A stretch of DNA of 64,000 nt from positions 310,001 through 374,000 of the forward strand of contig NZ_QQRR01000001.1 in the NCBI RefSeq assembly GCF_003439925.1. Reading direction: 5' to 3'. The notes under the pieces were generated by a model. That model was not told the DNA's origin and did not search any database. It was given only the letters and a program-made list of their open reading frames with translations. The DNA comes from Haloprofundus halophilus (GTDB lineage: Archaea > Halobacteriota > Halobacteria > Halobacteriales > Haloferacaceae). This document shows positions 1-64,000 of this stretch, one piece after another. The first letter of the stretch is position 1; the number at the start of each line of letters is the position of its first letter. A program made the position numbers and the translations under genes.

Positions 1-270
1 CCGCTGGTACGGACTGTCGGCGCTGCTCTGGTAGGGGCTATCGCTGTCGGTGCTGCTCTGATACGGACTGTCGGCGCTACTCTGATACGGGCTATCGCGC
101 GACTGGTAGGGGCTGTCGTCCTGTCGCGGTCGGTCGAACCCCTCGGGCGGGAGGTAGATACGCTCTCCCGACTCCGAGCGAACGACGACGGCGATGGCTC
201 GGTCTCCGACCACGTCGATGGTCGTGTCGCCGTCCTCGTCGATGTGCGTCTCGAACGTGAACTCGTCCAT
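1..270 (-). CDS. Conserved haloarchaeal protein with SPYQ-repeat tail (3' end outside window)
   Basis: An ATG on the minus strand at 270 opens 90 codons without a stop before the window edge, so the C-terminus is missing. The first 45 residues look like a compact domain (MDEFTFETHIDEDGDTTIDV, ending near ERIYLPPEGF) of a type I associate with small uncharacterised haloarchaeal proteins. After about residue 50 the protein becomes a tandem repeat built on DSPYQSS, with five SPYQ motifs visible before the edge. No signal peptide or membrane segment is seen. Function unknown. It is divergent from rpa1, separated by 221 bp that hold a 27-nt tandem repeat. The N-terminal call is solid; the repeat length of the tail cannot be judged here. 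Confidence 0.8.
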   Translation of the reverse strand, partial: MDEFTFETHIDEDGDTTIDVVGDRAIAVVVRSESGERIYLPPEGFDRPRQDDSPYQSRDSPYQSSADSPYQSSTDSDSPYQSSADSPYQR

Positions 271-357
271 AGCGCACACTCTCGGCGACGTTACTTAGGC
301 GTTCGTCCGATTCCCGCTCCGTCAGCTCTCCTTCGTCGCTCCGGGCGGCCGTCGTTC

Positions 358-449
358 ATCGCGCCCGTGCGACCATCTAGTTCCATCGCGCCCGTGCGAC
401 CATCTGGTTCCATCGCGCCCGTGCGACCATCTGGTTCCATCGCGCCCGC
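358..449. repeat. 27-nt direct tandem repeat (3.4 copies)
   Basis: Three copies of a 27-nt unit start at 358, 385 and 412 and a fourth partial copy starts at 439. The copies are identical except one base (ctag versus ctgg). They fill the gap between two divergent genes and end about 10 bp before the rpa1 TATA-like box. There are no unique spacers, so this is not a CRISPR array. Confidence 0.9.
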
Positions 450-459
450 GCGTGCAACG

Positions 460-468
460 GTTTTTAAC
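460..468 (+). promoter_or_regulatory. TATA-like box of rpa1
   Basis: The T/A-rich stretch gtttttaaca lies about 28 nt upstream of the rpa1 ATG at 492 in otherwise GC-rich DNA. That spacing would put the transcription start at or next to the start codon, implying a leaderless mRNA. Confidence 0.55.
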
Positions 469-491
469 ACAGCGGGTCGAAACCTTCCCCG

Positions 492-1787
492 ATGCAAGTA
501 GACGACCATGCCGAGGAGCTCGCCTCCGCTCTCGGCGTCGACAAAGAGGAGGTCACACGCGACTTGGAGAACCTGCTGCAGTACAGCGTCCCCATCGAGG
601 AGGCCAAACAGAGCATCCGCCGAAAACACGGTGGCGGCAGCGGCGGTGGCGGCGCGGCGCCCACCTCGAAGAACGTCGCCGAAATCACCCCCGAGGACGG
701 CAGCGTCACGGTTACTGCGAAAGTGCTCACCGTCGGCACGCGCTCGATTCGCTACCAGGGCAAAGACCAGACGATTCGCGAGGGCGAACTCGCCGACGAG
801 TCGGGGAAAATCTCGTACACGGCGTGGACCGACTTCGGCTTCGAGGCGGGCGACACCGTCACCATCGGTAACGCGAACGTCCGCGAGTGGGACGGACGAC
901 CCGAACTGAACCTCGGCGAGAGCAGCAGCGTCGCCGTGGCCTCCGAGTCGGTTTCGACCGACTACGAGGTCGGCGGCGACTCGACCCTGCTGGCGCTCGA
1001 ACCCGGCGACCGCGGCCGCAACGTCGAGGTACAGGTGCTCGAAGTCGAAGAGCGGACGATCGACGGACGCGACGGCGAAACCGAGATTCTCTCGGGCGTC
1101 CTCGCCGACGAAACCGCCCGACTGCCCTTCACCGACTGGAACCCCCGCGACGAGGTCACAGAAGGTGCGAACCTCCGCATCGAGGACGTGTACATCCGCG
1201 AGTTCCGCGGCGTTCCCTCGGTGAACCTCTCGGAGTTCACCACCGTCACCGAACTCGCCGACCCCGTCGAAGTCCGCGACGCGGCTCCCCGGCTCCCCAT
1301 CGACGAGGCCGTCGACGCTGGCGGCATGTTCGACGTCGAACTCGTCGGCAACGTCATCGCCGTCCGCGACGGCTCCGGCCTCATCGAGCGCTGTCCGGAG
1401 TGCGGCCGCGTCGTCCAGAACGGCCAGTGCCGCAGTCACGGTAACGTCGACGGCGAGGACGACCTGCGCGTGAAGGCGATTCTCGACGACGGCACCGACA
1501 CCGTCACCGTCGTCCTCGACGCCGAGGCGACGAGCGAGGTGTACGGCGGCGGTATCGACGACGCGAAGCAGGCCGCCCGCGACGCGATGGACAAAGAGGT
1601 CGTCGCCGACGACATCCGCGAGAAACTCGTCGGCCTCGAACACCGCGTCCGCGGCAACCTCTCGGTCGACGAGTACGGCGCGAACCTCGACGCCAGCGAG
1701 TTCGAGGAGACCGACGACGACCCGGCCGAACGCGCCCGGACGCTGCTCTCAGAGATTCCGGCCGCCGACGAGGAGGTGGCGCGATGA
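492..1787 (+). CDS. rpa1: Replication protein A, single-stranded DNA-binding (RPA1 type)
   Basis: Binds single-stranded DNA during replication and repair. The 431-residue protein has an N-terminal helical segment (1-45), a Gly linker (GGGSGGGG, near 48-55), two clear OB-fold repeats (about 65-140 and 165-240, each with the tandem 'ADE.ARL/GKI...W' pattern), and a third region containing a zinc finger C301-C304-C313-H316. It is the first gene of a three-gene operon with ATGA overlap to the next gene. The order rpa, RPA-associated protein, calcineurin-like phosphoesterase matches the rpa1 operon described in Haloferax volcanii; the rpa3 operon there lacks the phosphoesterase, which is why I prefer rpa1. 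Confidence 0.93.
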   Translation: MQVDDHAEELASALGVDKEEVTRDLENLLQYSVPIEEAKQSIRRKHGGGSGGGGAAPTSKNVAEITPEDGSVTVTAKVLTVGTRSIRYQGKDQTIREGELADESGKISYTAWTDFGFEAGDTVTIGNANVREWDGRPELNLGESSSVAVASESVSTDYEVGGDSTLLALEPGDRGRNVEVQVLEVEERTIDGRDGETEILSGVLADETARLPFTDWNPRDEVTEGANLRIEDVYIREFRGVPSVNLSEFTTVTELADPVEVRDAAPRLPIDEAVDAGGMFDVELVGNVIAVRDGSGLIERCPECGRVVQNGQCRSHGNVDGEDDLRVKAILDDGTDTVTVVLDAEATSEVYGGGIDDAKQAARDAMDKEVVADDIREKLVGLEHRVRGNLSVDEYGANLDASEFEETDDDPAERARTLLSEIPAADEEVAR

Positions 1788-3637
1788 GCGCCGACGCCCC
1801 GGGGCGACGCGAGGTCGCCTACCGGCTCTTCGCGGCCGAGTACGACGACGCGTCGCTGTCGTACTCCGAGAGCGACGAGGAGCGCGCGCCGAACTACGTC
1901 GTCACGCCGACGGGGGCGCGGGTCAACCGCCTGTTCGCCGTCGGCGTGCTGACCGAAGTCGAACAAGTCAACGAAGAGGTGCTTCGGGGCCGCGTCGCCG
2001 ACCCGACGGGTGCGTTCGTCACCTACGCCGGGCAGTACCAACCGGAGGCGATGGCCTTCATCGACCGGACGACGCCACCGGCGTTCGTCGCGCTCACGGG
2101 GAAAGCCAGAACGTTCGAACCGGAGGACTCCGACCGCGTGTTCACCTCGGTCCGCCCCGAGAGCGTCAACGCCGTCGACGCCGACACCCGGGACCGCTGG
2201 GTCGTCTCGACCGCCGAGGCGACGCTCCGTCGCGTCGCCGCCTTCGACGCCGCGCTCGCCGACGACCGACGTGGCGACGACCTCGAGCGCGCGCTCCTCG
2301 CCGCTGGCGTCGACGAGACGCTCGCCGCGGGCATCCCGCGCGCCATCGACCACTACGGGACGACGACTGCGTACCTCGAAGCGATTCGACGGCTGGCCGT
2401 CGACGCGCTGGAGGTCGTCGCCGGCGACCGCGACGAGGTCCGCCCGCTGACCGTCGGTCCCGCGGAGGGTGAACCGACGGAACTCGGCCCGCTTCCGGCG
2501 GGTATCGAGCGCCCCGACCTCTCGGACGTCGCCGTCGAGGAAGCCGGCGAAACGTCCGAAGCCGAGGAAGCCGAGGAAGCCAGCGACCCCGAGAGCGACG
2601 ACTCCACAGAACCTGCGGAGACCGTCGAAGCGACCCACAGCACCGAGTCGAGTACCGAAACTACCGCCGGTACCGACCCCGAGGCCGCCTCGACTGAGAC
2701 GACCGAGTCGACCGAATCGACCGAATCGACCGAATCAACCGAGCAGACTGAACCAGCCGCCGAGGAGTCGGCTGCCGCAGCGTCCACCGAGACGATGGTC
2801 GGCACGAACGAATCGACGGCTGACACCGCCGCCGAACCCGCCGAGGCGACCGCTCCCGACAGACAGGAGACGACCGCCGCGTCGACGGAGGCCGAATCGG
2901 ACGCGACCGACTCCGGGTCCGCTGAAATCGTCGACACTGACTCTGAGACCGACTCCGAGCCGACCGAGACCGACAGCTCGGGTGGGCTCGGCGACTTCGA
3001 CGACGCGTCGGGCGACTTCGACCAATCGACCGAATCGACCGACGAAACCGAACCGACCGACGAAACCGAACCGACCGACGAAACCGGCGGAGAGAACCTC
3101 GACGACTTCGACGACGGGATGTACGAACTCGACGAGGACGAGCGCCAGGAGGTCGAAGAGGAGTTCGGCACCGAGTTCACGAGCGGCGCGGAAGTCGACG
3201 ACCCCGGCGACGCGGATATCGACGTGCCGACTGACGAGGCGGGCGCAGAGAACGCCGAAGAGTCCGTCGCCGCCGAAACGAGCGCCGCCGGTTCGACCGG
3301 TTCGGTCGTCGACGAAACTGCCGAGGAGGCGGACGACGTCGCGGCCGAACCCGCCGAGGCGGCCGCCCCGGAGACGGACGCAGCGTCCACCGACACGGAC
3401 GACGGAACCGACGCCGAGGAGGCGGACGAACCGCTCGACGAGGCGGACCTCAAAGCCGCGGCCGTCGACGCCATGTCCGAGTTGGACGACGGCGACGGGG
3501 CGGACCGCGAGAAAGTCGTCGCCGCCGTCGTCGACGAACACGGCGCGGACCCCGGAAACGTCGAGGACGCCATCCAGGATGCGCTGATGAGCGGACAGTG
3601 TTACGAGCCCGCCGACGGGAAGCTGAAAGCCATCTGA
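1784..3637 (+). CDS. rpap1: RPA-associated protein (COG3390), long acidic repeat linker
   Basis: Partner of RPA1 in the haloarchaeal ssDNA-binding complex. The 617-residue product has an N-terminal OB-fold domain (about 1-125), a helical region to about 230, a very long acidic low-complexity linker rich in Glu, Ser, Thr and Ala (about 240-560), and a short C-terminal helical domain (about 565-617) that ends with the sequence PADGKLKAI. The linker includes TES/STE nonapeptide-scale repeats encoded by perfect 9-nt and 18-nt DNA repeats. The start ATG overlaps the rpa1 stop (ATGA) and the stop overlaps the rpe start (TGATG), so translation is probably coupled. Confidence 0.9.
   Translation: MSADAPGRREVAYRLFAAEYDDASLSYSESDEERAPNYVVTPTGARVNRLFAVGVLTEVEQVNEEVLRGRVADPTGAFVTYAGQYQPEAMAFIDRTTPPAFVALTGKARTFEPEDSDRVFTSVRPESVNAVDADTRDRWVVSTAEATLRRVAAFDAALADDRRGDDLERALLAAGVDETLAAGIPRAIDHYGTTTAYLEAIRRLAVDALEVVAGDRDEVRPLTVGPAEGEPTELGPLPAGIERPDLSDVAVEEAGETSEAEEAEEASDPESDDSTEPAETVEATHSTESSTETTAGTDPEAASTETTESTESTESTESTEQTEPAAEESAAAASTETMVGTNESTADTAAEPAEATAPDRQETTAASTEAESDATDSGSAEIVDTDSETDSEPTETDSSGGLGDFDDASGDFDQSTESTDETEPTDETEPTDETGGENLDDFDDGMYELDEDERQEVEEEFGTEFTSGAEVDDPGDADIDVPTDEAGAENAEESVAAETSAAGSTGSVVDETAEEADDVAAEPAEAAAPETDAASTDTDDGTDAEEADEPLDEADLKAAAVDAMSELDDGDGADREKVVAAVVDEHGADPGNVEDAIQDALMSGQCYEPADGKLKAI
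2702..2737 (+). repeat. In-gene 9-nt repeat encoding TES in rpap1
   Basis: Four consecutive 9-nt units (accgartcr) encode Thr-Glu-Ser repeats in the acidic linker of the RPA-associated protein. The length is a multiple of three, so copy-number change keeps the frame. Confidence 0.9.
3038..3087 (+). repeat. In-gene 18-nt repeat encoding TDETEP in rpap1
   Basis: An 18-nt unit beginning accgacgaaaccgaaccg occurs at 3038 and 3056, with a third partial copy at 3074. It encodes Thr-Asp-Glu-Thr-Glu-Pro repeats. A second site of recent in-frame expansion in the same linker. Confidence 0.88.
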
Positions 3638-4419
3638 TGACGCGACCCGCGGTCGAACCCGTGCCGGGCGAACCGGCGGCGACCGCCGACCTCGGCGACG
3701 AGCGGGCGCTCGTCGTCGCCGACTACCACGCTGGCATCGAAGTCGGACTGCGCTACGAGCGCGGTGTCGAACTCGCGAGTAACGCCGACGCTCGCCGCGA
3801 GCGGCTGCTCTCGCTTCTCGACAGCACCGGGGCGAGCCGCGTCGTCGTCCTCGGCGACATCGGCCACCGCATCGGCGACCCGAAAGGCGAGGAACACAGG
3901 GAACTGGAGGCGCTGTTCGACGCGCTCGACTCTCGAAACGTGCCGCTGACGCTCGTCACCGGAAACCACGACGGGGGCGTCGCCGACGCGTTCGAGGACC
4001 GCATCGACGCGACGCCCGGCGACGGCGTGCGGATGGGGAACGTCGGCTTCCTCCACGGGCACACGTGGCCGAACCGGGAGGTGCTCGGCGCCGAGACCAT
4101 CTGTATGGGTCACGAGCACGTGACGGTGAAACTGCAGGACTCGGTCGGCGGCGGGCGCGTCGAACCGGCGTGGCTCCGCGGACCGCTCCGCCGCGACGTG
4201 TTCGCCGAGCATCTCGGCGTCGAAGGCGACGATTCCGACGACTTCGAGTGGGCGGACCCGGAACTCGTCGTCTTCCCGGTGTTCAACGAGCGCTCCGGCG
4301 GGACGTGGGTGAACGTCGAGGGGCAGGAGTTCCTCTCGCCGTTTCTGCCCGGGGGGTTGGAGTCGGGCGAGTTGTACCTGCTCGACGGGACGCGGTTGGG
4401 CGACTATCGGTCGGTGTGA
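3637..4419 (+). CDS. rpe: Calcineurin-like metallophosphoesterase of the RPA operon
   Basis: Predicted two-metal phosphoesterase (COG1407). The 260-residue protein shows the full motif set: D29-x-H31, G-D74, GNHD (109-112) and GHEH near 157-160. The ATG at 3637 overlaps the last base of the rpap1 stop, which favours this start over an in-frame upstream one at 3598 inside rpap1. Third gene of the rpa1 operon; in Haloferax volcanii the corresponding gene is named rpe. The in vivo substrate is not known to me; its location suggests a nucleic-acid role, which is inference. Confidence 0.88.
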   Translation: MTRPAVEPVPGEPAATADLGDERALVVADYHAGIEVGLRYERGVELASNADARRERLLSLLDSTGASRVVVLGDIGHRIGDPKGEEHRELEALFDALDSRNVPLTLVTGNHDGGVADAFEDRIDATPGDGVRMGNVGFLHGHTWPNREVLGAETICMGHEHVTVKLQDSVGGGRVEPAWLRGPLRRDVFAEHLGVEGDDSDDFEWADPELVVFPVFNERSGGTWVNVEGQEFLSPFLPGGLESGELYLLDGTRLGDYRSV

Positions 4420-4430
4420 GTCGAAGACGA

Positions 4431-4682
4431 TTATACAAATCCGAAGGCAGTACTGGCCGTATAGAGGAGTCCACCACCGACCACCAACTGGAAGTAAGGT
4501 GTCCGCTCCATCTCTGTCATCGAACCATCGTACATCACTGCGACGACGATGAAAACGGCACCAGCCGCGATTGTGGCCCACGTCAGTACGTCGGTTACTT
4601 CGTTCATCCGAGTCACACCGCTTGCGATACCGCTCAGACCATAGAGTATCAGCGCACCCCTCAGGACCCGACGACGCTTCAT
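4431..4682 (-). CDS. Small three-helix membrane protein, unknown function
   Basis: An 83-residue protein starting MKRRRVLRG with three hydrophobic segments (about 8-24, 34-50 and 66-83). It is convergent with rpe. A TATA-like stretch (gtttatactg on the minus strand, near 4707-4716) lies about 28 nt upstream of the chosen ATG, supporting leaderless expression from 4682 rather than the longer reading frame that starts near 4766. Its DNA is less GC-rich than its neighbours. I do not recognise a family. Confidence 0.62.
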   Translation of the reverse strand: MKRRRVLRGALILYGLSGIASGVTRMNEVTDVLTWATIAAGAVFIVVAVMYDGSMTEMERTPYFQLVVGGGLLYTASTAFGFV

Positions 4683-4789
4683 CGTCGCAGAAAACACACG
4701 AACGCAGTATAAACACTCCGACAGTATTGGCGCGATTCGATGGCCTCCGAACGGGGACACGAACACCTGAAGACCGCCACAAGCGTAGG

Positions 4790-4796
4790 CCTTAAC
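4790..4796 (+). promoter_or_regulatory. TATA-like box of lhr
   Basis: ccttaac is centred 28 nt before the ATG at 4821. It supports starting Lhr at MSESEAATG rather than at the in-frame ATG at 4740, and predicts a leaderless transcript. Confidence 0.5.
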
Positions 4797-4820
4797 CCCC
4801 TCGCGCCGCTAATCTGGTTA

Positions 4821-7688
4821 ATGTCCGAGTCGGAGGCCGCGACGGGGATTCGGGCCTTCACCGCGCTCGGCGACGCCGTGCGCGAGGCCCTCTCCGAACG
4901 CGGCTTCACCACACCGACGGAGCCGCAGCGTCGGGCGATTCCGCCGCTCGCCGCCGGGAAGAACGCGCTCGTCATCGCCCCAACCGGGACTGGCAAGACC
5001 GAGACGGCGATGCTTCCGGTATTCGATTCAATAGTCGAGCACGGCGAGAAGCCGTTCGGCATCTCCGCGCTGTACGTTACACCGCTCCGGGCGCTCAACC
5101 GCGACATGCGCGAGCGCCTCGACTGGTGGGGCGAGACGCTGGACCTCGACATCCAGGTCCGCCACGGCGACACGACGCAGTACCAGCGCGGCAAGCAGGC
5201 CGACGACCCGCCGGACGTGCTGGTGACGACGCCGGAGACGCTGCAGGCGATGCTGACGGGGAAGAAACTCAGAAAGGCGCTGGCGGACGTCGAACACGTC
5301 GTCGTCGACGAGGTCCACGAACTCGCCTCCTCGAAGCGCGGCGCGCAGTTGACTGTCGGCCTCGAACGCCTCCGCGAGGTCGCGGGACCGTTCCAGCGAA
5401 TCGGGCTGTCGGCGACCGTCGGCTCGCCCGAGGAGGTCGCGAAGTTTCTGGTTGGGGTCGGCCCGTCGACGGAATTCGGCGACCGCGACTTCGAAATCGT
5501 CGAAGTGGATGTCGGAAGCAAAGTCGAGTTCACCGTGACGCGTCCGGAGGTAACGCCCGAAGACGAACGTCTCGCGGGGAAGCTCGCCACCGACGCCGAG
5601 ATAGCGAGTCACGTCCGGACGATCCGTGACCTCGTTCGTGACCACGAGTCGACGCTCGTCTTCGTCAACACTCGACAGACCGCCGAGGCGCTCGGCTCTC
5701 GGTTCAAGACGCTCGGCGCGAACGTCGGCGTCCACCACGGGTCGCTCTCGAAGGAGGCGCGGATCGACATCGAAGATCGGTTCAAAGCCGGCGACATCGA
5801 CGGGCTCATCTGCACGTCGTCGATGGAACTCGGCATCGACGTGGGCCGGGTCGACCACGTAGTCCAGTACGGGAGCCCCCGAGAGGTCGCCCGCCTGCTC
5901 CAGCGCGTCGGCCGGGCGGGACACCGCCGCGACGCCGTCTCCCGGGGCACTATCGTCACGAGCGACCCCGACGACACGTTCGAGGCGCTGGCTATCGCTC
6001 GCCGCGCCGTCGACGGCGACGTCGAACCCGCCGAGATTCACCACGGCAGTCTCGACGTGTTGGCGAACCAGATCGTCGGAGTCGTCATGGACACCGGCGA
6101 GGTGAGCGCCCGCGGCGCGTACGAGTTGGTTCGGCGGGCGTACCCCTTCCGCGACTTGGAGGAAGAGCAGTTCCGGCAGGTCGTCCGCGAACTGTCTGGC
6201 AACCGTCTGCTGTGGGTCGACGAGGAGAAGGACCTCCTGGAGAAATCGGGCGGGACGTGGCAGTACTTCTACGCGAACCTCTCGATGATTCCCGACCAGG
6301 AGACGTACGAGGTCCACGACATGAGCTCCCGAAAACAGATCGGGACGCTCGACGAGCGGTTCGTCGTCAACTTCGCGCAACCCGGCGAGGTGTTCATCCA
6401 GCGCGGCGAGATGTGGCGCATCAACGACATCGACGACGAGGAGACGCGGGTGAACGTCGCGCCCATCGAGAACCCCGCCGGAGAGGTTCCCTCGTGGACC
6501 GGCCGCGAGATTCCCGTGCCGATGGCCGTCGCCCAGGAGGTCGGCGAGATGCGCGCCGTCGCCGGGCCACAGTTCGAGTCCGGCGCGTCGGTCGAGTCGG
6601 TCGCCCGCGACTTCCTCGGACGCTATCCGACCGACGAACACACGGTGACGGAGGCGATGACGCTGCTCGACCGTCACGCGGAGACGGGGGAACCGCTGCC
6701 GACGGCCGACCGAATCGTCGTCGAAGGCCAGGGGAGAAGCGTCGTCGTCAACGCCTGCTTCGGCCATCAAGTCAACGAGACCCTCGGGCGGTTGCTGTCG
6801 GCGCTCGTCGGCCAGCGAACCGGGTCCTCCGTGGGAATGGAGGTCAGCCCGTATCGCATCGAGTTCGAGGTACCGCCGAAGGTTCGACCGGCCGATTTCG
6901 TCGAGGTGCTGGAGTCGACCGACCCGGACCACGTCGAGGGGCTGTTGGAACTCGCGCTGAAGAACTCGGACACCCTGAAGTTCACGCTCGCGCAGGTCGC
7001 CGCGAAGTTCGGCGCGCTCAAGCGCTACCAGGGGAACAACCGCTTCGGCGCAGACCGCCTGCTCGCTGCGCTCGAAGACACGCCCGTCTACGACGAAGCC
7101 GTACGGGAGGTGTTCCACCGGGACCTGGACGTGCCGAACGCGGTCGCCGTGCTCCGACGAATCGAGTCGGGCGATATCGAACTCGCCGTCGCCCGCGAGC
7201 GAACCCCCGTCGGCGTCGCCGGACGGTCGAGCGGCCGCGAGTTCCTCGTCCCCGAGAACGCCGACGCGAGCGTCATCGAGGCGATTCGGGAGCGTATCCG
7301 AAACGACCGCGTCATCCTCTTCTGTCTGCACTGCACCGAATGGCACCGCAAGACGAAGGTGCGACGCGTCGCCGACCAACCCGAGTGTCCGAACTGCGGG
7401 TCGACGCGCGTGGCCTCGCTGAACCCGTGGGCCGACGAAGTCGTGAAGGCGGTTCGCTCGAACGACAAAGACGAGGAACAGGAGAAGATGACGCGACGAG
7501 CGTACCGGTCGGCGAATCTCGTCCAGAGCCACGGCAAGCGTGCCGTCGTCGCCATGGCCGCCCGCGGCGTCGGCCCGCACAACGCCGCCCGAATCATCGC
7601 CAAACTCCGCGAGGACGAGGACGACTTCTACCGCGACATCCTCGCCCAGGAGCGCCAGTACGCCCGGACGCAGTCGTTCTGGGACTGA
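4821..7688 (+). CDS. lhr: Large helicase-related protein Lhr, ATP-dependent DNA helicase
   Basis: Superfamily 2 helicase that translocates on single-stranded DNA; linked to repair and recombination in archaea. The 955-residue length fits the family. Visible motifs: Walker A APTGTGKT (53-60), DEVH box (163-166), motif III GLSAT, second RecA domain with STLVFVNTRQTAE and motif VI QRVGRAGHR. The C-terminal region carries a CxxC...CxxC metal site (CLHC ... CPNC, near residues 835-860). The start is chosen from the TATA spacing. Single gene, convergent with the gene at 7797. Confidence 0.93.
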   Translation: MSESEAATGIRAFTALGDAVREALSERGFTTPTEPQRRAIPPLAAGKNALVIAPTGTGKTETAMLPVFDSIVEHGEKPFGISALYVTPLRALNRDMRERLDWWGETLDLDIQVRHGDTTQYQRGKQADDPPDVLVTTPETLQAMLTGKKLRKALADVEHVVVDEVHELASSKRGAQLTVGLERLREVAGPFQRIGLSATVGSPEEVAKFLVGVGPSTEFGDRDFEIVEVDVGSKVEFTVTRPEVTPEDERLAGKLATDAEIASHVRTIRDLVRDHESTLVFVNTRQTAEALGSRFKTLGANVGVHHGSLSKEARIDIEDRFKAGDIDGLICTSSMELGIDVGRVDHVVQYGSPREVARLLQRVGRAGHRRDAVSRGTIVTSDPDDTFEALAIARRAVDGDVEPAEIHHGSLDVLANQIVGVVMDTGEVSARGAYELVRRAYPFRDLEEEQFRQVVRELSGNRLLWVDEEKDLLEKSGGTWQYFYANLSMIPDQETYEVHDMSSRKQIGTLDERFVVNFAQPGEVFIQRGEMWRINDIDDEETRVNVAPIENPAGEVPSWTGREIPVPMAVAQEVGEMRAVAGPQFESGASVESVARDFLGRYPTDEHTVTEAMTLLDRHAETGEPLPTADRIVVEGQGRSVVVNACFGHQVNETLGRLLSALVGQRTGSSVGMEVSPYRIEFEVPPKVRPADFVEVLESTDPDHVEGLLELALKNSDTLKFTLAQVAAKFGALKRYQGNNRFGADRLLAALEDTPVYDEAVREVFHRDLDVPNAVAVLRRIESGDIELAVARERTPVGVAGRSSGREFLVPENADASVIEAIRERIRNDRVILFCLHCTEWHRKTKVRRVADQPECPNCGSTRVASLNPWADEVVKAVRSNDKDEEQEKMTRRAYRSANLVQSHGKRAVVAMAARGVGPHNAARIIAKLREDEDDFYRDILAQERQYARTQSFWD

Positions 7689-7758
7689 CTCCGAACTCCG
7701 TCTCGGACCTTCGTTTCTCGTCTCACCTCTCAGGTTTGTAAACTGGCCCCGTCGAATC

Positions 7759-7797
7759 AGACGGCGATAACCGCGGCCGGAGGCCGCGTAACCGTCT
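7759..7797. terminator. Nested hairpin between convergent genes
   Basis: Between the end of lhr and the end of the convergent gene lies a perfect 7-bp stem with a 3-nt loop (CGCGGCC gga GGCCGCG, 7772-7788), inside an outer AGACGG/CCGTCT pair (7759-7764 and 7792-7797). The outer arm touches the stop of the minus-strand gene. Probably a bidirectional 3'-end structure; archaeal termination usually relies on T-runs, so a terminator role is inferred. Confidence 0.4.
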
Positions 7798-8180
7798 CAG
7801 ACCCAGTCTTCGAGAACGGGTTCGACCGCCGCCGCGAGCGACTCGAAGTCCTTCATCGTGATGCCGTCGGTAGTGATGAACACACCCGTGTTCTCGGTGG
7901 TGATGCGGACGAGAAAGCCGTTGTCGAAGACGCGAATCGTGTATCGATACTCGCCCAACTCGGAGTTGTGGTAGGCGTCCTGCGTCGTCTTGAAGTCGTG
8001 CCACTCGTTGCCGATGAACGAACTCAGGTCGGCGTCTTGCTCCAAGTCACTTCGGAGATACACTTGCTCGTAGTCGAATCGGCTGAAGAACGTCACCGAC
8101 CGCAAACTGTCGCCGACGGCCGTTCGACAGGTCGTCGTGAGTCTGTCCCGCGCTTTTTCGGTGAGCAAGCCATCACTCAT
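7797..8180 (-). CDS. Conserved haloarchaeal hypothetical protein
   Basis: A 127-residue soluble protein (MSDGLLTEKARDRLTTTCRT ... EPVLEDWV) with no membrane segment. It has a mixed alpha/beta look: an N-terminal helix, then alternating strands (YRYTIRVFDNGFLVRI, GVFITTDGITM) and a C-terminal helix. I do not assign a named function; it resembles short haloarchaeal proteins that occur beside signalling genes, but that is an impression only. It is divergent from a methyltransferase and both promoters carry TGTGA/TCACA dyads, so the two may be co-regulated. Confidence 0.8.
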   Translation of the reverse strand: MSDGLLTEKARDRLTTTCRTAVGDSLRSVTFFSRFDYEQVYLRSDLEQDADLSSFIGNEWHDFKTTQDAYHNSELGEYRYTIRVFDNGFLVRITTENTGVFITTDGITMKDFESLAAAVEPVLEDWV

Positions 8181-8187
8181 ACCCGCC

Positions 8188-8206
8188 TCTGTGACACCAA
8201 CTCACA
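8188..8206 (-). promoter_or_regulatory. Inverted repeat TGTGA-N7-TCACA before the 7797-8180 gene
   Basis: TCTGTGACA at 8188-8196 followed by TCACA at 8202-8206 forms TGTGA-N7-TCACA. It lies 8-26 nt upstream of the minus-strand start codon, just after a minus-strand TATA-like cttatttgtg (about 8203-8212). The same half-site occurs in the divergent promoter at 8277-8296. Confidence 0.45.
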
Positions 8207-8276
8207 AATAAGCGACGACGAGCGCAATCGACCGGCGCGACCACGGGAGCCGGTACCGAATCTCGTTGCGTATTTA

Positions 8277-8296
8277 TCACAGATGGTAGTCTGTGA
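8277..8296 (+). promoter_or_regulatory. Perfect dyad TCACAGA-N6-TCTGTGA in methyltransferase promoter
   Basis: A perfect 7-bp inverted repeat with a 6-bp spacer starts directly after the TATA-like stretch gtatttat (8270-8277) and ends 6 nt before the GTG start at 8303. A protein bound here would cover the transcription start, which is the layout of a repressor operator. Inference from position and symmetry. Confidence 0.5.
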
Positions 8297-8302
8297 CATA
8301 TT

Positions 8303-9106
8303 GTGACGGAACGCGATTCGAGCCCTGCGATGCCCCTCGACGGAGTTGACGAGCAACCGATCGAGGCCGACCCTCTCGGACGCGCGATGCTCGACTACCG
8401 ACGGGGTGGCCTTCGCGGCGTCTGCGAGTACGTCGACGGCGCGGAGCGGACCGACGCGCAGGTCGCCGACCACTACTTCGCGCCGCCGACGGAGTGGCCC
8501 GAGAGATGGCAATTACTTCTCGACTCGCTCGACGGTCCAGTGCTCGATGTCGGCTGTGGTGCCGGACAGTACGCGCTGTTTCTCCAGGACGACCGCGAAG
8601 TCGTCGCCGTCGACGCCAGTCCGGGAGCGGTCGAAGCTGCCCGCGAAGGCGGCGTCGTCGACGCCCGTGTGATGGATATGTTCGCGCTCGACTTCCCCCG
8701 CGACCGATTTCGGTCGGCGCTGGTCAACGGCACGCAACTCGGCCTCGCCGGGTCGTTTGCAGGTATCCGAGCGTTCCTCTCGGACCTCGCGGGCGTCACC
8801 GACGAGTCGGGCGTCGCTGTCGTCGACAGCTACGACCCGACCCGTCTCGACGCCGAGTCGTTCTTCGGCTACCGGTCGGACCCGAGGCGGGGCGTCGCTC
8901 GACGGGCGTTTCACGTCGAGTACCGAGACAGCGAGAGCGGAGAGTCCAGCGGGGCTATGCGAGAAGTCGGCCGGGCGCTCTCGTTTCTGCTCTTTTCACC
9001 CAACCGACTCGCCGACGCGCTGGTGGGGACGCCGTGGCACGTCGTCGGGGTTCGTCGCCGCGACGGCGACCCGTACTACAGAGCGGTGCTCGAAAAGCGA
9101 AGGTAG
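8303..9106 (+). CDS. Class I SAM-dependent methyltransferase
   Basis: A 267-residue protein with the Rossmann SAM motif I VLDVGCGAGQYA (about 80-91), followed by an acidic ribose-binding end (VVAVDAS) and a motif II/III region. Substrate unknown. The GTG at 8303 fits the TATA spacing for a leaderless message; an ATG at 8330 (MPLDGVDEQP) is the alternative. It is divergent from the gene at 7797 and convergent with cdc48, so it is a single-gene unit. Confidence 0.85.
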   Translation: MTERDSSPAMPLDGVDEQPIEADPLGRAMLDYRRGGLRGVCEYVDGAERTDAQVADHYFAPPTEWPERWQLLLDSLDGPVLDVGCGAGQYALFLQDDREVVAVDASPGAVEAAREGGVVDARVMDMFALDFPRDRFRSALVNGTQLGLAGSFAGIRAFLSDLAGVTDESGVAVVDSYDPTRLDAESFFGYRSDPRRGVARRAFHVEYRDSESGESSGAMREVGRALSFLLFSPNRLADALVGTPWHVVGVRRRDGDPYYRAVLEKRR

Positions 9107-9116
9107 TGTTCGATGC

Positions 9117-11351
9117 TCACCGGAGAGACGGTTCGACCGTTTCCAGCGCCGCGTCGAAGTGGTCGTCGGTGACGAGCACCTCGTCGGCGTGTTCGTTCGC
9201 CTCCGCACCCTCGTACCGGTCGGCGACGTCCCGAATCGCGAGCAGCGTTGCTTCCCGGCAGACCGCCGCGATGTCCGCGCCCGTGAAGCCGTCCATCCGC
9301 GAGACGACGGCGTCCAAATCCACCTCGTCGTCGATTGGCTTGTCTCGGACGTGGACGTCGAGAATCGCGCGCCGACCCGCCTCGTCGGGCGCGGGAACCT
9401 CGACGTGCGACTCTAGTCGGCCCGGTCGGAGCAGCGCCGGGTCCAGCGAGTCGCGGCGGTTCGTCGCCGACAGCACCACCAGATTCGGGTTGTCGCTGAG
9501 GCGGTCGAGTTCAGTCAGCAGTTGCGAGACGACGCGCTCGCCGACGCCGGAGTCGCCGCCCGCCATGTCTCGGTCGCCGGCGATGGCGTCGATCTCGTCG
9601 AAGAAGACGATGGCCGGGGCAGCCTGTCGAGCGCGTTCGAACACCTCTCGGACCGATTTCTCGCTCTCGCCGACGTATCTGTCGAGGAGCTCCGGCCCGG
9701 CGACGTGGATGAAGTTGACGCCGCTCTCTCCCGCAATTGCCCGTGCGAGAAGCGTCTTCCCGGTCCCCGGCGGGCCGTAGAGGAGGACGCCCGACGGCGG
9801 CGCGGTGTTGGCCGCCTCGAACAGCGGGGCGTACGTCAGCGGCCACGTCACCGCGCGTTCGAGCACGGCTTTCGCCTCGTCGAGACCGCCGACGTTCTCG
9901 AACGTCGTCGTCGGCGTCTCGGCGACGTACTCGCGCATCGCGCTCGGGTCGACGGCCGCCATCGCGCCCTCGAAGTCCGCGCGGGTGATTTCGAGGTCGT
10001 CGAGTGCGACGGGGTCCGTCCCCTCCCGCGAGCGACGGAGCGCGATCATCGCCGCCTCCTTGCCGAGCGATTCGAGGTCCGCGCCGACGAAGCCGTGGGT
10101 CCGCGACGCGATGCGGTCGAGGTCCACGTCGTCGGCAAGCGGCATGTTCCGCGTGTGAACGTCGAGAATCTCGCGCCGACCCGTCTCGCCGGGGACGCCG
10201 ATTTCAATCTCGCGGTCGAACCGCCCGCCGCGGCGCAGCGCCGGGTCGAGGTCGTCGACGCGGTTCGTCGCGCCGATGACAATGACCTCGCCGCGGGCTT
10301 CCAGTCCGTCCATCAGCGAGAGCAACTGGCCGACGATGCGGTCCTCCACGTCGCCGCCCTCGTCGCGTTTGGGGGCGATGGAGTCTATCTCGTCGAAGAA
10401 GACGATTGCGGGCGAGCTGTCGCGGGCCTCCTCGAACGTCTCGCGGAGGCGCTCCTCGGACTCGCCTTTGTACTTCGACATTATCTCCGGGCCGGAGATG
10501 GTGACGAAGTGCGCGTCCACCTCGTTGGCGACGGCCTTGGCGATGAGCGTCTTGCCCGTTCCGGGCGGGCCGTACAGCAGGACGCCCTTCGGCGGTTCGA
10601 CGCCGAGGCGAGTGAACACCTCCGGCTCGGAGAGGGGGAGTTCTATCATCTCGCGGACGAGTTCGAGTTCCTCGTCCAGCCCGCCGATGTCCTCGTAGTT
10701 GATTCCGGTCGCCGGCTTGACGGGCGCGGGTGCGGGTGCGGCGCTCGCGCCGGTGTCGGAATCCGCGTCGGAGCCGGCTCCGGCTCCCGAACCGGCTGTG
10801 CGCCCGGCGTCGCGGTCGGTAGGACGGTACACGTCGCTTCCGCTCTGGTCAGCTTCGACGTCGACGCGGACCGTCGTCGAGTCGGCGATGCGGACGGTAC
10901 CGTCGGGACTGGTCTCACTGACGACGAACGGCGCGTCGCCGAGCTGTTCGACGTGCACTTGCTCGCCTTGGAGGAGGGGGCGGTCGAGCAGTGCGCGCTT
11001 GAGGATGCGGCGGAGGAGGTCTTCGTCGTCGGTACCGACGCTCGCGGCGGCGGTGATAGTCACCGAGCGGGCCGTCTCGACGGCGACCTTCCGTACGCGG
11101 ACGGTCTCTCCGACCTTCGCACCGGCGTTGGTGCGGGTGTCGGCGTCGACCTGGACGGTGCCGGCGGGGGCGGTCGGACCGGCGGGCCACACTTTGGCGA
11201 CCGTCTCGCGTTCGCCTTCGATGACGACGGTGTCGCCGCTGAGAACGCCGAGCGTCCGTCGAGCGGAGTCGGGGAGGCGGGCGATGCCACGGCCGGCGTC
11301 GCGCTTCTCTGCGGCGCGGACCGTGAGTTCGATGCCCGAGTCGTCGCTCAT
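9117..11351 (-). CDS. cdc48: Cdc48/VCP-like AAA+ ATPase
   Basis: Hexameric unfoldase acting with the archaeal proteasome. 744 residues: N-terminal double-psi barrel and Cdc48 domain 2 (about 1-165), then two AAA modules, D1 and D2, each with Walker A GPPGTGKT (near 260 and 527) and Walker B IVFFDEID. Between the N domains and D1 is an unusual low-complexity linker of about 45 residues rich in Gly, Ala, Ser, Asp and Pro (about 168-212), longer than the short linker in typical Cdc48. The 3' end is only 10 bp from the convergent methyltransferase stop. Confidence 0.94.
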   Translation of the reverse strand: MSDDSGIELTVRAAEKRDAGRGIARLPDSARRTLGVLSGDTVVIEGERETVAKVWPAGPTAPAGTVQVDADTRTNAGAKVGETVRVRKVAVETARSVTITAAASVGTDDEDLLRRILKRALLDRPLLQGEQVHVEQLGDAPFVVSETSPDGTVRIADSTTVRVDVEADQSGSDVYRPTDRDAGRTAGSGAGAGSDADSDTGASAAPAPAPVKPATGINYEDIGGLDEELELVREMIELPLSEPEVFTRLGVEPPKGVLLYGPPGTGKTLIAKAVANEVDAHFVTISGPEIMSKYKGESEERLRETFEEARDSSPAIVFFDEIDSIAPKRDEGGDVEDRIVGQLLSLMDGLEARGEVIVIGATNRVDDLDPALRRGGRFDREIEIGVPGETGRREILDVHTRNMPLADDVDLDRIASRTHGFVGADLESLGKEAAMIALRRSREGTDPVALDDLEITRADFEGAMAAVDPSAMREYVAETPTTTFENVGGLDEAKAVLERAVTWPLTYAPLFEAANTAPPSGVLLYGPPGTGKTLLARAIAGESGVNFIHVAGPELLDRYVGESEKSVREVFERARQAAPAIVFFDEIDAIAGDRDMAGGDSGVGERVVSQLLTELDRLSDNPNLVVLSATNRRDSLDPALLRPGRLESHVEVPAPDEAGRRAILDVHVRDKPIDDEVDLDAVVSRMDGFTGADIAAVCREATLLAIRDVADRYEGAEANEHADEVLVTDDHFDAALETVEPSLR

Positions 11352-11511
11352 GTAACCGCCTTTGCAGTGACGGCTCTTTACCCTTCCTCACGGGTGGCCG
11401 TCGAAACGACCGGTCACCGGCGTCGTCGGCGCCGACGGCGGGACTGTCGCGCCGCGGTATCGTGACTCCCGCCGAGTAACGCATTTGTCTATTGCTACCC
11501 TCTCTCAGCGT

Positions 11512-11646
11512 ATGGTCGCCACGACAGAACGCGACGAGATGACGTGGTACGAGTGCGAGATGTGCGGGTTCCTCTTCGAGAACGAGACGGACGCGAAACA
11601 GCACGAGTCGAGTTGCGACGCAGAGGAACCGTCGTACCTGCAGTGA
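11512..11646 (+). CDS. 44-aa zinc-finger microprotein (DUF7128-like)
   Basis: A short ORF encodes MVATTERDEMTWYECEMCGF and ends SSCDAEEPSYLQ. CxxC followed by a KQHESSC segment gives a CCHC-type zinc knuckle. I recognise this as one of the conserved tiny zinc proteins of haloarchaea (I believe DUF7128). It lies divergently from cdc48. The final codons (PSYLQ and stop) form the first copy of a 19-nt tandem repeat that continues downstream of the stop. Confidence 0.8.
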   Translation: MVATTERDEMTWYECEMCGFLFENETDAKQHESSCDAEEPSYLQ

Positions 11647-11695
11647 ATCGCCGTACCTGCAGTGAACCGCCGCGCCTGCAGCGAACCGCCGCGGC
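11633..11695. repeat. 19-nt tandem repeat starting inside a gene end
   Basis: Units of 19 nt start at 11633, 11652 and 11671 with a partial fourth at 11690 (consensus CGTACCTGCAGTGAATCGC, 1-4 differences per copy). The first copy holds the last codons and the stop of the zinc microprotein gene, so the other copies look like downstream duplications of the gene end. Confidence 0.88.
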
Positions 11696-11712
11696 CCCGG
11701 TTGTCGGGCCGA

Positions 11713-12144
11713 CTACTCCTCCGAAACTAACTCGAAGCTCTGCTCGCCCCAGTCGTCCTCGACGAAGACGAAGACGCGGCCGCGGGCGACCTCCGGGTCG
11801 GCCTCGACCTCGGTGCGCATCCCGCCGACGCGGCGGACGACGACGCCCGGGAACAGCTCCTCCTCGTCGCCGTCGCCGAGGATGATTCGACCGACGCCGC
11901 TGTCGTCGAGGATGTCGTCGTGCGTCTTCAGGTCGTTGACGTACATCATCACGCCCTCGGTCTCGGTGGGGTCGGTGACGAGGACGTGCGTCTCCTTTCC
12001 GGGGCCGGTGCGGAGCGGCCCGCCGTGTTTCTTCGGGACGCCGCGGTACAGCGTCGTTCGGCCGTCGAGATACTCCACCTCGATGCCGATGTCGAGGAGT
12101 TCGACGCCGAGCGTACTCGGAGGGACGTCGTTTCGCGCGCTCAT
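11713..12144 (-). CDS. DUF5796 family protein
   Basis: A 143-residue soluble, beta-rich acidic protein starting MSARNDVPPSTLGVELLDIG and ending SFELVSEE. It matches my memory of the haloarchaeal DUF5796 family, whose function is unknown. The ATG at 12144 is preferred over an in-frame one at 12234 because the latter runs through the promoter region shared with the divergent shikimate kinase gene. Confidence 0.82.
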   Translation of the reverse strand: MSARNDVPPSTLGVELLDIGIEVEYLDGRTTLYRGVPKKHGGPLRTGPGKETHVLVTDPTETEGVMMYVNDLKTHDDILDDSGVGRIILGDGDEEELFPGVVVRRVGGMRTEVEADPEVARGRVFVFVEDDWGEQSFELVSEE

Positions 12145-12262
12145 ACCCGAGGTAGAGACGGAGGTGGGAAAAGCGTCGCGCCTCGGCGGCGCGGTTCCCC
12201 CGGATAGAAGCGAAATCGGCACCGACCGCCACACCTAATGCGGTTCGTCGCCGCCTCTCGCT

Positions 12263-13144
12263 ATGCACGGCCGTGCGTCCGCCCTCGGGGCGGGAACCGT
12301 CCTGAACGCGCTCGCGACGGGTGTCGGCTCCGCGTTCGCTATCGACGTCGAGACGCGCGCGTCCGTCGAACTCGACGACTCCGGCGTCGTCCGCGGAGCC
12401 GTCGCCGAGGACCCCGACGCCGACACGCGACTCGTCGAGCGCTGCGTCGAACGCTGCGTCGACAGGTTCGGCGACGGCGAGGGCGGAACCGTCCGCACCG
12501 AGAGCGACGTTCCGATGGCCGCCGGACTGAAGAGTTCCAGCGCCGCCGCCAACGCGACGGTGTTGGCGACGCTCTCGGCACTCGATGTCGAGGTCGACGA
12601 CGGTGGCGACGCGGATAACTCGACGGTGACACGGCTCGAAGCCTGCCGAATCGGCGTCGAGGCGGCCCGCGACGCCGGTGTGACGGTGACCGGGGCGTTC
12701 GACGACGCCTCCGCAAGCATGCTCGGCGGCGTCACCGTCACCGACAACCGCGAGGACGAACTGCTCGCCCGCGACGAGGTGGACTGGAACGTTCTCGTCT
12801 GGACGCCGCCGGAACGCGCCTACAGCGCCGACGCCGACGCCGACCGCTGTACCCGAATCGCGTCCGTCGCCGACACGGTAGCCGACCTCGCGCTCGCGGG
12901 CCGGTACACCGAGGCCATGACCGTCAACGGCTTCGCCTTCTCGGCGGCGCTCGGATTCTCGGCCGAACCCGCGGTGGAGGCGCTGCCCGACGCGGCCGGC
13001 GTCTCTCTGTCGGGGACCGGCCCCAGCGTCGTCGCCGTCGGCGACGCGGCGGCGCTCGAACGCGTCCAGAAGCGGTGGGAGGAACGGCCCGGAACGACGA
13101 TTTCGACCGGAACACGACCTGACGGAGCACGCATCCATGACTGA
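12263..13144 (+). CDS. aroK: Archaeal GHMP-type shikimate kinase
   Basis: Phosphorylates shikimate at the 3-OH in aromatic amino acid synthesis. The 293-residue protein is a GHMP-fold kinase, unrelated to bacterial AroK: N-terminal substrate motif GRASALGAGTVLNALATG, ATP-binding motif PMAAGLKSSSAAANA (near residues 90-104), and C-terminal GVSLSGTGPS motif. Its stop overlaps the next gene's start by 8 bp, so it is co-transcribed with chorismate mutase, the expected pairing in haloarchaea. Confidence 0.93.
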   Translation: MHGRASALGAGTVLNALATGVGSAFAIDVETRASVELDDSGVVRGAVAEDPDADTRLVERCVERCVDRFGDGEGGTVRTESDVPMAAGLKSSSAAANATVLATLSALDVEVDDGGDADNSTVTRLEACRIGVEAARDAGVTVTGAFDDASASMLGGVTVTDNREDELLARDEVDWNVLVWTPPERAYSADADADRCTRIASVADTVADLALAGRYTEAMTVNGFAFSAALGFSAEPAVEALPDAAGVSLSGTGPSVVAVGDAAALERVQKRWEERPGTTISTGTRPDGARIHD

Positions 13145-13454
13145 CGAACTCACAGAGACCGACCCGACCCGACCGCAACCCGACGAGATGAACCTCGACG
13201 AACTCCGCGAGGAGATAGAGGATATCGACCGCGAACTCGTCGAACTCATCGCCCGGCGAACGTACGTCGCCGACACCATCGCGCAGGTCAAAGACGAGCA
13301 GAATCTGCCGACGACCGACGAGGCCCAGGAGGATAAGGTGATGGAGCGCGCCGGCGAGAACGCCGAGACGTTCGAGGTGGACGCGAATCTGGTGAAGGCG
13401 ATCTTCCGGTTGCTCATCGAGTTGAACAAGGTCGAACAGAGGGAGAGTCGGTAG
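13137..13454 (+). CDS. aroQ: Chorismate mutase, AroQ class
   Basis: Converts chorismate to prephenate. 105 residues, an all-helical AroQ protein: the core begins NLDELREEIEDIDRELVELI and includes the active-site arginines of R..YV...V..K. The ending LNKVEQRESR is noteworthy because an almost identical tail (LNKVEQRSSR plus stop) recurs 774 bp downstream, beyond the LysE gene. The start overlaps aroK by 8 bp. Confidence 0.93.
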   Translation: MTDELTETDPTRPQPDEMNLDELREEIEDIDRELVELIARRTYVADTIAQVKDEQNLPTTDEAQEDKVMERAGENAETFEVDANLVKAIFRLLIELNKVEQRESR

Positions 13455-13473
13455 CATACCACAATAAATCTGG

Positions 13474-13480
13474 ATTTAAG
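13474..13480 (+). promoter_or_regulatory. TATA-like box of the LysE gene
   Basis: atttaag is centred 28 nt before the ATG at 13505, inside an AT-rich stretch that begins right after the aroQ stop. The LysE gene therefore has its own promoter and should be leaderless. Confidence 0.55.
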
Positions 13481-13504
13481 ACGTCTGCCCTTGACCGCTA
13501 GTGC

Positions 13505-14137
13505 ATGTTAGAACCAAGCACCGTCCTTGCGTTCATTTCCGTCGCAATCGCTCTCATCGTTTCACCCGGGCCAGATAGTATCTACACGCTAACTCGGAGT
13601 ATCAGCGACGGACGTACCGCCGGTGTCACGGCCGCGCTCGGGTCTTCGACGGGGAGTATCGTACACACGACGGCCGCCGTGCTCGGGCTTTCGGCAATTC
13701 TGCAAACGTCCGCGTTGGCGTTTACTGTCGTCAAATTCGTCGGTGCGGCGTATCTCGTTTATCTCGGCGTTCAGGCGTTCAGGAGTTCGGAAGAATTCGA
13801 AATTACACCAGACAGCACCAGCTACACGCCGAGCGAGTCGTTCCGAAGCGCCCTGCTGATTAACGTCTTGAATCCCAAGGTGGCAGTGTTTTTCCTCGCC
13901 TTCCTTCCACAGTTCGTTCAGCCGGGAAGTTCTTCCGCCCTACAGATTTTCTCGCTTGGCGTGTTGTTTGCGAGTCTCGGATTCGTTTATCAAGCGATAC
14001 TCGCGGTCTTCTCTGCGCGAGCACGACGAGTGATTACTGAGCGCGAATTCGTGAAAACTGTCCTTCGCGTGGCCAGCGGCAGCGTTCTCGTCGGGTTTGG
14101 AGTTAAACTGGCGCTCGAACGGCGAACCCCATCGTAG
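13505..14137 (+). CDS. LysE/RhtB family amino-acid exporter
   Basis: A 210-residue inner-membrane exporter with about six hydrophobic segments. The family signature at the N-terminus, SPGPDSIYTLTRSISDGRTA, is intact, as is the NPKVAVFFLAFLPQFV motif mid-protein. Substrate not predictable; family members export amino acids or homoserine lactones. It has its own promoter and lies between two copies of the chorismate mutase tail. Codon use includes more att, aat, ttt and gca than its neighbours, in line with horizontal transfer. Confidence 0.87.
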   Translation: MLEPSTVLAFISVAIALIVSPGPDSIYTLTRSISDGRTAGVTAALGSSTGSIVHTTAAVLGLSAILQTSALAFTVVKFVGAAYLVYLGVQAFRSSEEFEITPDSTSYTPSESFRSALLINVLNPKVAVFFLAFLPQFVQPGSSSALQIFSLGVLFASLGFVYQAILAVFSARARRVITEREFVKTVLRVASGSVLVGFGVKLALERRTPS

Positions 14138-14228
14138 GTTCCAGAGAGAACTTGCGTTACCCACCGTCATTTCGGACGCTGGGAAGAAAGCGGCAAAATA
14201 GCTAAAATCTGTAACACCAGTTGAGAAC

Positions 14229-14261
14229 CTGAACAAGGTGGAGCAACGGAGCAGTAGGTAG
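14229..14261 (+). pseudogene. Orphan 3' tail of a chorismate mutase gene
   Basis: Ten codons and a stop encode LNKVEQRSSR, against LNKVEQRESR at the end of the intact aroQ. Nine of ten residues agree although nine of 33 bases differ; apart from the E/S codon the differing codons are synonymous. It is therefore a genuine aroQ end that diverged under selection, not a recent duplication. Upstream of it the reading frame has no further resemblance to aroQ. Confidence 0.78.
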
Positions 14262-14364
14262 CCGAACGCGAGCGTTTCGTGTCCTCCGACACCGGACGGT
14301 TGGCCAACTCTTCTTTCGGCTGTCGTCTATCCGTTCCTCGGTTGGTGAAACGCGGTCACTGACG

Positions 14365-14373
14365 GAGTTATCC
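14365..14373 (+). promoter_or_regulatory. TATA-like box of the hydrolase gene
   Basis: gagttatcc is centred about 27 nt before the ATG at 14396, consistent with a leaderless transcript. The rest of the 134 bp between the aroQ tail remnant and this gene shows nothing recognisable. Confidence 0.45.
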
Positions 14374-14395
14374 CCACCGGCAACCTACAACTCGG

Positions 14396-15304
14396 ATGGA
14401 AGAACAGAACCTCGGCGCCGAGACGGAACGTGTAGAGAATCGCCTTATCGAGAGCTCCGCTACAAGCGAGTCGGGAACTGTTCGAACGAACGACATCGAG
14501 ACGTACTACGTGCGTCGCGGGGACGGTCCTCCCATCGTTTTCATCCACGGCATGGCGATGAGCGCCAGCGAGTGGGAACCGCAGATGGAGGCTCTCGGTG
14601 ACGAGTACACCGTGGTCGCGTACGACGTGCGCGGTCACGGGCACACCGGTGGCTCCGACCGCGACTCGTACACCATGGAGTTGTACGCGGCGGACCTCGA
14701 TGCGCTTCTCGCGGCGCTGGACGTCGAGAACCCGGTTCTCTGTGGGCTCTCGATGGGCGGCTGTATCGCCCAGATGTACGCCGCGACGTATCCCGAAAAG
14801 GTGGCCGGCCTCGTGGTGTCCGATACGTTCACCGCGGCCCCGCTCCCGTTTACGGGCCGACTGATCTTCGCCAATCTCCGATTCTTCGGCCTGCTCGACC
14901 GATTTGTTCGGTACACGACGCTGAACCGGTTCCAAACCTGGGTGGGAAATCGGCTATCACCGGGAGTCGCCGGTGACGGCACGACTACACAACGGCTCAT
15001 GGAAGCAGCGCCGACGATATCTCACAGGGAGTTCGTCAAAATCGCCAATTCGATGGCGCGCTTCCCGAGAAGCGACCTCGACGCGTCACGGATCACCGTC
15101 CCCACGTTGGTCATGCACGGAGAGGATTCGCCAGCGGTGCTTCGGGACATGCACGGGAGACTCGCGGAGGAACTCACCAACGCAGACGTCGAGTTCACCG
15201 TGATTCCGGATGCTGGTCACGCTTCCAACATCGACAACCCCGACTTCTTCTCGACGGCGGTACGGGAGTTCCTCGCCCGGATCGCCTCGAAACGTAGCCA
15301 GTAG
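14396..15304 (+). CDS. Alpha/beta-fold hydrolase
   Basis: A 302-residue soluble hydrolase. Visible features: oxyanion region FIHGMAMS (near 49-56), nucleophile elbow GLSMGG with Ser119, a late acidic position in MHGEDSPAV, and the catalytic His in DAGHASN near the C-terminus. An N-terminal extension of about 30 residues precedes the core. Substrate unknown; the family includes esterases, haloperoxidase-like and lactonase-like enzymes. Base composition is intermediate between the LysE gene and the rest of the window. Confidence 0.83.
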   Translation: MEEQNLGAETERVENRLIESSATSESGTVRTNDIETYYVRRGDGPPIVFIHGMAMSASEWEPQMEALGDEYTVVAYDVRGHGHTGGSDRDSYTMELYAADLDALLAALDVENPVLCGLSMGGCIAQMYAATYPEKVAGLVVSDTFTAAPLPFTGRLIFANLRFFGLLDRFVRYTTLNRFQTWVGNRLSPGVAGDGTTTQRLMEAAPTISHREFVKIANSMARFPRSDLDASRITVPTLVMHGEDSPAVLRDMHGRLAEELTNADVEFTVIPDAGHASNIDNPDFFSTAVREFLARIASKRSQ

Positions 15305-15520
15305 CGGCCCGACTTCGGCTCCGCTCTCGTTGCAGGGGAGTCGCGTACGGTGTAACGCGACAGTCTCGACGGGCCACGACGCTGGTTCACCCGCGGAACG
15401 ACGGGAGGTTCGGGTCGTCCGCGAGGGGTGTCGCTCATCCGTCGACTGTTTAGATAGTTTTTGTCCTTGGAACGAGATACGTAGCTATGGACACACTACA
15501 ATCGAACAGCAGTACGTTCC

Positions 15521-15525
15521 GGAGG
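15521..15525 (+). promoter_or_regulatory. Shine-Dalgarno site deciding the CNNM start
   Basis: ggagg ends 5 nt before the ATG at 15531. The upstream TATA-like stretch (tttagata, about 15449-15456) is too far away for a leaderless message, so this gene probably has an mRNA leader of roughly 50 nt. This contrasts with most genes in the window. Confidence 0.55.
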
Positions 15526-15530
15526 CCCCG

Positions 15531-16862
15531 ATGGTAGACGTCGTGCTCTCGGTGACACAGCTCGTCCTTGCGCTGCTTCTCGTGGTGCTGAACGGCTTTT
15601 TCGTCGCCGCCGAGTTCGCCTTCGTTCGGATTCGAGGAACCTCGGTCGACCGGCTCGCCGAGGAGGGACGGGCCGGCGCTGGGACGCTCCAAGAAGTGAT
15701 GACGAACCTCGACGACTACCTCGCGACGACGCAACTCGGCATCACCATCGCCTCGCTCGGACTGGGGTGGGTCGGCGAACCCGCCGTCGCGTCGCTCATC
15801 GAACCCGTGTTGGAACCGGTTCTCCCGGCGGGTCTCATCCATCTCGTCGCCTTCGCGGTCGGCTTCAGTTTCATCACGTTCCTCCACGTCGTCTTCGGGG
15901 AACTCGCGCCGAAAACGCTCGCAATCGCCAAAACCGAGCGGCTCTCGCTGTTCCTCGCCCCGCCGATGAAGTTCTTCTACTACGTCCTCTATCCGGGGAT
16001 CGTCGTCTTCAACGGAGCGGCCAACGCGTTCACGCGGTCGATCGGTGTACCGCCCGCCTCCGAAACGGACGAGACGCTCGGCGAGCGGGAGCTTCTTCGG
16101 GTACTCACCCGGTCCGGCGAGGAAGGAAACATCGACGTGGCGGAGGTGACGATGATCGAGCGCGTTTTCGACCTCGACGACATCGTAGTACGGGAGGTCA
16201 TGGTCCCACGACCGGACGTGGTGAGCGTTCCGGCGGACGCCTCGTTACCCGAACTTCAGTCGATCGTCTTCGAGGCCGGTCACACACGTTACCCGGTTCT
16301 GGACGCCGACGACGGCGACCAAGTGGTCGGATTCGTGGACGTCAAGGACGTGCTGCGAGCGGAGGTGGACGGCGGGGACGCCGAGAGAGTCGGCGACATC
16401 GCCCACGAGATTCTCATCGTTCCGGAGACGATGACGATCAGCGACCTCCTGAGACAGTTCAGGGATGACCGCCAGCAGATAGCCGGCGTCATCGACGAGT
16501 GGGGAGCGTTCGAGGGGGTTGCGACCGTCGAAGACATCGTCGAGGCCCTCGTCGGGGACCTCCGGGACGGGTTCGACCTCGACGAGCGCGAGCCTTCGAT
16601 ACGCCCGCGCGACGACGGGGGGTACGACATCGACGGGGGCGTCCCGTTGTCGAAAGTCGACGACGCTCTCGAAGGGAACTTCGAAAGCGAGGAGGTCGAA
16701 ACGATCGGAGGGTTGGTGCTCGGACGACTCAACCGCGCGCCGGCGCTCGGCGACCGCGTCGAGATCGACGGCTCCGTCGTCGAGGTGACGAGCGTCGAGG
16801 GGGCCCGTATTTCGACGGTACGAGTCCACGGAAAGGATATCGATGATTCGACCGTCGACTGA
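15531..16862 (+). CDS. CNNM/CorC (hemolysin-like) transporter with CBS pair
   Basis: A 443-residue membrane protein of the HlyC/CorC/CNNM family linked to Mg2+ or other divalent cation efflux. Order: CNNM transmembrane domain with N-terminal helix and three more (about 1-190, including NGFFVAAEFAFVR and FGELAPKTLA), two CBS domains (about 215-330, with VMVPRPDVVSV), and a CorC_HlyC domain (about 345-440). The start is fixed by the Shine-Dalgarno site. Single gene, convergent with the permease at 16926. Confidence 0.9.
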   Translation: MVDVVLSVTQLVLALLLVVLNGFFVAAEFAFVRIRGTSVDRLAEEGRAGAGTLQEVMTNLDDYLATTQLGITIASLGLGWVGEPAVASLIEPVLEPVLPAGLIHLVAFAVGFSFITFLHVVFGELAPKTLAIAKTERLSLFLAPPMKFFYYVLYPGIVVFNGAANAFTRSIGVPPASETDETLGERELLRVLTRSGEEGNIDVAEVTMIERVFDLDDIVVREVMVPRPDVVSVPADASLPELQSIVFEAGHTRYPVLDADDGDQVVGFVDVKDVLRAEVDGGDAERVGDIAHEILIVPETMTISDLLRQFRDDRQQIAGVIDEWGAFEGVATVEDIVEALVGDLRDGFDLDEREPSIRPRDDGGYDIDGGVPLSKVDDALEGNFESEEVETIGGLVLGRLNRAPALGDRVEIDGSVVEVTSVEGARISTVRVHGKDIDDSTVD

Positions 16863-16925
16863 GTGAAAGTCGGGAACGAAACGTCCACCCTCGAACCCGA
16901 AGAGTCCGCTTCGGAGGCGTTCGAC

Positions 16926-17906
16926 CTACGAGGCGTTCGACGAACTCCGAACGGGGACGAGCCACGCCGGGACGGCGCGCGTGAGCACCACCATTCCGAC
17001 TAGTTCGACGAGCGTCTGCGTCACGACGACGGCCGGTGCGAGTTCGTAACCGGCCGGGAGCGCGAGCGCGAGCGGCAGTACGACCAGCGAGTTACGGGTG
17101 ACCGACGTGAACACGAGCGCCCGGCTCTCGCCGACGTCCATCCGGAGGCCCTCCGCCGCGAGTCGTCCGAGTACCGGCATAATCAGAAGGAAGACCACGT
17201 ACACCGGAACCACGGACGCAATCTGGTCGATGGAGTTGCGCACCCGAGGCAGTTGCGAGGCGATGACGACGAACAGCGTCGCGCCCATCATCGGCACCGG
17301 CAACCACCCCATCGTCTCCTGCCATACGGCTCCCTTCGACGACCGTTCCGCCCAGAGTTCGGTGAGCCACGCGAGCGTCAGCGGGAGCGCGATGATGACG
17401 AGAAACGCCTCGACGAACGGCCCCGGTTCGATGACCTCCGCGACCTCCTCTCCCATGAACAGCCACAGGAACGCCGGGAGTAACAGCAGTTGGACGAGCA
17501 TCAGGGCGGGCGTCGTCGCGGTGATCTGCTCGGCGTCGCCGCCGGCGAGTTCGGTGAAGGTGATGACGTAGTCGATACACGGCGTCAGAAGTACCATAAA
17601 CACGCCGACGAGGACGACTGGCCGCTGCGGGAGGAATCGAGTCAGTCCCCAGACGACGACAGGGACGACGAGGAAGTTCAACCCGAGCGCCGCCGCGACG
17701 AATCGGCCGTTCCGAAACGCCCGCCGGAGCCGAACGAACGGGATTTCGAGAAACGTCACGTAGAGCAGGAGGGCCAACACCGGGTCGATGAGCCGTTCGA
17801 GGAACGGAACCGAGTCGGGGCGACCGAGTCCGACGGCGACCGCGAGGAGAACGAACACCGCGTAGACGGCGACCTGATTTCGCTGGAGCCACCGTTTCGA
17901 GGACAT
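16926..17906 (-). CDS. Bile acid:sodium symporter / arsenic resistance-type permease
   Basis: A 326-residue integral membrane protein with about nine or ten hydrophobic segments. The motifs LLLYVTFLEIPF and LLTPCIDYVITFTELAGGD resemble the BASS superfamily branch that contains Acr3 arsenite exporters; archaeal members are often annotated as arsenic resistance protein. No arsR or arsenate reductase neighbours it, so an arsenic role is uncertain. Single gene on the minus strand. Confidence 0.75.
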   Translation of the reverse strand: MSSKRWLQRNQVAVYAVFVLLAVAVGLGRPDSVPFLERLIDPVLALLLYVTFLEIPFVRLRRAFRNGRFVAAALGLNFLVVPVVVWGLTRFLPQRPVVLVGVFMVLLTPCIDYVITFTELAGGDAEQITATTPALMLVQLLLLPAFLWLFMGEEVAEVIEPGPFVEAFLVIIALPLTLAWLTELWAERSSKGAVWQETMGWLPVPMMGATLFVVIASQLPRVRNSIDQIASVVPVYVVFLLIMPVLGRLAAEGLRMDVGESRALVFTSVTRNSLVVLPLALALPAGYELAPAVVVTQTLVELVGMVVLTRAVPAWLVPVRSSSNAS

Positions 17907-17967
17907 CTACCCCCTACTCCGCACGTCCCCGGTAAATCGCCGTCGCTCTTGACGTGCGTGAGCGCGA

Positions 17968-17989
17968 GCCTGCCGCTACGCCGGCAGGC
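17968..17989. terminator. Hairpin after carbonic anhydrase gene
   Basis: A perfect 8-bp stem, GCCTGCCG and CGGCAGGC, with a 6-nt loop lies 46 bp after the minus-strand carbonic anhydrase stop and 62 bp before the next minus-strand gene. It may mark the mRNA end; no T-run follows. Confidence 0.35.
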
Positions 17990-18034
17990 CGAAACATAAC
18001 CGTTCCGCCGCACGTGTGCCGGAGTCGGTCGTAC

Positions 18035-18715
18035 TCAGTACTCCCACAGACGGTCGATACGCGATTCGACGTCCGGATGCTCCCGTTTGAGCGTCTCGAC
18101 GTCCGTCTCGCCGTCGACGTTGACGACGTGGACCTCGCCGCGTCGTTCCGAGTAGACGTCCTGGAAGTCGTAGACGACGCCGACGACATCGACGCTCTCG
18201 GGCACGTCGTCGCTCTCGACGAGGAACTCGACCTGTCTGTCGACGTTGTACTCGACGAGTCGGTTTATCGCCTCCGCGCGCTCGACGTCCGAGGGAAGCG
18301 CGTCGACGCCCGCTTCGAGGCGCGGTTTCAGAATATCGAGGCAGTGTTCGATGCCGGGAGCGTCGGAGACGCCGTCGGTCAGGGCGTCGTACGTCGCCGT
18401 GACCGCGCCGCACCCGGTGTGGCCGACGACGACCGCGAGCTCGGTTCCGGTGTGGGCGATGGGATAGAGCACGTCGCCGGAGACGACGTCGCCGGTGTCG
18501 GTCCGCTGAACGACGCGGTTGCCGATGTTGCTGCAGGTGAAGATGTGGCCGGGTTCCTCGTTCCCCCAGATCTGGTCCTGGAGGACGCGGGAGTCCGAAC
18601 AGCAGACGGTGACCGCCTCGGGGTGTTGGGAGTCCTGCACGTCGTCGAACCGCGACCGGAACGACTCCGCGTGGTTTGCGTTGCGCTGTAACAGGTGAAC
18701 GAATCGCCGCTGCAT
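18035..18715 (-). CDS. Beta-class carbonic anhydrase
   Basis: Hydrates CO2 to bicarbonate using zinc. 226 residues from MQRRFVHLLQ. Zinc ligands are visible as C39 in CCSDSR (with D41 and R43, the catalytic dyad), H99 and C102 in GHTGCGA. The start at 18715 matches the usual distance from N-terminus to the first zinc ligand; an in-frame upstream start at 18796 would overlap the divergent aminotransferase promoter. Divergent from the gene at 18844. Confidence 0.92.
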   Translation of the reverse strand: MQRRFVHLLQRNANHAESFRSRFDDVQDSQHPEAVTVCCSDSRVLQDQIWGNEEPGHIFTCSNIGNRVVQRTDTGDVVSGDVLYPIAHTGTELAVVVGHTGCGAVTATYDALTDGVSDAPGIEHCLDILKPRLEAGVDALPSDVERAEAINRLVEYNVDRQVEFLVESDDVPESVDVVGVVYDFQDVYSERRGEVHVVNVDGETDVETLKREHPDVESRIDRLWEY

Positions 18716-18843
18716 ACCGGTTAGTCGGATTCCGGTCCGAAGAACCTCGGACAATCCGGCAAACCGTGCCTGTGGTCGCCGTTGCCGAGAGCACATTCCG
18801 CCGCAGCCAGAACTGGTAACTCCTGTCTCTCCGTCTCACCTGC

Positions 18844-19920
18844 ATGGAACTCCCACCGTTCGAGTTGGAGCGTTGGCTCGACGAGTACGAACCGCAAGCG
18901 GACCTGATGCTCGCCGAGAGCGGCGTCAGAAGTCTCCCAGTCGACCGATTCGACCTCGACGTGGGCGAACTCGGCTACGTCATCCCCACCGACGGCGACC
19001 CGCAGTTCCGAGCCGATATCGCCGAGCGATACGGTCGAAGCGCCGACGAAGTCGTCCTGACCTGCGGCACGCAGGAGGCGGACTACCTGACGTTCATGGC
19101 GCTGTTGGAGGAGGGCGACCACACCGTCGTCGTCTCGCCGACGTACCAGTCGCTCAAGAGCGTCCCCGACTCCATCGGGTCGGTGACCGAACTTCGAACC
19201 GAACCGCCGGAGTGGGACCTCTCCGTCGACGCCGTCGCGGACGCGATGCGCCCCGAGACGCGCCTCGTCGTCCTGACGAACCCGAGCAACCCGACGGGCA
19301 AGTACCTCGGTCCGGAGACGATGCGGGCACTGTACGACCTCGCGGCCGACAACGACGCCTACCTGCTCGTCGACGAGGTGTACCGGATGCTCGCCGACGA
19401 CCCTCATCCCCCGGCCGCGGCGCTCGGCCCGCGCGCGATCTCGGCCGCGGGCGTCTCGAAGTCGTACGGCCTCGCGGGAGCGCGACTCGGCTGGGTCGTC
19501 GCCCACCCCGAACTCGCCGACGCGGTCCGGAAGTGGAAGGATTACACGACGATCTCGCCGCCGATGCTCGGCCAGCACATCGCCAAGCAGGCGCTCGGCG
19601 AACAGGAGGACGAAATTCTCCGCGAGAACCGCGAGCACGCGAGACGGAACCGAGAGCGCGTCGCGGCGTTCGTCGAGGAGTACGACCTGGAGTGGTTCGA
19701 ACCGGTCGGCGTCAACGCGTTCCCGACGGTTCCGGACGGGTTCGAATCGGGCAAGGAGTTCTGTCGGTCAGTCTTCGAGGCCGAGAGCGTCGTTCTCGCG
19801 CCGGGCGACGTGTTCGGCTACCCCGACCGATTCCGCCTCGGCTTCGGCCTGCACACCGACGAACTGGAGGAAGGCCTGGAACGTATCGGCCGACACGTCG
19901 AAGCCGTCCGAGACGACTGA
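18844..19920 (+). CDS. PLP-dependent aminotransferase, class I fold
   Basis: A 358-residue aminotransferase of fold type I. The PLP Schiff-base lysine is K206 in GVSKSYGLAGARLGW; the substrate/PLP motifs NPSNPTGKYL and LVDEVYRML are upstream. The amino donor and product cannot be told from sequence; relatives include aspartate/capreomycidine-synthase-like transferases. It ends 10 bp before a convergent VOC gene. Confidence 0.88.
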   Translation: MELPPFELERWLDEYEPQADLMLAESGVRSLPVDRFDLDVGELGYVIPTDGDPQFRADIAERYGRSADEVVLTCGTQEADYLTFMALLEEGDHTVVVSPTYQSLKSVPDSIGSVTELRTEPPEWDLSVDAVADAMRPETRLVVLTNPSNPTGKYLGPETMRALYDLAADNDAYLLVDEVYRMLADDPHPPAAALGPRAISAAGVSKSYGLAGARLGWVVAHPELADAVRKWKDYTTISPPMLGQHIAKQALGEQEDEILRENREHARRNRERVAAFVEEYDLEWFEPVGVNAFPTVPDGFESGKEFCRSVFEAESVVLAPGDVFGYPDRFRLGFGLHTDELEEGLERIGRHVEAVRDD

Positions 19921-19930
19921 CTCGGCCGTC

Positions 19931-20386
19931 TCACTCCTCCGACGTTCCGCGCTCGCTCGCACCGATAACTTCTTCGAACGATCTCTCGGTGTCGACCGGT
20001 TCGGAGAAGACCAGTTCGTAGCCGTCGAGGTCCGAGACGACCAGTTCGCGAGTGTTCCACGGCGTCTCGTACGGTCCTTCGACGACGTCCGCGCCGTACT
20101 CCGTCGCCCGATTCGCCACGTCGTCGACGGACTCGGTTTCGACGCCGACGTGTATCGAGACGCCCGTTCCTCGTCTCGCGACGCCGGGCGGTCGGTCGCC
20201 CAGTTTCGCCTCGTCGGCCACGAGCATCACGTCGGCGTACTTGCGGTACCGAACGTGCGCCATCACCGGCATCGAGTAGACGACGTCGAATCCGAGCGCC
20301 TCGTACCATCTCGTCGACGCGTCGAGGTCGGTGACGGCCAACTGGCAGAACAGCGGCATCGGATATATCTCGCGGTCGGTCTCCAT
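19931..20386 (-). CDS. VOC (glyoxalase/bleomycin resistance) family protein
   Basis: A 151-residue protein with the two beta-alpha-beta-beta-beta halves of the vicinal oxygen chelate fold: LFCQLAVTDLDASTRWYEAL in the first half and VSIHVGVETESVDDVANRA in the second, ending with DLDGYELVFSEP. Metal ligand positions are plausible (Q15, H78, E127 by eye) but not certain. Reaction unknown. The end is a charged 20-residue tail (ERSFEEVIGASERGTSEE). Confidence 0.82.
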   Translation of the reverse strand: METDREIYPMPLFCQLAVTDLDASTRWYEALGFDVVYSMPVMAHVRYRKYADVMLVADEAKLGDRPPGVARRGTGVSIHVGVETESVDDVANRATEYGADVVEGPYETPWNTRELVVSDLDGYELVFSEPVDTERSFEEVIGASERGTSEE

Positions 20387-20399
20387 ACCCGACTCCGGT

Positions 20400-20420
20400 A
20401 CTCCGGGAGTAGGGATAACT
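20400..20420 (-). promoter_or_regulatory. Promoter of the VOC gene with small dyad
   Basis: On the minus strand a TATA-like agttatcc (about 20413-20420) is followed by ACTCC-N-GGAGT (20400-20410), placing the dyad between TATA and the start codon at 20386. The dyad is short, so the operator reading is tentative. Confidence 0.3.
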
Positions 20421-20492
20421 ACGCCGTAGGTGTGCTACTTCGCGCCGCAGTCGGACGCGCGGCGAGAACGAAATCGCCGGGAGTTCGCCGGG

Positions 20493-21281
20493 CTACCGCC
20501 GATACGACGCCGCCAACCCGTCGAGCGATTCGTGGTGTTCGGTCGTGTGCGGCGCGGTCAGCGGTGAAACGCTGACTCTCCCGTCGACGATGGCGCGTCG
20601 GTCGGTGCCGTCGGGGTCCGGAATGTCGTCGTTTCGCATCCGCGTCCAGACGTTGTCGGTGAGGGTGATGTGCCCGTTCTCGCTGTCGTGGTCGGCGGTC
20701 ATCTCGTACATCGTCGACGGGCGGGTGACCTGCATCGGCGCGGGGTCGTCGCCCGGCAGCGGCGCGTTGACGTTCAGATACTCGGCCTGTTCGAAGACGC
20801 CCGCCTCGGGCGCGTTCTCGACGAGATAGACGGCGGCGTCGGTCGCTTCCCGGAAGTCGTCGGGTTCCGTCGCGGCCTCCTCCCACGACACTTCGCCGGC
20901 GGGGATGTACAACGAGACGGCGATGGCCGGCACGCTGAAGAACGCGGCTTCGACGGCGGCGCTGACGGTTCCGGAGCGACCGAGGACGTACGCGCCGAGG
21001 TTCGCGCCCTTGTTACAGCCGGCGACGACCATGTCCGCGTCCGGACAGAGCGATTCGAGACCGACGACGGCGCAGTCGGCGGGCGTTCCCTCGATGACGT
21101 AGCCCAGTTCGTGTTCGGCCACGTCGACGCGACGTGACAGTTGCCGACCGACCGCGCTCTGGTCGTCGGCGGGAGCGACGGCCGTGACGTCGGCGACCGC
21201 CGAGAGCGCGTCGTACAGCGCGACGAACCCGACGCTCTCGATGCCGTCGTCGTTCGTCAACAGGATGCGAGGCCTATCCAT
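20493..21281 (-). CDS. surE: 5'/3'-nucleotidase SurE
   Basis: Survival protein E, a metal-dependent phosphatase that acts on nucleoside 5'- and 3'-monophosphates. 262 residues from MDRPRILLTNDDGIES, where the N-terminal LLTNDDG is the metal-binding signature; GCNKGANLGAYVLGRSGTV supplies the second conserved loop. The start at 21281 is chosen over an in-frame ATG three codons upstream because the family begins right before the first strand. Divergent from the coiled-coil gene at 21400. Confidence 0.93.
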   Translation of the reverse strand: MDRPRILLTNDDGIESVGFVALYDALSAVADVTAVAPADDQSAVGRQLSRRVDVAEHELGYVIEGTPADCAVVGLESLCPDADMVVAGCNKGANLGAYVLGRSGTVSAAVEAAFFSVPAIAVSLYIPAGEVSWEEAATEPDDFREATDAAVYLVENAPEAGVFEQAEYLNVNAPLPGDDPAPMQVTRPSTMYEMTADHDSENGHITLTDNVWTRMRNDDIPDPDGTDRRAIVDGRVSVSPLTAPHTTEHHESLDGLAASYRR

Positions 21282-21399
21282 GGCGAACACTCACGCGGCG
21301 GTCGCAAAAGCCCTCCGCTCGTCGTTCTCGGCGTCATCGAGGGCGGGGAGACCGACGCGAGTCGGAACGCACACAAAGCAGCGGACGCATGAACACCGT

Positions 21400-21771
21400 A
21401 TGGGACTCGGAAGTACGGCACGAACGCTGCAGAAAGTCGCCGACATGGGCGAGGACGTGTACAAACGGCTCAACGAGGTCCGCGAACAGGTGAAAGCCAC
21501 GCAGGACACCGTCGCCGAGACGAAGGCTCGCGTCGCCAGTCTCGAAACGGAGGTCGCCGAACAGCGCGCGATTCTCGAAGCGGTCGCCGACGAACTGGAC
21601 GTCGACGTGGACTCGGTGACCGCCGAGGCGCACATCACCGAAGCCGAACGCATCGCAAACGCCGAGGCCGAGCAGTCCGGCGACGGGACGTCGGACTCCG
21701 ACGAGACGGAAGTCCCCGACGACGACGCCTCCGCCCAGGAGAACGGCGCGACCACCTCCGACAGCGCGTGA
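21400..21771 (+). CDS. DUF5798-like coiled-coil protein
   Basis: A 123-residue acidic protein starting MGLGSTARTLQKVADMGEDV. Residues 20-75 form a probable coiled coil (LNEVREQVKATQDTVAETKA and the following LETEVAEQRAILEAVADEL). The last 40 residues are a disordered Asp/Ser/Glu tail. It resembles haloarchaeal DUF5798 proteins of unknown role. No membrane segment or signal peptide. Confidence 0.78.
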   Translation: MGLGSTARTLQKVADMGEDVYKRLNEVREQVKATQDTVAETKARVASLETEVAEQRAILEAVADELDVDVDSVTAEAHITEAERIANAEAEQSGDGTSDSDETEVPDDDASAQENGATTSDSA

Positions 21772-21776
21772 GCCGT

Positions 21777-21930
21777 CCGAAGGCGTGACGCTATCCGAGG
21801 GTGCCACCCGTACGAAGGTGTCACTCTGCGCGTCGCCGAGCCGCCGCATCGCCGGACCCCCGTATCTTCGAACCGCCACATCTTCGAACCGCCGCATCAC
21901 CGGACCGTCGCACCGCCGCACTGCCGAACC
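21777..21930. repeat. Two adjacent tandem repeats, 18-nt x3 and 16-nt x4
   Basis: Units of 18 nt begin at 21777, 21795 and 21813 (ccgaaggcgtgacgctat and variants). Units of 16 nt begin at 21837, 21853, 21869 and 21885 (consensus CGAACCGCCRCATCTT), then decay into shorter copies up to about 21930. They fill nearly the whole gap between the coiled-coil gene and the cysteine synthase promoter. Confidence 0.75.
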
Positions 21931-21944
21931 GTGAGCGATAACAA

Positions 21945-21952
21945 CACTAAGG
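21945..21952 (+). promoter_or_regulatory. TATA-like box of the cysteine synthase gene
   Basis: cactaagg is centred 28 nt before the ATG at 21977 and follows directly after the repeat block, predicting a leaderless message. Confidence 0.45.
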
Positions 21953-21976
21953 TTCGGGGGCAACTTTTGCCAGCGC

Positions 21977-22957
21977 ATGACGAACCACGCCGCTCCGCTC
22001 GATTCGGTGCTGGAGGCCATCGGCGAGACGCCGCTGGTATCGGTCCACGCGGCCCCCGACGAGGTGCCCGTCTACGCCAAACTGGAGTCGTTCAACCCCG
22101 GTGCGAGCATCAAGGACCGCATCGGCAAGTACATGCTCGAACGGATGCTCGAACGCGGCGACGTATCCCCCGGCGGGACGGTCGTCGAACCGACGGCGGG
22201 TAACACCGGCATCGGCATCGCCGTCGCCGCGGGGCGGCTTGACCTGAACGCCGTCTTCGTCGTTCCCGAGCGCTTCAGCGTCGAGAAACAGCAGTTGATG
22301 CGCGCGCTCGGTGCGGAGGTCGTCAACACCCCCAGCGAGGACGGGATGGGTCGCGCCATCGACCGCGCCCACGAACTCGCCGAGGAACTCGACGACGCCG
22401 TCGTCCCCCAGCAGTTCTCGAACCCTCTCAACGCCGAAGCCCACTACGAGACGACGGGTCCCGAAGTGTACGACGCGCTCGACGGCGAAGTCGGCGCTAT
22501 CGTCGCCGGCTGCGGCACCGCGGGGACGCTCATGGGGATGGCCCGGTACGGTCGCGAGCTGCACCCCGACACGTACGTCGTCGCCGTCGAACCGCAGGGG
22601 TCGCTCTACCGGACGTTCAAAGGGATGGACGCCGAGGAAGGCGAGTACAAAACCGAAGGAATCGGCACGCACGACCCGAGCACGAACGAACTGTTCGACC
22701 CCGAACTGGTCGACGACGTGGTCGCCGTCGCCGACCGAGACACCCACGCGGAGATGCAGCGACTCGCCGCCGAGGAAGGGCACCTCGTCGCCTCCAGCGC
22801 GGCCGCCAACTCCCTCGTCGCGCGCGACGTGGCCGAAGGAATTCGGTCGGGTGAAATCGACGCGCCGTACGACTCCGTCGTAACCGTCTTCCCGGACTCC
22901 AGCGAGCGCTACCTCTCGAAGGGCGTCTACGGGTCGTTCGAGGAGTGGGAAGGCTGA
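21977..22957 (+). CDS. cysK: Cysteine synthase family PLP enzyme
   Basis: Probably makes L-cysteine from O-acetyl- or O-phosphoserine and sulfide; cystathionine beta-synthase activity is the alternative. 326 residues, fold type II. The PLP lysine is K46 in NPGASIKDRIGKYML; the substrate loop EPTAGNTGIG and the phosphate-binding Gly loop GCGTAGTLMG are present. There is no C-terminal CBS domain. Single gene with its own promoter. Confidence 0.88.
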   Translation: MTNHAAPLDSVLEAIGETPLVSVHAAPDEVPVYAKLESFNPGASIKDRIGKYMLERMLERGDVSPGGTVVEPTAGNTGIGIAVAAGRLDLNAVFVVPERFSVEKQQLMRALGAEVVNTPSEDGMGRAIDRAHELAEELDDAVVPQQFSNPLNAEAHYETTGPEVYDALDGEVGAIVAGCGTAGTLMGMARYGRELHPDTYVVAVEPQGSLYRTFKGMDAEEGEYKTEGIGTHDPSTNELFDPELVDDVVAVADRDTHAEMQRLAAEEGHLVASSAAANSLVARDVAEGIRSGEIDAPYDSVVTVFPDSSERYLSKGVYGSFEEWEG

Positions 22958-23073
22958 CTCGCTGACCGTTCCGTTGTGTGGTTTTCTGCTGCTGACCTAT
23001 CGGGGCGTGCGATTTACCGACTCACCGTCCGTTGAGAACATTCATTCTTCTGGTGGGCGATTCTCTCTCTGGT

Positions 23074-23229
23074 ATGACAGGACGTACTCTCCAACGACAG
23101 CGGAGGGTACAGTCGGTCTCCGCGCAGGAGTTGCCAATGTGTGACTTCGAGCGTGGCATCGAAGGGGATCTCGACGACGGACGCTTCGGACCGACTGCCG
23201 AATCGGAGCGACCCGAGGACGGCCGATGA
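23074..23229 (+). CDS. Possible 51-aa leader ORF coupled to the GAP-family gene
   Basis: An ATG at 23074 opens a 51-residue hydrophilic frame (MTGRTLQRQR ... ESERPEDGR) whose stop overlaps the next ATG as ATGA. The overlap, and the lack of a TATA box immediately before the next gene, favour translational coupling. There is no recognisable domain and only one Cys, so it could also be a fortuitous frame. Longer in-frame versions need a TTG-type start at 23032. Confidence 0.42.
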   Translation: MTGRTLQRQRRVQSVSAQELPMCDFERGIEGDLDDGRFGPTAESERPEDGR

Positions 23230-23858
23230 GCCTCGTCACCGTCCTTCCGCTCGCAGTCGTGATGGTGGCGGGTCCACAGATACTCAGCGCAATCTTTCTG
23301 GCGACGAGCGAGCAGTGGCGACGAAATTCGGCGGCGTTCGTCCTCGGGGCGTCGCTCTCTATCAGCCTCGTCGTCGTCGTCGCGTACTTACTCGGAAGCA
23401 GGGTCAGCGGCGGTGGGACTCTCCTCGGGACGGGAGCGCGGACCGTTCTCAACGTCGTCGTCCTCGCCCTCCTCGTGTACGTCGCGTTCGACACCTACCG
23501 AACGCGCCACGTGTCGGAACCCCCGAAGTGGATGGGGACGCTGGCGACTGCGACGCCGCGTTTCTCGCTGAAACTGGGGTTCCTTCTCTTGGGCTTCTTT
23601 CCCACCGACATCGTCACCTCGGTGACGGTCGGTACCTTCCTCGCGGCGAACGGCGCTCCGGTAACCGACGCGGCGGGATTCGTCGCGGTCACCCTCCTGT
23701 TGCTGGCGCTTCCGTCACTCAGCGTGCTCGCACTCGGCGACCGAGCGGAGACCGCGCTGCCGAAGATCCGCGATTGGATGAACGACAACTCGTGGGTCGT
23801 CTCGGAGGCGGTGCTTCTCCTCTTCGTCGTCTTGACGCTCGACAATCTCCTCGGGTGA
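23226..23858 (+). CDS. GAP-family (LysE-like) membrane protein
   Basis: A 210-residue membrane protein with about six helices (MSLVTVLPLAVVMVAGPQI at the N-terminus, FLLLGFFPTDIVTSVTVGTF mid-protein, VLLLFVVLTLDNLL at the end). It resembles the GAP/Sap family, related to LysE exporters; bacterial members take part in lipid export. Substrate unknown. Overlaps the small ORF upstream by 4 bp and is followed by two more membrane protein genes on the same strand after 186 bp. Confidence 0.75.
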   Translation: MSLVTVLPLAVVMVAGPQILSAIFLATSEQWRRNSAAFVLGASLSISLVVVVAYLLGSRVSGGGTLLGTGARTVLNVVVLALLVYVAFDTYRTRHVSEPPKWMGTLATATPRFSLKLGFLLLGFFPTDIVTSVTVGTFLAANGAPVTDAAGFVAVTLLLLALPSLSVLALGDRAETALPKIRDWMNDNSWVVSEAVLLLFVVLTLDNLLG

Positions 23859-24044
23859 ACGAGAAACCGTCGTCGGGTCGAAAATCGGCCGCGACGAGCG
23901 TCCGTATCGACCGACACGGAACGGCGACAGTCTCGAAGAAGTGGCAGATTGTTGATTGTTGTGGCCGACGTAGTGACGGCAACTACACAGACTCCGGTGG
24001 GACAGGATACGTGTTTCCCGGAATCTGGTGGGGGATACTCGTCG

Positions 24045-24665
24045 ATGAGTCAGCAATTGCAACCGAACTGGTTCGTGAGAAGCACACGGGCGAACGCGAT
24101 ACTCGCGTGGCTGCTCGTCGGGCTTCTCGCCGTGACCGTCGTCGGAAGCGTCTTGCAGAACCTGTTCGCACAGGCAGCGATAGCCGGTGTCGCGGTCGCG
24201 GTCGCAGTAGTGCCCGCGCTCGTCGACCGCTCGTGGACGCACGCGATGCCGTGGCCGCTGGTGTTTCTCGCGTCGCTTCCGCAGGCGCTCGGCCTGTTCG
24301 GACTCGACTTCGTCGCAGACGTTCTCGTCGGCGTCGGTCTCGCCACACTCGCGCTGCTCGGCGTCGTGGCGCTGCAGATGACGACGACGCTTCGGATGAC
24401 ACCCTCGTTCGCCGTCGTCTTCGTCACCATCGCCACGCTGGCGGTGACCGGGCTCTGGGCCGTCGGGTCGGCGGCGTCGGCGTCGGTGTTCGGGACGGCG
24501 TTCGTCGACTCGAACGACCAGTTGATGACGGTTTTCACCGCCGCGGCGCTCGGTGGGGCTGGCACCGGACTGGCCTTCAGGCGGACGTTCCGGCGGCGAC
24601 TCGGACGCGACCAGACCGACGCTGCCGAGACAGCCGTCGCAGATGCCGGCGGTGAGTTCGCATGA
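24045..24665 (+). CDS. Multi-pass membrane protein, unknown function
   Basis: 206 residues starting MSQQLQPNWFVRSTRANAIL, with about six hydrophobic helices and a basic/acidic C-terminal tail. I prefer the ATG at 24045 to an in-frame ATG at 23949, since the extra residues are hydrophilic and unlike a membrane protein N-terminus. The stop overlaps the next start (ATGA), so the two membrane proteins are probably made together and may interact. No family recognised. Confidence 0.72.
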   Translation: MSQQLQPNWFVRSTRANAILAWLLVGLLAVTVVGSVLQNLFAQAAIAGVAVAVAVVPALVDRSWTHAMPWPLVFLASLPQALGLFGLDFVADVLVGVGLATLALLGVVALQMTTTLRMTPSFAVVFVTIATLAVTGLWAVGSAASASVFGTAFVDSNDQLMTVFTAAALGGAGTGLAFRRTFRRRLGRDQTDAAETAVADAGGEFA

Positions 24666-25327
24666 GCGTCCGGACTCGGCTGCACCTCTCGACGCGGAAT
24701 CAAGGCGTTCTCGTCAGGGTACTCCAGTTGTGTATGGCACTCATCCTCGCGCTGGGTCTCTGGCTGGGGCACTCCGGCATCACCGTCAACGCGGGCGTCG
24801 GCCTCGCGGTCACGTTCCTCCCGGCGGCGCTGAACCGCCGGTACGACTTCACGATGGACGTCGCCCTGGTGCTGTGGATTACCGTCGCCATGTTCCTGCA
24901 CGCCTTCGGGACGGTTCCCCTTCCGGCGCTGGACTTTCTCAGCCCCTACGGCGCGACGTGGTGGTGGGACCACATGACGCACGCGCTGTCGTCGTCGCTC
25001 GTGGCCGGTGCCGCCTACGCGACGCTTCGAGCGTTCGACGAGTACACCGACGCCATCAGCATGCCCTCTCGATTCCTGTTCGTCTACTTGCTGATGTTCG
25101 TCATGGCGTTCGGCGTGCTCTGGGAACTGCTGGAGTTCTACATCTCCGTCGTCGGCTACCTCCTCGGGGGTGGGACCATCCTCACCCAGTACGGACTCGA
25201 CGACACGGTGTTGGACCTCTTCTACAACACGCTCGGCGGCGTGCTCGTCGCCGTTTTCGGCACCGCCCACCTGACGGGTGTGAGCGACGAGTTGGTCGAA
25301 CGTCTCGAACTGCGGTCGACGGAGTAG
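24662..25327 (+). CDS. Multi-pass membrane protein, DUF2238/YjdF-like
   Basis: 221 residues, about six helices. The motif WWWDHMTHALSSSL followed by FGVLWELLEFY and DTVLDLFYNTLGG is similar to the DUF2238 (YjdF) family of uncharacterised inner-membrane proteins, in which the conserved D-x-x-x-H and N positions lie near the membrane face. It overlaps the preceding membrane gene by 4 bp. The similarity is recalled, not searched. Confidence 0.72.
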   Translation: MSVRTRLHLSTRNQGVLVRVLQLCMALILALGLWLGHSGITVNAGVGLAVTFLPAALNRRYDFTMDVALVLWITVAMFLHAFGTVPLPALDFLSPYGATWWWDHMTHALSSSLVAGAAYATLRAFDEYTDAISMPSRFLFVYLLMFVMAFGVLWELLEFYISVVGYLLGGGTILTQYGLDDTVLDLFYNTLGGVLVAVFGTAHLTGVSDELVERLELRSTE

Positions 25328-25359
25328 GAGGTCGGTAAAATAGGCGGTCGCCGGAGCGG

Positions 25360-25659
25360 TCAGTCGACGTGGGTCGCGTCCCGATACACGCCGTCGGCCC
25401 ACCCGCGGAGGACGTCGCGCACCGCTTCGAGGTCTTTCGGGTCGTCGGCCCCTCGTTCGGTGACGACGGTCCACCCCTCCTCGGGGTCGTACCCGAGTCC
25501 GTACAGCGTCTCGTCTCGCTGGAGCGCGAGCAGTCTAATTCCGGGTTCGTGGGCGACGAGCGCCATCGGGGCCGCCTCGGTGATGGCGTCGCTCTCGCGG
25601 AGCGCTCGCAGTTCGGCGTCGGTCAGCGCCCGGTCTGGCAGCGACTCGAACGGTCTCAT
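25360..25659 (-). CDS. Conserved haloarchaeal protein, unknown
   Basis: A 99-residue acidic protein (MRPFESLPDRALTDAELRAL ... RDATHVD) with a possible small alpha/beta core: helix, strands (GIRLLALQRDETLYGLGYD, GWTVVTERG) and a C-terminal helix with a Trp. No cysteines or signal peptide. No named family recognised. It is followed by the CoA-binding protein gene on the same strand 66 bp upstream. Confidence 0.7.
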   Translation of the reverse strand: MRPFESLPDRALTDAELRALRESDAITEAAPMALVAHEPGIRLLALQRDETLYGLGYDPEEGWTVVTERGADDPKDLEAVRDVLRGWADGVYRDATHVD

Positions 25660-25725
25660 ACTGGACGGTAGCGTCGGCGGGAAGATGAGCGCGGTGGTTC
25701 CGCTTCCGCCGCCCGCGGCCCGCGT

Positions 25726-26148
25726 TTACGCCACCAGTCTGCCGTGTTCGACTTTCATACAGCGGTCTTGGGTGATTTCGAGCCCCCCCGATTCGGCGCG
25801 GGCGGCCGCCTCGTCGTCGGTGATACCGAGCTGCAGCCAGACGGCTTTCACGTCGCCGCGTTCCTCCTTGCGGGCGACGACGTCGTCGACGATACCCGCG
25901 ACTTCCTCGCTCGGGCGGAACACGTCGACGAGGTCGACTTCCTCCTCGACGTCTGCCAGCGAGTCGTACGCCTCCCGGCCGAAAATCTCGTCGGCGTAGG
26001 GGTTGACCGGAATCACGTCGTAGCCGTGGTCCCGGAGGTACGCCGGGATGTCGTGGGCGTCTTTCCCGGGCGTCGACGAACACCCGACGACCGCGACGGT
26101 GTCGTGTTCGAGTAGCCTTCGCAGTCCCTCGTCGTCGGTGATGGGCAT
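25726..26148 (-). CDS. CoA-binding domain protein (YccU type)
   Basis: A 140-residue stand-alone CoA-binding Rossmann domain, like E. coli YccU. Motifs: VAVVGCSSTPGKDAHDIPAY (dinucleotide/CoA phosphate loop), VIPVNPYADEIFG, and VDLVDVFRPSEEV. The segment ending MKVEHGRLVA matches the family C-terminus. The biological role of the family is unclear. Confidence 0.88.
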   Translation of the reverse strand: MPITDDEGLRRLLEHDTVAVVGCSSTPGKDAHDIPAYLRDHGYDVIPVNPYADEIFGREAYDSLADVEEEVDLVDVFRPSEEVAGIVDDVVARKEERGDVKAVWLQLGITDDEAAARAESGGLEITQDRCMKVEHGRLVA

Positions 26149-26203
26149 AGATAGACGGTTGCCGCCCTGCGAGCAAAAGCCTTGGCGCGGAGGGGGACGC
26201 GGT

Positions 26204-26806
26204 TCAGAGACGGAGCGTCGGCGGTGCGTCCTCGCTGGTGACGACGATGCCGTCGAACAACTGCTTGAGCGTGTTCAGCGTCCGGTCGTCGTGAACCGTC
26301 GAGTCGATGCAGAACAGCCCCAGACCGTCGACGCTCTGAATCCGCCCGGTGAAAACGTGCAGGAAGCGAAAGACGGTCTGGAGGTTCGAGTACATCAGGA
26401 GCGTCGAGAGCGAGTGGACGCCGATGCGGTTTCGCTCGACGTGCTGGTCGGCGTAGAACGTCTGGAGGAACTCGGAGAGCTTGATACCGATGCCCGTCAT
26501 GTCGACGGGCGAAGAGGTGTACTTCACCCGGCCGTCGTCTCGGACGTCACCGACGCCGCGCTGCCGGGTGACACAGTCGACGACGGCGACGGGGCGGTCC
26601 TCGTAGACGGCTCTGTCGCCGAACTCATCGAGGACCCGCGCGGCGCTGTCTTTGGTGGTCACGAAGATGCTGCCGTCGCCGGCGTCTGCACCGGCGGCGA
26701 GGATATCCAGCGTGAGCGCGCGCTTCCCGGTGAGCGGCGGCCCCGTAACCAACAGGTTCGTCCCCGGGTCGACGGCCCCGTCGAGTGCCGGTGAGAGGTC
26801 ATACAT
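26204..26806 (-). CDS. KaiC-like RecA-superfamily ATPase, single domain
   Basis: A 200-residue P-loop protein. Walker A is TGPPLTGKRAL (21-31) and the Walker B strand is GLGLFCIDST near 165-174. Haloarchaea have many single-domain KaiC/RadA-like proteins encoded near sensory genes, and this fits that group; no circadian role is implied. Followed on the same strand by the CoA-binding gene after 55 bp. Confidence 0.78.
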   Translation of the reverse strand: MYDLSPALDGAVDPGTNLLVTGPPLTGKRALTLDILAAGADAGDGSIFVTTKDSAARVLDEFGDRAVYEDRPVAVVDCVTRQRGVGDVRDDGRVKYTSSPVDMTGIGIKLSEFLQTFYADQHVERNRIGVHSLSTLLMYSNLQTVFRFLHVFTGRIQSVDGLGLFCIDSTVHDDRTLNTLKQLFDGIVVTSEDAPPTLRL

Positions 26807-26943
26807 CCGCGCCGCTCACCACCGGACGTTCGAGTCGGGGGTCGCTGTCGGCAGGGCGCAACACCTCACCCGGAGTCATAAGATGGTGAGACCATATAGT
26901 GTGCCGATATTATTCTTTTTGATTGGAACCACCGCCCCGCCGT

Positions 26944-27795
26944 TCACAGCAGCGACCCGGTCGCTCGTCCGGCGATGAACGCGCCGGCGGCCAGAAACAT
27001 CCCGAGTTTCAGCCGTCGCTGTCCGGCGCTGGGGTCGCGAAACGACTGGAGCGCAGCCCCGAGCATGAGCGCGTCGGCCGGGACCACGAGCACGAGATAG
27101 ACGATTCCGAGCGTCCCGGAGACGTACGGAACGGGGCTGGCCAAGATGGCGAGCGCTATCGACGCGACGCCGATCCACAGCGCGCGCCGCTCGCCGACGA
27201 CGATGGGGAGCGTCCGGAGCCCCTGCTTTCGGTCGCCATCGACGTCTTCGACGTCCTTGACGACTTCGCGGGTGAACGTCGCAACCGCGGCGAGCAGAAA
27301 CAACACGAGGGCGTCGGAGACCCATCCGACTGACGCCGCGCCGAACAGGAACGTGCTTCCGGTGAGGTACGCGACGACGGCGTTGCCGACGCCCGGAAGC
27401 CCCTTGAACAGTTTCGTGTACGCGACGAGCGCCAGTAGGTTCGTCACCGCGATGGCGATGGCGACGAACGGGAGCGCGGCGGTGGCGACGACGGCGGCCA
27501 GAAACAGTGCGAGGCTGAAGACGAGCGCACCCCGGGGCGACACCGCCCCGCGCGGAATCGCTCTGTCGGGGCGGTTGATGCGGTCGATTTCGCGGTCGAA
27601 GTAGTCGTTGACGGCGTTGCCCGCGGCGGTCGCGCAGGCCGTCGCCGCGACCGCAGCCAACGCCTCTCGCTGCCCGCCGAGTATCGCTTCCGGGGCGGCG
27701 ACGAACACGCCGGTCGCCGTCAGCAGGGCGGCCGCGACGGTGTTGCCCGGTCGGGTGAGGTCGAGCAAACCGCGGAGGCGCTCGCCGAGAGACAT
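26944..27795 (-). CDS. ubiA: UbiA prenyltransferase, digeranylgeranylglyceryl phosphate synthase
   Basis: Adds the second geranylgeranyl chain to geranylgeranylglyceryl phosphate in archaeal membrane lipid synthesis. 283 residues, about eight to nine helices. The first Asp-rich motif is NDYFDREIDRINRPDRAIPR (63-82) and the second is DVEDVDGDRKQG. The start MSLGERLRGL at 27795 is chosen as nearest to the conserved LTRPGN segment; an upstream in-frame ATG at 27855 would run into the tRNA promoter. Confidence 0.88.
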   Translation of the reverse strand: MSLGERLRGLLDLTRPGNTVAAALLTATGVFVAAPEAILGGQREALAAVAATACATAAGNAVNDYFDREIDRINRPDRAIPRGAVSPRGALVFSLALFLAAVVATAALPFVAIAIAVTNLLALVAYTKLFKGLPGVGNAVVAYLTGSTFLFGAASVGWVSDALVLFLLAAVATFTREVVKDVEDVDGDRKQGLRTLPIVVGERRALWIGVASIALAILASPVPYVSGTLGIVYLVLVVPADALMLGAALQSFRDPSAGQRRLKLGMFLAAGAFIAGRATGSLL

Positions 27796-27858
27796 AGCAT
27801 GGACTGTTACACCGGCGCTGATAAATCGCGCGAAGTGAGCGTGACGGCAAACCACGGC

Positions 27859-27867
27859 ATTTAAACA
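27859..27867 (+). promoter_or_regulatory. TATA-like box of tRNA-Arg
   Basis: catttaaac is centred 30 nt upstream of the first base of the mature tRNA, a normal spacing for an archaeal tRNA promoter. Confidence 0.6.
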
Positions 27868-27892
27868 CTCCGCCGTGTTCGAGTAGAGTGAA

Positions 27893-27967
27893 GGGCGCTT
27901 AGCTCAGTCTGGACAGAGTGCTTGGCTTCGGACCAAGTTGCCGTGGGTTCAAATCCTGCAGCGCCCA
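27893..27967 (+). tRNA. tRNA-Arg, anticodon UCG
   Basis: A complete cloverleaf: acceptor GGGCGCT paired with AGCGCCC plus discriminator A, D-arm GCTC..GAGT, anticodon arm CTTGG-CTTCGGA-CCAAG with anticodon TCG (reads CGA), and T-arm with GGTTCAAATCC. 75 nt, no intron, CCA not encoded. The 3' part is duplicated 109 bp downstream. Confidence 0.95.
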
Positions 27968-28054
27968 TGGTTCTTCCGCGAACGAAGTACGCGGAGAAGC
28001 ATCTACCGCGAAGGGTTTGAATCAGGGAGTGAGCGAAGCGAGCGGAACGACCGT

Positions 28055-28077
28055 GGTTCAAATCCTGCAGCGCCCAT
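28055..28077 (+). repeat. Duplicated tRNA-Arg 3' end (att-like)
   Basis: The 23 nt GGTTCAAATCCTGCAGCGCC plus cat are identical to 27946-27968, the T-arm to discriminator region of tRNA-Arg. Such a distal copy of a tRNA 3' end is the usual trace of tRNA-targeted integration. Only 86 bp lie between the copies and no integrase is present, so it looks like the scar of an excised or deleted element. Confidence 0.8.
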
Positions 28078-28096
28078 CCACCGTTTTACTTCGTCG

Positions 28097-28115
28097 GGTC
28101 CCGCGAAGCGGGACC
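28097..28115. other. Perfect 8-bp hairpin with GAA loop
   Basis: GGTCCCGC gaa GCGGGACC lies 19 bp after the duplicated tRNA end, in a region otherwise without a gene (28078-28246). It may be a 3'-end structure or part of the former element boundary. Confidence 0.4.
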
Positions 28116-28246
28116 GCTCCTCGCAAAGAGCTGGACCGAAAACGGCCGCTCGTTCGGCCTTCGGCCTCACTCGCGGGACGACATCTCGGCGCTGAGTCGA
28201 TTCGTTCGACAGTCGAGCGTGCGACCGCGGCGTACGGGATGTCGAC

Positions 28247-28849
28247 CTACTGGTTTTCGAGGGCGTCGAGGATGCACGCGGAGGCGACGACCGCCTCTTT
28301 CGGAACGTCGCTGGCGTCGTCGATACTGACCGTGTAGGCGTCTCGCAGCGAGAACTTCCCCTCGATATCGCCGACGTGGTCGCCATCAGCATCGAATATC
28401 TCGTACTTGTTCGGGACGAGATTCGCGACGGAGACGAGGTGCCGGAGCGCCGAGAGGGGCTTGCTCTTCGACCGAATAGTCGCCAGAGCCTCCCCCGTGT
28501 CGGGGTCGCGAACCGTCCAGTTCTCCACGAACAGCGAGAAGTCCTCGTCGAGGACGACGACTTCCTCGCCGGTGCCCGCGTCCGTGATGGCGTAGTTCCC
28601 CGCGATATCGATGATGCCGCCGGCCTTCACGGTGAACGCGTCTTCGCCGTCGCCGGTGACGAACGGGAACTCCTCTTTCATCTTGAACAGTTTCTGCTTC
28701 CCGCGCAGGACGACATCGCCGGCGCTGTCGCGGACGACGTACTTGTTCCGAATCACCGACTGCGTGACTTCGTAGTGGTCGTCGTCGAGTTCGACCGTGG
28801 AGATATCGTAACGGTTCGACGGCGAATCGGACGCGGAGGGCTCAGACAT
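28247..28849 (-). CDS. LURP-one-related / tubby-like beta-barrel protein
   Basis: 200 residues from MSEPSASDSPSNRYDISTVE. The pattern NKYVVRDSAGDVVLRGKQKL followed by repeated strand pairs (YAITDAGTGEEVVVLDE, WTVRDPDTGEALATIRS, YEIFDADGDHVGDIEGKFS) is typical of LURP1-related/scramblase-like barrels. Function in archaea unknown. The start at 28849 is chosen because the in-frame extension to 28975 is not protein-like. Confidence 0.8.
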   Translation of the reverse strand: MSEPSASDSPSNRYDISTVELDDDHYEVTQSVIRNKYVVRDSAGDVVLRGKQKLFKMKEEFPFVTGDGEDAFTVKAGGIIDIAGNYAITDAGTGEEVVVLDEDFSLFVENWTVRDPDTGEALATIRSKSKPLSALRHLVSVANLVPNKYEIFDADGDHVGDIEGKFSLRDAYTVSIDDASDVPKEAVVASACILDALENQ

Positions 28850-29029
28850 CGATAACACGTGGACCACGTTCCGGGAAAAAACTTCTGTCGACGCTACCGG
28901 ACCACTCGACGGCAGGTGCTCCTCGTTCTGCTGGACAACTGAGTCGGACAGAGGGTGAAACGGTCGGCGAGACACGGTTCGAGTGCGTAGTGAGGGTACG
29001 AGACCGAGTCGGGTCGGGACGTGCGCAAC

Positions 29030-29263
29030 TCAACCCCGCGTCCGAGCGACGTACTGACCGAGAACGACCACGGAAAACACCAGCAGCACCACCGAAACGC
29101 CCCACAGCGTCGGGTACTGCAACTGGTTGACGAGTAGTTCGTAGCCGGCGTAGCTCGCGAGAAGCGTACCGAGTAGCCACAGCGTCGCGCCGACGTACGG
29201 CGCGTCGACGGGACGAAAACCGGAGGCCGCGGCGAGTGTCTCCGTCGGGTCGGAGGTGGTCAT
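29030..29263 (-). CDS. Small two-helix membrane protein
   Basis: 77 residues. Two hydrophobic segments (about 24-42 and 52-72), with hydrophilic N-terminus MTTSDPTETLAAASGFRPVD and C-terminal VARTRG. No known family recognised. It stands between the LURP-like gene and the membrane protein at 29413, which is divergent. Confidence 0.65.
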   Translation of the reverse strand: MTTSDPTETLAAASGFRPVDAPYVGATLWLLGTLLASYAGYELLVNQLQYPTLWGVSVVLLVFSVVVLGQYVARTRG

Positions 29264-29412
29264 CTGTCGTTTCCGACTCCGAGAGTGCCGGTGTAGCTCT
29301 TTCGGTGTCTCGCTCGTACTCCATCCCGTCTGACAGTATTCGCCCCACGACTCTCCGTTAAGTTGCGCATACTATTGCCCGTCGGTCGTCTCCACCGACC
29401 GGGGAACACAAC

Positions 29413-29778
29413 ATGCCCCGAGCACGAAATAGCGGAGACGGACGGAACGACGCCCGTCAGTCCGGTACCGCAGACAACCAAGCAAACGCCGACAAAACGG
29501 CCGATGCTCGCGCGTCAGCGACTACGGAACGACGGACGGAGCGTCCGGGTGCGCTCGAGCGCATGTCGTCGTGGTTCGCGGAGGCGGCACTTCGGAGCGG
29601 CCTCGCACTCGTCGGCTTCGTGCTACTGCTGTTCGCACTCGGACAGGCGGTCGGGTTCGACCTCTTGGGGGTCGTCGCCGACGCCTTGACGTCGCAGACC
29701 GGCCAGTGGCTCGTCGTTGCCCTGTTCGCGGTGTTCATCATCGCGGCGTCGGCGCAGCGCGGTCTCCCGAGCCGGTAA
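29413..29778 (+). CDS. Small membrane protein with disordered N-terminus
   Basis: 121 residues: a hydrophilic, Asn/Asp/Arg/Thr-rich first half (1-48), then two hydrophobic helices (about 62-80 and 95-114) ending RGLPSR. Unknown function. The 5' region contains GTCGGT/ACCGAC arms (29381-29399) that could form a small hairpin before the start. The start ATG is the first in frame after that hairpin. Confidence 0.65.
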   Translation: MPRARNSGDGRNDARQSGTADNQANADKTADARASATTERRTERPGALERMSSWFAEAALRSGLALVGFVLLLFALGQAVGFDLLGVVADALTSQTGQWLVVALFAVFIIAASAQRGLPSR

Positions 29779-29901
29779 CACTCCCTGTTTCGGCTTTTTC
29801 GCGGCGAGACGACCGGCGGGAGATGAGACTTCGTCGGCTCTGAGACCTCAACGACTAATTGACACCCCGACGACTAAGAGCGCCGCCCGTGAGCGCGAGA
29901 T

Positions 29902-30882
29902 ATGGGAGAACGGCGAGACGTGCGAGAGGCCCGACAGAGACGAGACGCACTCGACCCCCAGGTCGAAGCCGTCGTCGAGGATATCGAGCGACTGGGCGTC
30001 CCCCGGTGGCACGCGATGTCGGTTGACCGCGCCCGCCGCGTCGAAGACGACCTGTTCACGCCCGACGGACCGCCGAACGACGACGGCATCGAGTTCGTCC
30101 GCGACTTGGGATTCGACGGACCCGCCGGAGAGATTCCGGTGCGCATCTACCGACCCGAGGGCGAGGGACCGTTTCCGACGCTCGTCTACTACCACGGCGG
30201 CGGGTGGACGCTCGGGACGCTGGACTCCATCGACGGCGTCTGTCGGGCGATCGCCCGGCGGGCGAACTGCGTCGTCGTCTCCGTCGACTACCGCCTCGCG
30301 CCGGAACACCCGTTCCCCGCGGCCGTCGACGACGCCTACGCCGCCGTCGAGTGGGTCACCGCCCACGCGGGGACGTTCGGCGGCGACCCCGACCGACTGG
30401 GCGTCGCCGGAACCAGCGCGGGGGGCAACTTAGCGGCGGTGACGACGCTGCGCGCCCGGGAGTTCGACGGACCCGAAATCGGCCACCAGACGCTCCTGTA
30501 CCCGATGATATCGCGAGCGTTCGACCGCGGCTCCTACGCGGAGAACGCCGACGGGTATCTGCTCTCTACGCGGGACGTTCGCTGGTTCTGGGAACAGTAC
30601 CTCCGAAGTCCGGTCGACGCGCACAACCCCTTCGCCGCACCGATTCGCGCCGCCGACCTCTCGGACCTGCCGCCCGCGACGGTCGTCACCGCCGGCTTCG
30701 ACCCGCTGCGAGACGAGGGGGTCGCCTACGCCGACCGGCTCTCGGCGGCCGGTGTCGACGTCGAACACCGCCACTACCCCGGGATGGTCCACGGGTTTCT
30801 CAGTCTGACCGACGACGTCGACGTCGCCGACGAAGCGATGACCGCGGTAGCGAGAGACGTTCGGCGGGCGCTCGGTCAGTAG
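29902..30882 (+). CDS. Alpha/beta hydrolase, hormone-sensitive-lipase type esterase
   Basis: 326-residue carboxylesterase of the HSL (family IV) group. Oxyanion motif HGGGW (98-102), nucleophile elbow GTSAGG with Ser172, acidic residue in AGFDPLRDEG, and the catalytic His in YPGMVHGFLSL. An N-terminal helical cap (1-50) is present. Expected to be cytosolic; natural substrates unknown, typically short-chain acyl esters. Confidence 0.9.
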   Translation: MGERRDVREARQRRDALDPQVEAVVEDIERLGVPRWHAMSVDRARRVEDDLFTPDGPPNDDGIEFVRDLGFDGPAGEIPVRIYRPEGEGPFPTLVYYHGGGWTLGTLDSIDGVCRAIARRANCVVVSVDYRLAPEHPFPAAVDDAYAAVEWVTAHAGTFGGDPDRLGVAGTSAGGNLAAVTTLRAREFDGPEIGHQTLLYPMISRAFDRGSYAENADGYLLSTRDVRWFWEQYLRSPVDAHNPFAAPIRAADLSDLPPATVVTAGFDPLRDEGVAYADRLSAAGVDVEHRHYPGMVHGFLSLTDDVDVADEAMTAVARDVRRALGQ

Positions 30883-30908
30883 CCCGGAATCGTCCCGGTA
30901 GCGACAGC

Positions 30909-30917
30909 GTTTATGTA
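30909..30917 (+). promoter_or_regulatory. TATA-like box of the second VOC gene
   Basis: gtttatgta is centred 26 nt before the GTG at 30939, which supports that GTG as the start of a leaderless gene. Confidence 0.5.
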
Positions 30918-30938
30918 ATCGGCGCAGAGCGGGCTACT

Positions 30939-31316
30939 GTGACGAACGACGTTATCCACACGGCGCTTCGGGTCTCGGACATCGACGCGACGCTCGACTT
31001 CTACGTCGACGGCCTCGGTCTCGAACTGAACTGGGAGTTCACCAGCGACGGCGTTCGGAACGTCTACGTCGGCGGCGACGACGGCGAGTTCCAGTTCAAG
31101 TACGACCCCGACAGTGACGACCCGGTCGGCCCCGCCGGCGGCTTCGACCACCTCGCCGTCGGCGTCGACAGCACCGACGAGACGTTCGAGCGTCTCGTCG
31201 ACCACAGCGACCCGTCGGTCGTGACCGAACCGACGACGATGGAGGATATCGGCCGCCGCGTCGCCTTCGTCGAGGACCCCGACGGCTACGTCGTCGAACT
31301 CGTCGAGCGGGTCTGA
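30939..31316 (+). CDS. VOC (glyoxalase I-like) family protein, GTG start
   Basis: 125 residues. VOC motifs: IHTALRVSDIDATLDFYVDG with metal ligand His in the first strand, GGFDHLAVGVDSTDETFERL with the second His, and VAFVEDPDGYVVELVERV with the Glu near the C-terminus. This is close to the lactoylglutathione lyase pattern, although haloarchaea use other thiols, so the substrate is unclear. Start GTG supported by TATA position. Same strand as the esterase, 56 bp apart. Confidence 0.86.
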   Translation: MTNDVIHTALRVSDIDATLDFYVDGLGLELNWEFTSDGVRNVYVGGDDGEFQFKYDPDSDDPVGPAGGFDHLAVGVDSTDETFERLVDHSDPSVVTEPTTMEDIGRRVAFVEDPDGYVVELVERV

Positions 31317-31384
31317 GCGGCAGTCGCCTCACCGTCGCTCCTCGTTCTGCTTCTCCTCGGGTGACCACTCGCCGCTGCCCCTCG

Positions 31385-31768
31385 CTACTGCTCCTCCTCG
31401 GGCGACCACTCGCCGCCGACGCGGTCGGCACCCATCAGGTCGTGGCCCTCGTGTTCGGTGAAGACCACCTTCGCGTTCGGACGCGGAACGCCCCACGCCG
31501 CCTCCAGCCAGTCGACGACCGCGAGCGCGAACGCTCGACGGCGCTCGAACGAGCGACCGCGTCGGATGTCCGCGTTCAACACCGCTATCGGCCCGTCGAC
31601 CGCGCGACCGAGTGACATCGCCGTCGGCGGGTGTTCCCTGACGACGACGGCGACGTGGCCGGCGGTCGTCGACATCTTCTCGGTGTACAGTTCCGTCAGC
31701 GACTCCGTGCAGGCGCGTCGTTCGTCGGCGGCCGGTTCGTACGTGGTGTCGAGTGCGAGAGACGGCAT
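31385..31768 (-). CDS. Tautomerase-family protein with catalytic Pro1
   Basis: 127 residues starting Met-Pro (MPSLALDTTYEPAADERRAC), so after Met removal Pro is N-terminal as required for the 4-oxalocrotonate tautomerase/MIF superfamily. The central segment HVAVVVREHPPTAMSLGRAV fits the second beta-alpha-beta unit. The C-terminus is an acidic tail (WSPEEEQ). Substrate unknown. It is downstream of, and convergent with, the VOC gene. Confidence 0.72.
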   Translation of the reverse strand: MPSLALDTTYEPAADERRACTESLTELYTEKMSTTAGHVAVVVREHPPTAMSLGRAVDGPIAVLNADIRRGRSFERRRAFALAVVDWLEAAWGVPRPNAKVVFTEHEGHDLMGADRVGGEWSPEEEQ

Positions 31769-31822
31769 CGACGGTCCGTCACGCTCCGCCCGAATAACGC
31801 TTCTGCGGGTCGAGGTAGAGAC

Positions 31823-33016
31823 TCAGTCCGCGGCGGCGGCGGCGACGTCCGCCGGCGGTTCGGTCCGGATGACCTGCACGACGAACACGGTCGCGGCGAG
31901 CGCGAGCGCCGCGAGCATGAGCCAACTCGCCCGGTAGCCGAACGTGTCGGCGAGGTAGCCGAACGCCGGCGGCGCGACGAGCGCGCCGGAGGTCAGTGCC
32001 AGCTGTCCGCCGCCGGTCGCTCCACCCATCTCTTCGGCGGAGACGACCGTCGCCATGCAGGAGTAGTAGACGCCGGTGAAGCCGAGCACGAAGAAGCCGA
32101 GAACGACGAACGCGACGGCGGCGGCGGCCGTCGTGTCGACGAAGGCGACGACGACGAACAGCGCGGCGCTCCCCATCGCCTGGACGAGCAGAATTTTAGC
32201 GATGCGCCGCCGGGGGTCGCCCGAGAGCGCGTCGCTCAGCCACCCCGTGACGACGCGCCCGACGCTGCCGGAGACCTGTAACGCCGCGAGAACGAGACCG
32301 CCGAGAGCGATGGACGCCCCGATGGACTCCTCGACGTAGAGAATCGTGTACCCGGTCGTCGTGAACAGTCCCGCGCCGAGGAACGCGCCCGCCACCGTCA
32401 GCGAACGGTACGGTCGGTTGCGGAGTAGTCGACGGAAACTCGGAAACTCGGCGTCGCCGCCGGTGTCGGCACCCCGGTAGACGAACCAGAAGAGCGCGGC
32501 GACGAGCAGGCCACCGCCGGCCGCGATATAGAACCCGGCCTCCCAGAAGAGCACGCCCGCGATACCCGTGACGAGTAGCGCGCTGACGCCGCTTCCGGCG
32601 GTCACGCCGACCTGCTTGACGCCGACGGCGAGGTTCTGTCTGCCGGTCGGAACGCTGTCGAATATCGCCTTGTTCGTCCCCGGCATCGCCGTCCCGTACA
32701 GCGACCCGAGCAGGAACGCGCCGACGAGCAGCGTCGCGTACGACCACGCGCCGGCGACGAGCAGCGCCCCCACCGAGAGGCCGAGGAGGCCGACCGTCAG
32801 CGTTCGACGCTCGCCGACGCGGTCGGTGAGCGCGCCGAGCGGGAGCAGAAACACCGCGTAGCCGAGCGTCAGCGACGTCACGACGAGGCCGACGGCCGTC
32901 CCCGAGAGGCCGAACTGGTCGCGGAAAAAGGGCGTCGCCGCGAAGACGGCGTAGTAGCAGACGCTCGCCGCTAGCTGCCAGAGGAAGACGAGCGAGACGA
33001 CGCGGCGAACATCCAT
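31823..33016 (-). CDS. MFS transporter
   Basis: 397 residues with about twelve hydrophobic segments. The first loop 2-3 motif is present as LPLGALTDRVGERRTLTVGL, the major facilitator signature, with a second half repeat near residues 230-260 (VVTGWLSDALSGDPRRRIAK). Substrate not predictable. It lies on the same strand as the AIR-synthase-like gene, 101 bp downstream of it. Confidence 0.88.
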   Translation of the reverse strand: MDVRRVVSLVFLWQLAASVCYYAVFAATPFFRDQFGLSGTAVGLVVTSLTLGYAVFLLPLGALTDRVGERRTLTVGLLGLSVGALLVAGAWSYATLLVGAFLLGSLYGTAMPGTNKAIFDSVPTGRQNLAVGVKQVGVTAGSGVSALLVTGIAGVLFWEAGFYIAAGGGLLVAALFWFVYRGADTGGDAEFPSFRRLLRNRPYRSLTVAGAFLGAGLFTTTGYTILYVEESIGASIALGGLVLAALQVSGSVGRVVTGWLSDALSGDPRRRIAKILLVQAMGSAALFVVVAFVDTTAAAAVAFVVLGFFVLGFTGVYYSCMATVVSAEEMGGATGGGQLALTSGALVAPPAFGYLADTFGYRASWLMLAALALAATVFVVQVIRTEPPADVAAAAAD

Positions 33017-33117
33017 TTGGTCTCCGGAGATTCGGCGGCGAACTATAACGGTGGGTGTCGCGGCAACCGTCCGCCGCGTGTCACCGCGTGTCGCCGCGCA
33101 CCGTCACGTCTCTCACC

Positions 33118-34182
33118 TCAGTCGGACTCGCCTTCAGCGAACGCCTCGTACACCGCCCACGAGGGGTCGACCCGCGGGTGTTCGACCCGCTCGCCGTCGA
33201 GGTAGACACCCTCACCCGCCGACACCGTTCCGGCGACGCCGACGGGCGTTCCCCGCGCTTGGAGCGCCGAAACCACGTCGTCGACGGCGGACTCCGCGAC
33301 GGTCACGACGAGCGTCCCCGAACTCGTCGCGTGCCACGGGTCGATGTCGAGATACTCGCAGGTCTCGGCGACGCCCGGCCGCAGCGGTACCGCGTCGCGC
33401 TCGACGTCGAGACGGACGCCGGCGCTCCCGGCGACTTCGCACAGCGCGCCCTGGAGGCCTCCCTCCGTCGCGTCGTGCATCGCGGTTACGCCGCCCACGT
33501 CGGTCACGTCGCCGCTGTCGTCACCCGCGCCGCTCGCGTCGACTGCGTCGACGATAGCACGCGCGTCGCGCACCGTCCGCGTCTCGTCGAGCCGATTTCG
33601 AGCCTCGTCGAGCGTCTCCTCGGGCAGCGCCATCCGGTCGCCGAACAGCGTCGTGAGCAGTCCCGTCGCCTCCACGGCCGGCCCTTTCGTGACGAGTACG
33701 ACGTCGCCGGGACGCGCGCCGTCGGGGCGAACGACGTCGTCGTGGTCGCCGACGGCCAACGCCGTCGCCGCACCGACCCACGGGAACGAACACCCGGTGT
33801 AGCGGGCGGTGTGGCCCGTGACGATGCTGATTCCCAACTTCTCGGCCTCGTCGTCGATGGCGGTCCAGAGTTCGGCGAACTCCCGGTCGGACATCTCGGG
33901 CGGGAGCGAGAAACTGATGGCGAGGTGTGACGGCGCGAGCCCCGACACGGCAACGTCCGAGAGCACGATGTGGAGCGCGAACCGTCCGGCGCGCTCGAAG
34001 CCGAGGTCGGGGAGCACGGAGAGGGGGTCGGTGGCGAGGACGACGGCGGTGCCGTCGACGTCGAGCATCCCGAAGTCGACGCCGTGTTTCGGCCCGAGCG
34101 CGACGTCGTCGCGGGTCGCCCCGAGTCGGGGGTACAGGAACTCGTCGAAGAACTCCGGGTCTATCTTCCCGAGGTCGGACAT
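33118..34182 (-). CDS. AIR synthase-related (PurM/HypE fold) protein
   Basis: 354 residues. The N-terminal ATP-binding half has DFGMLDVDGTAVVLATDPLS and SDVAVSGLAPSHLAISFSLP; the C-terminal half has HDATEGGLQGALCEVAGSAG, all typical of the PurM/ThiL/HypE superfamily. It is closest in look to haloarchaeal AIR synthase family or HypE-like proteins, but no hyp or pur genes are nearby, so the phosphorylated substrate is unknown. Confidence 0.85.
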   Translation of the reverse strand: MSDLGKIDPEFFDEFLYPRLGATRDDVALGPKHGVDFGMLDVDGTAVVLATDPLSVLPDLGFERAGRFALHIVLSDVAVSGLAPSHLAISFSLPPEMSDREFAELWTAIDDEAEKLGISIVTGHTARYTGCSFPWVGAATALAVGDHDDVVRPDGARPGDVVLVTKGPAVEATGLLTTLFGDRMALPEETLDEARNRLDETRTVRDARAIVDAVDASGAGDDSGDVTDVGGVTAMHDATEGGLQGALCEVAGSAGVRLDVERDAVPLRPGVAETCEYLDIDPWHATSSGTLVVTVAESAVDDVVSALQARGTPVGVAGTVSAGEGVYLDGERVEHPRVDPSWAVYEAFAEGESD

Positions 34183-34296
34183 ACCGGGCGTGCGAACGCC
34201 GCGAGTAAAACTAATCCGATGCCGTCACCGGTTCGCCGCGGCCGTCCGGCTTTCCGCATCGGCCATCTCTATAGTCACTGACACACAGGTTCGTCC

Positions 34297-35574
34297 ATGA
34301 CCGACTTCCCGCCCCGCCGGACGGCCCGCGAGTTAGACCGCGACGACCCCCTCTCGCGGTTCGTCGACCGCTTCGAGATTCCCGACGGCCAGTACATGGA
34401 CGGCAACTCGCTCGGTCCCATCTCCGAGGACGCCGAACGCAGCCTCGACCGCGTCGTCGACGAGTGGCGCGAACTCGGCATCCGCGGGTGGACCGACGCC
34501 GACGAACCGTGGTTCACCTACGCCGAGCGACTCGGGTCGATGACCGCGCCGCTCGTCGGCGCCGACGAAGCGGAAGTCGTCGTCGCGAACTCGACCACCG
34601 TCAATATCCACACGCTGGTCGGCACCTTCCTCGACGTCGTCGACTCGCCGACGGTGCTCGTGAACGACCTCGACTTCCCGACCGACCACTACGCGATTCG
34701 CGCGCAGTTGCGTCAGCGCGGCTACGACCCCGACGAGCACCTCGTCGCCGTCGAGAGCCGGGACGGCCGGACAATCGAGGAAGACGACGTCGTCGACGCG
34801 ATGGACGAACACGACCCGGGTATCGTCTTCCTGCCGTCGGTGCTCTACCGAAGCGGTCAACTGCTCGACGTAGCGCGAATCACCGAGGCCGCTCACGACC
34901 GGGGTATTCTCGCCGGTTTCGACCTCGCGCACTCGGTCGGTGCCGTCGACCACGACCTCTCGGGCGTCGGCGTCGACTTCGCGGTCTGGTGCGGCTACAA
35001 GTACCTCAACGGCGGTCCCGGCGCTATCGCGGGGCTGTACGTCAACCGCGAGCACTTCGGCGAAACGCCCGCCCTCGCCGGGTGGTGGGGTCACGACAAG
35101 GAGACGCAGTTCGATATGAACCTCACGTTCACGCCCGCCGCAGACGCCGGCGCGTGGCAGATCGGGACGGTGCCGATGCTCAGCGCCGCGCCGTTGGAGG
35201 GTTCGCTCCGGATGTTCGAGGAGGCAGGTATCGAGACCGTCCGCGAGAAGTCGGTCTCGCTGACGACCCACCTCGTCGACCTCGTCGACGCGCTCTCGGA
35301 GGCGGGCTACGACTGCGACGTCGGCACTCCCCGAGACCCCGACCGCCGCGGCGGCCACGTCGCCGTCGAACACCCCGAAGCGTATCGGGTGAGCCTCGCG
35401 CTCAAAGAGCGGGGCGTCGTCGTCGACTACCGGCCGCCGAACGTCGTCCGAATCTGCCCCGCGCCGCTGTACAACAGCCACGAGGACGTCTGGGAAGTCG
35501 TCGACGAACTCCGGACGATTCTGGACGAGGCGGCGTACGAGCAGTTCGACCGACAGGACGGCGGCGTGACGTAG
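34297..35574 (+). CDS. kynU: Kynureninase
   Basis: Cleaves L-kynurenine to anthranilate and alanine in tryptophan breakdown, using PLP. 425 residues, fold type I. N-terminal MDGNSLGPIS motif, DFDVxTDHYA-like loop (FPTDHYAIRAQLRQRG), GFDLAHSVGAV, and Schiff-base lysine K235 in WCGYKYLNGGPGA; the latter run is characteristic of kynureninase. No tryptophan dioxygenase or other kynurenine gene is present in the window. Confidence 0.92.
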   Translation: MTDFPPRRTARELDRDDPLSRFVDRFEIPDGQYMDGNSLGPISEDAERSLDRVVDEWRELGIRGWTDADEPWFTYAERLGSMTAPLVGADEAEVVVANSTTVNIHTLVGTFLDVVDSPTVLVNDLDFPTDHYAIRAQLRQRGYDPDEHLVAVESRDGRTIEEDDVVDAMDEHDPGIVFLPSVLYRSGQLLDVARITEAAHDRGILAGFDLAHSVGAVDHDLSGVGVDFAVWCGYKYLNGGPGAIAGLYVNREHFGETPALAGWWGHDKETQFDMNLTFTPAADAGAWQIGTVPMLSAAPLEGSLRMFEEAGIETVREKSVSLTTHLVDLVDALSEAGYDCDVGTPRDPDRRGGHVAVEHPEAYRVSLALKERGVVVDYRPPNVVRICPAPLYNSHEDVWEVVDELRTILDEAAYEQFDRQDGGVT

Positions 35575-35620
35575 CCCTGCCCGCCGAACCGGGTTCGGCC
35601 GAGGCGAGCGTCGACCACCG

Positions 35621-36328
35621 CTACCACCAATCGAGCGTCTCGTTGTGTTCGGTGAGGTGAGCCGCCGAGAGCCCTGCCGACTCCGGTACGTCGACTCGTT
35701 CGCCGTCGCTCTTCACGAGCGTTCGCCGGAGAACGTCGCTCTCGCTGGTGAAGTTCGGCGCGACGTGGAGTCGGTAGTCGCCGTCGAGGGTGAACAGTCC
35801 GGCGTCGAAGGCGGCGTGGTGCGTCTTGCTCAGGAGCAGCGTGTTCTCGGGGTCGGTCCGAACCGATTCGTAGTCGCTCCACGGGAGGACGTGTGCGACG
35901 TCGAGAAGCGCCGGCCGGTCGACGCCGGAGACGGGACACCGCTCCGCGTATCGTTCGAGAATCGCCTCGCGGAACGCGGCCGGCATCGAGCGTGCGCCGA
36001 CGGTCGTCCGGTACGTTCGTGCCTCGTACGCCGGAAACTCGGCGTCGACGCCGTCGCTCGGCTCGGGGGTCGAAGCGGTCTCTTCCGCCGCCCTGCCGAG
36101 GTCGGCGACTCGGTAGACTCCGGGGGTTAGAAAGTCGACCTCCCCTCGGTCTCGTAGCTCTTGCATCACGCGGCTGAGCGTCTGTCCGGGCGTCGCGGCA
36201 TCGGGGAACTCCGCTCGAAGAACGGGGAGCGACTGGTCCAGTAGGTCCTGCCGCGAGACGACGTCGGTTCCCGTCTGGTCGCGGTATCTGCGAAGCTCTC
36301 GTCGGACGACGCGTCTCCATCGGGACAC
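35621..36328 (-). CDS. HNH endonuclease (HNH_2 type) with N-terminal winged-helix-like region
   Basis: 235 residues. N-terminal 75 residues look like a DNA-binding wing (QTLSRVMQELRDRGEVDFLT, PGVYRV). C-terminal HNH domain of the HNH_2 type: CPVSGVDRPALLDVAHVLPW, with catalytic His146, Asn162 (DPENTLLL) and His170/171 (KTHHAAFDAGLF). Such proteins are often methylation- or context-dependent restriction nucleases; no modification gene is adjacent. Chromosomal housekeeping role equally possible. Confidence 0.85.
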   Translation of the reverse strand: MSRWRRVVRRELRRYRDQTGTDVVSRQDLLDQSLPVLRAEFPDAATPGQTLSRVMQELRDRGEVDFLTPGVYRVADLGRAAEETASTPEPSDGVDAEFPAYEARTYRTTVGARSMPAAFREAILERYAERCPVSGVDRPALLDVAHVLPWSDYESVRTDPENTLLLSKTHHAAFDAGLFTLDGDYRLHVAPNFTSESDVLRRTLVKSDGERVDVPESAGLSAAHLTEHNETLDWW

Positions 36329-36389
36329 GTCCGACTCCGACGGATCCCCGGATCTTGATCGTATCGGCTCCGCCGCTCCGTCCGCCGAA

Positions 36390-37004
36390 TCAGAACGTCG
36401 CTTCCGGAATCGACGGATACAGCGACCGAATCTTCTCGTGCGGTTGGTACACCCCGACGGTGGCGTTCTTCGTCGACGCGGTCATGTCCGCGAGGTGGAC
36501 GAGTCGCTGCAGCGGCGTCTCCGGTTCGGGGCCGTCGTACCACGGGCCCATGTGTCGCTCGACGGCGTCGGCGACGCGCGGGTCCAACTCCGTCTCGGCT
36601 CGGAGCAGGTCGGCCGCCTGCACGTCGTGGTCGCGGTCGGCGCGATCGCCTTCCTCGTACGTCTCGCCGTACTTCTTCACGTCGTGGAGCAGGCAGGCGA
36701 CGCGACCGAGATCCCGCTCGAATTCGGTGACGAGTCCCTGTTCGAGATACGAGTCGACGAGGCGCTCGTACGCGGCGAACACCATCTTCGTGTGGGTCCA
36801 GAGGCCGCGCTCGCCGCAGCAGTAGAGGTTGTGGTGGGCGTAGCTGGAGGCGGCGGGCGCGGTCCAGAAGTAGTCCTCGTGACCCTCGAAGAAGGCGGCG
36901 GCGGCCTCGCGCATCAACTCCGTGTCGTCGACGAGCGCGAGTTCCGGCAGTCGCTCGCAGACCGCGGTGAACGCGTTCTCCTCGAATCGAATCGTCTCGG
37001 CCAT
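36390..37004 (-). CDS. HD-domain superfamily phosphohydrolase
   Basis: 204 residues starting MAETIRFEENAFTAVCERLP. HD-type ligands: H in the THTKMVFAAYERL helix, HD in ACLLHDVKKYGE, later H in DHDVQAADLL and D in LVHLADMTAS. This is the fold of metal-dependent phosphohydrolases; substrate unknown. The start at 37004 is the one nearest the fold; an in-frame upstream ATG at 37145 would overlap btpA on the other strand. Confidence 0.8.
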   Translation of the reverse strand: MAETIRFEENAFTAVCERLPELALVDDTELMREAAAAFFEGHEDYFWTAPAASSYAHHNLYCCGERGLWTHTKMVFAAYERLVDSYLEQGLVTEFERDLGRVACLLHDVKKYGETYEEGDRADRDHDVQAADLLRAETELDPRVADAVERHMGPWYDGPEPETPLQRLVHLADMTASTKNATVGVYQPHEKIRSLYPSIPEATF

Positions 37005-37104
37005 CGGACAGTCGTCTCTCGAAGCGCGAATTATACGCGTCGGTTCGACCCGACCGGCGGCCGGAACTCGCCGCCTCTTTGAGGCCGCCCGTCGAGCGAC
37101 GCGT

Positions 37105-37905
37105 ATGAACGACTTCCTCGCGCTCGACGCGCCGATAATCGGCATGGTTCACCTCCCGGCACTCCCCGGAGCACCCGAGTTTGCGGGCGACCGCGACGAA
37201 CTCCGGGAACGAGCGTTGTCCGACGCGACGGCGCTCGAATCCGGCGGCGTCGACGCCGTCATGGTGGAGAACTTCGGCGACGTTCCCTTCTACCCCGACG
37301 GCGTGCCGAAGCACACCGTCGCGTCGATGACGGCGCTCGTCGGCGCGGTCTCCGAGGCGGTGTCGGTCCCCGTCGGCGTCAACGTCCTCCGCAACGACGC
37401 GGAAGCGGCGCTGTCGGTGGCGGCCGCGACCGGTGCGTCGTTCGTCCGCGTGAACGTCCATACCGGTGCGCGGGTGACCGACCAGGGCGTCGTCACCGGT
37501 CGGGCCCACGAGACGATGCGCCTCCGCGAGCGACTGGACGCCGACGTGGCGGTTCTCGCCGACGTCGACGTCAAGCACTCCGCACCGATGACTCCGAGGG
37601 AGACGGACGAAGTCGTCGCCGAAACGCTCGAACGCGGCCTCGCCGACGGCGTCGTCGTCTCCGGCGTCGGCACTGGCGAGGCGGTCGACCGCGAGGGCCT
37701 CCGCGACGTGGTGGCTCGCCGCGACGAGCTCGGTCTCGACGCGCCGGTCGTCGTCGGGAGCGGAACGACCGTCGAGAGCGTGGCCGACCTGCTCGCCGTC
37801 GCCGACGGGGCCATCGTCGGGACGGCGCTCAAGTCGGGCGGAGAGACGACGAATTCGGTGGACGAGAGCCGAGTCCGAGAGCTGGTCGAGGCGGGACAGT
37901 CGTAA
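37105..37905 (+). CDS. BtpA/SgcQ family protein
   Basis: 266-residue TIM-barrel protein of the BtpA family. Motifs: IIGMVHLPALPGAPEF at the N-terminus, DAVMVENFGDVPFY, PVGVNVLRNDAEAALSVA, FVRVNVHTGARVTDQG, VVVGSGTTVESVADLL. In cyanobacteria BtpA is needed for stable photosystem I; in non-phototrophs the family has no settled function (an enzyme on a phosphorylated sugar or nucleoside is likely by fold). Divergent from the HD protein. Confidence 0.9.
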   Translation: MNDFLALDAPIIGMVHLPALPGAPEFAGDRDELRERALSDATALESGGVDAVMVENFGDVPFYPDGVPKHTVASMTALVGAVSEAVSVPVGVNVLRNDAEAALSVAAATGASFVRVNVHTGARVTDQGVVTGRAHETMRLRERLDADVAVLADVDVKHSAPMTPRETDEVVAETLERGLADGVVVSGVGTGEAVDREGLRDVVARRDELGLDAPVVVGSGTTVESVADLLAVADGAIVGTALKSGGETTNSVDESRVRELVEAGQS

Positions 37906-37956
37906 CTCGGCGCTTCGAGCAAGTGGGCGAACAGGCGGCCGTTCGAGCGGTCGACG

Positions 37957-37970
37957 ACCCGCCGGCGGGT
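37957..37970. terminator. Perfect 14-bp palindrome between convergent genes
   Basis: ACCCGCCGGCGGGT has no spacer and lies between the ends of the BtpA gene and the convergent flavoprotein gene, where 166 bp hold no gene. It may form a cruciform or mRNA hairpin; no T-run follows. Confidence 0.3.
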
Positions 37971-38071
37971 GGCCGCACACCCGCTCACCGCCGACGGCCG
38001 GTAGTCACGTCACCCGACGAAGTGGTCCCGGCATCGGGTATGAACCTTCGCCGACCGGGGCGGCTCCGAGT

Positions 38072-39211
38072 TTACGCGTTCAGTTCTTCTTCGACCAGTT
38101 CGGCCGCTTTCTCGACCGCCTTCACCGAACTCAGATAGCCGGCTCCGACGGTCGTCTTCATCGCTTTCGCCGCCGCCCCGGTGACGACCGTCGGTCCGAC
38201 CTGCGCCACCGCGCCGTCGCCGACGGAGACGATCCACCCCGGAACGTCGAAGCGGTACGGTTTCAGTCGCGGGGCGAAGTCGGCGCCGTCGCCGTCGAGT
38301 TCGTGAGTCACGAGTTCCGCCATATTTCGAGCGGCCGCTCCGGCTTCTCGAATCGCCGCGGAGGCGCTGGCGGGGACGGCCTCGCCGTCGGCGTCGACGG
38401 CGCGGGCGGCGTCGCCGACGACGAACGTGCTCTCGGTGAGCCGGAGGTCGTTGCGGACGACCGGACGCTCGCCGCCCATCGCGTCCGCGCCGCGGATGCC
38501 GCCCGTCCAGACAAACAGGTCGTACGGCTGGGCACCTGCGGCGAGTTCGATACTGTCGGCGTCCGCCCGCTGAACCGGCGTGTCGGTTCGTATCTCCACA
38601 CCGCGGGCTTCCAGTTCGTCGTGAACCGCCTGCTGGAAGTTCTCCGGGAAGTTCGGCGCGACGCTGTCGAACTGTTCGAGGAGGACGACGTCGACGCGGT
38701 CGGTCGCGTCGCGTTCGCCCGCGAGGGCGGCGAGTTCGCCCGCCGTCTGCACTCCCGACAGCCCCGCCCCGCCGACGACGACGGTGCCACCGGCCTCGCA
38801 GACGTCGAGGAACCGCGTGCGAATCGCCTCGGCGTGGCGGACGCGCTTCAGCGGCAGCCCGTGTTCTTCGACGCCCGGCAGGTCGTAGAAGTTCGTCTCC
38901 GACCCGAGACAGACCGCTCCGAAGTCGTAGTCGAGCTCCGTCCCGTCGGCGAGTTCGGCGAGGCCCGCCTCGGCGTCGACGTGCTCGACGCGCTCGGTGA
39001 CTATCTCGGCGCGGTCGAGAGCGTCGTCCAGCGGGAGGGTGATGGCGTCGGCGACGCTCGGGCGGCGAATCACGCGGTGGACTTCGTGTTGGACCAGGTG
39101 CGTCGGCGACTCGTCGACGACGACGATGTCGACGGCCGCGGGGAGTCGACGTTCGAGACGCTGCGCGAGGACGAGACCCGCGTAACCGGCACCGAGTACG
39201 GCAACTCTCAT
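38072..39211 (-). CDS. NAD(P)/FAD-dependent oxidoreductase, type II NADH dehydrogenase-like
   Basis: 379-residue flavoprotein with two Rossmann folds. FAD-binding MRVAVLGAGYAGLVLAQRLE at the very N-terminus, NAD-binding VVVGGAGLSGVQTAGELAAL mid-protein, and the second FAD contact FVVGDAARAVDADG. Similar to the NDH-2/sulfide:quinone reductase group. The C-terminus (about residues 325-370) has amphipathic helices as in membrane-associated NDH-2. The start at 39211 is right at the FAD motif. Confidence 0.88.
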   Translation of the reverse strand: MRVAVLGAGYAGLVLAQRLERRLPAAVDIVVVDESPTHLVQHEVHRVIRRPSVADAITLPLDDALDRAEIVTERVEHVDAEAGLAELADGTELDYDFGAVCLGSETNFYDLPGVEEHGLPLKRVRHAEAIRTRFLDVCEAGGTVVVGGAGLSGVQTAGELAALAGERDATDRVDVVLLEQFDSVAPNFPENFQQAVHDELEARGVEIRTDTPVQRADADSIELAAGAQPYDLFVWTGGIRGADAMGGERPVVRNDLRLTESTFVVGDAARAVDADGEAVPASASAAIREAGAAARNMAELVTHELDGDGADFAPRLKPYRFDVPGWIVSVGDGAVAQVGPTVVTGAAAKAMKTTVGAGYLSSVKAVEKAAELVEEELNA

Positions 39212-39357
39212 ACTCGGCGGTTGGGACCACGAAGCAAAGAGGATGTGGGCCCCTCGTGACCGTCCCCGGTGTCGAGTCGTTCGATGCAATCCGTGTACTG
39301 TTGTAATCTACACACGTTATCTCCGTGCGTGCCGTTACCACACCTTGGGGAGTGCCT

Positions 39358-39492
39358 ATGGCCGACCGACAGTACACACACGTTTGTCGACACTGCGGTG
39401 TCGTGATGGCGACTTCGTCGCCCACCCCGCCGCGACGTTGCGCCGTCTGCGAGGACTCGAATTTCTCGACGCTCGCGACGGCAACGATATAG
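39358..39492 (+). CDS. 44-aa zinc-ribbon microprotein (CxxC...CxxC)
   Basis: MADRQYTHVCRHCGVVMATS, with the second pair in RRCAVCEDSNFSTL. Two CxxC pairs spaced by about 17 residues form a minimal rubredoxin/zinc-ribbon knuckle. It is divergent from the flavoprotein gene. No family name recognised, though haloarchaea encode many conserved zinc proteins of this size. Confidence 0.7.
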   Translation: MADRQYTHVCRHCGVVMATSSPTPPRRCAVCEDSNFSTLATATI

Positions 39493-39667
39493 CGGTGCAT
39501 CGACCGACCCGCTCGAATCCTCTCTCCTCGCTCTCCTTCCGTACCTCTCACTTCTCGTGTCGGCCCCGCCGTTCCGACGCTACGTTCGGCTGTTTCCTAC
39601 AGCAGTTTCGGACAGTCGCGTTCTTCAACCAACTATTATTTGCCCCTCGTCACGGTAACGTGAGACA

Positions 39668-39802
39668 ATGATCGTCAGATGTGCCGAGTGCAAGAACCGC
39701 TTCGAGGTACCCGAGTACGTTCGCGCGAACGTCCAGTGTCCGAAATGCAACCACTACTTCCGACCCGGTCGGTTGACTCGTCGCCGCGAACGGTTCGTCT
39801 GA
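39668..39802 (+). CDS. 44-aa zinc-ribbon microprotein with basic tail
   Basis: MIVRCAECKNRFEVPEYVRA followed by VQCPKCNHYFRPGRLTRRRERFV. CxxC pairs 18 residues apart give a zinc ribbon, followed by a strongly basic tail (RLTRRRER) unusual for this acidic proteome, hinting at nucleic-acid binding. A TATA-like ctattattt at 39633-39641 lies about 30 nt before the ATG. Confidence 0.75.
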   Translation: MIVRCAECKNRFEVPEYVRANVQCPKCNHYFRPGRLTRRRERFV

Positions 39803-39875
39803 CCGACGCCGCCCGCGCACAGATGAACGGACTACCGACCGATACTGGCGCACTCCTGCACGTCTCGTCTCTCCA

Positions 39876-39953
39876 CTCTCGTCTCTCCCGCCCCTCGACC
39901 GACACACGTCTGTTCTCTCGTCTCTCCCGCCCCTCGGCCGACAAGCTCCAGTA
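39876..39953. repeat. 39-nt direct repeat, two copies
   Basis: ctctcgtctctcccgccc and the following bases recur with a 39-nt period (starts 39876 and 39915); a shorter related stretch lies just before. Located between the zinc-ribbon gene and the mevalonate pathway gene; the region 39803-39998 otherwise has no gene. Confidence 0.75.
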
Positions 39954-39998
39954 GCAGAGTCGTCCGATAAAGACCACTCCGACTTAGCGGCTCTCGGC

Positions 39999-40970
39999 TC
40001 AGAACAGCGCGTCGGACTCGGGGAGAATCTCGGCGGGGCCGCCGACTTCCCACACCATCGTCTCGACGCCGCAGTCCGAAATCGCCCGCTCGACCTCGTC
40101 GACGTACTCTGCTTTCGTGTTGACGTAGACGCTCGCGCCGGTGTCCGTCGAGAAGTACACCGGAACGCCCTCGTCGCGGAGGTCGCGGACGGCGTTGAAG
40201 ATGGCGATGGTCTCCGGTTGCCAGTACACCCACCCGGAGGGACCCGTCATCGTCGTCGCCGTCAGCGACAGCGAGTCGTGCTCGGCGAGTTCGAACGCGC
40301 GGTCGAACTCCGCGTTGCGGAGCGCGTCGCGCATCTCGGCGATCTGGCCGTGGATGTGGGCCATCCGCGCCTGGAACATGTGGCTCTCGGCGGCCTCCTC
40401 GTGGGCCTGTTCGGTCTCCTTGTACGCCGGCACGAGTCCCGCGACGATGCGGAGTTCGTCTTCCAGCTCCGTGTCGATACGCCGGGAGAGGCAGTCGTCG
40501 TCGTTCAGTCCCGTGTACAGGTGCGAGAACGCGCCCGTGACAGCGCGGGCGGCCGAGGAGGAGCCGCGGCGAGCGATGGTCGATATCTCGGGGCGCGTCA
40601 TGTCGAGACCGGCGGCCTCCGACAGTGCCATCGCCGCGGCGGCGAAGCCCGAAGAGGAGGAACCGAAGCCCACGTTCGCGGGGAAGTTGTTCTCGCTCTC
40701 GAAGCGGACGGCGTGGTCGACGTCCGCGAGGTCGCGGACGTGGTCGACGACGGCCTGGATACGCTCGGCACCGCGGCCCTCGACTTCCTCGCCGTCGATG
40801 AGGAACGCGTCTTCGTCGGCGTCGGGGTCGAACTCGACGGTCGTCGTCGTGTTCGAGGGGGCGGTGCAGACGCTGATGCTGTCGTGGTACGGCAGTCGAA
40901 GTTCCGGGTCGCGCATCCCGTGGTACTTCACGAGGCCCTGAATCGGGTGTGCTCGCGCGGTGGCTTTCAT
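39999..40970 (-). CDS. mvaD: Phosphomevalonate decarboxylase (MvaD)
   Basis: GHMP-family decarboxylase of the haloarchaeal mevalonate pathway, which makes isopentenyl phosphate from phosphomevalonate. 323 residues from MKATARAHPIQGLVKYHGMR. ATP-loop FPANVGFGSSSSGFAAAAMA, and the GPSGWVYWQPETIA and YFSTDTGASVYVN segments are intact. The enzyme was characterised in Haloferax volcanii; older annotation calls it diphosphomevalonate decarboxylase. Followed upstream by squalene synthase on the same strand (73-bp gap). Confidence 0.9.
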   Translation of the reverse strand: MKATARAHPIQGLVKYHGMRDPELRLPYHDSISVCTAPSNTTTTVEFDPDADEDAFLIDGEEVEGRGAERIQAVVDHVRDLADVDHAVRFESENNFPANVGFGSSSSGFAAAAMALSEAAGLDMTRPEISTIARRGSSSAARAVTGAFSHLYTGLNDDDCLSRRIDTELEDELRIVAGLVPAYKETEQAHEEAAESHMFQARMAHIHGQIAEMRDALRNAEFDRAFELAEHDSLSLTATTMTGPSGWVYWQPETIAIFNAVRDLRDEGVPVYFSTDTGASVYVNTKAEYVDEVERAISDCGVETMVWEVGGPAEILPESDALF

Positions 40971-41043
40971 GCCAGAAGGCGTGCGCGACTCCGGGTTAAA
41001 CGTCCCGGAAGTCCGCTGCGTTCTGCGGCCCCGGTTACGACGC

Positions 41044-42120
41044 TCAGTCCGCCTGCTGGGCGACGCGGTGGTACGGCGCGCGAGCGATGGCCTCGCGGAG
41101 CTCCGCCAGCGAGTGTCGTCCGCCACTCGTCATCGCGCCGACGACGGCGAACACCTCCTGCCGGGACACTTTCACGCCGCGGCCGGTGAGCGCGTCCTCG
41201 GGGTTCGCCGACAGCTCGCGGAGCGTGCCGACGGCGAGGAGGAACGGAATCGCCCACGCGGCGAGGGTGTTGCCGTCGGTCGTCGGAACCGTCTCGAGGT
41301 ACGTCTGCGCGTCGTCGAGGAACGACCTGGCGTGGTCCGCCGTCCGCCGGACGACGGTGGTCGAACCGGCTTTGTTCGCGGGGTCGACCACGTCGTCTTG
41401 GGGGATACCCTCGTCTTCGAGCCACTCCGCCGGGAGGTAGACGTTGTTCTCCTCGGTGTAGTCGTCGTAGACGTCTTTGGAGATGTTGACCAGTTGGAGG
41501 AGGAGGCCGAACTCCTCGGCGGTGTTGTAGAGGCGCTTGCGGCGTTCGGAGTCGATGTCGCCGCGGGTGACGAGATTCGTGATGAGGTTGCCGACGGTTC
41601 CGGCGGCGTAGTAGCAGTACTCCTCGAGTTCCTCGCGCGACTGGATGCGGAGGCCATCCGTGTCGGCGTAGCGTTCGACGAACATCGCCATCCCCTGGAC
41701 GAGTTCGCGGGCGGGCGGCGTCACGGCTTCTCGGACGTCGGCGGGCAGCGCCTCGAACGTCCGGAAGACGCGGGGTGACTCGGCGACGACCTCCCAGTCG
41801 TCGTTTCGAGCGTCCGGAGCGGGCACCCACGGGCTGACCGCCTCGGTGAACTGGTCGATGGTCGTTTCGTCTGCGGGGTCGAGCGCCGCGTCGTACAGAC
41901 GGAGCAAGCGGGCTTGCTCGTCGGCGGGGATGTGCTCGGCGTCCTCGACGGTGTCGGCGATACGGCAGACGAGGTAGCCGAGACAGATGTACGATGACAT
42001 CGGCTCGTCGAGGACGCGCACGGTGAGTGCGAACGTCCGCGAGACGCCTTGGACGGCGTCGTGACACCACTGCAAGTCTGCGTCGTTCCCGGGCGGGCGG
42101 GCATCTGCGTCTTCAGGCAT
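41044..42120 (-). CDS. Squalene/phytoene synthase family, probable squalene synthase
   Basis: Head-to-head condensation of prenyl diphosphates. 358 residues. First Asp motif D56-T-V-E-D60 in CRIADTVED and second in NISKDVYDDYTEENNVYLP (about 197-215). YCYYAAGTVGNLITNL matches squalene synthase more than phytoene synthase. Located upstream of mvaD on the same strand, an isoprenoid gene pair. Haloarchaea use squalene as a major neutral lipid. Confidence 0.88.
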   Translation of the reverse strand: MPEDADARPPGNDADLQWCHDAVQGVSRTFALTVRVLDEPMSSYICLGYLVCRIADTVEDAEHIPADEQARLLRLYDAALDPADETTIDQFTEAVSPWVPAPDARNDDWEVVAESPRVFRTFEALPADVREAVTPPARELVQGMAMFVERYADTDGLRIQSREELEEYCYYAAGTVGNLITNLVTRGDIDSERRKRLYNTAEEFGLLLQLVNISKDVYDDYTEENNVYLPAEWLEDEGIPQDDVVDPANKAGSTTVVRRTADHARSFLDDAQTYLETVPTTDGNTLAAWAIPFLLAVGTLRELSANPEDALTGRGVKVSRQEVFAVVGAMTSGGRHSLAELREAIARAPYHRVAQQAD

Positions 42121-42239
42121 CCGAAGTAACCGTGCTTACGGAAGGAGACATAAAAAGCCTCGTGGCACTTCCGTCAAATGTGAACAGCTCACGCTCTACA
42201 CCCGGAAAACCTAAACGGTCGACGGTGAAAAACCGGAGT

Positions 42240-43382
42240 ATGGACTTTCAGCTCTCCGCGGAGCAGAAGCAGATCCGGGACATGGTCGCGGAGTTCGTCG
42301 ACGAGGAGGTTCGGCCCGTCGCCGCCGACATCGACGAATCTGACGAGTTCCCCGCCGACCTCGTCTCCGAGATGGCCGAGCTCGGCCTGATGGGGATGCC
42401 GTTCCCCGAGGAGTACGGCGGTGCGGGCCTCGACTACCACTCCTACGCTATCGGCCTCGAAGAGATTTCACGCGGCAGCGGCGGCCTGGGAACCGTCGTC
42501 GCCGCCCACACGAGCCTCGCGGGCAACATGGTGTACGCCTTCGGTAACGAGGAACAGAAACGGGAGTACCTCACGCCGCTGAACACCGGCGAGGACATCG
42601 GCGCGTTCGCGCTCTCGGAGGCGGGTGCGGGCAGCGACGTGCCCTCGATGACGACAACAGCAGAAAGGGACGGCGACGAGTACGTCGTCGACGGCGGCAA
42701 ACTCTGGATCTCGAACGGTTCGGTCGCCGACACGGTCACCCTCTTCGCGAAGACGGACCCCGAAGCGGGCAACAGAGGAATTAGCTCCTTCATCGTCCGT
42801 CCCGAGGAGGACGACGGCTTCGTCGTCGAAGGCACCGAGCACAAACTCGGCGACAAGGGCTGTCCGACCGCCGAACTCCGCTTCGACGACATGCGCATCC
42901 CCGAGGACCGCCTGCTCGGCGAGGAGGGCGACGGCTTCGTCCACGCGCTGAAGACGCTCAACGGCGGTCGCATCACCATCGCCGCGCGTTCCATCGGCAT
43001 CGCTCGCGCCGCCCGCGACGACGCCCTGCAGTACGCCCAAGAGCGCGAGCAGTTCGACCAGCAGATAGCCCGCTTCCAGTCCATCCAGCACAAACTGGCC
43101 GACATGGACACGAAGATACAGGCCGCGAAACTCCTGATGCACCAGGCTGCCGACAAGAAGATGCGCGGCGAGAACTTCATCAAGGAGGCCGCGCAGGCCA
43201 AGTTGTACGCCAGCGAAATCAGCCGCGAAGTCGCGAACGAGGGCATCCAGATTCACGGCGGCTACGGGTACACCAAGGACTTCCCCGCCGAGCGCTACTA
43301 CCGCGACGCGAAACTCAACGAGATTTACGAGGGGACGAGCGAAATCCTTCGTAACACTATCGCGGCGCAGATGCTGGACTGA
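42240..43382 (+). CDS. Acyl-CoA dehydrogenase
   Basis: FAD enzyme of fatty acid or branched-chain oxidation. 380 residues, family length. MDFQLSAEQKQIRDMVAEFV start, FAD/substrate motif LSEAGAGSD, QSIQHKLADM segment and C-terminal IHGGYGYTKDFPAERYYRDA. Catalytic base is E364 in NEIYEGTSEI. TATA-like cctaaac near 42210 is about 28 nt upstream of the ATG. No electron-transfer flavoprotein gene is adjacent. Confidence 0.93.
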   Translation: MDFQLSAEQKQIRDMVAEFVDEEVRPVAADIDESDEFPADLVSEMAELGLMGMPFPEEYGGAGLDYHSYAIGLEEISRGSGGLGTVVAAHTSLAGNMVYAFGNEEQKREYLTPLNTGEDIGAFALSEAGAGSDVPSMTTTAERDGDEYVVDGGKLWISNGSVADTVTLFAKTDPEAGNRGISSFIVRPEEDDGFVVEGTEHKLGDKGCPTAELRFDDMRIPEDRLLGEEGDGFVHALKTLNGGRITIAARSIGIARAARDDALQYAQEREQFDQQIARFQSIQHKLADMDTKIQAAKLLMHQAADKKMRGENFIKEAAQAKLYASEISREVANEGIQIHGGYGYTKDFPAERYYRDAKLNEIYEGTSEILRNTIAAQMLD

Positions 43383-43645
43383 GCGCCGCGTTTTCTCCCT
43401 CAGATATCCGTCTCTCTCAGCGGACACTCGTGTCAACTACAGATAATCCTTTTCAGCGGTCGCCGCGCACGCTAGTCGACGGAGACGAGTCGCCGACGGC
43501 CCTCGGTCGTCCGAGAACTGCTCGAAGTCAGGTCGTCAGCGCCCGGGAGACCACCGATGACACGACGCAACTCAGAACCGCCGTGTTCGCGGCCGAACCG
43601 ACGTACCGCGCGACCGAGTAGACCCACGACGGGTGGTGCGGCGTC

Positions 43646-45328
43646 GTGAGTCTCGAAGAGTCGCAGCCGGAGGCGACGACGCCCGCCGTCGAGCAGACCA
43701 CTGAGGAAGAGCTCGCCGACCTGCTCGGCGACCTCGTCGTCGACCGCGACGAGCACAAAAACGCCCCGGCGTTCGTCATCCGGCCGGACACGGTCCAAGA
43801 GACGCTCTCGACGCTGAGGGACGAGGCGGGGTTCGACCACCTCTCCTGTCTCTCCGCGCAGGAGTACGGCGACCGCTACGAGTCCATCTACCACCTCAAG
43901 AAGTACGCCGACCCGACCGACGAGGTGAGCATCGTCGTCCCGACGCCGAGCGACCGCCCGGTCAGCCAGTCGGCCGAACCGGTGTTCCGAACGGCCGACT
44001 GGCACGAACGCGAGGCGTACGACCTCGTCGGTATCGAGTACGAAGGCCACCCCGACCTCCGGCGCATTCTCCTGCCGGAGACGTGGCAAGGTCACCCGCT
44101 GTCGCTCGACTACGACCAGAACCGACCCCAGATAGTCACGCTCCGCGAGAGCAGGAACCCCCTACAGCCGGACCGCCGCGTTTCCGGCGAAGACGACCAG
44201 GAGACGGACACGATGCTGCTCAACATCGGGCCGCACCACCCGGCGACCCACGGGGTGCTCCACCTCAACTGCATCCTCGACGGCGAACAGGTCGCCCACG
44301 TCGACCCCGACATCGGCTACCTGCATCGGTGCGAGGAGCAGATGTGTCAGAACGGGACGTACCGCTACCAGATAATCCCGTACTCGGACCGCTGGGACTA
44401 CACGGCGAACATCCCCAACGAGTGGGCTGTCGCCCGCGCCATCGAACACCTCGCGGACCTCGACGTGCCCGAGTACGCGGACGTCCTCCGGACGATGTCG
44501 GTCGAACTCGGGCGGATGCTCGGCCACTTCCTCGCCGTCGGCACGTTCGCGCTCGACGTTTACGGCGACTTCACCGCTATCTTCATGTACGCCGTCCGCG
44601 ACCGCGAGAAGGTCCAGAACATCATGGAGGACCTCACCGGCCAGCGGATGATGTTCTACTACTTCCGTCTGGGGGGTCTCGTCTGGGACCTTCCCGAGCC
44701 CCGAGACGAATTCTTCGAGAAAGTCAGGGATTTCCTCGAAGAGCTCCCCCCGACGCTCGAAGAGTACCACGACCTCATCACCGGCAACGAGATTCTGCAG
44801 TCGCGCACCGTCGGTACCGGGGTGTTGCCGCCGGAGGTCGCCAAGGACTACGGCGTCACCGGTCCCGTCGCCCGTGCCTCCGGCATCGACTACGACCTGC
44901 GCCGAGACGACCCCTACGGCTACTATCCGGAACTCGACTGGAACGTCTGCGTCGAAGACGGCTGCGACAACTACTCGCGGTTGCTCGTCCGCCTGCGCGA
45001 GGTCGAGGAGTCGGCGAAGATCGTCGGCCAGTGCATCGACCTGCTCGAAGACTGGCCCGAGGACGAACGGAACATCCAGTCGAACGTGCCGCGGACCCTC
45101 CGTCCGGAGGACGACACGGAGACGTACAAGGCGGTCGAGGCGGCCAAAGGGGAGATGGGGATATACGTCCGCGCCGACGGCACCGACTCGCCCGCGCGGT
45201 TCAAGATTCGGAGTCCGTGTTTCAACAACCTCCACTCGCTGCCGGAGATGTCGAACGGCGAGTACGTCCCCGACCTCATCGCGTCGCTCGGCAGTCTCGA
45301 CATCGTCCTCGGATCCGTAGACCGATAG
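43646..45328 (+). CDS. nuoCD: Fused NADH dehydrogenase-like subunit NuoCD, isolated from a nuo operon
   Basis: 560 residues: NuoC-like domain (about 25-165, with [20 protein letters not shown]) joined to NuoD (about 180-560, starting [20 protein letters not shown] and with [21 protein letters not shown]). Fused CD is normal in haloarchaea. The start is GTG. No other complex I gene is visible: upstream lies 263 bp with no convincing gene and acyl-CoA dehydrogenase, downstream is convergent MscS. It may be a second, stand-alone paralog. Confidence 0.9.
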
Positions 45329-45367
45329 GGAGCAAAAGAGAGCGCGGGCGGACGCTCCGACGCCGAT

Positions 45368-46282
45368 TCAGTCGTCGGCGCTGGCCATCACGCGGTCTAA
45401 CCCCTCGATGTCGAGAGAGCCGGAGAGGGTGCGGTTCGGGAACGGGATGTTGATTCCCTCGGCGTCGAACCGCTGTTTGACCGAGGTGACGTACTCGCCG
45501 CGGGTCTTCACGAAGTCGGCGCGACTCGGTTGCGAAATCCAGATGCGCGACTTGAGGACGACCGCCGAGTCGCCGAGTTCCGTCAGGCGGACCGACGGTT
45601 CGGGGTCGGCGAGGATGTCGTCGCGCTTCCGGGCCTCTTCGAGGATGATCTCCGTCGCCTTCTCGATGTCGTCGCCGTAGCCGATGCCGAACGGCACCTG
45701 CAGGCGGAGTTTGTTCTTCGCGACGGGGTTCTTGATGACGCCGTCTGTGAGGTGGGAGTTCGGCACCGTCAGCAGTTCGTTGTCGAACGTCCGAACCCGA
45801 GTGACGCGGAAACTGATGTCCTCGACGATGCCGGAGTTGCCGTCCCACTCGATCCAGTCGCCGATGCGGAACGGTCTGTCGGTAAAGATGAACACGCCCG
45901 CGACGAAGTTGGCGATGACGTCCTGCATCGCGAACCCGATGGCGAGCGTCGCCGCCGCACCGATCGTCGCCAGCGCAGTGAGGATGTTGCCGAACCCGGC
46001 GGCGGCGAAGGCGACGCCGACGGCGACGAAGACGATGACGACGCCGAACAGTTTCCGCAGCGGTTTCTGGGCGTGCGCCTCCAGCCCTCGGTTGTCGAGC
46101 AGGCGGCCGACGACCGGCAGGAGGAGGAGTCGGCCGATGAGGTACACCGCGACGAAGACGATGAGAAACGTAATCGCCGAGTCGACGGTGTTGGCGTACG
46201 CGACACTCTCGTCGAGGCCGAACGTGTTGACGAGAAATCTCGAAATCGGCCCGCGCGGATCGACCTGCAGCGGGGTTCCCAT
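45368..46282 (-). CDS. mscS: MscS family mechanosensitive channel
   Basis: 304 residues, about four N-terminal helices followed by the MscS beta domain: FIFTDRPFRIGDWIEWDGNS and VRTFDNELLTVPNSHLTDGV are diagnostic. Protects against hypo-osmotic shock in the cell membrane. Start overlaps the YhbY stop by one base (TGATG), so it is co-translated with it. Confidence 0.92.
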   Translation of the reverse strand: MGTPLQVDPRGPISRFLVNTFGLDESVAYANTVDSAITFLIVFVAVYLIGRLLLLPVVGRLLDNRGLEAHAQKPLRKLFGVVIVFVAVGVAFAAAGFGNILTALATIGAAATLAIGFAMQDVIANFVAGVFIFTDRPFRIGDWIEWDGNSGIVEDISFRVTRVRTFDNELLTVPNSHLTDGVIKNPVAKNKLRLQVPFGIGYGDDIEKATEIILEEARKRDDILADPEPSVRLTELGDSAVVLKSRIWISQPSRADFVKTRGEYVTSVKQRFDAEGINIPFPNRTLSGSLDIEGLDRVMASADD

Positions 46283-46527
46283 CAGTGGTACACCGCCGTG
46301 TTCCCCCGCGTCTCCACCAGTTTCGCGTTCACCGCCTCGGCGAGTTCGTCGGCGAGTTCGTCGGTCGACGTTCCACCGCGGGCCGCCCGCAGGAACTTCA
46401 CCTTCACGAGTTTCCGGTCGTCGAGTTGGTCGCGCAGTTCCTCGGTCACCGCTTCGATGCCGCTCTTGCCGACCCAGACCGTCACGTCGAGGTCGTGGGC
46501 CTCTTTGCGTAACTCGTCGTCTACCAT
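46282..46527 (-). CDS. YhbY/CRM-domain RNA-binding protein
   Basis: 81 residues: MVDDELRKEAHDLDVTVWVG, GKSGIEAVTEELRDQLDDRK, then a basic-aromatic strand VKVKFLRAARGG. This is the CRM (YhbY) RNA-binding fold, associated with ribosome assembly. Coupled by overlap to mscS and 84 bp downstream of the RNase P gene on the same strand. Confidence 0.9.
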   Translation of the reverse strand: MVDDELRKEAHDLDVTVWVGKSGIEAVTEELRDQLDDRKLVKVKFLRAARGGTSTDELADELAEAVNAKLVETRGNTAVYH

Positions 46528-46611
46528 CTGTCCCGTCGTAACGACGCGGGAGGTTTGAACCTTTAGTTACGGACCGACGTTACCGGTCGCTGAAAGCCAT
46601 CGAGACTGCAC

Positions 46612-46893
46612 TCAGTCGCGGTACGGATAGCGGGCGATGTGACCGCAGTCGCAGCGAATCACCACGTGGCCGTCCTGGAGGCGGACGCGAGCGTTGACGC
46701 TCGGCACGAGATAGACGTCGCAGGCGTCACAGGAGAAGCGCTTGAACTCGCGGGGGAGGCCGCAGCGGTTCCGTTCGGAGAGGCGGCGAGCGAGGCGGAC
46801 GTACTCGCGGGAGCGGTCGAACTCGCGCTCTTTGGTCGCCTCGCGGGCGAGTTCGTGTAATCGCGCGATGCGCTCCTCGGCGATGCTCGGCAT
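46612..46893 (-). CDS. rnp4: RNase P protein component 4 (Rpr2/Rpp21)
   Basis: 93 residues. Matures tRNA 5' ends as part of archaeal RNase P. N-terminal helices MPSIAEERIARLHELAREAT, then RRLSERNRCGLPREFKR, zinc site C55-C58 and C81-C83 (KRFSCDACDV and VIRCDCGH). The start at 46893 is the conserved one; an in-frame upstream ATG at 47046 gives a non-conserved extension. First gene of an rnp4-yhbY-mscS set. Confidence 0.9.
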   Translation of the reverse strand: MPSIAEERIARLHELAREATKEREFDRSREYVRLARRLSERNRCGLPREFKRFSCDACDVYLVPSVNARVRLQDGHVVIRCDCGHIARYPYRD

Positions 46894-47103
46894 TCGTCCT
46901 GTAGTGGGTCGGGGTTTTCTGAAAGGTGTTCCGAAGCGTTCGTCAACTGGTGGAACTGCACCCAATGGTGGTTCGTCCGGCAATCGCTGGTGGGATTTTC
47001 GAGGTCTCGTCAGAACGGGACTACTCCCTCGTACTTCCCGCTCCACCTCTCACCCACCCGAAGCCGCTACACTAAAAGCCGTCTCCAGCGAACCGACGGA
47101 GCA

Positions 47104-48162
47104 GTGCGCGTCCTCAACTACCTCGAACTCGCTTCACGACTCCACCGAAGCGGCATCGGCACGTCGACGGACCACCAGCGCGCCGCGCTCGAAGCGACCG
47201 ACGTCGAGGTCGTCACCTCGCCGTGGCGCGGCGGGTCACCGGCCCGAATCCCCCTCAGCGCGCTCGGCGGTCGAAACCCCGTCGTGGAGTTCGACGTCGC
47301 CCACTGCAACCTCATCGGACCAGGGAGCCTCGCCGTCGCTCGGCACGCCAAACACTACGACAAGCCGCTCGTGCTCCACAGCCACGTCACGAGCGAGGAC
47401 TTCGCCGAGAGTTTCCGGGGGTCGAACCTCGCCGCGAAGCCGCTGCGGCGTTACCTCCGGTGGTTCTACTCGCAGGCGGACCTCGTGCTCTGTCCCAGTC
47501 AGTACACGAAAGGTATCCTCGAATCGTACCCTGTCGACGCCCCCATCCGGCCGATATCGAACGGTGTCGACGTCGAATCGCTCGACGGGTTCGAGGGGTT
47601 CCGCGAGGAGTACCGCGAGCGGTTCGGACTCGACGGCCTCGTCGTCTTCACCGTCGGCAACGTCTTCGAGCGCAAGGGGCTGACGACGTTCTGCAGGCTC
47701 GCCGAGGAGACCGAGTACGAGTTCGCGTGGTTCGGCCCGTACGACTCCGGGCCGCAGGCGTCGACGGAGGTGCGGCACTGGACCGAAAATCCCCCGGAGA
47801 ATGTCACCTTCACCGGCTGGGTCGACGACAAGCGCGGCGCGTTCGGCGCGGGCGACGTCTACCTCTTCCCGACGAAGAACGAGAACCAGGGCATCGCCGT
47901 CCTCGAGGCGATGGCCTGCGGGAAGGCGGTCGTCCTCCGGGACATCCCCGTCTTCGAGGAGTTCTACACCCACAGCCACGACTGTCTGAAGTGCTCGACC
48001 CGCGCGGAGTTTCGCCGCGCGCTCGACCTCTTGGCGCAAGACCCCGACCTCCGGGAGCGACTCGGCGAGAACGCCAGAGCGACGGCGGCCGAACACAGTC
48101 TGGAACGCGTCGGCGAGGAACTCGTGCGAGCGTACGAAGACGTCTCGGCCGGCCGGGCCTGA
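47104..48162 (+). CDS. GT4-type glycosyltransferase
   Basis: 352 residues, GTG start at 47104. GT-B fold: N-terminal acceptor domain (VRVLNYLELASRLHRSGIGT), linker RPISNGVDVESL, nucleotide-sugar domain with VFTVGNVFERKGLTTF and E-x7-E motif in ENQGIAVLEAMACGKAVV. Probably works on membrane glycolipids or dolichol-type lipids, judging by the next gene. Upstream the 210 bp to rnp4 show no gene. Confidence 0.85.
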   Translation: MRVLNYLELASRLHRSGIGTSTDHQRAALEATDVEVVTSPWRGGSPARIPLSALGGRNPVVEFDVAHCNLIGPGSLAVARHAKHYDKPLVLHSHVTSEDFAESFRGSNLAAKPLRRYLRWFYSQADLVLCPSQYTKGILESYPVDAPIRPISNGVDVESLDGFEGFREEYRERFGLDGLVVFTVGNVFERKGLTTFCRLAEETEYEFAWFGPYDSGPQASTEVRHWTENPPENVTFTGWVDDKRGAFGAGDVYLFPTKNENQGIAVLEAMACGKAVVLRDIPVFEEFYTHSHDCLKCSTRAEFRRALDLLAQDPDLRERLGENARATAAEHSLERVGEELVRAYEDVSAGRA

Positions 48163-48234
48163 GCGTCGCCGACGGCTCTCGGCCGACGGCGAAAGTCACA
48201 ACGACTTAACCGCGAGTCTCCGAATCTCGTGACA

Positions 48235-49347
48235 ATGCACTCGGTCGTCGCGTTCACCGACACCTACCTGCCCACCGTCAACGGCGTCACCTACACCGTC
48301 GAGTCGTGGCGCGACCGCTGGCAGGCCCGCGGCGGGCGGATGGACGTGGTCTACCCCGGCTCGGACGGCTACGACCCGGGAGACGGCGAGTACCCCATCC
48401 GGAGCCTCCCGTTTCCCTTCTACGACGGGTTCCGGTTCGGACTCCCGCGCGTCCCCCGGGCGGTGCGAGACGTCGACGTCGTCCACGCGCACACGCCGTT
48501 CGCGCTCGGGCTCGGCGGCCTCCGCCTCGCCCGCCGCGAAGACCTGCCGTTCGTCGTCTCCTACCACACGCCGAGCAGCGAGTACGCCTCGTATCTCACC
48601 TCGCGCGAACGCCTCGAATCCGGCATCGAGCGCCTCTCGGAGTCGTACGAGCGGTGGTTCCTCGGTCACGCGGCGGCCGTCGTCGTCCCGAGCGAGGCGA
48701 CGAAGCGCGACCTACAGAGCCGTATCGCCGACGACGCACCCATCCGCGTTGTCCCCAACGGCGTCGACACCGACCGCTTTCGCCCCGTCGACGCGACGGC
48801 GTTCCGCGAGCGACACGGTCTCACGGATGCGGGGACGCTCGTCGGCTACACGGGCCGACACGGCTACGAAAAGTGTCTCAGCGACATCGTCGAAGCCGTC
48901 GACGGACTCGACGCGACGGTCGTCTTCGGCGGCGACGGCCCCGCGCGCGAGCACCTCGAAGCCAGGGCGCGCCAACGCGGCGTCGACGCCCGCTTCTTCG
49001 GCTTTCTCGACCGCGAAGAGCTCCCGGCGTTCTACAGTTCGCTCGACGCGTTCCTGTTTCCGAGTCCGGTCGAGACGCAAGGATTAGTCGCGCTCGAAGC
49101 CAACGCCTGCGGAACGCCCGTCGTCGGCGTCGACGAGGGCGCGCTCTCGGACACTATCGAGGAGGGCGTCACCGGCTATCACTACGACCTCGGCGACACG
49201 GCGGGGTTCAGAGCGGCTATCGAGCGGACGCTCGCCGAGGCCGGAGAGCTCGAACGGCGGTGTCTCGACCGCCGGGAGTCGATGAGCGTCGAGCACGCCG
49301 TCGACCGCCTCGCGGACGTGTACGACGGAGCCACGGCGGAGGCGTAG
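48235..49347 (+). CDS. GT4-type glycosyltransferase, glycolipid type
   Basis: 370 residues from MHSVVAFTDTYLPTVNGVTY, a typical N-terminus of diacylglycerol/archaetidylinositol-type glucosyltransferases. Further motifs: VVHAHTPFALGLGG, VVSYHTPSSEY, IRVVPNGVDTDRFRP, and ETQGLVALEANACGTPVVG. A TATA-like acttaac at 48204-48210 sits 28 nt before the ATG. Same strand as the preceding glycosyltransferase, 72 bp apart. Confidence 0.87.
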   Translation: MHSVVAFTDTYLPTVNGVTYTVESWRDRWQARGGRMDVVYPGSDGYDPGDGEYPIRSLPFPFYDGFRFGLPRVPRAVRDVDVVHAHTPFALGLGGLRLARREDLPFVVSYHTPSSEYASYLTSRERLESGIERLSESYERWFLGHAAAVVVPSEATKRDLQSRIADDAPIRVVPNGVDTDRFRPVDATAFRERHGLTDAGTLVGYTGRHGYEKCLSDIVEAVDGLDATVVFGGDGPAREHLEARARQRGVDARFFGFLDREELPAFYSSLDAFLFPSPVETQGLVALEANACGTPVVGVDEGALSDTIEEGVTGYHYDLGDTAGFRAAIERTLAEAGELERRCLDRRESMSVEHAVDRLADVYDGATAEA

Positions 49348-49374
49348 CGAGAAAAGTCGGAGTCGGAAGTCGGC

Positions 49375-49833
49375 CTACCGGTCTTCGAGCGCGTCGGCGA
49401 TGCGCTGGAGCTGTCGGGTCTGGTCGCGGACCTCGTCGCGGAGCTGTCGAACTTCGCGGACGAGCGCCTCGTTGTCGTCACTTTTCTCCTCGGACCGACC
49501 GCCGGGGCCGCCGCCCATACCGCCGGGACCGCCGCCGCCCATCATGCCGCTCATCATCTGCGCGAACGGGTTGCCGCCGCCGCCGCCCATACCGCCGGGG
49601 CCCCCGCCCATACCGCCGGGACCGCCGCCGCCCATCATCTCGGCCATCGGGTCCTCGCCTTCTTCCCCGCGCTCCTCTCGCTCTTGGGCGCGCCGCTCTC
49701 GAATCTCCTCGACGCGCTCGCGGAACGATTTCTCTTCCTCCTCGGAGTCGCCGGAGTCGGCGTCGACGTTCTCCTCGGCTTCGACGTTCACGTCCTCAGA
49801 TTCTGTCGACTCGTCGGGTTCGTCTTCTGGCAT
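49375..49833 (-). CDS. Acidic protein with Gly/Met-rich core and C-terminal coiled coil
   Basis: 152 residues in three parts: an acidic, disordered N-terminus with charged helix (EEEEKSFRERVEEIRERRAQ, about 1-60); a Gly/Met/Pro core of repeated GGGGPGGMGGGPGG with NPFAQMMSGMM between (about 62-112); and a C-terminal coiled coil (EALVREVRQLRDEVRDQTRQ). No Cys, signal peptide or membrane helix. No family recognised. It may be a scaffold or condensate-prone protein; that is speculation. Confidence 0.72.
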   Translation of the reverse strand: MPEDEPDESTESEDVNVEAEENVDADSGDSEEEEKSFRERVEEIRERRAQEREERGEEGEDPMAEMMGGGGPGGMGGGPGGMGGGGGNPFAQMMSGMMGGGGPGGMGGGPGGRSEEKSDDNEALVREVRQLRDEVRDQTRQLQRIADALEDR

Positions 49834-49985
49834 GAGTCGCCGTTCGCACGCCACGCCGAAAAGCGTTGGCACTCGGGCGACGGAGCGGCGGCGTCTGGCG
49901 ATTTCGACGGACCAAGGAGCCGGGCGGCGGACACACTGACGCAGTTGGCCTCGGTACCCTCCGCAAAGGGGGACGAGAGAGCGAC

Positions 49986-51398
49986 TCACTGTTTGAGATG
50001 CGGCGACTCCCGGACTCGGGCCAGTTTCGGACGGTAGGCCGAGACGCCGCCGCTCGGTTTGAGTACGCGCCACGCGATCGCGGGTCGAAACAGCGTCGTC
50101 GGCGGTTGCTCCATCATCACCACGCGGAAGTGGGCGTCTCGCAATACGCCGTCGGTGTGAGCCCTCCGGAACAGTCGGGAGAGATACCGACCGACGAGGT
50201 CGTTTCCCCGAGGTTTCGGTCCGGTCGTCTCCGGGAACTGGAAGTCGCCGCCGACGGCCATCGTCCACGCGATGTCGACGACGTCGGACGCCCGCGCGAA
50301 GAAGCGTCGGGCGAGGTCGTCGCGGCCGCCCGCCGCGAGCGCGTGATGCAGGAGGACCGCCTCCAGCGACGCGACCGACATTCCCTGCGCGTATATCGGA
50401 TTGAAACTCGCGATCGCGTCGCCGACGACGACGAGGCCGTCGGGGAATCGGTCGAGGTCCTCGTACCGGCGTCTCCGATTTGACGGGAACCGGTAGTGGA
50501 CGACGTCGTCGGCCGTCTGGTCGTGTTCGCGGAGTATGTCGGCTACGTCTGAGACGGGAAGCGTCGCCGCGTACGCCTCGAACTCCTCGAACGTCGTCGG
50601 GGGTCGCTCGCCGTGGACGCCGTACAGCGTCACCAGCCACTGGTCGCCCTCGATAGGGACCATCCCGGACCCACGGGGACACGCCGGCGAAGCCGCGACG
50701 ACGTACGAACGACGCTCGGAGGGCGGCCGTTCGATGAGGGTCGTGCTGTACGCGAGGTCGATGTACACCTCGTCCACGGGAGGTGACTCGTACCCGATGC
50801 GTTCCAACCACGCCGGCGTTCGGCTCGTCCGACCGGAAGCGTCGACCACGAGGTCGGTAGCGAGCACCGCTCCGCCCGACTCCTCGTCTTCGACGGCGAC
50901 GCCCGTCACGGTGGTCCCTCGGTCGTCGAGGCGGTAGTCGACGACTCGGCAGTTCGGTCGGAGTTCGACGCCGTCGAGGTCGGCGACGCGACGGCGGAGT
51001 AACTGCTCGTACAGCGAGCGAGTCGCCCCGTACTGGGGGATGCGCTGCGGACCGTCGGCGAGGTACTCTCCTTCGAGGTAGAAGTGGACGTCCCGAGAGC
51101 CGTCGAACACGACGCCGCTCGACGAGAGCAGCTCCTCGCCGTAGCCCGGGAAGAGGTCTTCTATCGTCGATTCGCCTCCTTTCAGGAGAACGTGGACGTG
51201 GCGCGCTTGCGGCACGCCGCGACGGGCGACCGGTTCGTCCGGGAGCGAGTCTCGCTCGACGACGACCACCTCGTCGAACCCGTCGGCGAGAACGCGCGCC
51301 GCGAGTAGTCCCGCGACGCCCGCTCCGACCACTACCGCCCGTTCTCCCCACTCGGACGCCCGCTCGCTGTCGTACCGTGGGACCGTTGCTAAGGTCAT
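49986..51398 (-). CDS. FAD-dependent monooxygenase/oxidoreductase (PHBH-like)
   Basis: 470 residues from MTLATVPRYDSERASEWGER. FAD-binding VVVGAGVAGLLAARVL (about 25-40) with ERDSLP downstream, internal DG-type motif LVVDASGRTSRTPAW, and GD motif VVVGDAIASFNPIYAQGMSV. Similar to FAD monooxygenases or geranylgeranyl-reductase-like flavoproteins. No membrane segment. A strong 11-bp inverted repeat lies 31-63 bp before the start. Confidence 0.87.
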   Translation of the reverse strand: MTLATVPRYDSERASEWGERAVVVGAGVAGLLAARVLADGFDEVVVVERDSLPDEPVARRGVPQARHVHVLLKGGESTIEDLFPGYGEELLSSSGVVFDGSRDVHFYLEGEYLADGPQRIPQYGATRSLYEQLLRRRVADLDGVELRPNCRVVDYRLDDRGTTVTGVAVEDEESGGAVLATDLVVDASGRTSRTPAWLERIGYESPPVDEVYIDLAYSTTLIERPPSERRSYVVAASPACPRGSGMVPIEGDQWLVTLYGVHGERPPTTFEEFEAYAATLPVSDVADILREHDQTADDVVHYRFPSNRRRRYEDLDRFPDGLVVVGDAIASFNPIYAQGMSVASLEAVLLHHALAAGGRDDLARRFFARASDVVDIAWTMAVGGDFQFPETTGPKPRGNDLVGRYLSRLFRRAHTDGVLRDAHFRVVMMEQPPTTLFRPAIAWRVLKPSGGVSAYRPKLARVRESPHLKQ

Positions 51399-51428
51399 CG
51401 TCGTCACTCTCCAAAGCGTGAGTTCGCG

Positions 51429-51461
51429 CAGTGGTGTGTTAGCTGTTACCACACACCACTG
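51429..51461 (-). promoter_or_regulatory. Perfect 11-bp inverted repeat, likely operator
   Basis: CAGTGGTGTGT (51429-51439) and ACACACCACTG (51451-51461) are perfectly complementary with an 11-bp spacer. The half-sites are 22 bp apart centre to centre, two helical turns, so a dimer or tetramer could bind one DNA face. It overlaps the likely promoter (minus-strand agctaacac near 51436-51444) of the FAD monooxygenase. Confidence 0.6.
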
Positions 51462-51518
51462 AAGGCAGGACATACCCGGAAACCGGCCGGTTCGCCTCTC
51501 GAACCGCCGGTGCGGTAA

Positions 51519-52304
51519 TCACCCGAACGCGCCGAGGCTCGACTGTAGCTCTCGGTCGCTCTCGCCCTCGCGGAGCTCGTAGCCGACGAGGTCGCGCATG
51601 TCGACGGCGTACGTCGTCCCCGCGTTTTCGAGGACGAGCAGTCGCCCCTTCGTGCCGACGACGCGCCCGGCGGCGATGGTCTCGCCCATCGGTCGGCTGT
51701 CGAGGCTGAAGCCGTAGTCGAACGCGAAGCTGTCGAGCGGGTCGAACTCGGCGAGAAGCGACTCCCACTGCTCGGCGTCGACCCGTCGGTGGAGACCCGC
51801 CCGCTTCGTCGGGACGCGCACCCGGTCGGTCAGCTCTCGGGCGAGTTCGGACTCGATTTCGCGGGCGATGCGGCCGTTTTCGACGGTTCGGAGGTGGGCG
51901 GCCCTGTCAGCACCCTGCTCTCGAAGGCGGGTGTCGAGTCGCCACTCCTTGGTGACGCCGACCTTGAACACGTCCGGCGCGAACGCCGCGAGGTAGACGG
52001 CGTGGTCGTCGAAACAGTCCATCTCGTCTTTGAGACACGTCCCTCGGCAGCGCGCGCAGACCCACGTGCTCCGGTGGTACTCGCAGTGGGGGGCGTCGTC
52101 GTTCTCGCAGGCGTAGTGGCCCTCGTCGGCGACGGTGCCTGCGCAGTGTCGCCCCCCGAGTCGGTACGCGAGTTCGTCGCCGGCGTCGAGCGGGAGATAC
52201 TCGACTTCGGTCGGGTCTGTCGGTGTCCCGTCACCGAGTGTCGCCCCGCCGCTCGGCGCGAGATAGAGTCCTCCGTCGAGTGAATCGTAACCGACGACTT
52301 GCAC
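51519..52304 (-). CDS. DUF2797 family protein
   Basis: 261 residues. N-terminal strand VQVVGYDSLDGGLYLAPSGG, cysteine/His-rich middle (HCAGTVADEGHYACEN, HCEYHRSTWVCARCRGTC, EMDC; about residues 70-120), then VFKVGVTKEWRLDTRLREQG which resembles a GIY-YIG-like or DUF2797 pattern. Function unknown. GTG start at 52304 is supported by a TATA-like box 26 nt upstream. The upstream in-frame extension to 52403 lacks promoter support. Confidence 0.82.
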   Translation of the reverse strand: MQVVGYDSLDGGLYLAPSGGATLGDGTPTDPTEVEYLPLDAGDELAYRLGGRHCAGTVADEGHYACENDDAPHCEYHRSTWVCARCRGTCLKDEMDCFDDHAVYLAAFAPDVFKVGVTKEWRLDTRLREQGADRAAHLRTVENGRIAREIESELARELTDRVRVPTKRAGLHRRVDAEQWESLLAEFDPLDSFAFDYGFSLDSRPMGETIAAGRVVGTKGRLLVLENAGTTYAVDMRDLVGYELREGESDRELQSSLGAFG

Positions 52305-52326
52305 GGTTCCCAGTATCCGGTCCGAC

Positions 52327-52334
52327 GGTAAAAG
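52327..52334 (-). promoter_or_regulatory. TATA-like box of the DUF2797 gene
   Basis: On the minus strand cttttacc is centred about 26 nt before the GTG at 52304, indicating a leaderless transcript and fixing the start. Confidence 0.5.
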
Positions 52335-52509
52335 CGTCTCTCTCGGCGGCGCGTACCGTCGCACCCGACGCAGTTTCGGCCGCGTCTCTCTCCATTCGAT
52401 CAAATCTCTCCCCCATCTGACAGTCTGATGTCGGTGAGAGAACGGCTCTCGCGACGGTCGTGTCGGTCGAAATTAGAGATAAGCGATAGTGGTTCGAACC
52501 ACTCGAAGG

Positions 52510-53712
52510 ATGTCGAGACAGTCAGCGGCGACGCGCAGAGGGGTGTTGCGGGCAGTCGGCGGGGGCACGGCGACCGGACTCGCGGCGGGGGGCGCTCGGA
52601 GAGGAGGCGGAAACGCCGGTGACACCGCCGTGGTGAACGTCGGGATCGACGCGACAGCCGGAGCCCTCGGTTGCGACGTCGTCCGCCGGGTCGCGACCCG
52701 AGTCGTCCGGCAGTTCGCCTTCGACGCGCTGACGGTCGAACTGCCGCGGGAGGCCGTGGCGACGCTTCGGCGACGCCCCGAGGTCAGGTACGTCGAACCC
52801 GACAGGACGATGCGAACGTATCAGCAGTCGGCGTCTCAGACGGTTCCGGAGGGCGTCTCCCGCATCGGCGCGCGACTCGCCCACGAGGCGGGCGTCACGG
52901 GCGACGGCGTCGACGTCGCTATCGTCGACTCCGGCGTCGACTCCGACCATCCGGACCTCCGCGAGAACCTCGGGGACGGGCGGGCGTTCGTCAACTGCCG
53001 GGGTCGGCCGCGACTCTGCCGCGTCACCGGCAACGGGAACGCCTGCAAGACCAACTGGGACGACGACGACGACCACGGAACCCACTGCGCGGGCGTCGTC
53101 GGAGCCCTCGACAACGACGAAGGAGTCGTCGGCGTCGCTCCCGAGGCGACGCTCCACGCGGTGAAAGTGATATACTGCGCCGGGGTCGGGCTGGTCTCCG
53201 ACATCGCCGCCGGAATCGAGTACGTCGCCGACAGGGGCTGGGCCGTCGGGAGCCTCAGTTTCGGCTCGCAGCGTCCGACGAACCTCGTCCGCGACGCCTG
53301 TCGGTACGCCGCCGACGAAGGGGTGTTACTCGTCGCCGCCGCCGGAAACGGCCGTTCACGGCCGAACACCGTGGGGTTTCCGGCGACGCTGCCGACGGTG
53401 TTGGCGGTGAGCGCCGTCGACCGTAACGGCGGGTTCGCGGGTTTCTCGTCGACGGGACCCCGAATCGACATCGCAGCTCCCGGCACGGGCGTTCGTTCGA
53501 CGGTTCCGGGCGGCTACAGGACGTACTCTGGAACGTCGATGGCGTGCCCGCACGTCGCCGGAGCCGCGGCGCTTCTCGTCTCGACCGGGCTCTCGACGAC
53601 CGAAGCCCGCGAGCGACTCGTCGGAACCGCCGACGACCTCGGGCTCGGACGGGTCGAACAGGGTGCCGGTCTGCTAAACGTCGCGGCCGCGCTGGACCTC
53701 GGTGACGACTGA
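52510..53712 (+). CDS. Subtilisin-like protease with Tat-type N-terminus, first of a tandem pair
   Basis: 400 residues, S8 family (halolysin-like). The N-terminus has a twin-arginine site (ATRRGVLRAVGGG) but a weak, Gly/Ala-rich h-region interrupted by Arg; an inhibitor I9-like propeptide follows (about 40-105, ending RYVEPDRTM). Triad: D140 (VDSGVDSDHPDL), H189 (DHGTHCAG), S343 (SGTSMACPH), with the oxyanion AAAGN. Compared with the paralog downstream it has an extra Cys-rich insert before the His motif (NCRGRPRLCRVTGNGNACKT). An upstream GTG at 52489 is the alternative start. Confidence 0.88.
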   Translation: MSRQSAATRRGVLRAVGGGTATGLAAGGARRGGGNAGDTAVVNVGIDATAGALGCDVVRRVATRVVRQFAFDALTVELPREAVATLRRRPEVRYVEPDRTMRTYQQSASQTVPEGVSRIGARLAHEAGVTGDGVDVAIVDSGVDSDHPDLRENLGDGRAFVNCRGRPRLCRVTGNGNACKTNWDDDDDHGTHCAGVVGALDNDEGVVGVAPEATLHAVKVIYCAGVGLVSDIAAGIEYVADRGWAVGSLSFGSQRPTNLVRDACRYAADEGVLLVAAAGNGRSRPNTVGFPATLPTVLAVSAVDRNGGFAGFSSTGPRIDIAAPGTGVRSTVPGGYRTYSGTSMACPHVAGAAALLVSTGLSTTEARERLVGTADDLGLGRVEQGAGLLNVAAALDLGDD

Positions 53713-53822
53713 TTCCTCAGCTCAATACTGTTAGTAAATATCTACATCAAGAGTGTAATTTATCGGCAAAATAGTTCAATTCCTGAAGTTATAAAATAGA
53801 TTAATTCTTCTGACTGTTCGCA
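53713..53822 (+). promoter_or_regulatory. AT-rich promoter region between the protease genes
   Basis: This 110-bp gap is strikingly AT-rich for this genome. A TATA-like ttataaaata at 53789-53798 is centred about 29 nt before the ATG at 53823. The second protease therefore has its own strong, probably leaderless, promoter. Confidence 0.65.
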
Positions 53823-54977
53823 ATGTCGGATGATACCACGGGTGTAACTCGGCGTAACGTGCTGAAGACGACGGGCGTAGCGGTCGGTGTCGGCGGACTC
53901 GGCGGACTGGCGACGGCGAAAGGTAACGACAACCTCGTCGAAGTCAATCTCGGATATAGCGAGCAGAGCGGCAGACGAGCGGCTGAAAACGCCGCATCGA
54001 GCGTCGTCCGACGGTTCAACTTCGACGCGATGACCATCGAGGTCGACGAGAACGCGGTGAAGGGCCTCCGGAAACGCGGAGACGTTCGCTACGTCGAGGC
54101 CAACGGTCAGATGCACGCGTTCGCGCAGTCGACGCCGTACGGAATCGACCGCGTCGACGCGGACGTTGCCCACGACAACGGCGAGACCGGCGCAGGTGCC
54201 GACGTGGCTATCCTCGACACCGGTATCGACTCCGACCACCCCGACCTGCAGGCGAACCTCGGCGAAGGCAAGGCGTTCGTCTCGGCGAAAGGGCCGTACA
54301 ACGAGTCGTGGGACGACGACAACGACCACGGCACTCACTGCGCCGGGACGGCCGACGCTGTCGACAACGACGAGGGCGTCGTCGGCGTCAGCACGGAGGC
54401 GACGCTCCACGCGGTGAAGGTGCTCGACAAGCGCGGCAGCGGGTCGTTCTCCGACATCGCGGCGGGTATCGAGTACACCGCCGACCAGGGCTGGGACGTC
54501 GCCAGCATGAGTCTCGGCGCGTCCAGCGGGTCGCAGACCATCAAGGACGCCTGTACCTACGCCTACGACCGCGGCGTGTTCCTCGTCGCCGCCGCCGGCA
54601 ACGACGGGCCGTGCAGCGACTGCGTCGGCTACCCTGCCGCCTACTCGGAAGTCGTCGCCGTGAGCGCCACCGACAGCAACGACGACCTCGCCTCCTTCTC
54701 CTCGACCGGGTCGGAGGTCGAGATCGCCGCGCCCGGCGTCGACGTGGAGTCGACGGTCCCCGGCGGCGGCTACGACGTGTTCTCGGGTACGTCGATGGCG
54801 TGCCCGCACGTCGCCGGCGCGGGTGCGCAGCTGATGGCCAACGGGTACACCAACACCGAGGCGCGCGACCGACTCGCTTCGACGGCCGAGGATATCGGTC
54901 TCGCGTCGAACGAACAGGGCGCCGGACTGCTCGACACCGCGGCGGCGCTCGGTCTCGACTCCTCCGACGACCTGTAA
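53823..54977 (+). CDS. Subtilisin-like protease (halolysin type), second of a tandem pair
   Basis: 384 residues. Clear Tat signal VTRRNVLKTTGVAVGVGGLG, I9-like propeptide (about 38-100, ending RYVEANGQM), then S8 catalytic domain: D132 (LDTGIDSDHPDL), H169 (NDHGTHCAG), S324 (SGTSMACPH). No C-terminal Ig or PPC extension, unlike larger halolysins. About as long as its upstream paralog, suggesting tandem duplication. An inhibitor gene follows after 37 bp. Confidence 0.92.
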   Translation: MSDDTTGVTRRNVLKTTGVAVGVGGLGGLATAKGNDNLVEVNLGYSEQSGRRAAENAASSVVRRFNFDAMTIEVDENAVKGLRKRGDVRYVEANGQMHAFAQSTPYGIDRVDADVAHDNGETGAGADVAILDTGIDSDHPDLQANLGEGKAFVSAKGPYNESWDDDNDHGTHCAGTADAVDNDEGVVGVSTEATLHAVKVLDKRGSGSFSDIAAGIEYTADQGWDVASMSLGASSGSQTIKDACTYAYDRGVFLVAAAGNDGPCSDCVGYPAAYSEVVAVSATDSNDDLASFSSTGSEVEIAAPGVDVESTVPGGGYDVFSGTSMACPHVAGAGAQLMANGYTNTEARDRLASTAEDIGLASNEQGAGLLDTAAALGLDSSDDL

Positions 54978-55014
54978 ACCCGAACGTTATTCCTCGCTTT
55001 TTCGTACCCAACGT

Positions 55015-55359
55015 ATGTTCACAGCAACGCTCACCGCGACGCCGCGAGACGACCTCGTAGAGTTCGGACTGACCGTCGAGAACCGGGGAGACGAGCGCGC
55101 GACGCTCTCGTTCCGTGACGCTCAACGCGCGGAGTTCGTCGTCAGCGACGCCAGCGGCGACGGCGAAGTGTGGCGCTGGAGCGACGGCCGCATGTTCGCG
55201 CAGATGCTCGGGAGCGAGACGCTCGACCCCGGCGAGTCGACGACGTTCGAGGGCGTCTGGGACGACCCGGAACCGGGCGACTACGTCGCCGTCGGCGAAC
55301 TGGCGGCCGTCGACGCCGACGCGGAGGCGCAGACGAAGTTTTCGGTGGAGTCGGTGTGA
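55015..55359 (+). CDS. BsuPI-type intracellular proteinase inhibitor
   Basis: 114 residues without signal peptide. Beta-sandwich matching the BsuPI family (intracellular proteinase inhibitor of Bacillus, Pfam-type BsuPI): FGLTVENRGDERATLSFRD, then AEFVVSDASGDGEVWRWSDG and RMFAQMLGSETLDPGESTTF, followed by EPGDYVAVGELA. It is directly downstream of two Tat-type subtilases, with its own TATA-like box acgttattc at 54984-54992. Likely holds back protease activity in the cytoplasm; inference. Confidence 0.85.
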   Translation: MFTATLTATPRDDLVEFGLTVENRGDERATLSFRDAQRAEFVVSDASGDGEVWRWSDGRMFAQMLGSETLDPGESTTFEGVWDDPEPGDYVAVGELAAVDADAEAQTKFSVESV

Positions 55360-55371
55360 CCGACGGGCCGA

Positions 55372-56316
55372 CTACGACTCGCGCTCGGTGCGAAGTTCGT
55401 CGTACAGTTCCTCTGCGGCGCGTTCGACCGCCTCGTCGCTGGCAGTCGACGGCTCCCACCCGAGCGCGGAGAGTTTCTCGACGGAGAGGCGCATCTTCGG
55501 CACGTCGCCTTTCCACCCGCGCTCGCCGCCGGTGTACTCGTACTCGGGGTCCAGTCCCATCACGTCGGCGACGATGTCGGCGATGCGGTTGACCGAGGTG
55601 GTCGTCCGCGTCCCCAGATTGTAGGTGTTCATCGATTTGTCCGCGTTTTCGACGACGTGACAGATGGCGTCGACGCAGTCCTCGACGTAGAGGTACGACT
55701 TCTCCTGGCGGCCGTCGCCGAGGATGGTGAGCGTTTCGGGGTCGCCGAGCAGTTTCTCGATGAAGTCCGGAATGACGTTGCCGCGCTGCTTCGGCCCGAC
55801 GATGTTGGCGAAGCGGAACACCCACGCGGTGAAGCCGTGCGAGTGCGCGTACGTCGACATCAACGCCTCGTCGGCCAGTTTGCTCGCGCCGTAGGCGCTG
55901 ATGGGTTCGATGGGTGCGTAGTCCTCGGGCGTCGGCCGCGGGGCCTCGCCGTAGATGGTCGAGGAGGAGGTGAACGCGACGTCGTCGACGCCGGCCTCGT
56001 CCATCCGTTCGAGGACGTTGTACGTCATCTCGGTGTTCTCCTCGAACAGTTTTCTCGGGTCCTCGTAGTTCGTGTCGGTGTACGCCGCGAGGTGGAAGAC
56101 GACGTCGACGTCCTCGGTGATTACCTCGGCCACGTCGGCCGATTCGCGCATGTCCGCTTGGACGAACTCGACGTCGTCGGGGACGCGTGACTCGGTTCCT
56201 TTCGAGAGGTCGTCGGCGACGACCACGTCGTTCTCGGTCGACAGTTTCGCCGCGAGGTGCGACCCGACGAGACCCGCCCCGCCGGTGACGACGACTCGCT
56301 TGTCTACGAGGTTCAT
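55372..56316 (-). CDS. NAD-dependent sugar epimerase/dehydratase (GalE-like)
   Basis: 314-residue short-chain dehydrogenase of the extended type. Rossmann motif VVVTGGAGLVGSHLAAKL near the N-terminus, FTSSSTIYGE, catalytic YGASK in PISAYGASKLADEAL, and FRFANIVGPKQRGNVIPDFI. Similar to UDP-glucose 4-epimerase or dTDP-glucose dehydratase-type enzymes; likely in cell-surface sugar synthesis. The start at 56316 is at the Rossmann strand; a longer in-frame version begins at 56463. Convergent with the inhibitor gene (12 bp apart). Confidence 0.88.
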   Translation of the reverse strand: MNLVDKRVVVTGGAGLVGSHLAAKLSTENDVVVADDLSKGTESRVPDDVEFVQADMRESADVAEVITEDVDVVFHLAAYTDTNYEDPRKLFEENTEMTYNVLERMDEAGVDDVAFTSSSTIYGEAPRPTPEDYAPIEPISAYGASKLADEALMSTYAHSHGFTAWVFRFANIVGPKQRGNVIPDFIEKLLGDPETLTILGDGRQEKSYLYVEDCVDAICHVVENADKSMNTYNLGTRTTTSVNRIADIVADVMGLDPEYEYTGGERGWKGDVPKMRLSVEKLSALGWEPSTASDEAVERAAEELYDELRTERES

Positions 56317-56378
56317 ACTCCAACCTCCGCCGACGGCAGTAAGTCGATTGTGGTCGCTCGCGCGTTTCGAGAGTCGGT

Positions 56379-56458
56379 CGGAGCCGTCGTGGAAGCACCG
56401 GGACCGTCGCGGGGGCATCGGAGCCGTCGTGGCAGCACCGAAGTCGTCGCACCAGCAG
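56379..56458. repeat. 20-nt tandem repeat, four copies
   Basis: Units of exactly 20 nt start at 56379, 56399, 56419 and 56439 (consensus CGGAGCCGTCGTGGCAGCAC). They lie in the divergent region between the epimerase and trm56 genes. Confidence 0.88.
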
Positions 56459-56512
56459 CGCACTGCGTCGAGTTCCGAAACCCCCTAACCGACGGCTCGC
56501 CTCGGACAGCGC

Positions 56513-57049
56513 ATGCAAGACGAATCCGAAGTCGTCGTCCTGCGACTCGGGCACCGACCGGGCCGCGACGACCGGATGACGACGCACATCGGGCTGACGG
56601 CGCGGGCGCTCGGCGCGGACCGCGCGCTCCTCGTCGGCGACGCGAGCCAGTCGGAGACGACGGTGCGAGACATCACGACGAGATTCGGCGGCCCGTTCGA
56701 GGTCGAAGTTGTCGACTCCTACCGCGATATCGTCCGCGACTGGAGGGGGACGGTCGTCCACCTCACGATGTACGGCGAGCGCGTTCAGGACGTAGAGGAC
56801 GACGTCAGAGCCGCGCACGCCGAGGAACCGATTCTCGTCGTCGTCGGCGCGGAGAAGGTCCCGTTCGAGGTGTACGACTACGCGGACTTCAACGTCGGCG
56901 TGACGAACCAACCCCACTCGGAGGTGGCGGCGCTGGCGGTGTTCCTCGACCGCCTGTTCGAGGGCCGGGAACTCGAACGGGAGTGGGAGGACGCCGAGCG
57001 CGAGGTGATTCCGATGGAGACGGGCAAGCGCGTCGAAGAAGTCGAGTGA
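56513..57049 (+). CDS. trm56: tRNA (cytidine(56)-2'-O)-methyltransferase
   Basis: SPOUT methyltransferase that makes Cm56 in the T-loop of archaeal tRNAs. 178 residues. Conserved segments VLRLGHRPGRDDRMTTHIGL near the N-terminus, VVHLTMYGERVQDVEDDV, LVVVGAEKVPFEVYDYADFN and VGVTNQPHSEVAALAVFLDR (the knot). Same strand as tfe, 269 bp upstream; the TATA-like cccctaacc near 56481-56489 precedes its ATG by about 28 nt. Confidence 0.94.
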   Translation: MQDESEVVVLRLGHRPGRDDRMTTHIGLTARALGADRALLVGDASQSETTVRDITTRFGGPFEVEVVDSYRDIVRDWRGTVVHLTMYGERVQDVEDDVRAAHAEEPILVVVGAEKVPFEVYDYADFNVGVTNQPHSEVAALAVFLDRLFEGRELEREWEDAEREVIPMETGKRVEEVE

Positions 57050-57285
57050 GGCCGTCGGCGTCGCCGCGCCCGGGGGTGACTCACCGCGTGAACCGAATGG
57101 CGGACAGCCGGCGCTGTAGGGTTCCGCGGCGGCGCGCCGGACACCCGCCTCGACCGACCGCGGACGGCGTTCAACTCACGGCGCGAACTGGTCCCGTCAC
57201 CGCACAAAAACCTCGGCCCGGGCACCTCGGGGGCGTCTAAAACCGACGCGTCGCCGAAGCGTCCCGTCGACGCCGCTATCCGGTG

Positions 57286-57294
57286 CTTTTAAAC
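57286..57294 (+). promoter_or_regulatory. TATA-like box of tfe
   Basis: cttttaaac is centred 29 nt upstream of the ATG at 57319, which supports that start over the in-frame one at 57283. The rest of 57050-57318 shows no gene or repeat. Confidence 0.6.
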
Positions 57295-57318
57295 GATTCT
57301 GCGACAGAGGATAGGGTA

Positions 57319-57843
57319 ATGGCTTTTGAGGACCTGCTGGGAGACCCTGTCATTCAGAAGTACCTCCACGAGCTGGTCGGTCCGACGGGAATGCCCGTCG
57401 CCGCCGCGCCGCCGGACGGGGAGGTCACCGACGAGGAGCTCGCCGAGGAGCTCGGTCTCGAACTCAACGACGTTCGTCGCGCGCTTTTCATCCTCTACGA
57501 GAACGACCTCGCGACGTACCGCCGCGTCCGCGACGAGGACTCCGGGTGGCTCACCTATCTCTGGACGTTCGAGTACGACAACATCCCCGAGAACCTCGAA
57601 GAGGAGATGCACCGCCTGCTCGACGCGCTCGAAGAGCGCCAGGAGTACGAACAGACCCACGAGTTCTACCTCTGCGAGGTCTGTTCGATCCGCTTCGAGT
57701 TCGGCGAGGCGATGGACTTCGGCTTCGAGTGTCCCGAGTGCGGCTCCCCGTTGGAGTCGATGGAGAACAACCGCCTCGTCGACGCGATGAACCGACGAGT
57801 CGACGAACTCCGCGAGGAACTGAACGCCGACGTGACCGGCTGA
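57319..57843 (+). CDS. tfe: Transcription initiation factor TFE
   Basis: Archaeal TFIIE-alpha homologue that helps open promoters with TBP and TFB. 174 residues: N-terminal winged helix (about 1-90: MAFEDLLGDPVIQKYLHELV, DVRRALFILYENDLATYRRV), helical linker with acidic hairpin, and zinc ribbon C119-C122...C138-C141. First gene of an operon; its stop overlaps the next start (TGATG). Confidence 0.95.
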   Translation: MAFEDLLGDPVIQKYLHELVGPTGMPVAAAPPDGEVTDEELAEELGLELNDVRRALFILYENDLATYRRVRDEDSGWLTYLWTFEYDNIPENLEEEMHRLLDALEERQEYEQTHEFYLCEVCSIRFEFGEAMDFGFECPECGSPLESMENNRLVDAMNRRVDELREELNADVTG

Positions 57844-58517
57844 TGGTCGTTCTCGCAACCAAATGTTACGTCGAAGGTGACGCCCGCGAGCGGACGCTCG
57901 ACAGTCTCCGGTCGCTCGTCGCGAACGAGATCGGCTCGCTGGACGTGGAGTTCACCGTCGGCGTCCGCCACGACGAGTTCGTCGCCGTCACCGTCGAAGG
58001 CGACGACGAGACGGTCGCACGCAACGCGCTCCGCGAGGAGTGGGGCGAAATTCCGACGCATCTCGACGCCGGAGAGACGTACGTCGGCACGCTCGAATCG
58101 TGGGACGACGACGGGTTCGTCCTCGACGTGGGCGAAGAGATTCGCATCCCGAGCGCCGAGATCGGGCTCGGGCGAGGTACCCCCTCACAGATTCGCGAGC
58201 GGTTCGGACTGGTCCAGCACCAGCGCCTCAAATTCGTCTACGGCGGCGACGACGAACCGTCGCGGCTGGCCGACGAGACGCGCGACCAGTTGTACGACTG
58301 GCGGCGCGGGGCGGGACGGGTCAACGTCAACAGCGCCACCCGCGGCGAGGTTCGCGCGACGGTGAACCGGGCCGGACACGCGAACGACATCGTCACCGTC
58401 GAACGACTCGGCCTCCTCGAGCAGAGCATCATCTGCGCCGAGGGGACCGACCCGCCGGGGCTTCTGGCAAGCATCGGCTCGTATCTGCCGTCGGAGCTGC
58501 GCTGTGTCATCCCATGA
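57843..58517 (+). CDS. DUF2110 family protein
   Basis: 224 residues: MVVLATKCYVEGDARERTLD at the N-terminus, GWEDxxDDGFVLDVGEEI-type OB-like strand pair mid-protein, and a C-terminal segment (RGAGRVNVNSATRGEVRATV). Soluble, no zinc motif. Matches the euryarchaeal DUF2110 family, of unknown function but regularly next to tfe. Overlaps the TFE stop by one base and the following lipoprotein start by four. Confidence 0.88.
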   Translation: MVVLATKCYVEGDARERTLDSLRSLVANEIGSLDVEFTVGVRHDEFVAVTVEGDDETVARNALREEWGEIPTHLDAGETYVGTLESWDDDGFVLDVGEEIRIPSAEIGLGRGTPSQIRERFGLVQHQRLKFVYGGDDEPSRLADETRDQLYDWRRGAGRVNVNSATRGEVRATVNRAGHANDIVTVERLGLLEQSIICAEGTDPPGLLASIGSYLPSELRCVIP

Positions 58518-59308
58518 ACCGTCGACTGCTTTTGGCCTCGGCCGCCGTCGTCCTGCTCGTCGCCACCTCGGGGTGTCTCGGCTTCTTCGGCGACAACGAG
58601 ATTCCGCCCGACCGCCTCGACGGCAACGTCACCGGCGAGTACAACTGGGACGCCGACGCCGACGTTTACATCAACGTCTCCGAGCGGGCGACGTATCAGG
58701 CGGTGTACCGCTTCGAGGGCGACGAACTGAGCCTGTACCGTAACGACGGCCTCGGCACCGAGAGTCCCCTCTACGTCGAGGCGGTTCGCTACCGCTACCC
58801 GAACGGAACCGTCGTCAACGGGACGACGCTCATCGAGCGCGGCGGCTCCATCGAAGAGCAACGAGACGCCGTCGTCGTCGAACCGCCGGCGGACGCGCCG
58901 TCGAACGAGGCGGGCCAGTTAGCGTTCACGGGCCAGAGCACCCCGAAGCAGTTCTCGCTGCCGACGTTCGTGAAGGGCTCCTACGAGATCGTCCTGCCGG
59001 AGGACCGCCGCGTCGACGTGCCGATTCTGAGTAGCACGCGGCCGAGTGCGGACCGACAGAGCCTCGAAGACGGTCGCGTCCACCTCCACTGGGACGACGT
59101 TCAGCGCGACGTGATCTCGGTCCGGTTCTACCTCGAACGCGACCTCTACATCTTCGGCGGCATACTCGGCGTCTCCACGCTCGTCGCGCTCGTCGGCGGT
59201 CTCTACTACCGCCGGCGTATCGCGGAACTCCGGCGACAGCGCGAGGAGCTCGGACTGGACGTCGACACGTCCGACGACACCGGTCGTCGCCCGCCACCGG
59301 GGATGTGA
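58514..59308 (+). CDS. DUF5803-like membrane lipoprotein
   Basis: 264 residues. Signal peptide with lipobox: MNRRLLLASAAVVLLVATSG followed by Cys21. A surface beta-rich domain follows (about 30-210), then one C-terminal transmembrane helix (IFGGILGVSTLVALVGGLYY) and a basic cytosolic tail. Resembles the haloarchaeal DUF5803 family. Co-translated with DUF2110 (ATGA overlap), so a basal transcription factor and a cell-surface protein share one mRNA. Confidence 0.86.
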   Translation: MNRRLLLASAAVVLLVATSGCLGFFGDNEIPPDRLDGNVTGEYNWDADADVYINVSERATYQAVYRFEGDELSLYRNDGLGTESPLYVEAVRYRYPNGTVVNGTTLIERGGSIEEQRDAVVVEPPADAPSNEAGQLAFTGQSTPKQFSLPTFVKGSYEIVLPEDRRVDVPILSSTRPSADRQSLEDGRVHLHWDDVQRDVISVRFYLERDLYIFGGILGVSTLVALVGGLYYRRRIAELRRQREELGLDVDTSDDTGRRPPPGM

Positions 59309-59405
59309 CGCCGTCGCTGCGAAACTCCGGAACCCCGGAGCTCGCATCGACGCCGTCGCCGACGAGAACGCGGGACTTTTCGACGCGCCGCCCCTCTTTC
59401 GAGCG

Positions 59406-60113
59406 ATGCGAATCGCAATCGTCAGCGTCGGCGACGAACTGCTCGTCGGCGACACGGTGAACACGAACGCCGCGTGGCTCGGCGAACGGCTCGCCGCGCG
59501 CGGCGCGACGGTCGAACGCGTGACGACGGTGCCCGACCGCCTCGCCGACATCGCCCAGGTGGTCAACGAGTCGCTGGCCGCCTACGACGCGGTCGTCGTC
59601 ACCGGCGGTCTCGGACCGACGCACGACGACGTGACGATGGAGGGCGTCGCGGCGGCGGTCGGCAGGTCGCTGGAACCGCACGCGGAGGCGTCGGCGTGGC
59701 TCGCCGACCGCGGCGGCTACTCGGCGGACGACGGCGACCCGCGAACGGTCGAACTCCCGGCGGGCGCGCGTTTTCTCCCGAACGACGAGGGCGTCGCGCC
59801 GGGTGCCGTCGTCGAGTCGGTGTACGTGCTGCCGGGCGTCCCCGCGGAGATGAAGGCGATGTTCGGACGCGTCGAAAACGAGTTCACGGGAACCGAGACG
59901 TACGTCGAGCGCGTCCTCGTCGACGAACCGGAGAGTGCACTCGCCGACAGGTTAGTCGACTTACAGCGTCGCTTCGACGTCACCGTCGGAAGCCATCCGG
60001 GCGACGGCGTCCGCGTGAAAATCAGCGCTGCAGACGCGGGGGCGGCGAAGGACGCGGCCGGATGGCTCCGCGAACACGCGAACGTCATCGACGTCGACGC
60101 CGCGGACGACTGA
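59406..60113 (+). CDS. CinA-type molybdopterin-binding domain protein
   Basis: 235-residue protein of the competence/damage-inducible CinA N-terminal (MoCF_biosynth) family: MRIAIVSVGDELLVGDTVNT, then DAVVVTGGLGPTHDDVTMEG, ending with a substrate-specific C-terminal domain typical of archaeal nucleotide-processing members. It lacks the C-terminal deamidase domain of bacterial CinA. Located after the DUF5803 gene on the same strand with a 97-bp gap. Confidence 0.9.
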   Translation: MRIAIVSVGDELLVGDTVNTNAAWLGERLAARGATVERVTTVPDRLADIAQVVNESLAAYDAVVVTGGLGPTHDDVTMEGVAAAVGRSLEPHAEASAWLADRGGYSADDGDPRTVELPAGARFLPNDEGVAPGAVVESVYVLPGVPAEMKAMFGRVENEFTGTETYVERVLVDEPESALADRLVDLQRRFDVTVGSHPGDGVRVKISAADAGAAKDAAGWLREHANVIDVDAADD

Positions 60114-60137
60114 GTCGCAGTCGCACACGGCGTCGGC

Positions 60138-60248
60138 TCAGCGGTAGAGGTAGAGCAGCCAGCCGACGGTGATGAGCAGGCTCAACAGGAGCACGACGCC
60201 GCCGGTTTCGGCGATGGGCAGCGACTGTTCGGACGCGAGTACGTACAT
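60138..60248 (-). CDS. 36-aa single-helix membrane protein
   Basis: MYVLASEQSLPIAETGGVVL followed by a hydrophobic helix ending WLLYLYR. I recognise this pattern of tiny conserved haloarchaeal membrane proteins (PETGGVVLL-type). One transmembrane segment, no known function. Convergent with the cinA gene. Start could be one or two codons upstream (MSLMYVL-like). Confidence 0.62.
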   Translation of the reverse strand: MYVLASEQSLPIAETGGVVLLLSLLITVGWLLYLYR

Positions 60249-60433
60249 GAGCGACACGTTATCAGGCACGCCGTTTAACTGTTCGCGGTTTGCACTCGTA
60301 GGTATCGGACGACACAGCCGTCGAGCCGAGACCGGGGACACGAACCCGAGAGTGTCGGGTTCGAGCGGGTCAGTCTACCGAGAGCCAACAGACATGGGAA
60401 ACTTGAACTACGTTGCCGAGGTGCGCTACGACC

Positions 60434-60721
60434 ATGGATGACCGTGCGGCGTCACTGACGGAAGTGGCCGTAAACGCCGCCTCGTGGGACGAGACGATGC
60501 CCCCGAGCACCGCCGCCGTGGTGGCCGTGGCCGAAGTGAAAGACGTCGACCCCCGCGAGATGCAACCGCTCTACCGGGCCGTCGACCCGGACGCCCTCGA
60601 CGCGTTGTTCGCTAAGCAGTCGGCGTCGTCCGTCGCGTTCGACCTCTCGGGATACGAAGTGCTCGTCACGAGCGGCGGCCGAGTGCTCGTCTTCGAGAGC
60701 ATCCCGGAGTACGGCCGATAG
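60434..60721 (+). CDS. HalOD1 output-domain protein
   Basis: 95 residues with the haloarchaeal output domain 1 pattern: ALxxVKDVDPxxMxPLYxxVDP (AVAEVKDVDPREMQPLYRAV), then FDLSGYEVLVTSGGRVLVFE. HalOD1 is usually linked to two-component or sensory outputs; here it stands alone. No DNA-binding element is visible. It ends 22 bp before a 22-nt tandem repeat block. Confidence 0.85.
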   Translation: MDDRAASLTEVAVNAASWDETMPPSTAAVVAVAEVKDVDPREMQPLYRAVDPDALDALFAKQSASSVAFDLSGYEVLVTSGGRVLVFESIPEYGR

Positions 60722-60742
60722 CGGGCGGAACGACGCGACCAT

Positions 60743-60958
60743 CGGTTCGACATCGTAATCGTCGATTCGACATCGTAACCACCGATTCGATATCCGAGCG
60801 CCGAGTCGACGTCGCGAGCGCCGATTCGCCAGTGCGGTAGACAGTCACCGATTCGTCCGCGGAGTCGACACGGTTCGTCCGCGAAATCGACACGGTTCGT
60901 CCGCGAAGTCGAGACGGTTCGTCCGCGAAACCGACACGACTCGTCCGTGGAGTCGGCG
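60743..60958. repeat. 20-22 nt tandem repeat, about ten units
   Basis: Five exact-length 22-nt units start at 60849, 60871, 60893, 60915 and 60937 (consensus CGGTTCGTCCGCGAARTCGACA). Before them, five diverged units of 19-27 nt begin with CGRYTCG from 60743. They fill the gap between the HalOD1 and ATP-NAD kinase genes and end at the TATA-like tgcttttgg (60959-60967) that lies 28 nt before the next ATG. Confidence 0.88.
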
Positions 60959-60990
60959 TGCTTTTGGCGTCGCCGCCGCAGCCTTCGAGT

Positions 60991-62055
60991 ATGCGCATCG
61001 GCGTCGTCGTCAATCCGATCGCCGGGATGGGTGGGCGAGTCGGACTGAAAGGGACGGACGGGAAGGTCGCTGAGGCGAGAGAACGAGGTGCGGAGCCGCG
61101 CGCACCGGAGCGAGCGCGCCGCGCGCTGACCGAACTCCGCGAACGCGTTCCCGACGCGGCGCTCGTCGTCTACGGCGGCGAGATGGGCGAGGACGCCGCC
61201 CGGGCGGTCGGCTTCGACCCGGAGGTCGTCGGCGCGCCGAGCGACGAGGAGACGACGGCCGACGACACCCGGCGCGCCGTCGAAGCGTTCGTCGCCGCCG
61301 GCGTCGACCTCGTCCTCTTCGTCGGCGGCGACGGTACCGCGGCCGACGTCGCCGAGGCCCTCTCGGAGTCGGGGAGCGAGACGCCGATGCTCGGCGTCCC
61401 CGCGGGCGTCAAAGTGTACTCGTCGGTGTTCGCCGTCTCTCCGGAGGACGCCGCGGGTATCGCCGCCTCCTTCGAGCGCACCGAGCGCCGCGAGGTGATG
61501 GACATCGACGAGGACGACTACCGCGAGGGCGAGGTCCACCCCGAACTCCGAGCCGTCGCCGCCGTCCCCGTCGCCGACGACTTGCAGTCCTCGAAACAGC
61601 TAAGCGGCGGTACCGTCGAGGCGCTCGCCGAGGGCGTCGCCGCCGACGTGGAACCGGGCGTCACCTACGTGCTCGGTCCCGGTTCGACCGTCGGCGCGGT
61701 GAAGGAGGCGCTGGGGTTCGAGGGGTCGCCCATCGGCGTCGACGTGTGGCGAGACGGGGAGGTGCTCGTCCGCGACGCCGGCGAGTCGGAGATTCTCGAT
61801 GCGCTCGGCGAGGAGAACGTCGTCGTCGTCTCGCCCATCGGGGGACAGGGGTTTGTGTTCGGCCGCGGCAACCCGCAGTTGTCGCCCGCGGTCGTCCGTC
61901 GCTGTTCGGTCGAAGTCGTCGCCTCGCGCTCGAAACTCGACGGTATCTCGGTGCTGCGCGTCGACACCGACGACCCCGAACTCGACGCGGAGTTGCGAGG
62001 CTGGACGAAGGTCCGCGTCGGCCGCTTCGAGCGCCGGATGATGAAGGTCGTCTGA
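60991..62055 (+). CDS. ATP-NAD kinase family protein
   Basis: 354 residues. Phosphorylates NAD to NADP or acts on a related substrate; COG3199-type protein. The NPIAGMGG start and the GGDGT motif (112-116) are intact, followed by PMLGVPAGVKVYSSVFAVSP and VLGPGSTVGAVKEALG. Longer than the standard archaeal NAD kinase (about 280 residues) and with a distinct C-terminal domain (PIGGQGFVFGRGNPQLSPAV), so the substrate may differ. Confidence 0.85.
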   Translation: MRIGVVVNPIAGMGGRVGLKGTDGKVAEARERGAEPRAPERARRALTELRERVPDAALVVYGGEMGEDAARAVGFDPEVVGAPSDEETTADDTRRAVEAFVAAGVDLVLFVGGDGTAADVAEALSESGSETPMLGVPAGVKVYSSVFAVSPEDAAGIAASFERTERREVMDIDEDDYREGEVHPELRAVAAVPVADDLQSSKQLSGGTVEALAEGVAADVEPGVTYVLGPGSTVGAVKEALGFEGSPIGVDVWRDGEVLVRDAGESEILDALGEENVVVVSPIGGQGFVFGRGNPQLSPAVVRRCSVEVVASRSKLDGISVLRVDTDDPELDAELRGWTKVRVGRFERRMMKVV

Positions 62056-62178
62056 GCGCCCGCGCTGCCCTTAGTCACCCGTCGAGTCCCGTCGCGACTC
62101 CGAGCCAAATTCTCCCGATTTATGATGTATTATCTCCCTATAGTGAAGATTAAGGTCATAGAAGGGATACGGAATGCC

Positions 62179-63210
62179 ATGGAGACGCGGAAAGTCCAGC
62201 GGCTCGGTCCCTCGACGCTGGCGATGACGCTCCCGGCGGAGTGGGCGAAAGAACACGGCGTGAACAAAGGCGACGAGGTGTCGATTCGGATGGGCGGCAA
62301 GGGAACGCTCACCGTGTTGCCGGAGTCGGCGTCGACGGAGGACTCGGAGGCGGTCATCCACGCCGACAACCTCGACGCGGACGGACTCGAACGCGCTATC
62401 GTCGCCCAGTACGTTCTCGGGCGACGCGTGATTCACGTCGAGAAGTCCGAGGGCGCGCTCGACAGCGAACACATCAACGCCGTCTACAAGGCGGAGACGC
62501 AGCTGATGGGCCTCGGCGTCATCGAGGAGACGCCCGAGCGAATCGCCATCCGGTGTTCGGTCGACCCCGAGGACTTCACGCTCGACAACCTGCTCGAACG
62601 CCTCGAAAACACCGGGAGCACGATGCGCGGCGAGGCGGTGAAGGCGCTGGCGCACGGCAACCCGGACCTCGCACAGCGGGCGCTCAACCGCGAGCGACAG
62701 GCGAACAAGATTTTCGTCCTCGTGCTCCGCCTCATCTTCACGGCCTACCAGAACCCGAACCTCTGTCGGGCGGTCGGCCTCGAATCGGGCTTTCCGCTCA
62801 TCGGCTACCGCTCGGTGGCGAAGAACCTCGAACTCACCGCCGACAACGCCGAGGACATCGCCGAAATCGTCCTCAACACCGAAGGACACACCATCGACGT
62901 CGACTCGGCGACGATGCGCCGCATCCGCGAGTTCACCGACCAGGTCGACGACATCACGGTCAAAGCGGTCCGGTCGGTCGTCGACCGCGACTACGACCTC
63001 ACCATCGAGGTGCGAGAGCAGTTCCGCGAACTCACCGACCGCGAGCAGGACATCCTCTCGGAGATTCCGGAGGTGTCGAACGAGGAGCTCCTTCGAATCC
63101 GCGAGGTGCTCGTCAGCCTCCAGCAGACCGCCCAGTACGCGATGCGAAACGCCGAAATCGCGGCGAACCTCGCGCTCAACGCCGAGTCCGAGCACGTCAC
63201 CATCTCCTGA
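62179..63210 (+). CDS. PhoU-domain regulator with N-terminal AbrB/SpoVT-like domain
   Basis: 343 residues. N-terminal DNA-binding AbrB-type domain (METRKVQRLGPSTLAMTLPA, about 1-45) joined to PhoU-type helical domains (about 110-335, with two LER/HEL-like repeats). Such proteins are annotated phosphate uptake regulators in haloarchaea. The start ATG at 62179 is chosen because the segment upstream is AT-rich and promoter-like (tatgatgtattatctcccta). No pst genes adjoin it. Confidence 0.85.
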   Translation: METRKVQRLGPSTLAMTLPAEWAKEHGVNKGDEVSIRMGGKGTLTVLPESASTEDSEAVIHADNLDADGLERAIVAQYVLGRRVIHVEKSEGALDSEHINAVYKAETQLMGLGVIEETPERIAIRCSVDPEDFTLDNLLERLENTGSTMRGEAVKALAHGNPDLAQRALNRERQANKIFVLVLRLIFTAYQNPNLCRAVGLESGFPLIGYRSVAKNLELTADNAEDIAEIVLNTEGHTIDVDSATMRRIREFTDQVDDITVKAVRSVVDRDYDLTIEVREQFRELTDREQDILSEIPEVSNEELLRIREVLVSLQQTAQYAMRNAEIAANLALNAESEHVTIS

Positions 63211-63267
63211 GAGACGAGACGGGGGGAGGTCGGCCGGGTTCCCTCCGGTCCCGCCGCGACCACCGAC

Positions 63268-63720
63268 TCAGTCGGCCGTCGCGTCCGCCTCGGTCAACAC
63301 GTCGCCACCGGCGCTTCCGGCGTCGGCATCGACCCGTTCGGCGGTCAGCGGATTCCGCCGGGTGATGCGGCAGTCGAAGGCGGGATGTTCGCCGAAGTGC
63401 CGAATCAGCATGTGGCGGCGCGACCCGGTGATACCGGTCCGACCGACGTCTTCGGCCGTGAACTCGCGGGGGAGACGGTCGTACAGGCGGCGCAGACTCT
63501 CGAAGCTCTCGAACACTTTCGCGTTGCCCGCCGACTCCGCGCTGCGCCGCGAGACGACGTAACTGCCGTCGTCGCGGTGCTCGCCCGCGGTGCGGAAGAA
63601 CTCGCGTTTCTCGGTCAGCGCGGTCCCGATGCTGTCTTGCAGTTCCGCAGCGTCGGCTCTCGACAGTTCGCACGTGCGGTCGCCGATGCGCAGCAGAATC
63701 GATTCGTCGTCGCTCGTCAC
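63268..63720 (-). CDS. Conserved haloarchaeal hypothetical protein
   Basis: 150 residues, GTG start at 63720. N-terminal strand-helix (SILLRIGDRTCELSRADAAE), a Ser/Arg-rich middle, then LRRLYDRLPREFTAEDVGRT and a His/Arg segment (HMLIRHFGEHPAFDCRITRR), and an acidic Ala/Gly tail. No family function known. An in-frame ATG upstream is missing; the mRNA leader would be about 60 nt from a minus-strand TATA-like stretch near 63806-63815. Confidence 0.72.
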   Translation of the reverse strand: MTSDDESILLRIGDRTCELSRADAAELQDSIGTALTEKREFFRTAGEHRDDGSYVVSRRSAESAGNAKVFESFESLRRLYDRLPREFTAEDVGRTGITGSRRHMLIRHFGEHPAFDCRITRRNPLTAERVDADAGSAGGDVLTEADATAD

Positions 63721-63902
63721 CGAGACGGCGTTCTCATCGCGGGAGAAGAACTCGACCAGGAGAGTGGGTACTCCGTTGCATGTACTCGATACACGGACGG
63801 ACGGGGTAAAAACGTTGTCGGCAGGTGCAGGTTTGGCGAGACGAACGCGACCAGCCCACCCTCGCCGGTTGGCGAGCGATTTCGACCTGCGGTCGAGTGA
63901 CT

Positions 63903-63994
63903 CCCGTCCGCGGTCGGACGATGCCCGTCTGCGGTCGCCAGATTTCGTTTTGCTTCGGTGCTGTTTCCGGTCGTTTCCGTGCTGTTTCCGGTCG
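63903..63994. repeat. 21-nt period repeats at the window end
   Basis: cccgtcYgcggtcg recurs at 63903 and 63924, and gtgctgtttccggtcg at 63958 and 63979; both pairs have a 21-nt period. The stretch 63721-64000 holds no gene apart from the 5' leader of the gene at 63720. The repeat may continue beyond the window. Confidence 0.6.
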
Positions 63995-64000
63995 ACTCGG

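Follow-up and report, generated by a model that had tools for sequence, protein, structure and literature searches.

Twin-arginine subtilases adjoin a BsuPI-family protein in Haloprofundus halophilus: a probable protease and intracellular-inhibitor module of haloarchaea

We analysed a window of 64 000 nucleotides from the haloarchaeon Haloprofundus halophilus (contig NZ_QQRR01000001.1, positions 310,001 to 374,000), in which three co-directional genes on the plus strand encode two S8 subtilases, S8a (positions 52510–53712 of the window, 400 aa) and S8b (53823–54977, 384 aa), and a 114-aa protein of the BsuPI/IPI family (55015–55359; hereafter BsuPI). The intergenic gaps were 110 bp between S8a and S8b and 37 bp between S8b and BsuPI. 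Two minus-strand genes outside this module flank it and provide syntenic markers: a divergent DUF2797 gene (51519–52403; PF10977), which is kept in most loci, and a convergent gene encoding an NAD-dependent epimerase (55372–56463; PF01370), which is a conserved neighbour. The same block occurs in four other Haloprofundus genomes, with one or two S8 genes and with BsuPI proteins that are 77–85% identical, and about four further S8 genes are found elsewhere in the H. halophilus genome. We also observed, at about 49375–49830 on the minus strand and within a longer mechanical ORF, a frame for an acidic protein with Gly/Met repeats (GGGPGGMGGG) and a coiled-coil-like C-terminus.

A reading of the locus from its sequence alone (hereafter the sequence-only reading) had described both S8 proteases as carrying twin-arginine N-termini and I9-like propeptides, and both features were recovered in our analysis. 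The two ORFs, present at the coordinates given above, matched Peptidase_S8 in Pfam (PF00082; E = 1.5e-52 for S8a and 6e-57 for S8b), and each contained a Tat motif near its N-terminus, which reads TRRGVLR in S8a (TRRGVL at 52531–52548, plus strand) and TRRNVLK in S8b (53847–53867, plus strand). In an alignment of 54 linked S8 relatives, the twin arginines were invariant (R10 and R11 of S8b, together with L14), as were the catalytic Asp, His and Ser residues (D132, H169 and S324 of S8b). The I9 propeptide of S8a was detected by Pfam (PF05922, E = 1.1e-4), and that of S8b was recognised by fold only, from the secondary structure of the predicted model, in which about residues 37–95 (53931–54107, plus strand) adopt a beta-alpha-beta-beta-alpha-beta arrangement. 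This model (pLDDT 87.6) comprised the I9-like propeptide and a subtilisin domain, and its best PDB match was pro-subtilisin E (3whi). Both S8a and S8b stop within about 15 residues past the catalytic domain, and the halolysin-type C-terminal extension is thus absent.

BsuPI was the sole family that Pfam found in the 114-aa protein (PF12690, E = 4.7e-29; 100.8 bits against a cut-off of 22.9; positions 2–98 of 101). The protein also matched the crystallised IPI of Bacillus subtilis by sequence (E = 3e-9), and when its predicted model (pLDDT 96.5) was compared with known structures, B. subtilis IPI (3ISY) ranked first with TM values of 0.84/0.82, which corresponds to the IPI variant of the Ig fold. 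Rigden et al. docked IPI into the subtilisin cleft via residues 62–68, KMFTQAF (PMC3901451). In the alignment with 3ISY, this segment corresponds to RMFAQML of the window protein (residues 59–65; 55189–55209, plus strand), a putative inhibitory wedge. Across 75 haloarchaeal BsuPI sequences, F61 of the wedge was invariant, and the putative P1 residue Q63 was Gln in 89% of the sequences and Met in the rest. Doubts have been raised as to whether B. subtilis IPI is truly an inhibitor and whether it is intracellular (PMC3901451).

The absence of a signal peptide from the window protein, as proposed in the sequence-only reading, was confirmed. Because its ATG coincides with the first beta strand, there is no space for such a peptide, and no N-terminal extension, Tat/Sec signal or lipobox was found in any of the 89 haloarchaeal BsuPI ORFs that we checked, all of which start at the domain. 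An upstream alternative start that would supply a signal peptide, which is the complication encountered with B. subtilis ipi, was also considered and rejected, as a hydrophobic or lipobox extension was present at 0/89 loci. These results bear on the possibility that BsuPI works outside the cell, which it would reach via lysis or an unknown route, and curbs extracellular proteolysis there. Secretion is common among bacterial BsuPI proteins (PMC3901451; see also the Myxococcota proteins L137 and L138 below), and lysis of haloarchaeal cells occurs in the death phase (PMC6085418), but the uniform lack of export signals in the 89 haloarchaeal ORFs makes an extracellular role very improbable.

The upstream sequences suggest that BsuPI is probably transcribed from its own promoter in the 37-bp gap. 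When the upstream regions of 59 haloarchaeal BsuPI genes were aligned, irrespective of whether an S8 gene was adjacent, an AT-rich peak appeared at –28 to –25 and a second one near –10, which is the pattern of haloarchaeal leaderless promoters. In the window, the probable A-box of this promoter, TTATT (54986–54990, plus strand), lies at –29 to –25 of the leaderless BsuPI start, inside the gap.

We examined how often the two gene families are linked in 391 Halobacteria genomes. Close relatives of S8b were located within 8 kb of BsuPI in at least 37 genomes from at least 19 genera; because BsuPI coordinates covered about three quarters of the positive genomes, the number of linked genomes is a lower bound. 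Among the nearby protease matches listed, 53/53 were on the BsuPI strand and 47/53 were upstream of it, the closest gaps being around 50–150 bp. The commonest arrangement was a conserved block, DUF2797-[S8]n-BsuPI-epimerase-Trm56, and the pairing was found in at least five unrelated neighbourhoods in all (DUF2797/epimerase, MatE, thioredoxin-reductase-like, panB and a Tat-protein cluster). For example, at the MatE (L111), thioredoxin-reductase-like (L069) and panB (L063) loci, BsuPI comes about 30–105 bp after a longer Tat subtilase that carries an Ig domain, and in the Tat-protein cluster (L051) the partner of BsuPI is a Tat S8 that has diverged to 41% identity. At three other loci (L066, L110 and L127), the proteases lie on the opposite side of BsuPI. 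The number of proteases per locus ranged from none to five, with fragments in several cases, and each locus examined contained a single BsuPI.

In family f6, tandem arrays combine one BsuPI with three to five Tat subtilases, of which some are broken or fragmentary (L105–L109 and L085–L087); two of these arrays (L105 and L106) consist of five tandem S8 genes each. There is rapid protease turnover at a single locus in this family.

BsuPI was present in 212 of the 391 genomes. A general S8 profile search was uninformative as a test for partners, since some S8 occurs in 337/391 genomes. Subtilases resembling S8b were divided by length, where short denotes an open frame of ≤460 aa measured stop-to-stop, a cut-off that was set after viewing the data. 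In the S8b search, the best four candidates per genome were scored. BsuPI was found in 66 of the 67 genomes with a short subtilase, compared with 146 of the 324 genomes without the short form (Fisher's exact test, P = 5e-19), raw counts that are inflated by the shared syntenic block. The sole genome with a short subtilase and without BsuPI is an 82% complete assembly. The association was retained after stratification by family (P = 1e-12) and by genus (P = 1e-4), in tests that take genomes within a stratum as independent and hence overstate the evidence. It also persisted when linked genomes were removed (17/18, stratified P = 2e-4), where it rests mainly on family f3 (7/8 versus 10/60). Genome size was rejected as a confounder in this family (3.48 Mb in BsuPI-positive genomes versus 3.65 Mb, P = 0.2).

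Because co-occurrence persists without linkage, it does not represent mere hitch-hiking, and pure synteny was rejected as its sole cause, the pair being found in other neighbourhoods and co-occurring when unlinked. The association first noticed in a single genome accordingly extends to adjacent pairs in at least 19 genera and is significant in stratified and unlinked comparisons; the BsuPI–Tat subtilase pairing is more than chance. That the two are coincidental neighbours with unrelated functions would fit the finding that about 70% of BsuPI genomes lack a short S8b-type enzyme, but is hardly credible in view of the same-strand linkage, the co-occurrence tests and the pairs found in several neighbourhoods.

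The association is one-way, in that a short Tat subtilase predicts BsuPI, and 146 BsuPI genomes make up the fraction without the short enzyme. Ten BsuPI genomes had no PF00082 match at all, and orphan BsuPI proteins in five of these ten have a domain that is 42–50% identical to the window protein. These genomes weigh against a role in which S8 enzymes are the only targets, and BsuPI has, or had, another target in genomes without an S8b-type enzyme. In one rival explanation, BsuPI restrains another cytosolic protease or peptidase, and the subtilases adjoin it only through an old DUF2797/epimerase/Trm56 syntenic block. In addition to the ten genomes and their retained domains, the many genomes, mostly of family f4, in which BsuPI remains beside DUF2797 without a local S8 are consistent with this explanation. 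However, S8–BsuPI pairs exist in four contexts outside the block and also with the protease on the side of BsuPI that faces away from DUF2797, and co-occurrence survives in the absence of linkage, so that we regard it as unlikely.

The DUF2797 gene itself, in divergent orientation, accompanies BsuPI very stably across haloarchaeal families, whether or not proteases lie between them. In six genomes with no PF00082 match (G199, G035, G219, G299, G149 and G038; loci L100–L104 and L084), BsuPI remains next to DUF2797 or to another member of the block, and in the protein of L100, Met replaces the putative P1 Gln. We also considered whether orphan BsuPI proteins have lost the wedge, as a sign of lost function; this was rejected, as motif types and counts were alike with or without a neighbouring S8.

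The Tat route carries already folded proteins. We consider it likely that the locus is a module of proteases and an intracellular inhibitor that protects the cell from Tat proteases active before export, where binding, inhibition and protection are what we infer. Two outcomes that would have spoken against the sequence-only reading, a pairing confined to this genome and signs that the inhibitor is exported, were not seen, and both results favour that reading. The premise of the sequence-only reading, that an active Tat subtilase can arise in the cytoplasm, is documented for the halolysin SptA: the mature active enzyme builds up inside ageing cells (PMC6085418), and in Haloferax volcanii, mutation of the SptA Tat signal led to intracellular active enzyme and cell death, according to the account of Du et al. 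(2015) given in PMC6085418.

Under the proposed mechanism, S8a and S8b would be made as pre-pro-enzymes that, as their signals imply for Tat substrates, fold in the cytoplasm and are then exported. The propeptide would serve as a first lock. Cytosolic BsuPI would serve as a second lock: if any enzyme shed its propeptide while still in the cell, the wedge of BsuPI, RMFAQML (residues 59–65), would bind in the active-site cleft of that enzyme. As BsuPI has no export signal, it would remain inside, and the exported enzyme would be free of inhibition outside. With its own probable promoter, BsuPI could be expressed whether or not the proteases are, and a single copy could act on several Tat subtilases, whether encoded nearby or elsewhere. 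The anatomy of the locus is most simply read as encoding a cytosolic inhibitor that cannot leave the cell with the enzyme.

REMP chaperones attend redox enzymes in Tat proofreading, and BsuPI might similarly be a maturation or export escort that binds the folded pro-enzyme and is not an inhibitor. Such an escort makes the same genomic predictions, namely a cytosolic location, linkage to Tat substrates and one copy per several proteases, and Ig-like folds are frequent in protein–protein interaction (PMC3901451). Nevertheless, the BsuPI/IPI family is reported to inhibit subtilisins with a nanomolar Ki (PMC3901451), and conservation falls on the segment docked into the active site and not on a surface for binding signal peptides, which makes the escort role improbable.

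On a Myxococcales contig (L133, 1562–3282), a lipobox-bearing Sec-type S8 is followed directly downstream by a BsuPI with its own signal/lipobox, whose motif, GEVWRWSAGRMFAQML, is nearly identical to the window wedge. Here, an exported protease is paired with an exported BsuPI, and the compartment of the inhibitor thus matches the route of the protease. BsuPI is rare in Myxococcota (4/284 genomes), and for two other BsuPI proteins of this phylum, which are larger and signal-bearing (L137 and L138), no S8 match was found within 1.5 kb on either side, so that the compartment idea has one bacterial pair in its support. We tentatively raise the possibility, about which we remain rather doubtful, that BsuPI acts as a general immunity factor for proteases folded prior to export, with a location that follows the protease route (cytosolic with Tat, exported with Sec as in L133), and that one independently expressed copy acts in trans on all Tat subtilases and thereby allows lineage-specific protease expansions.

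Proteases folded ahead of export endanger the cell that produces them, and few studies have addressed how haloarchaea, which export many proteins via Tat, cope with this danger. The link between BsuPI and subtilases directs attention to a specific single-copy gene that can be deleted. It is also relevant to a question left open in 2013, namely whether IPI/BsuPI genuinely inhibits proteases and in which location, and co-expression of BsuPI would be a simple test in halophilic protease production.

The sequence-only reading had suggested that a module of Tat proteases and BsuPI is not established in archaea, and the open-access literature is consistent with this suggestion. In that literature, PMC3901451 was the sole relevant paper using the term BsuPI, and none of the halolysin papers found named a cytosolic inhibitor, subscription papers being mostly outside the search. 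According to the 2013 survey, IPI and subtilisin genes are not close together in any completely sequenced species (PMC3901451), and the BsuPI–subtilase gene linkage appears to be new.

Among known systems, Isp1 and IPI of B. subtilis share with the Haloprofundus module the inhibitor family, its fold and its wedge segment, the S8 target class, and a described form of the inhibitor without a signal peptide. In B. subtilis, however, the target is intracellular and has a short propeptide, the IPI gene does not neighbour a subtilisin gene, and a longer start could yield a signal peptide (PMC3901451), whereas the Haloprofundus enzymes are predicted to be Tat-exported, have I9-type propeptides and are encoded by genes that adjoin that of the inhibitor. 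Classical halolysins carry a C-terminal extension, unlike S8a and S8b; a halolysin without it has been reported, to judge from the title of Hou et al. (2022) as cited in PMC12893001. S8a and S8b otherwise resemble the halolysins SptA, HlyR4 and Nep, which are likewise haloarchaeal, Tat-exported S8 pre-pro-enzymes.

A similar logic is known from staphopain B and staphostatin (sspBC) and from SpeB and Spi, in which the gene for a secreted protease precedes that of a cytosolic inhibitor guarding against premature activity. As in Haloprofundus, the inhibitor gene adjoins the gene for the exported protease; in contrast, these systems are bacterial, their enzymes are cysteine proteases exported via Sec, and their inhibitors have folds unrelated to that of BsuPI.
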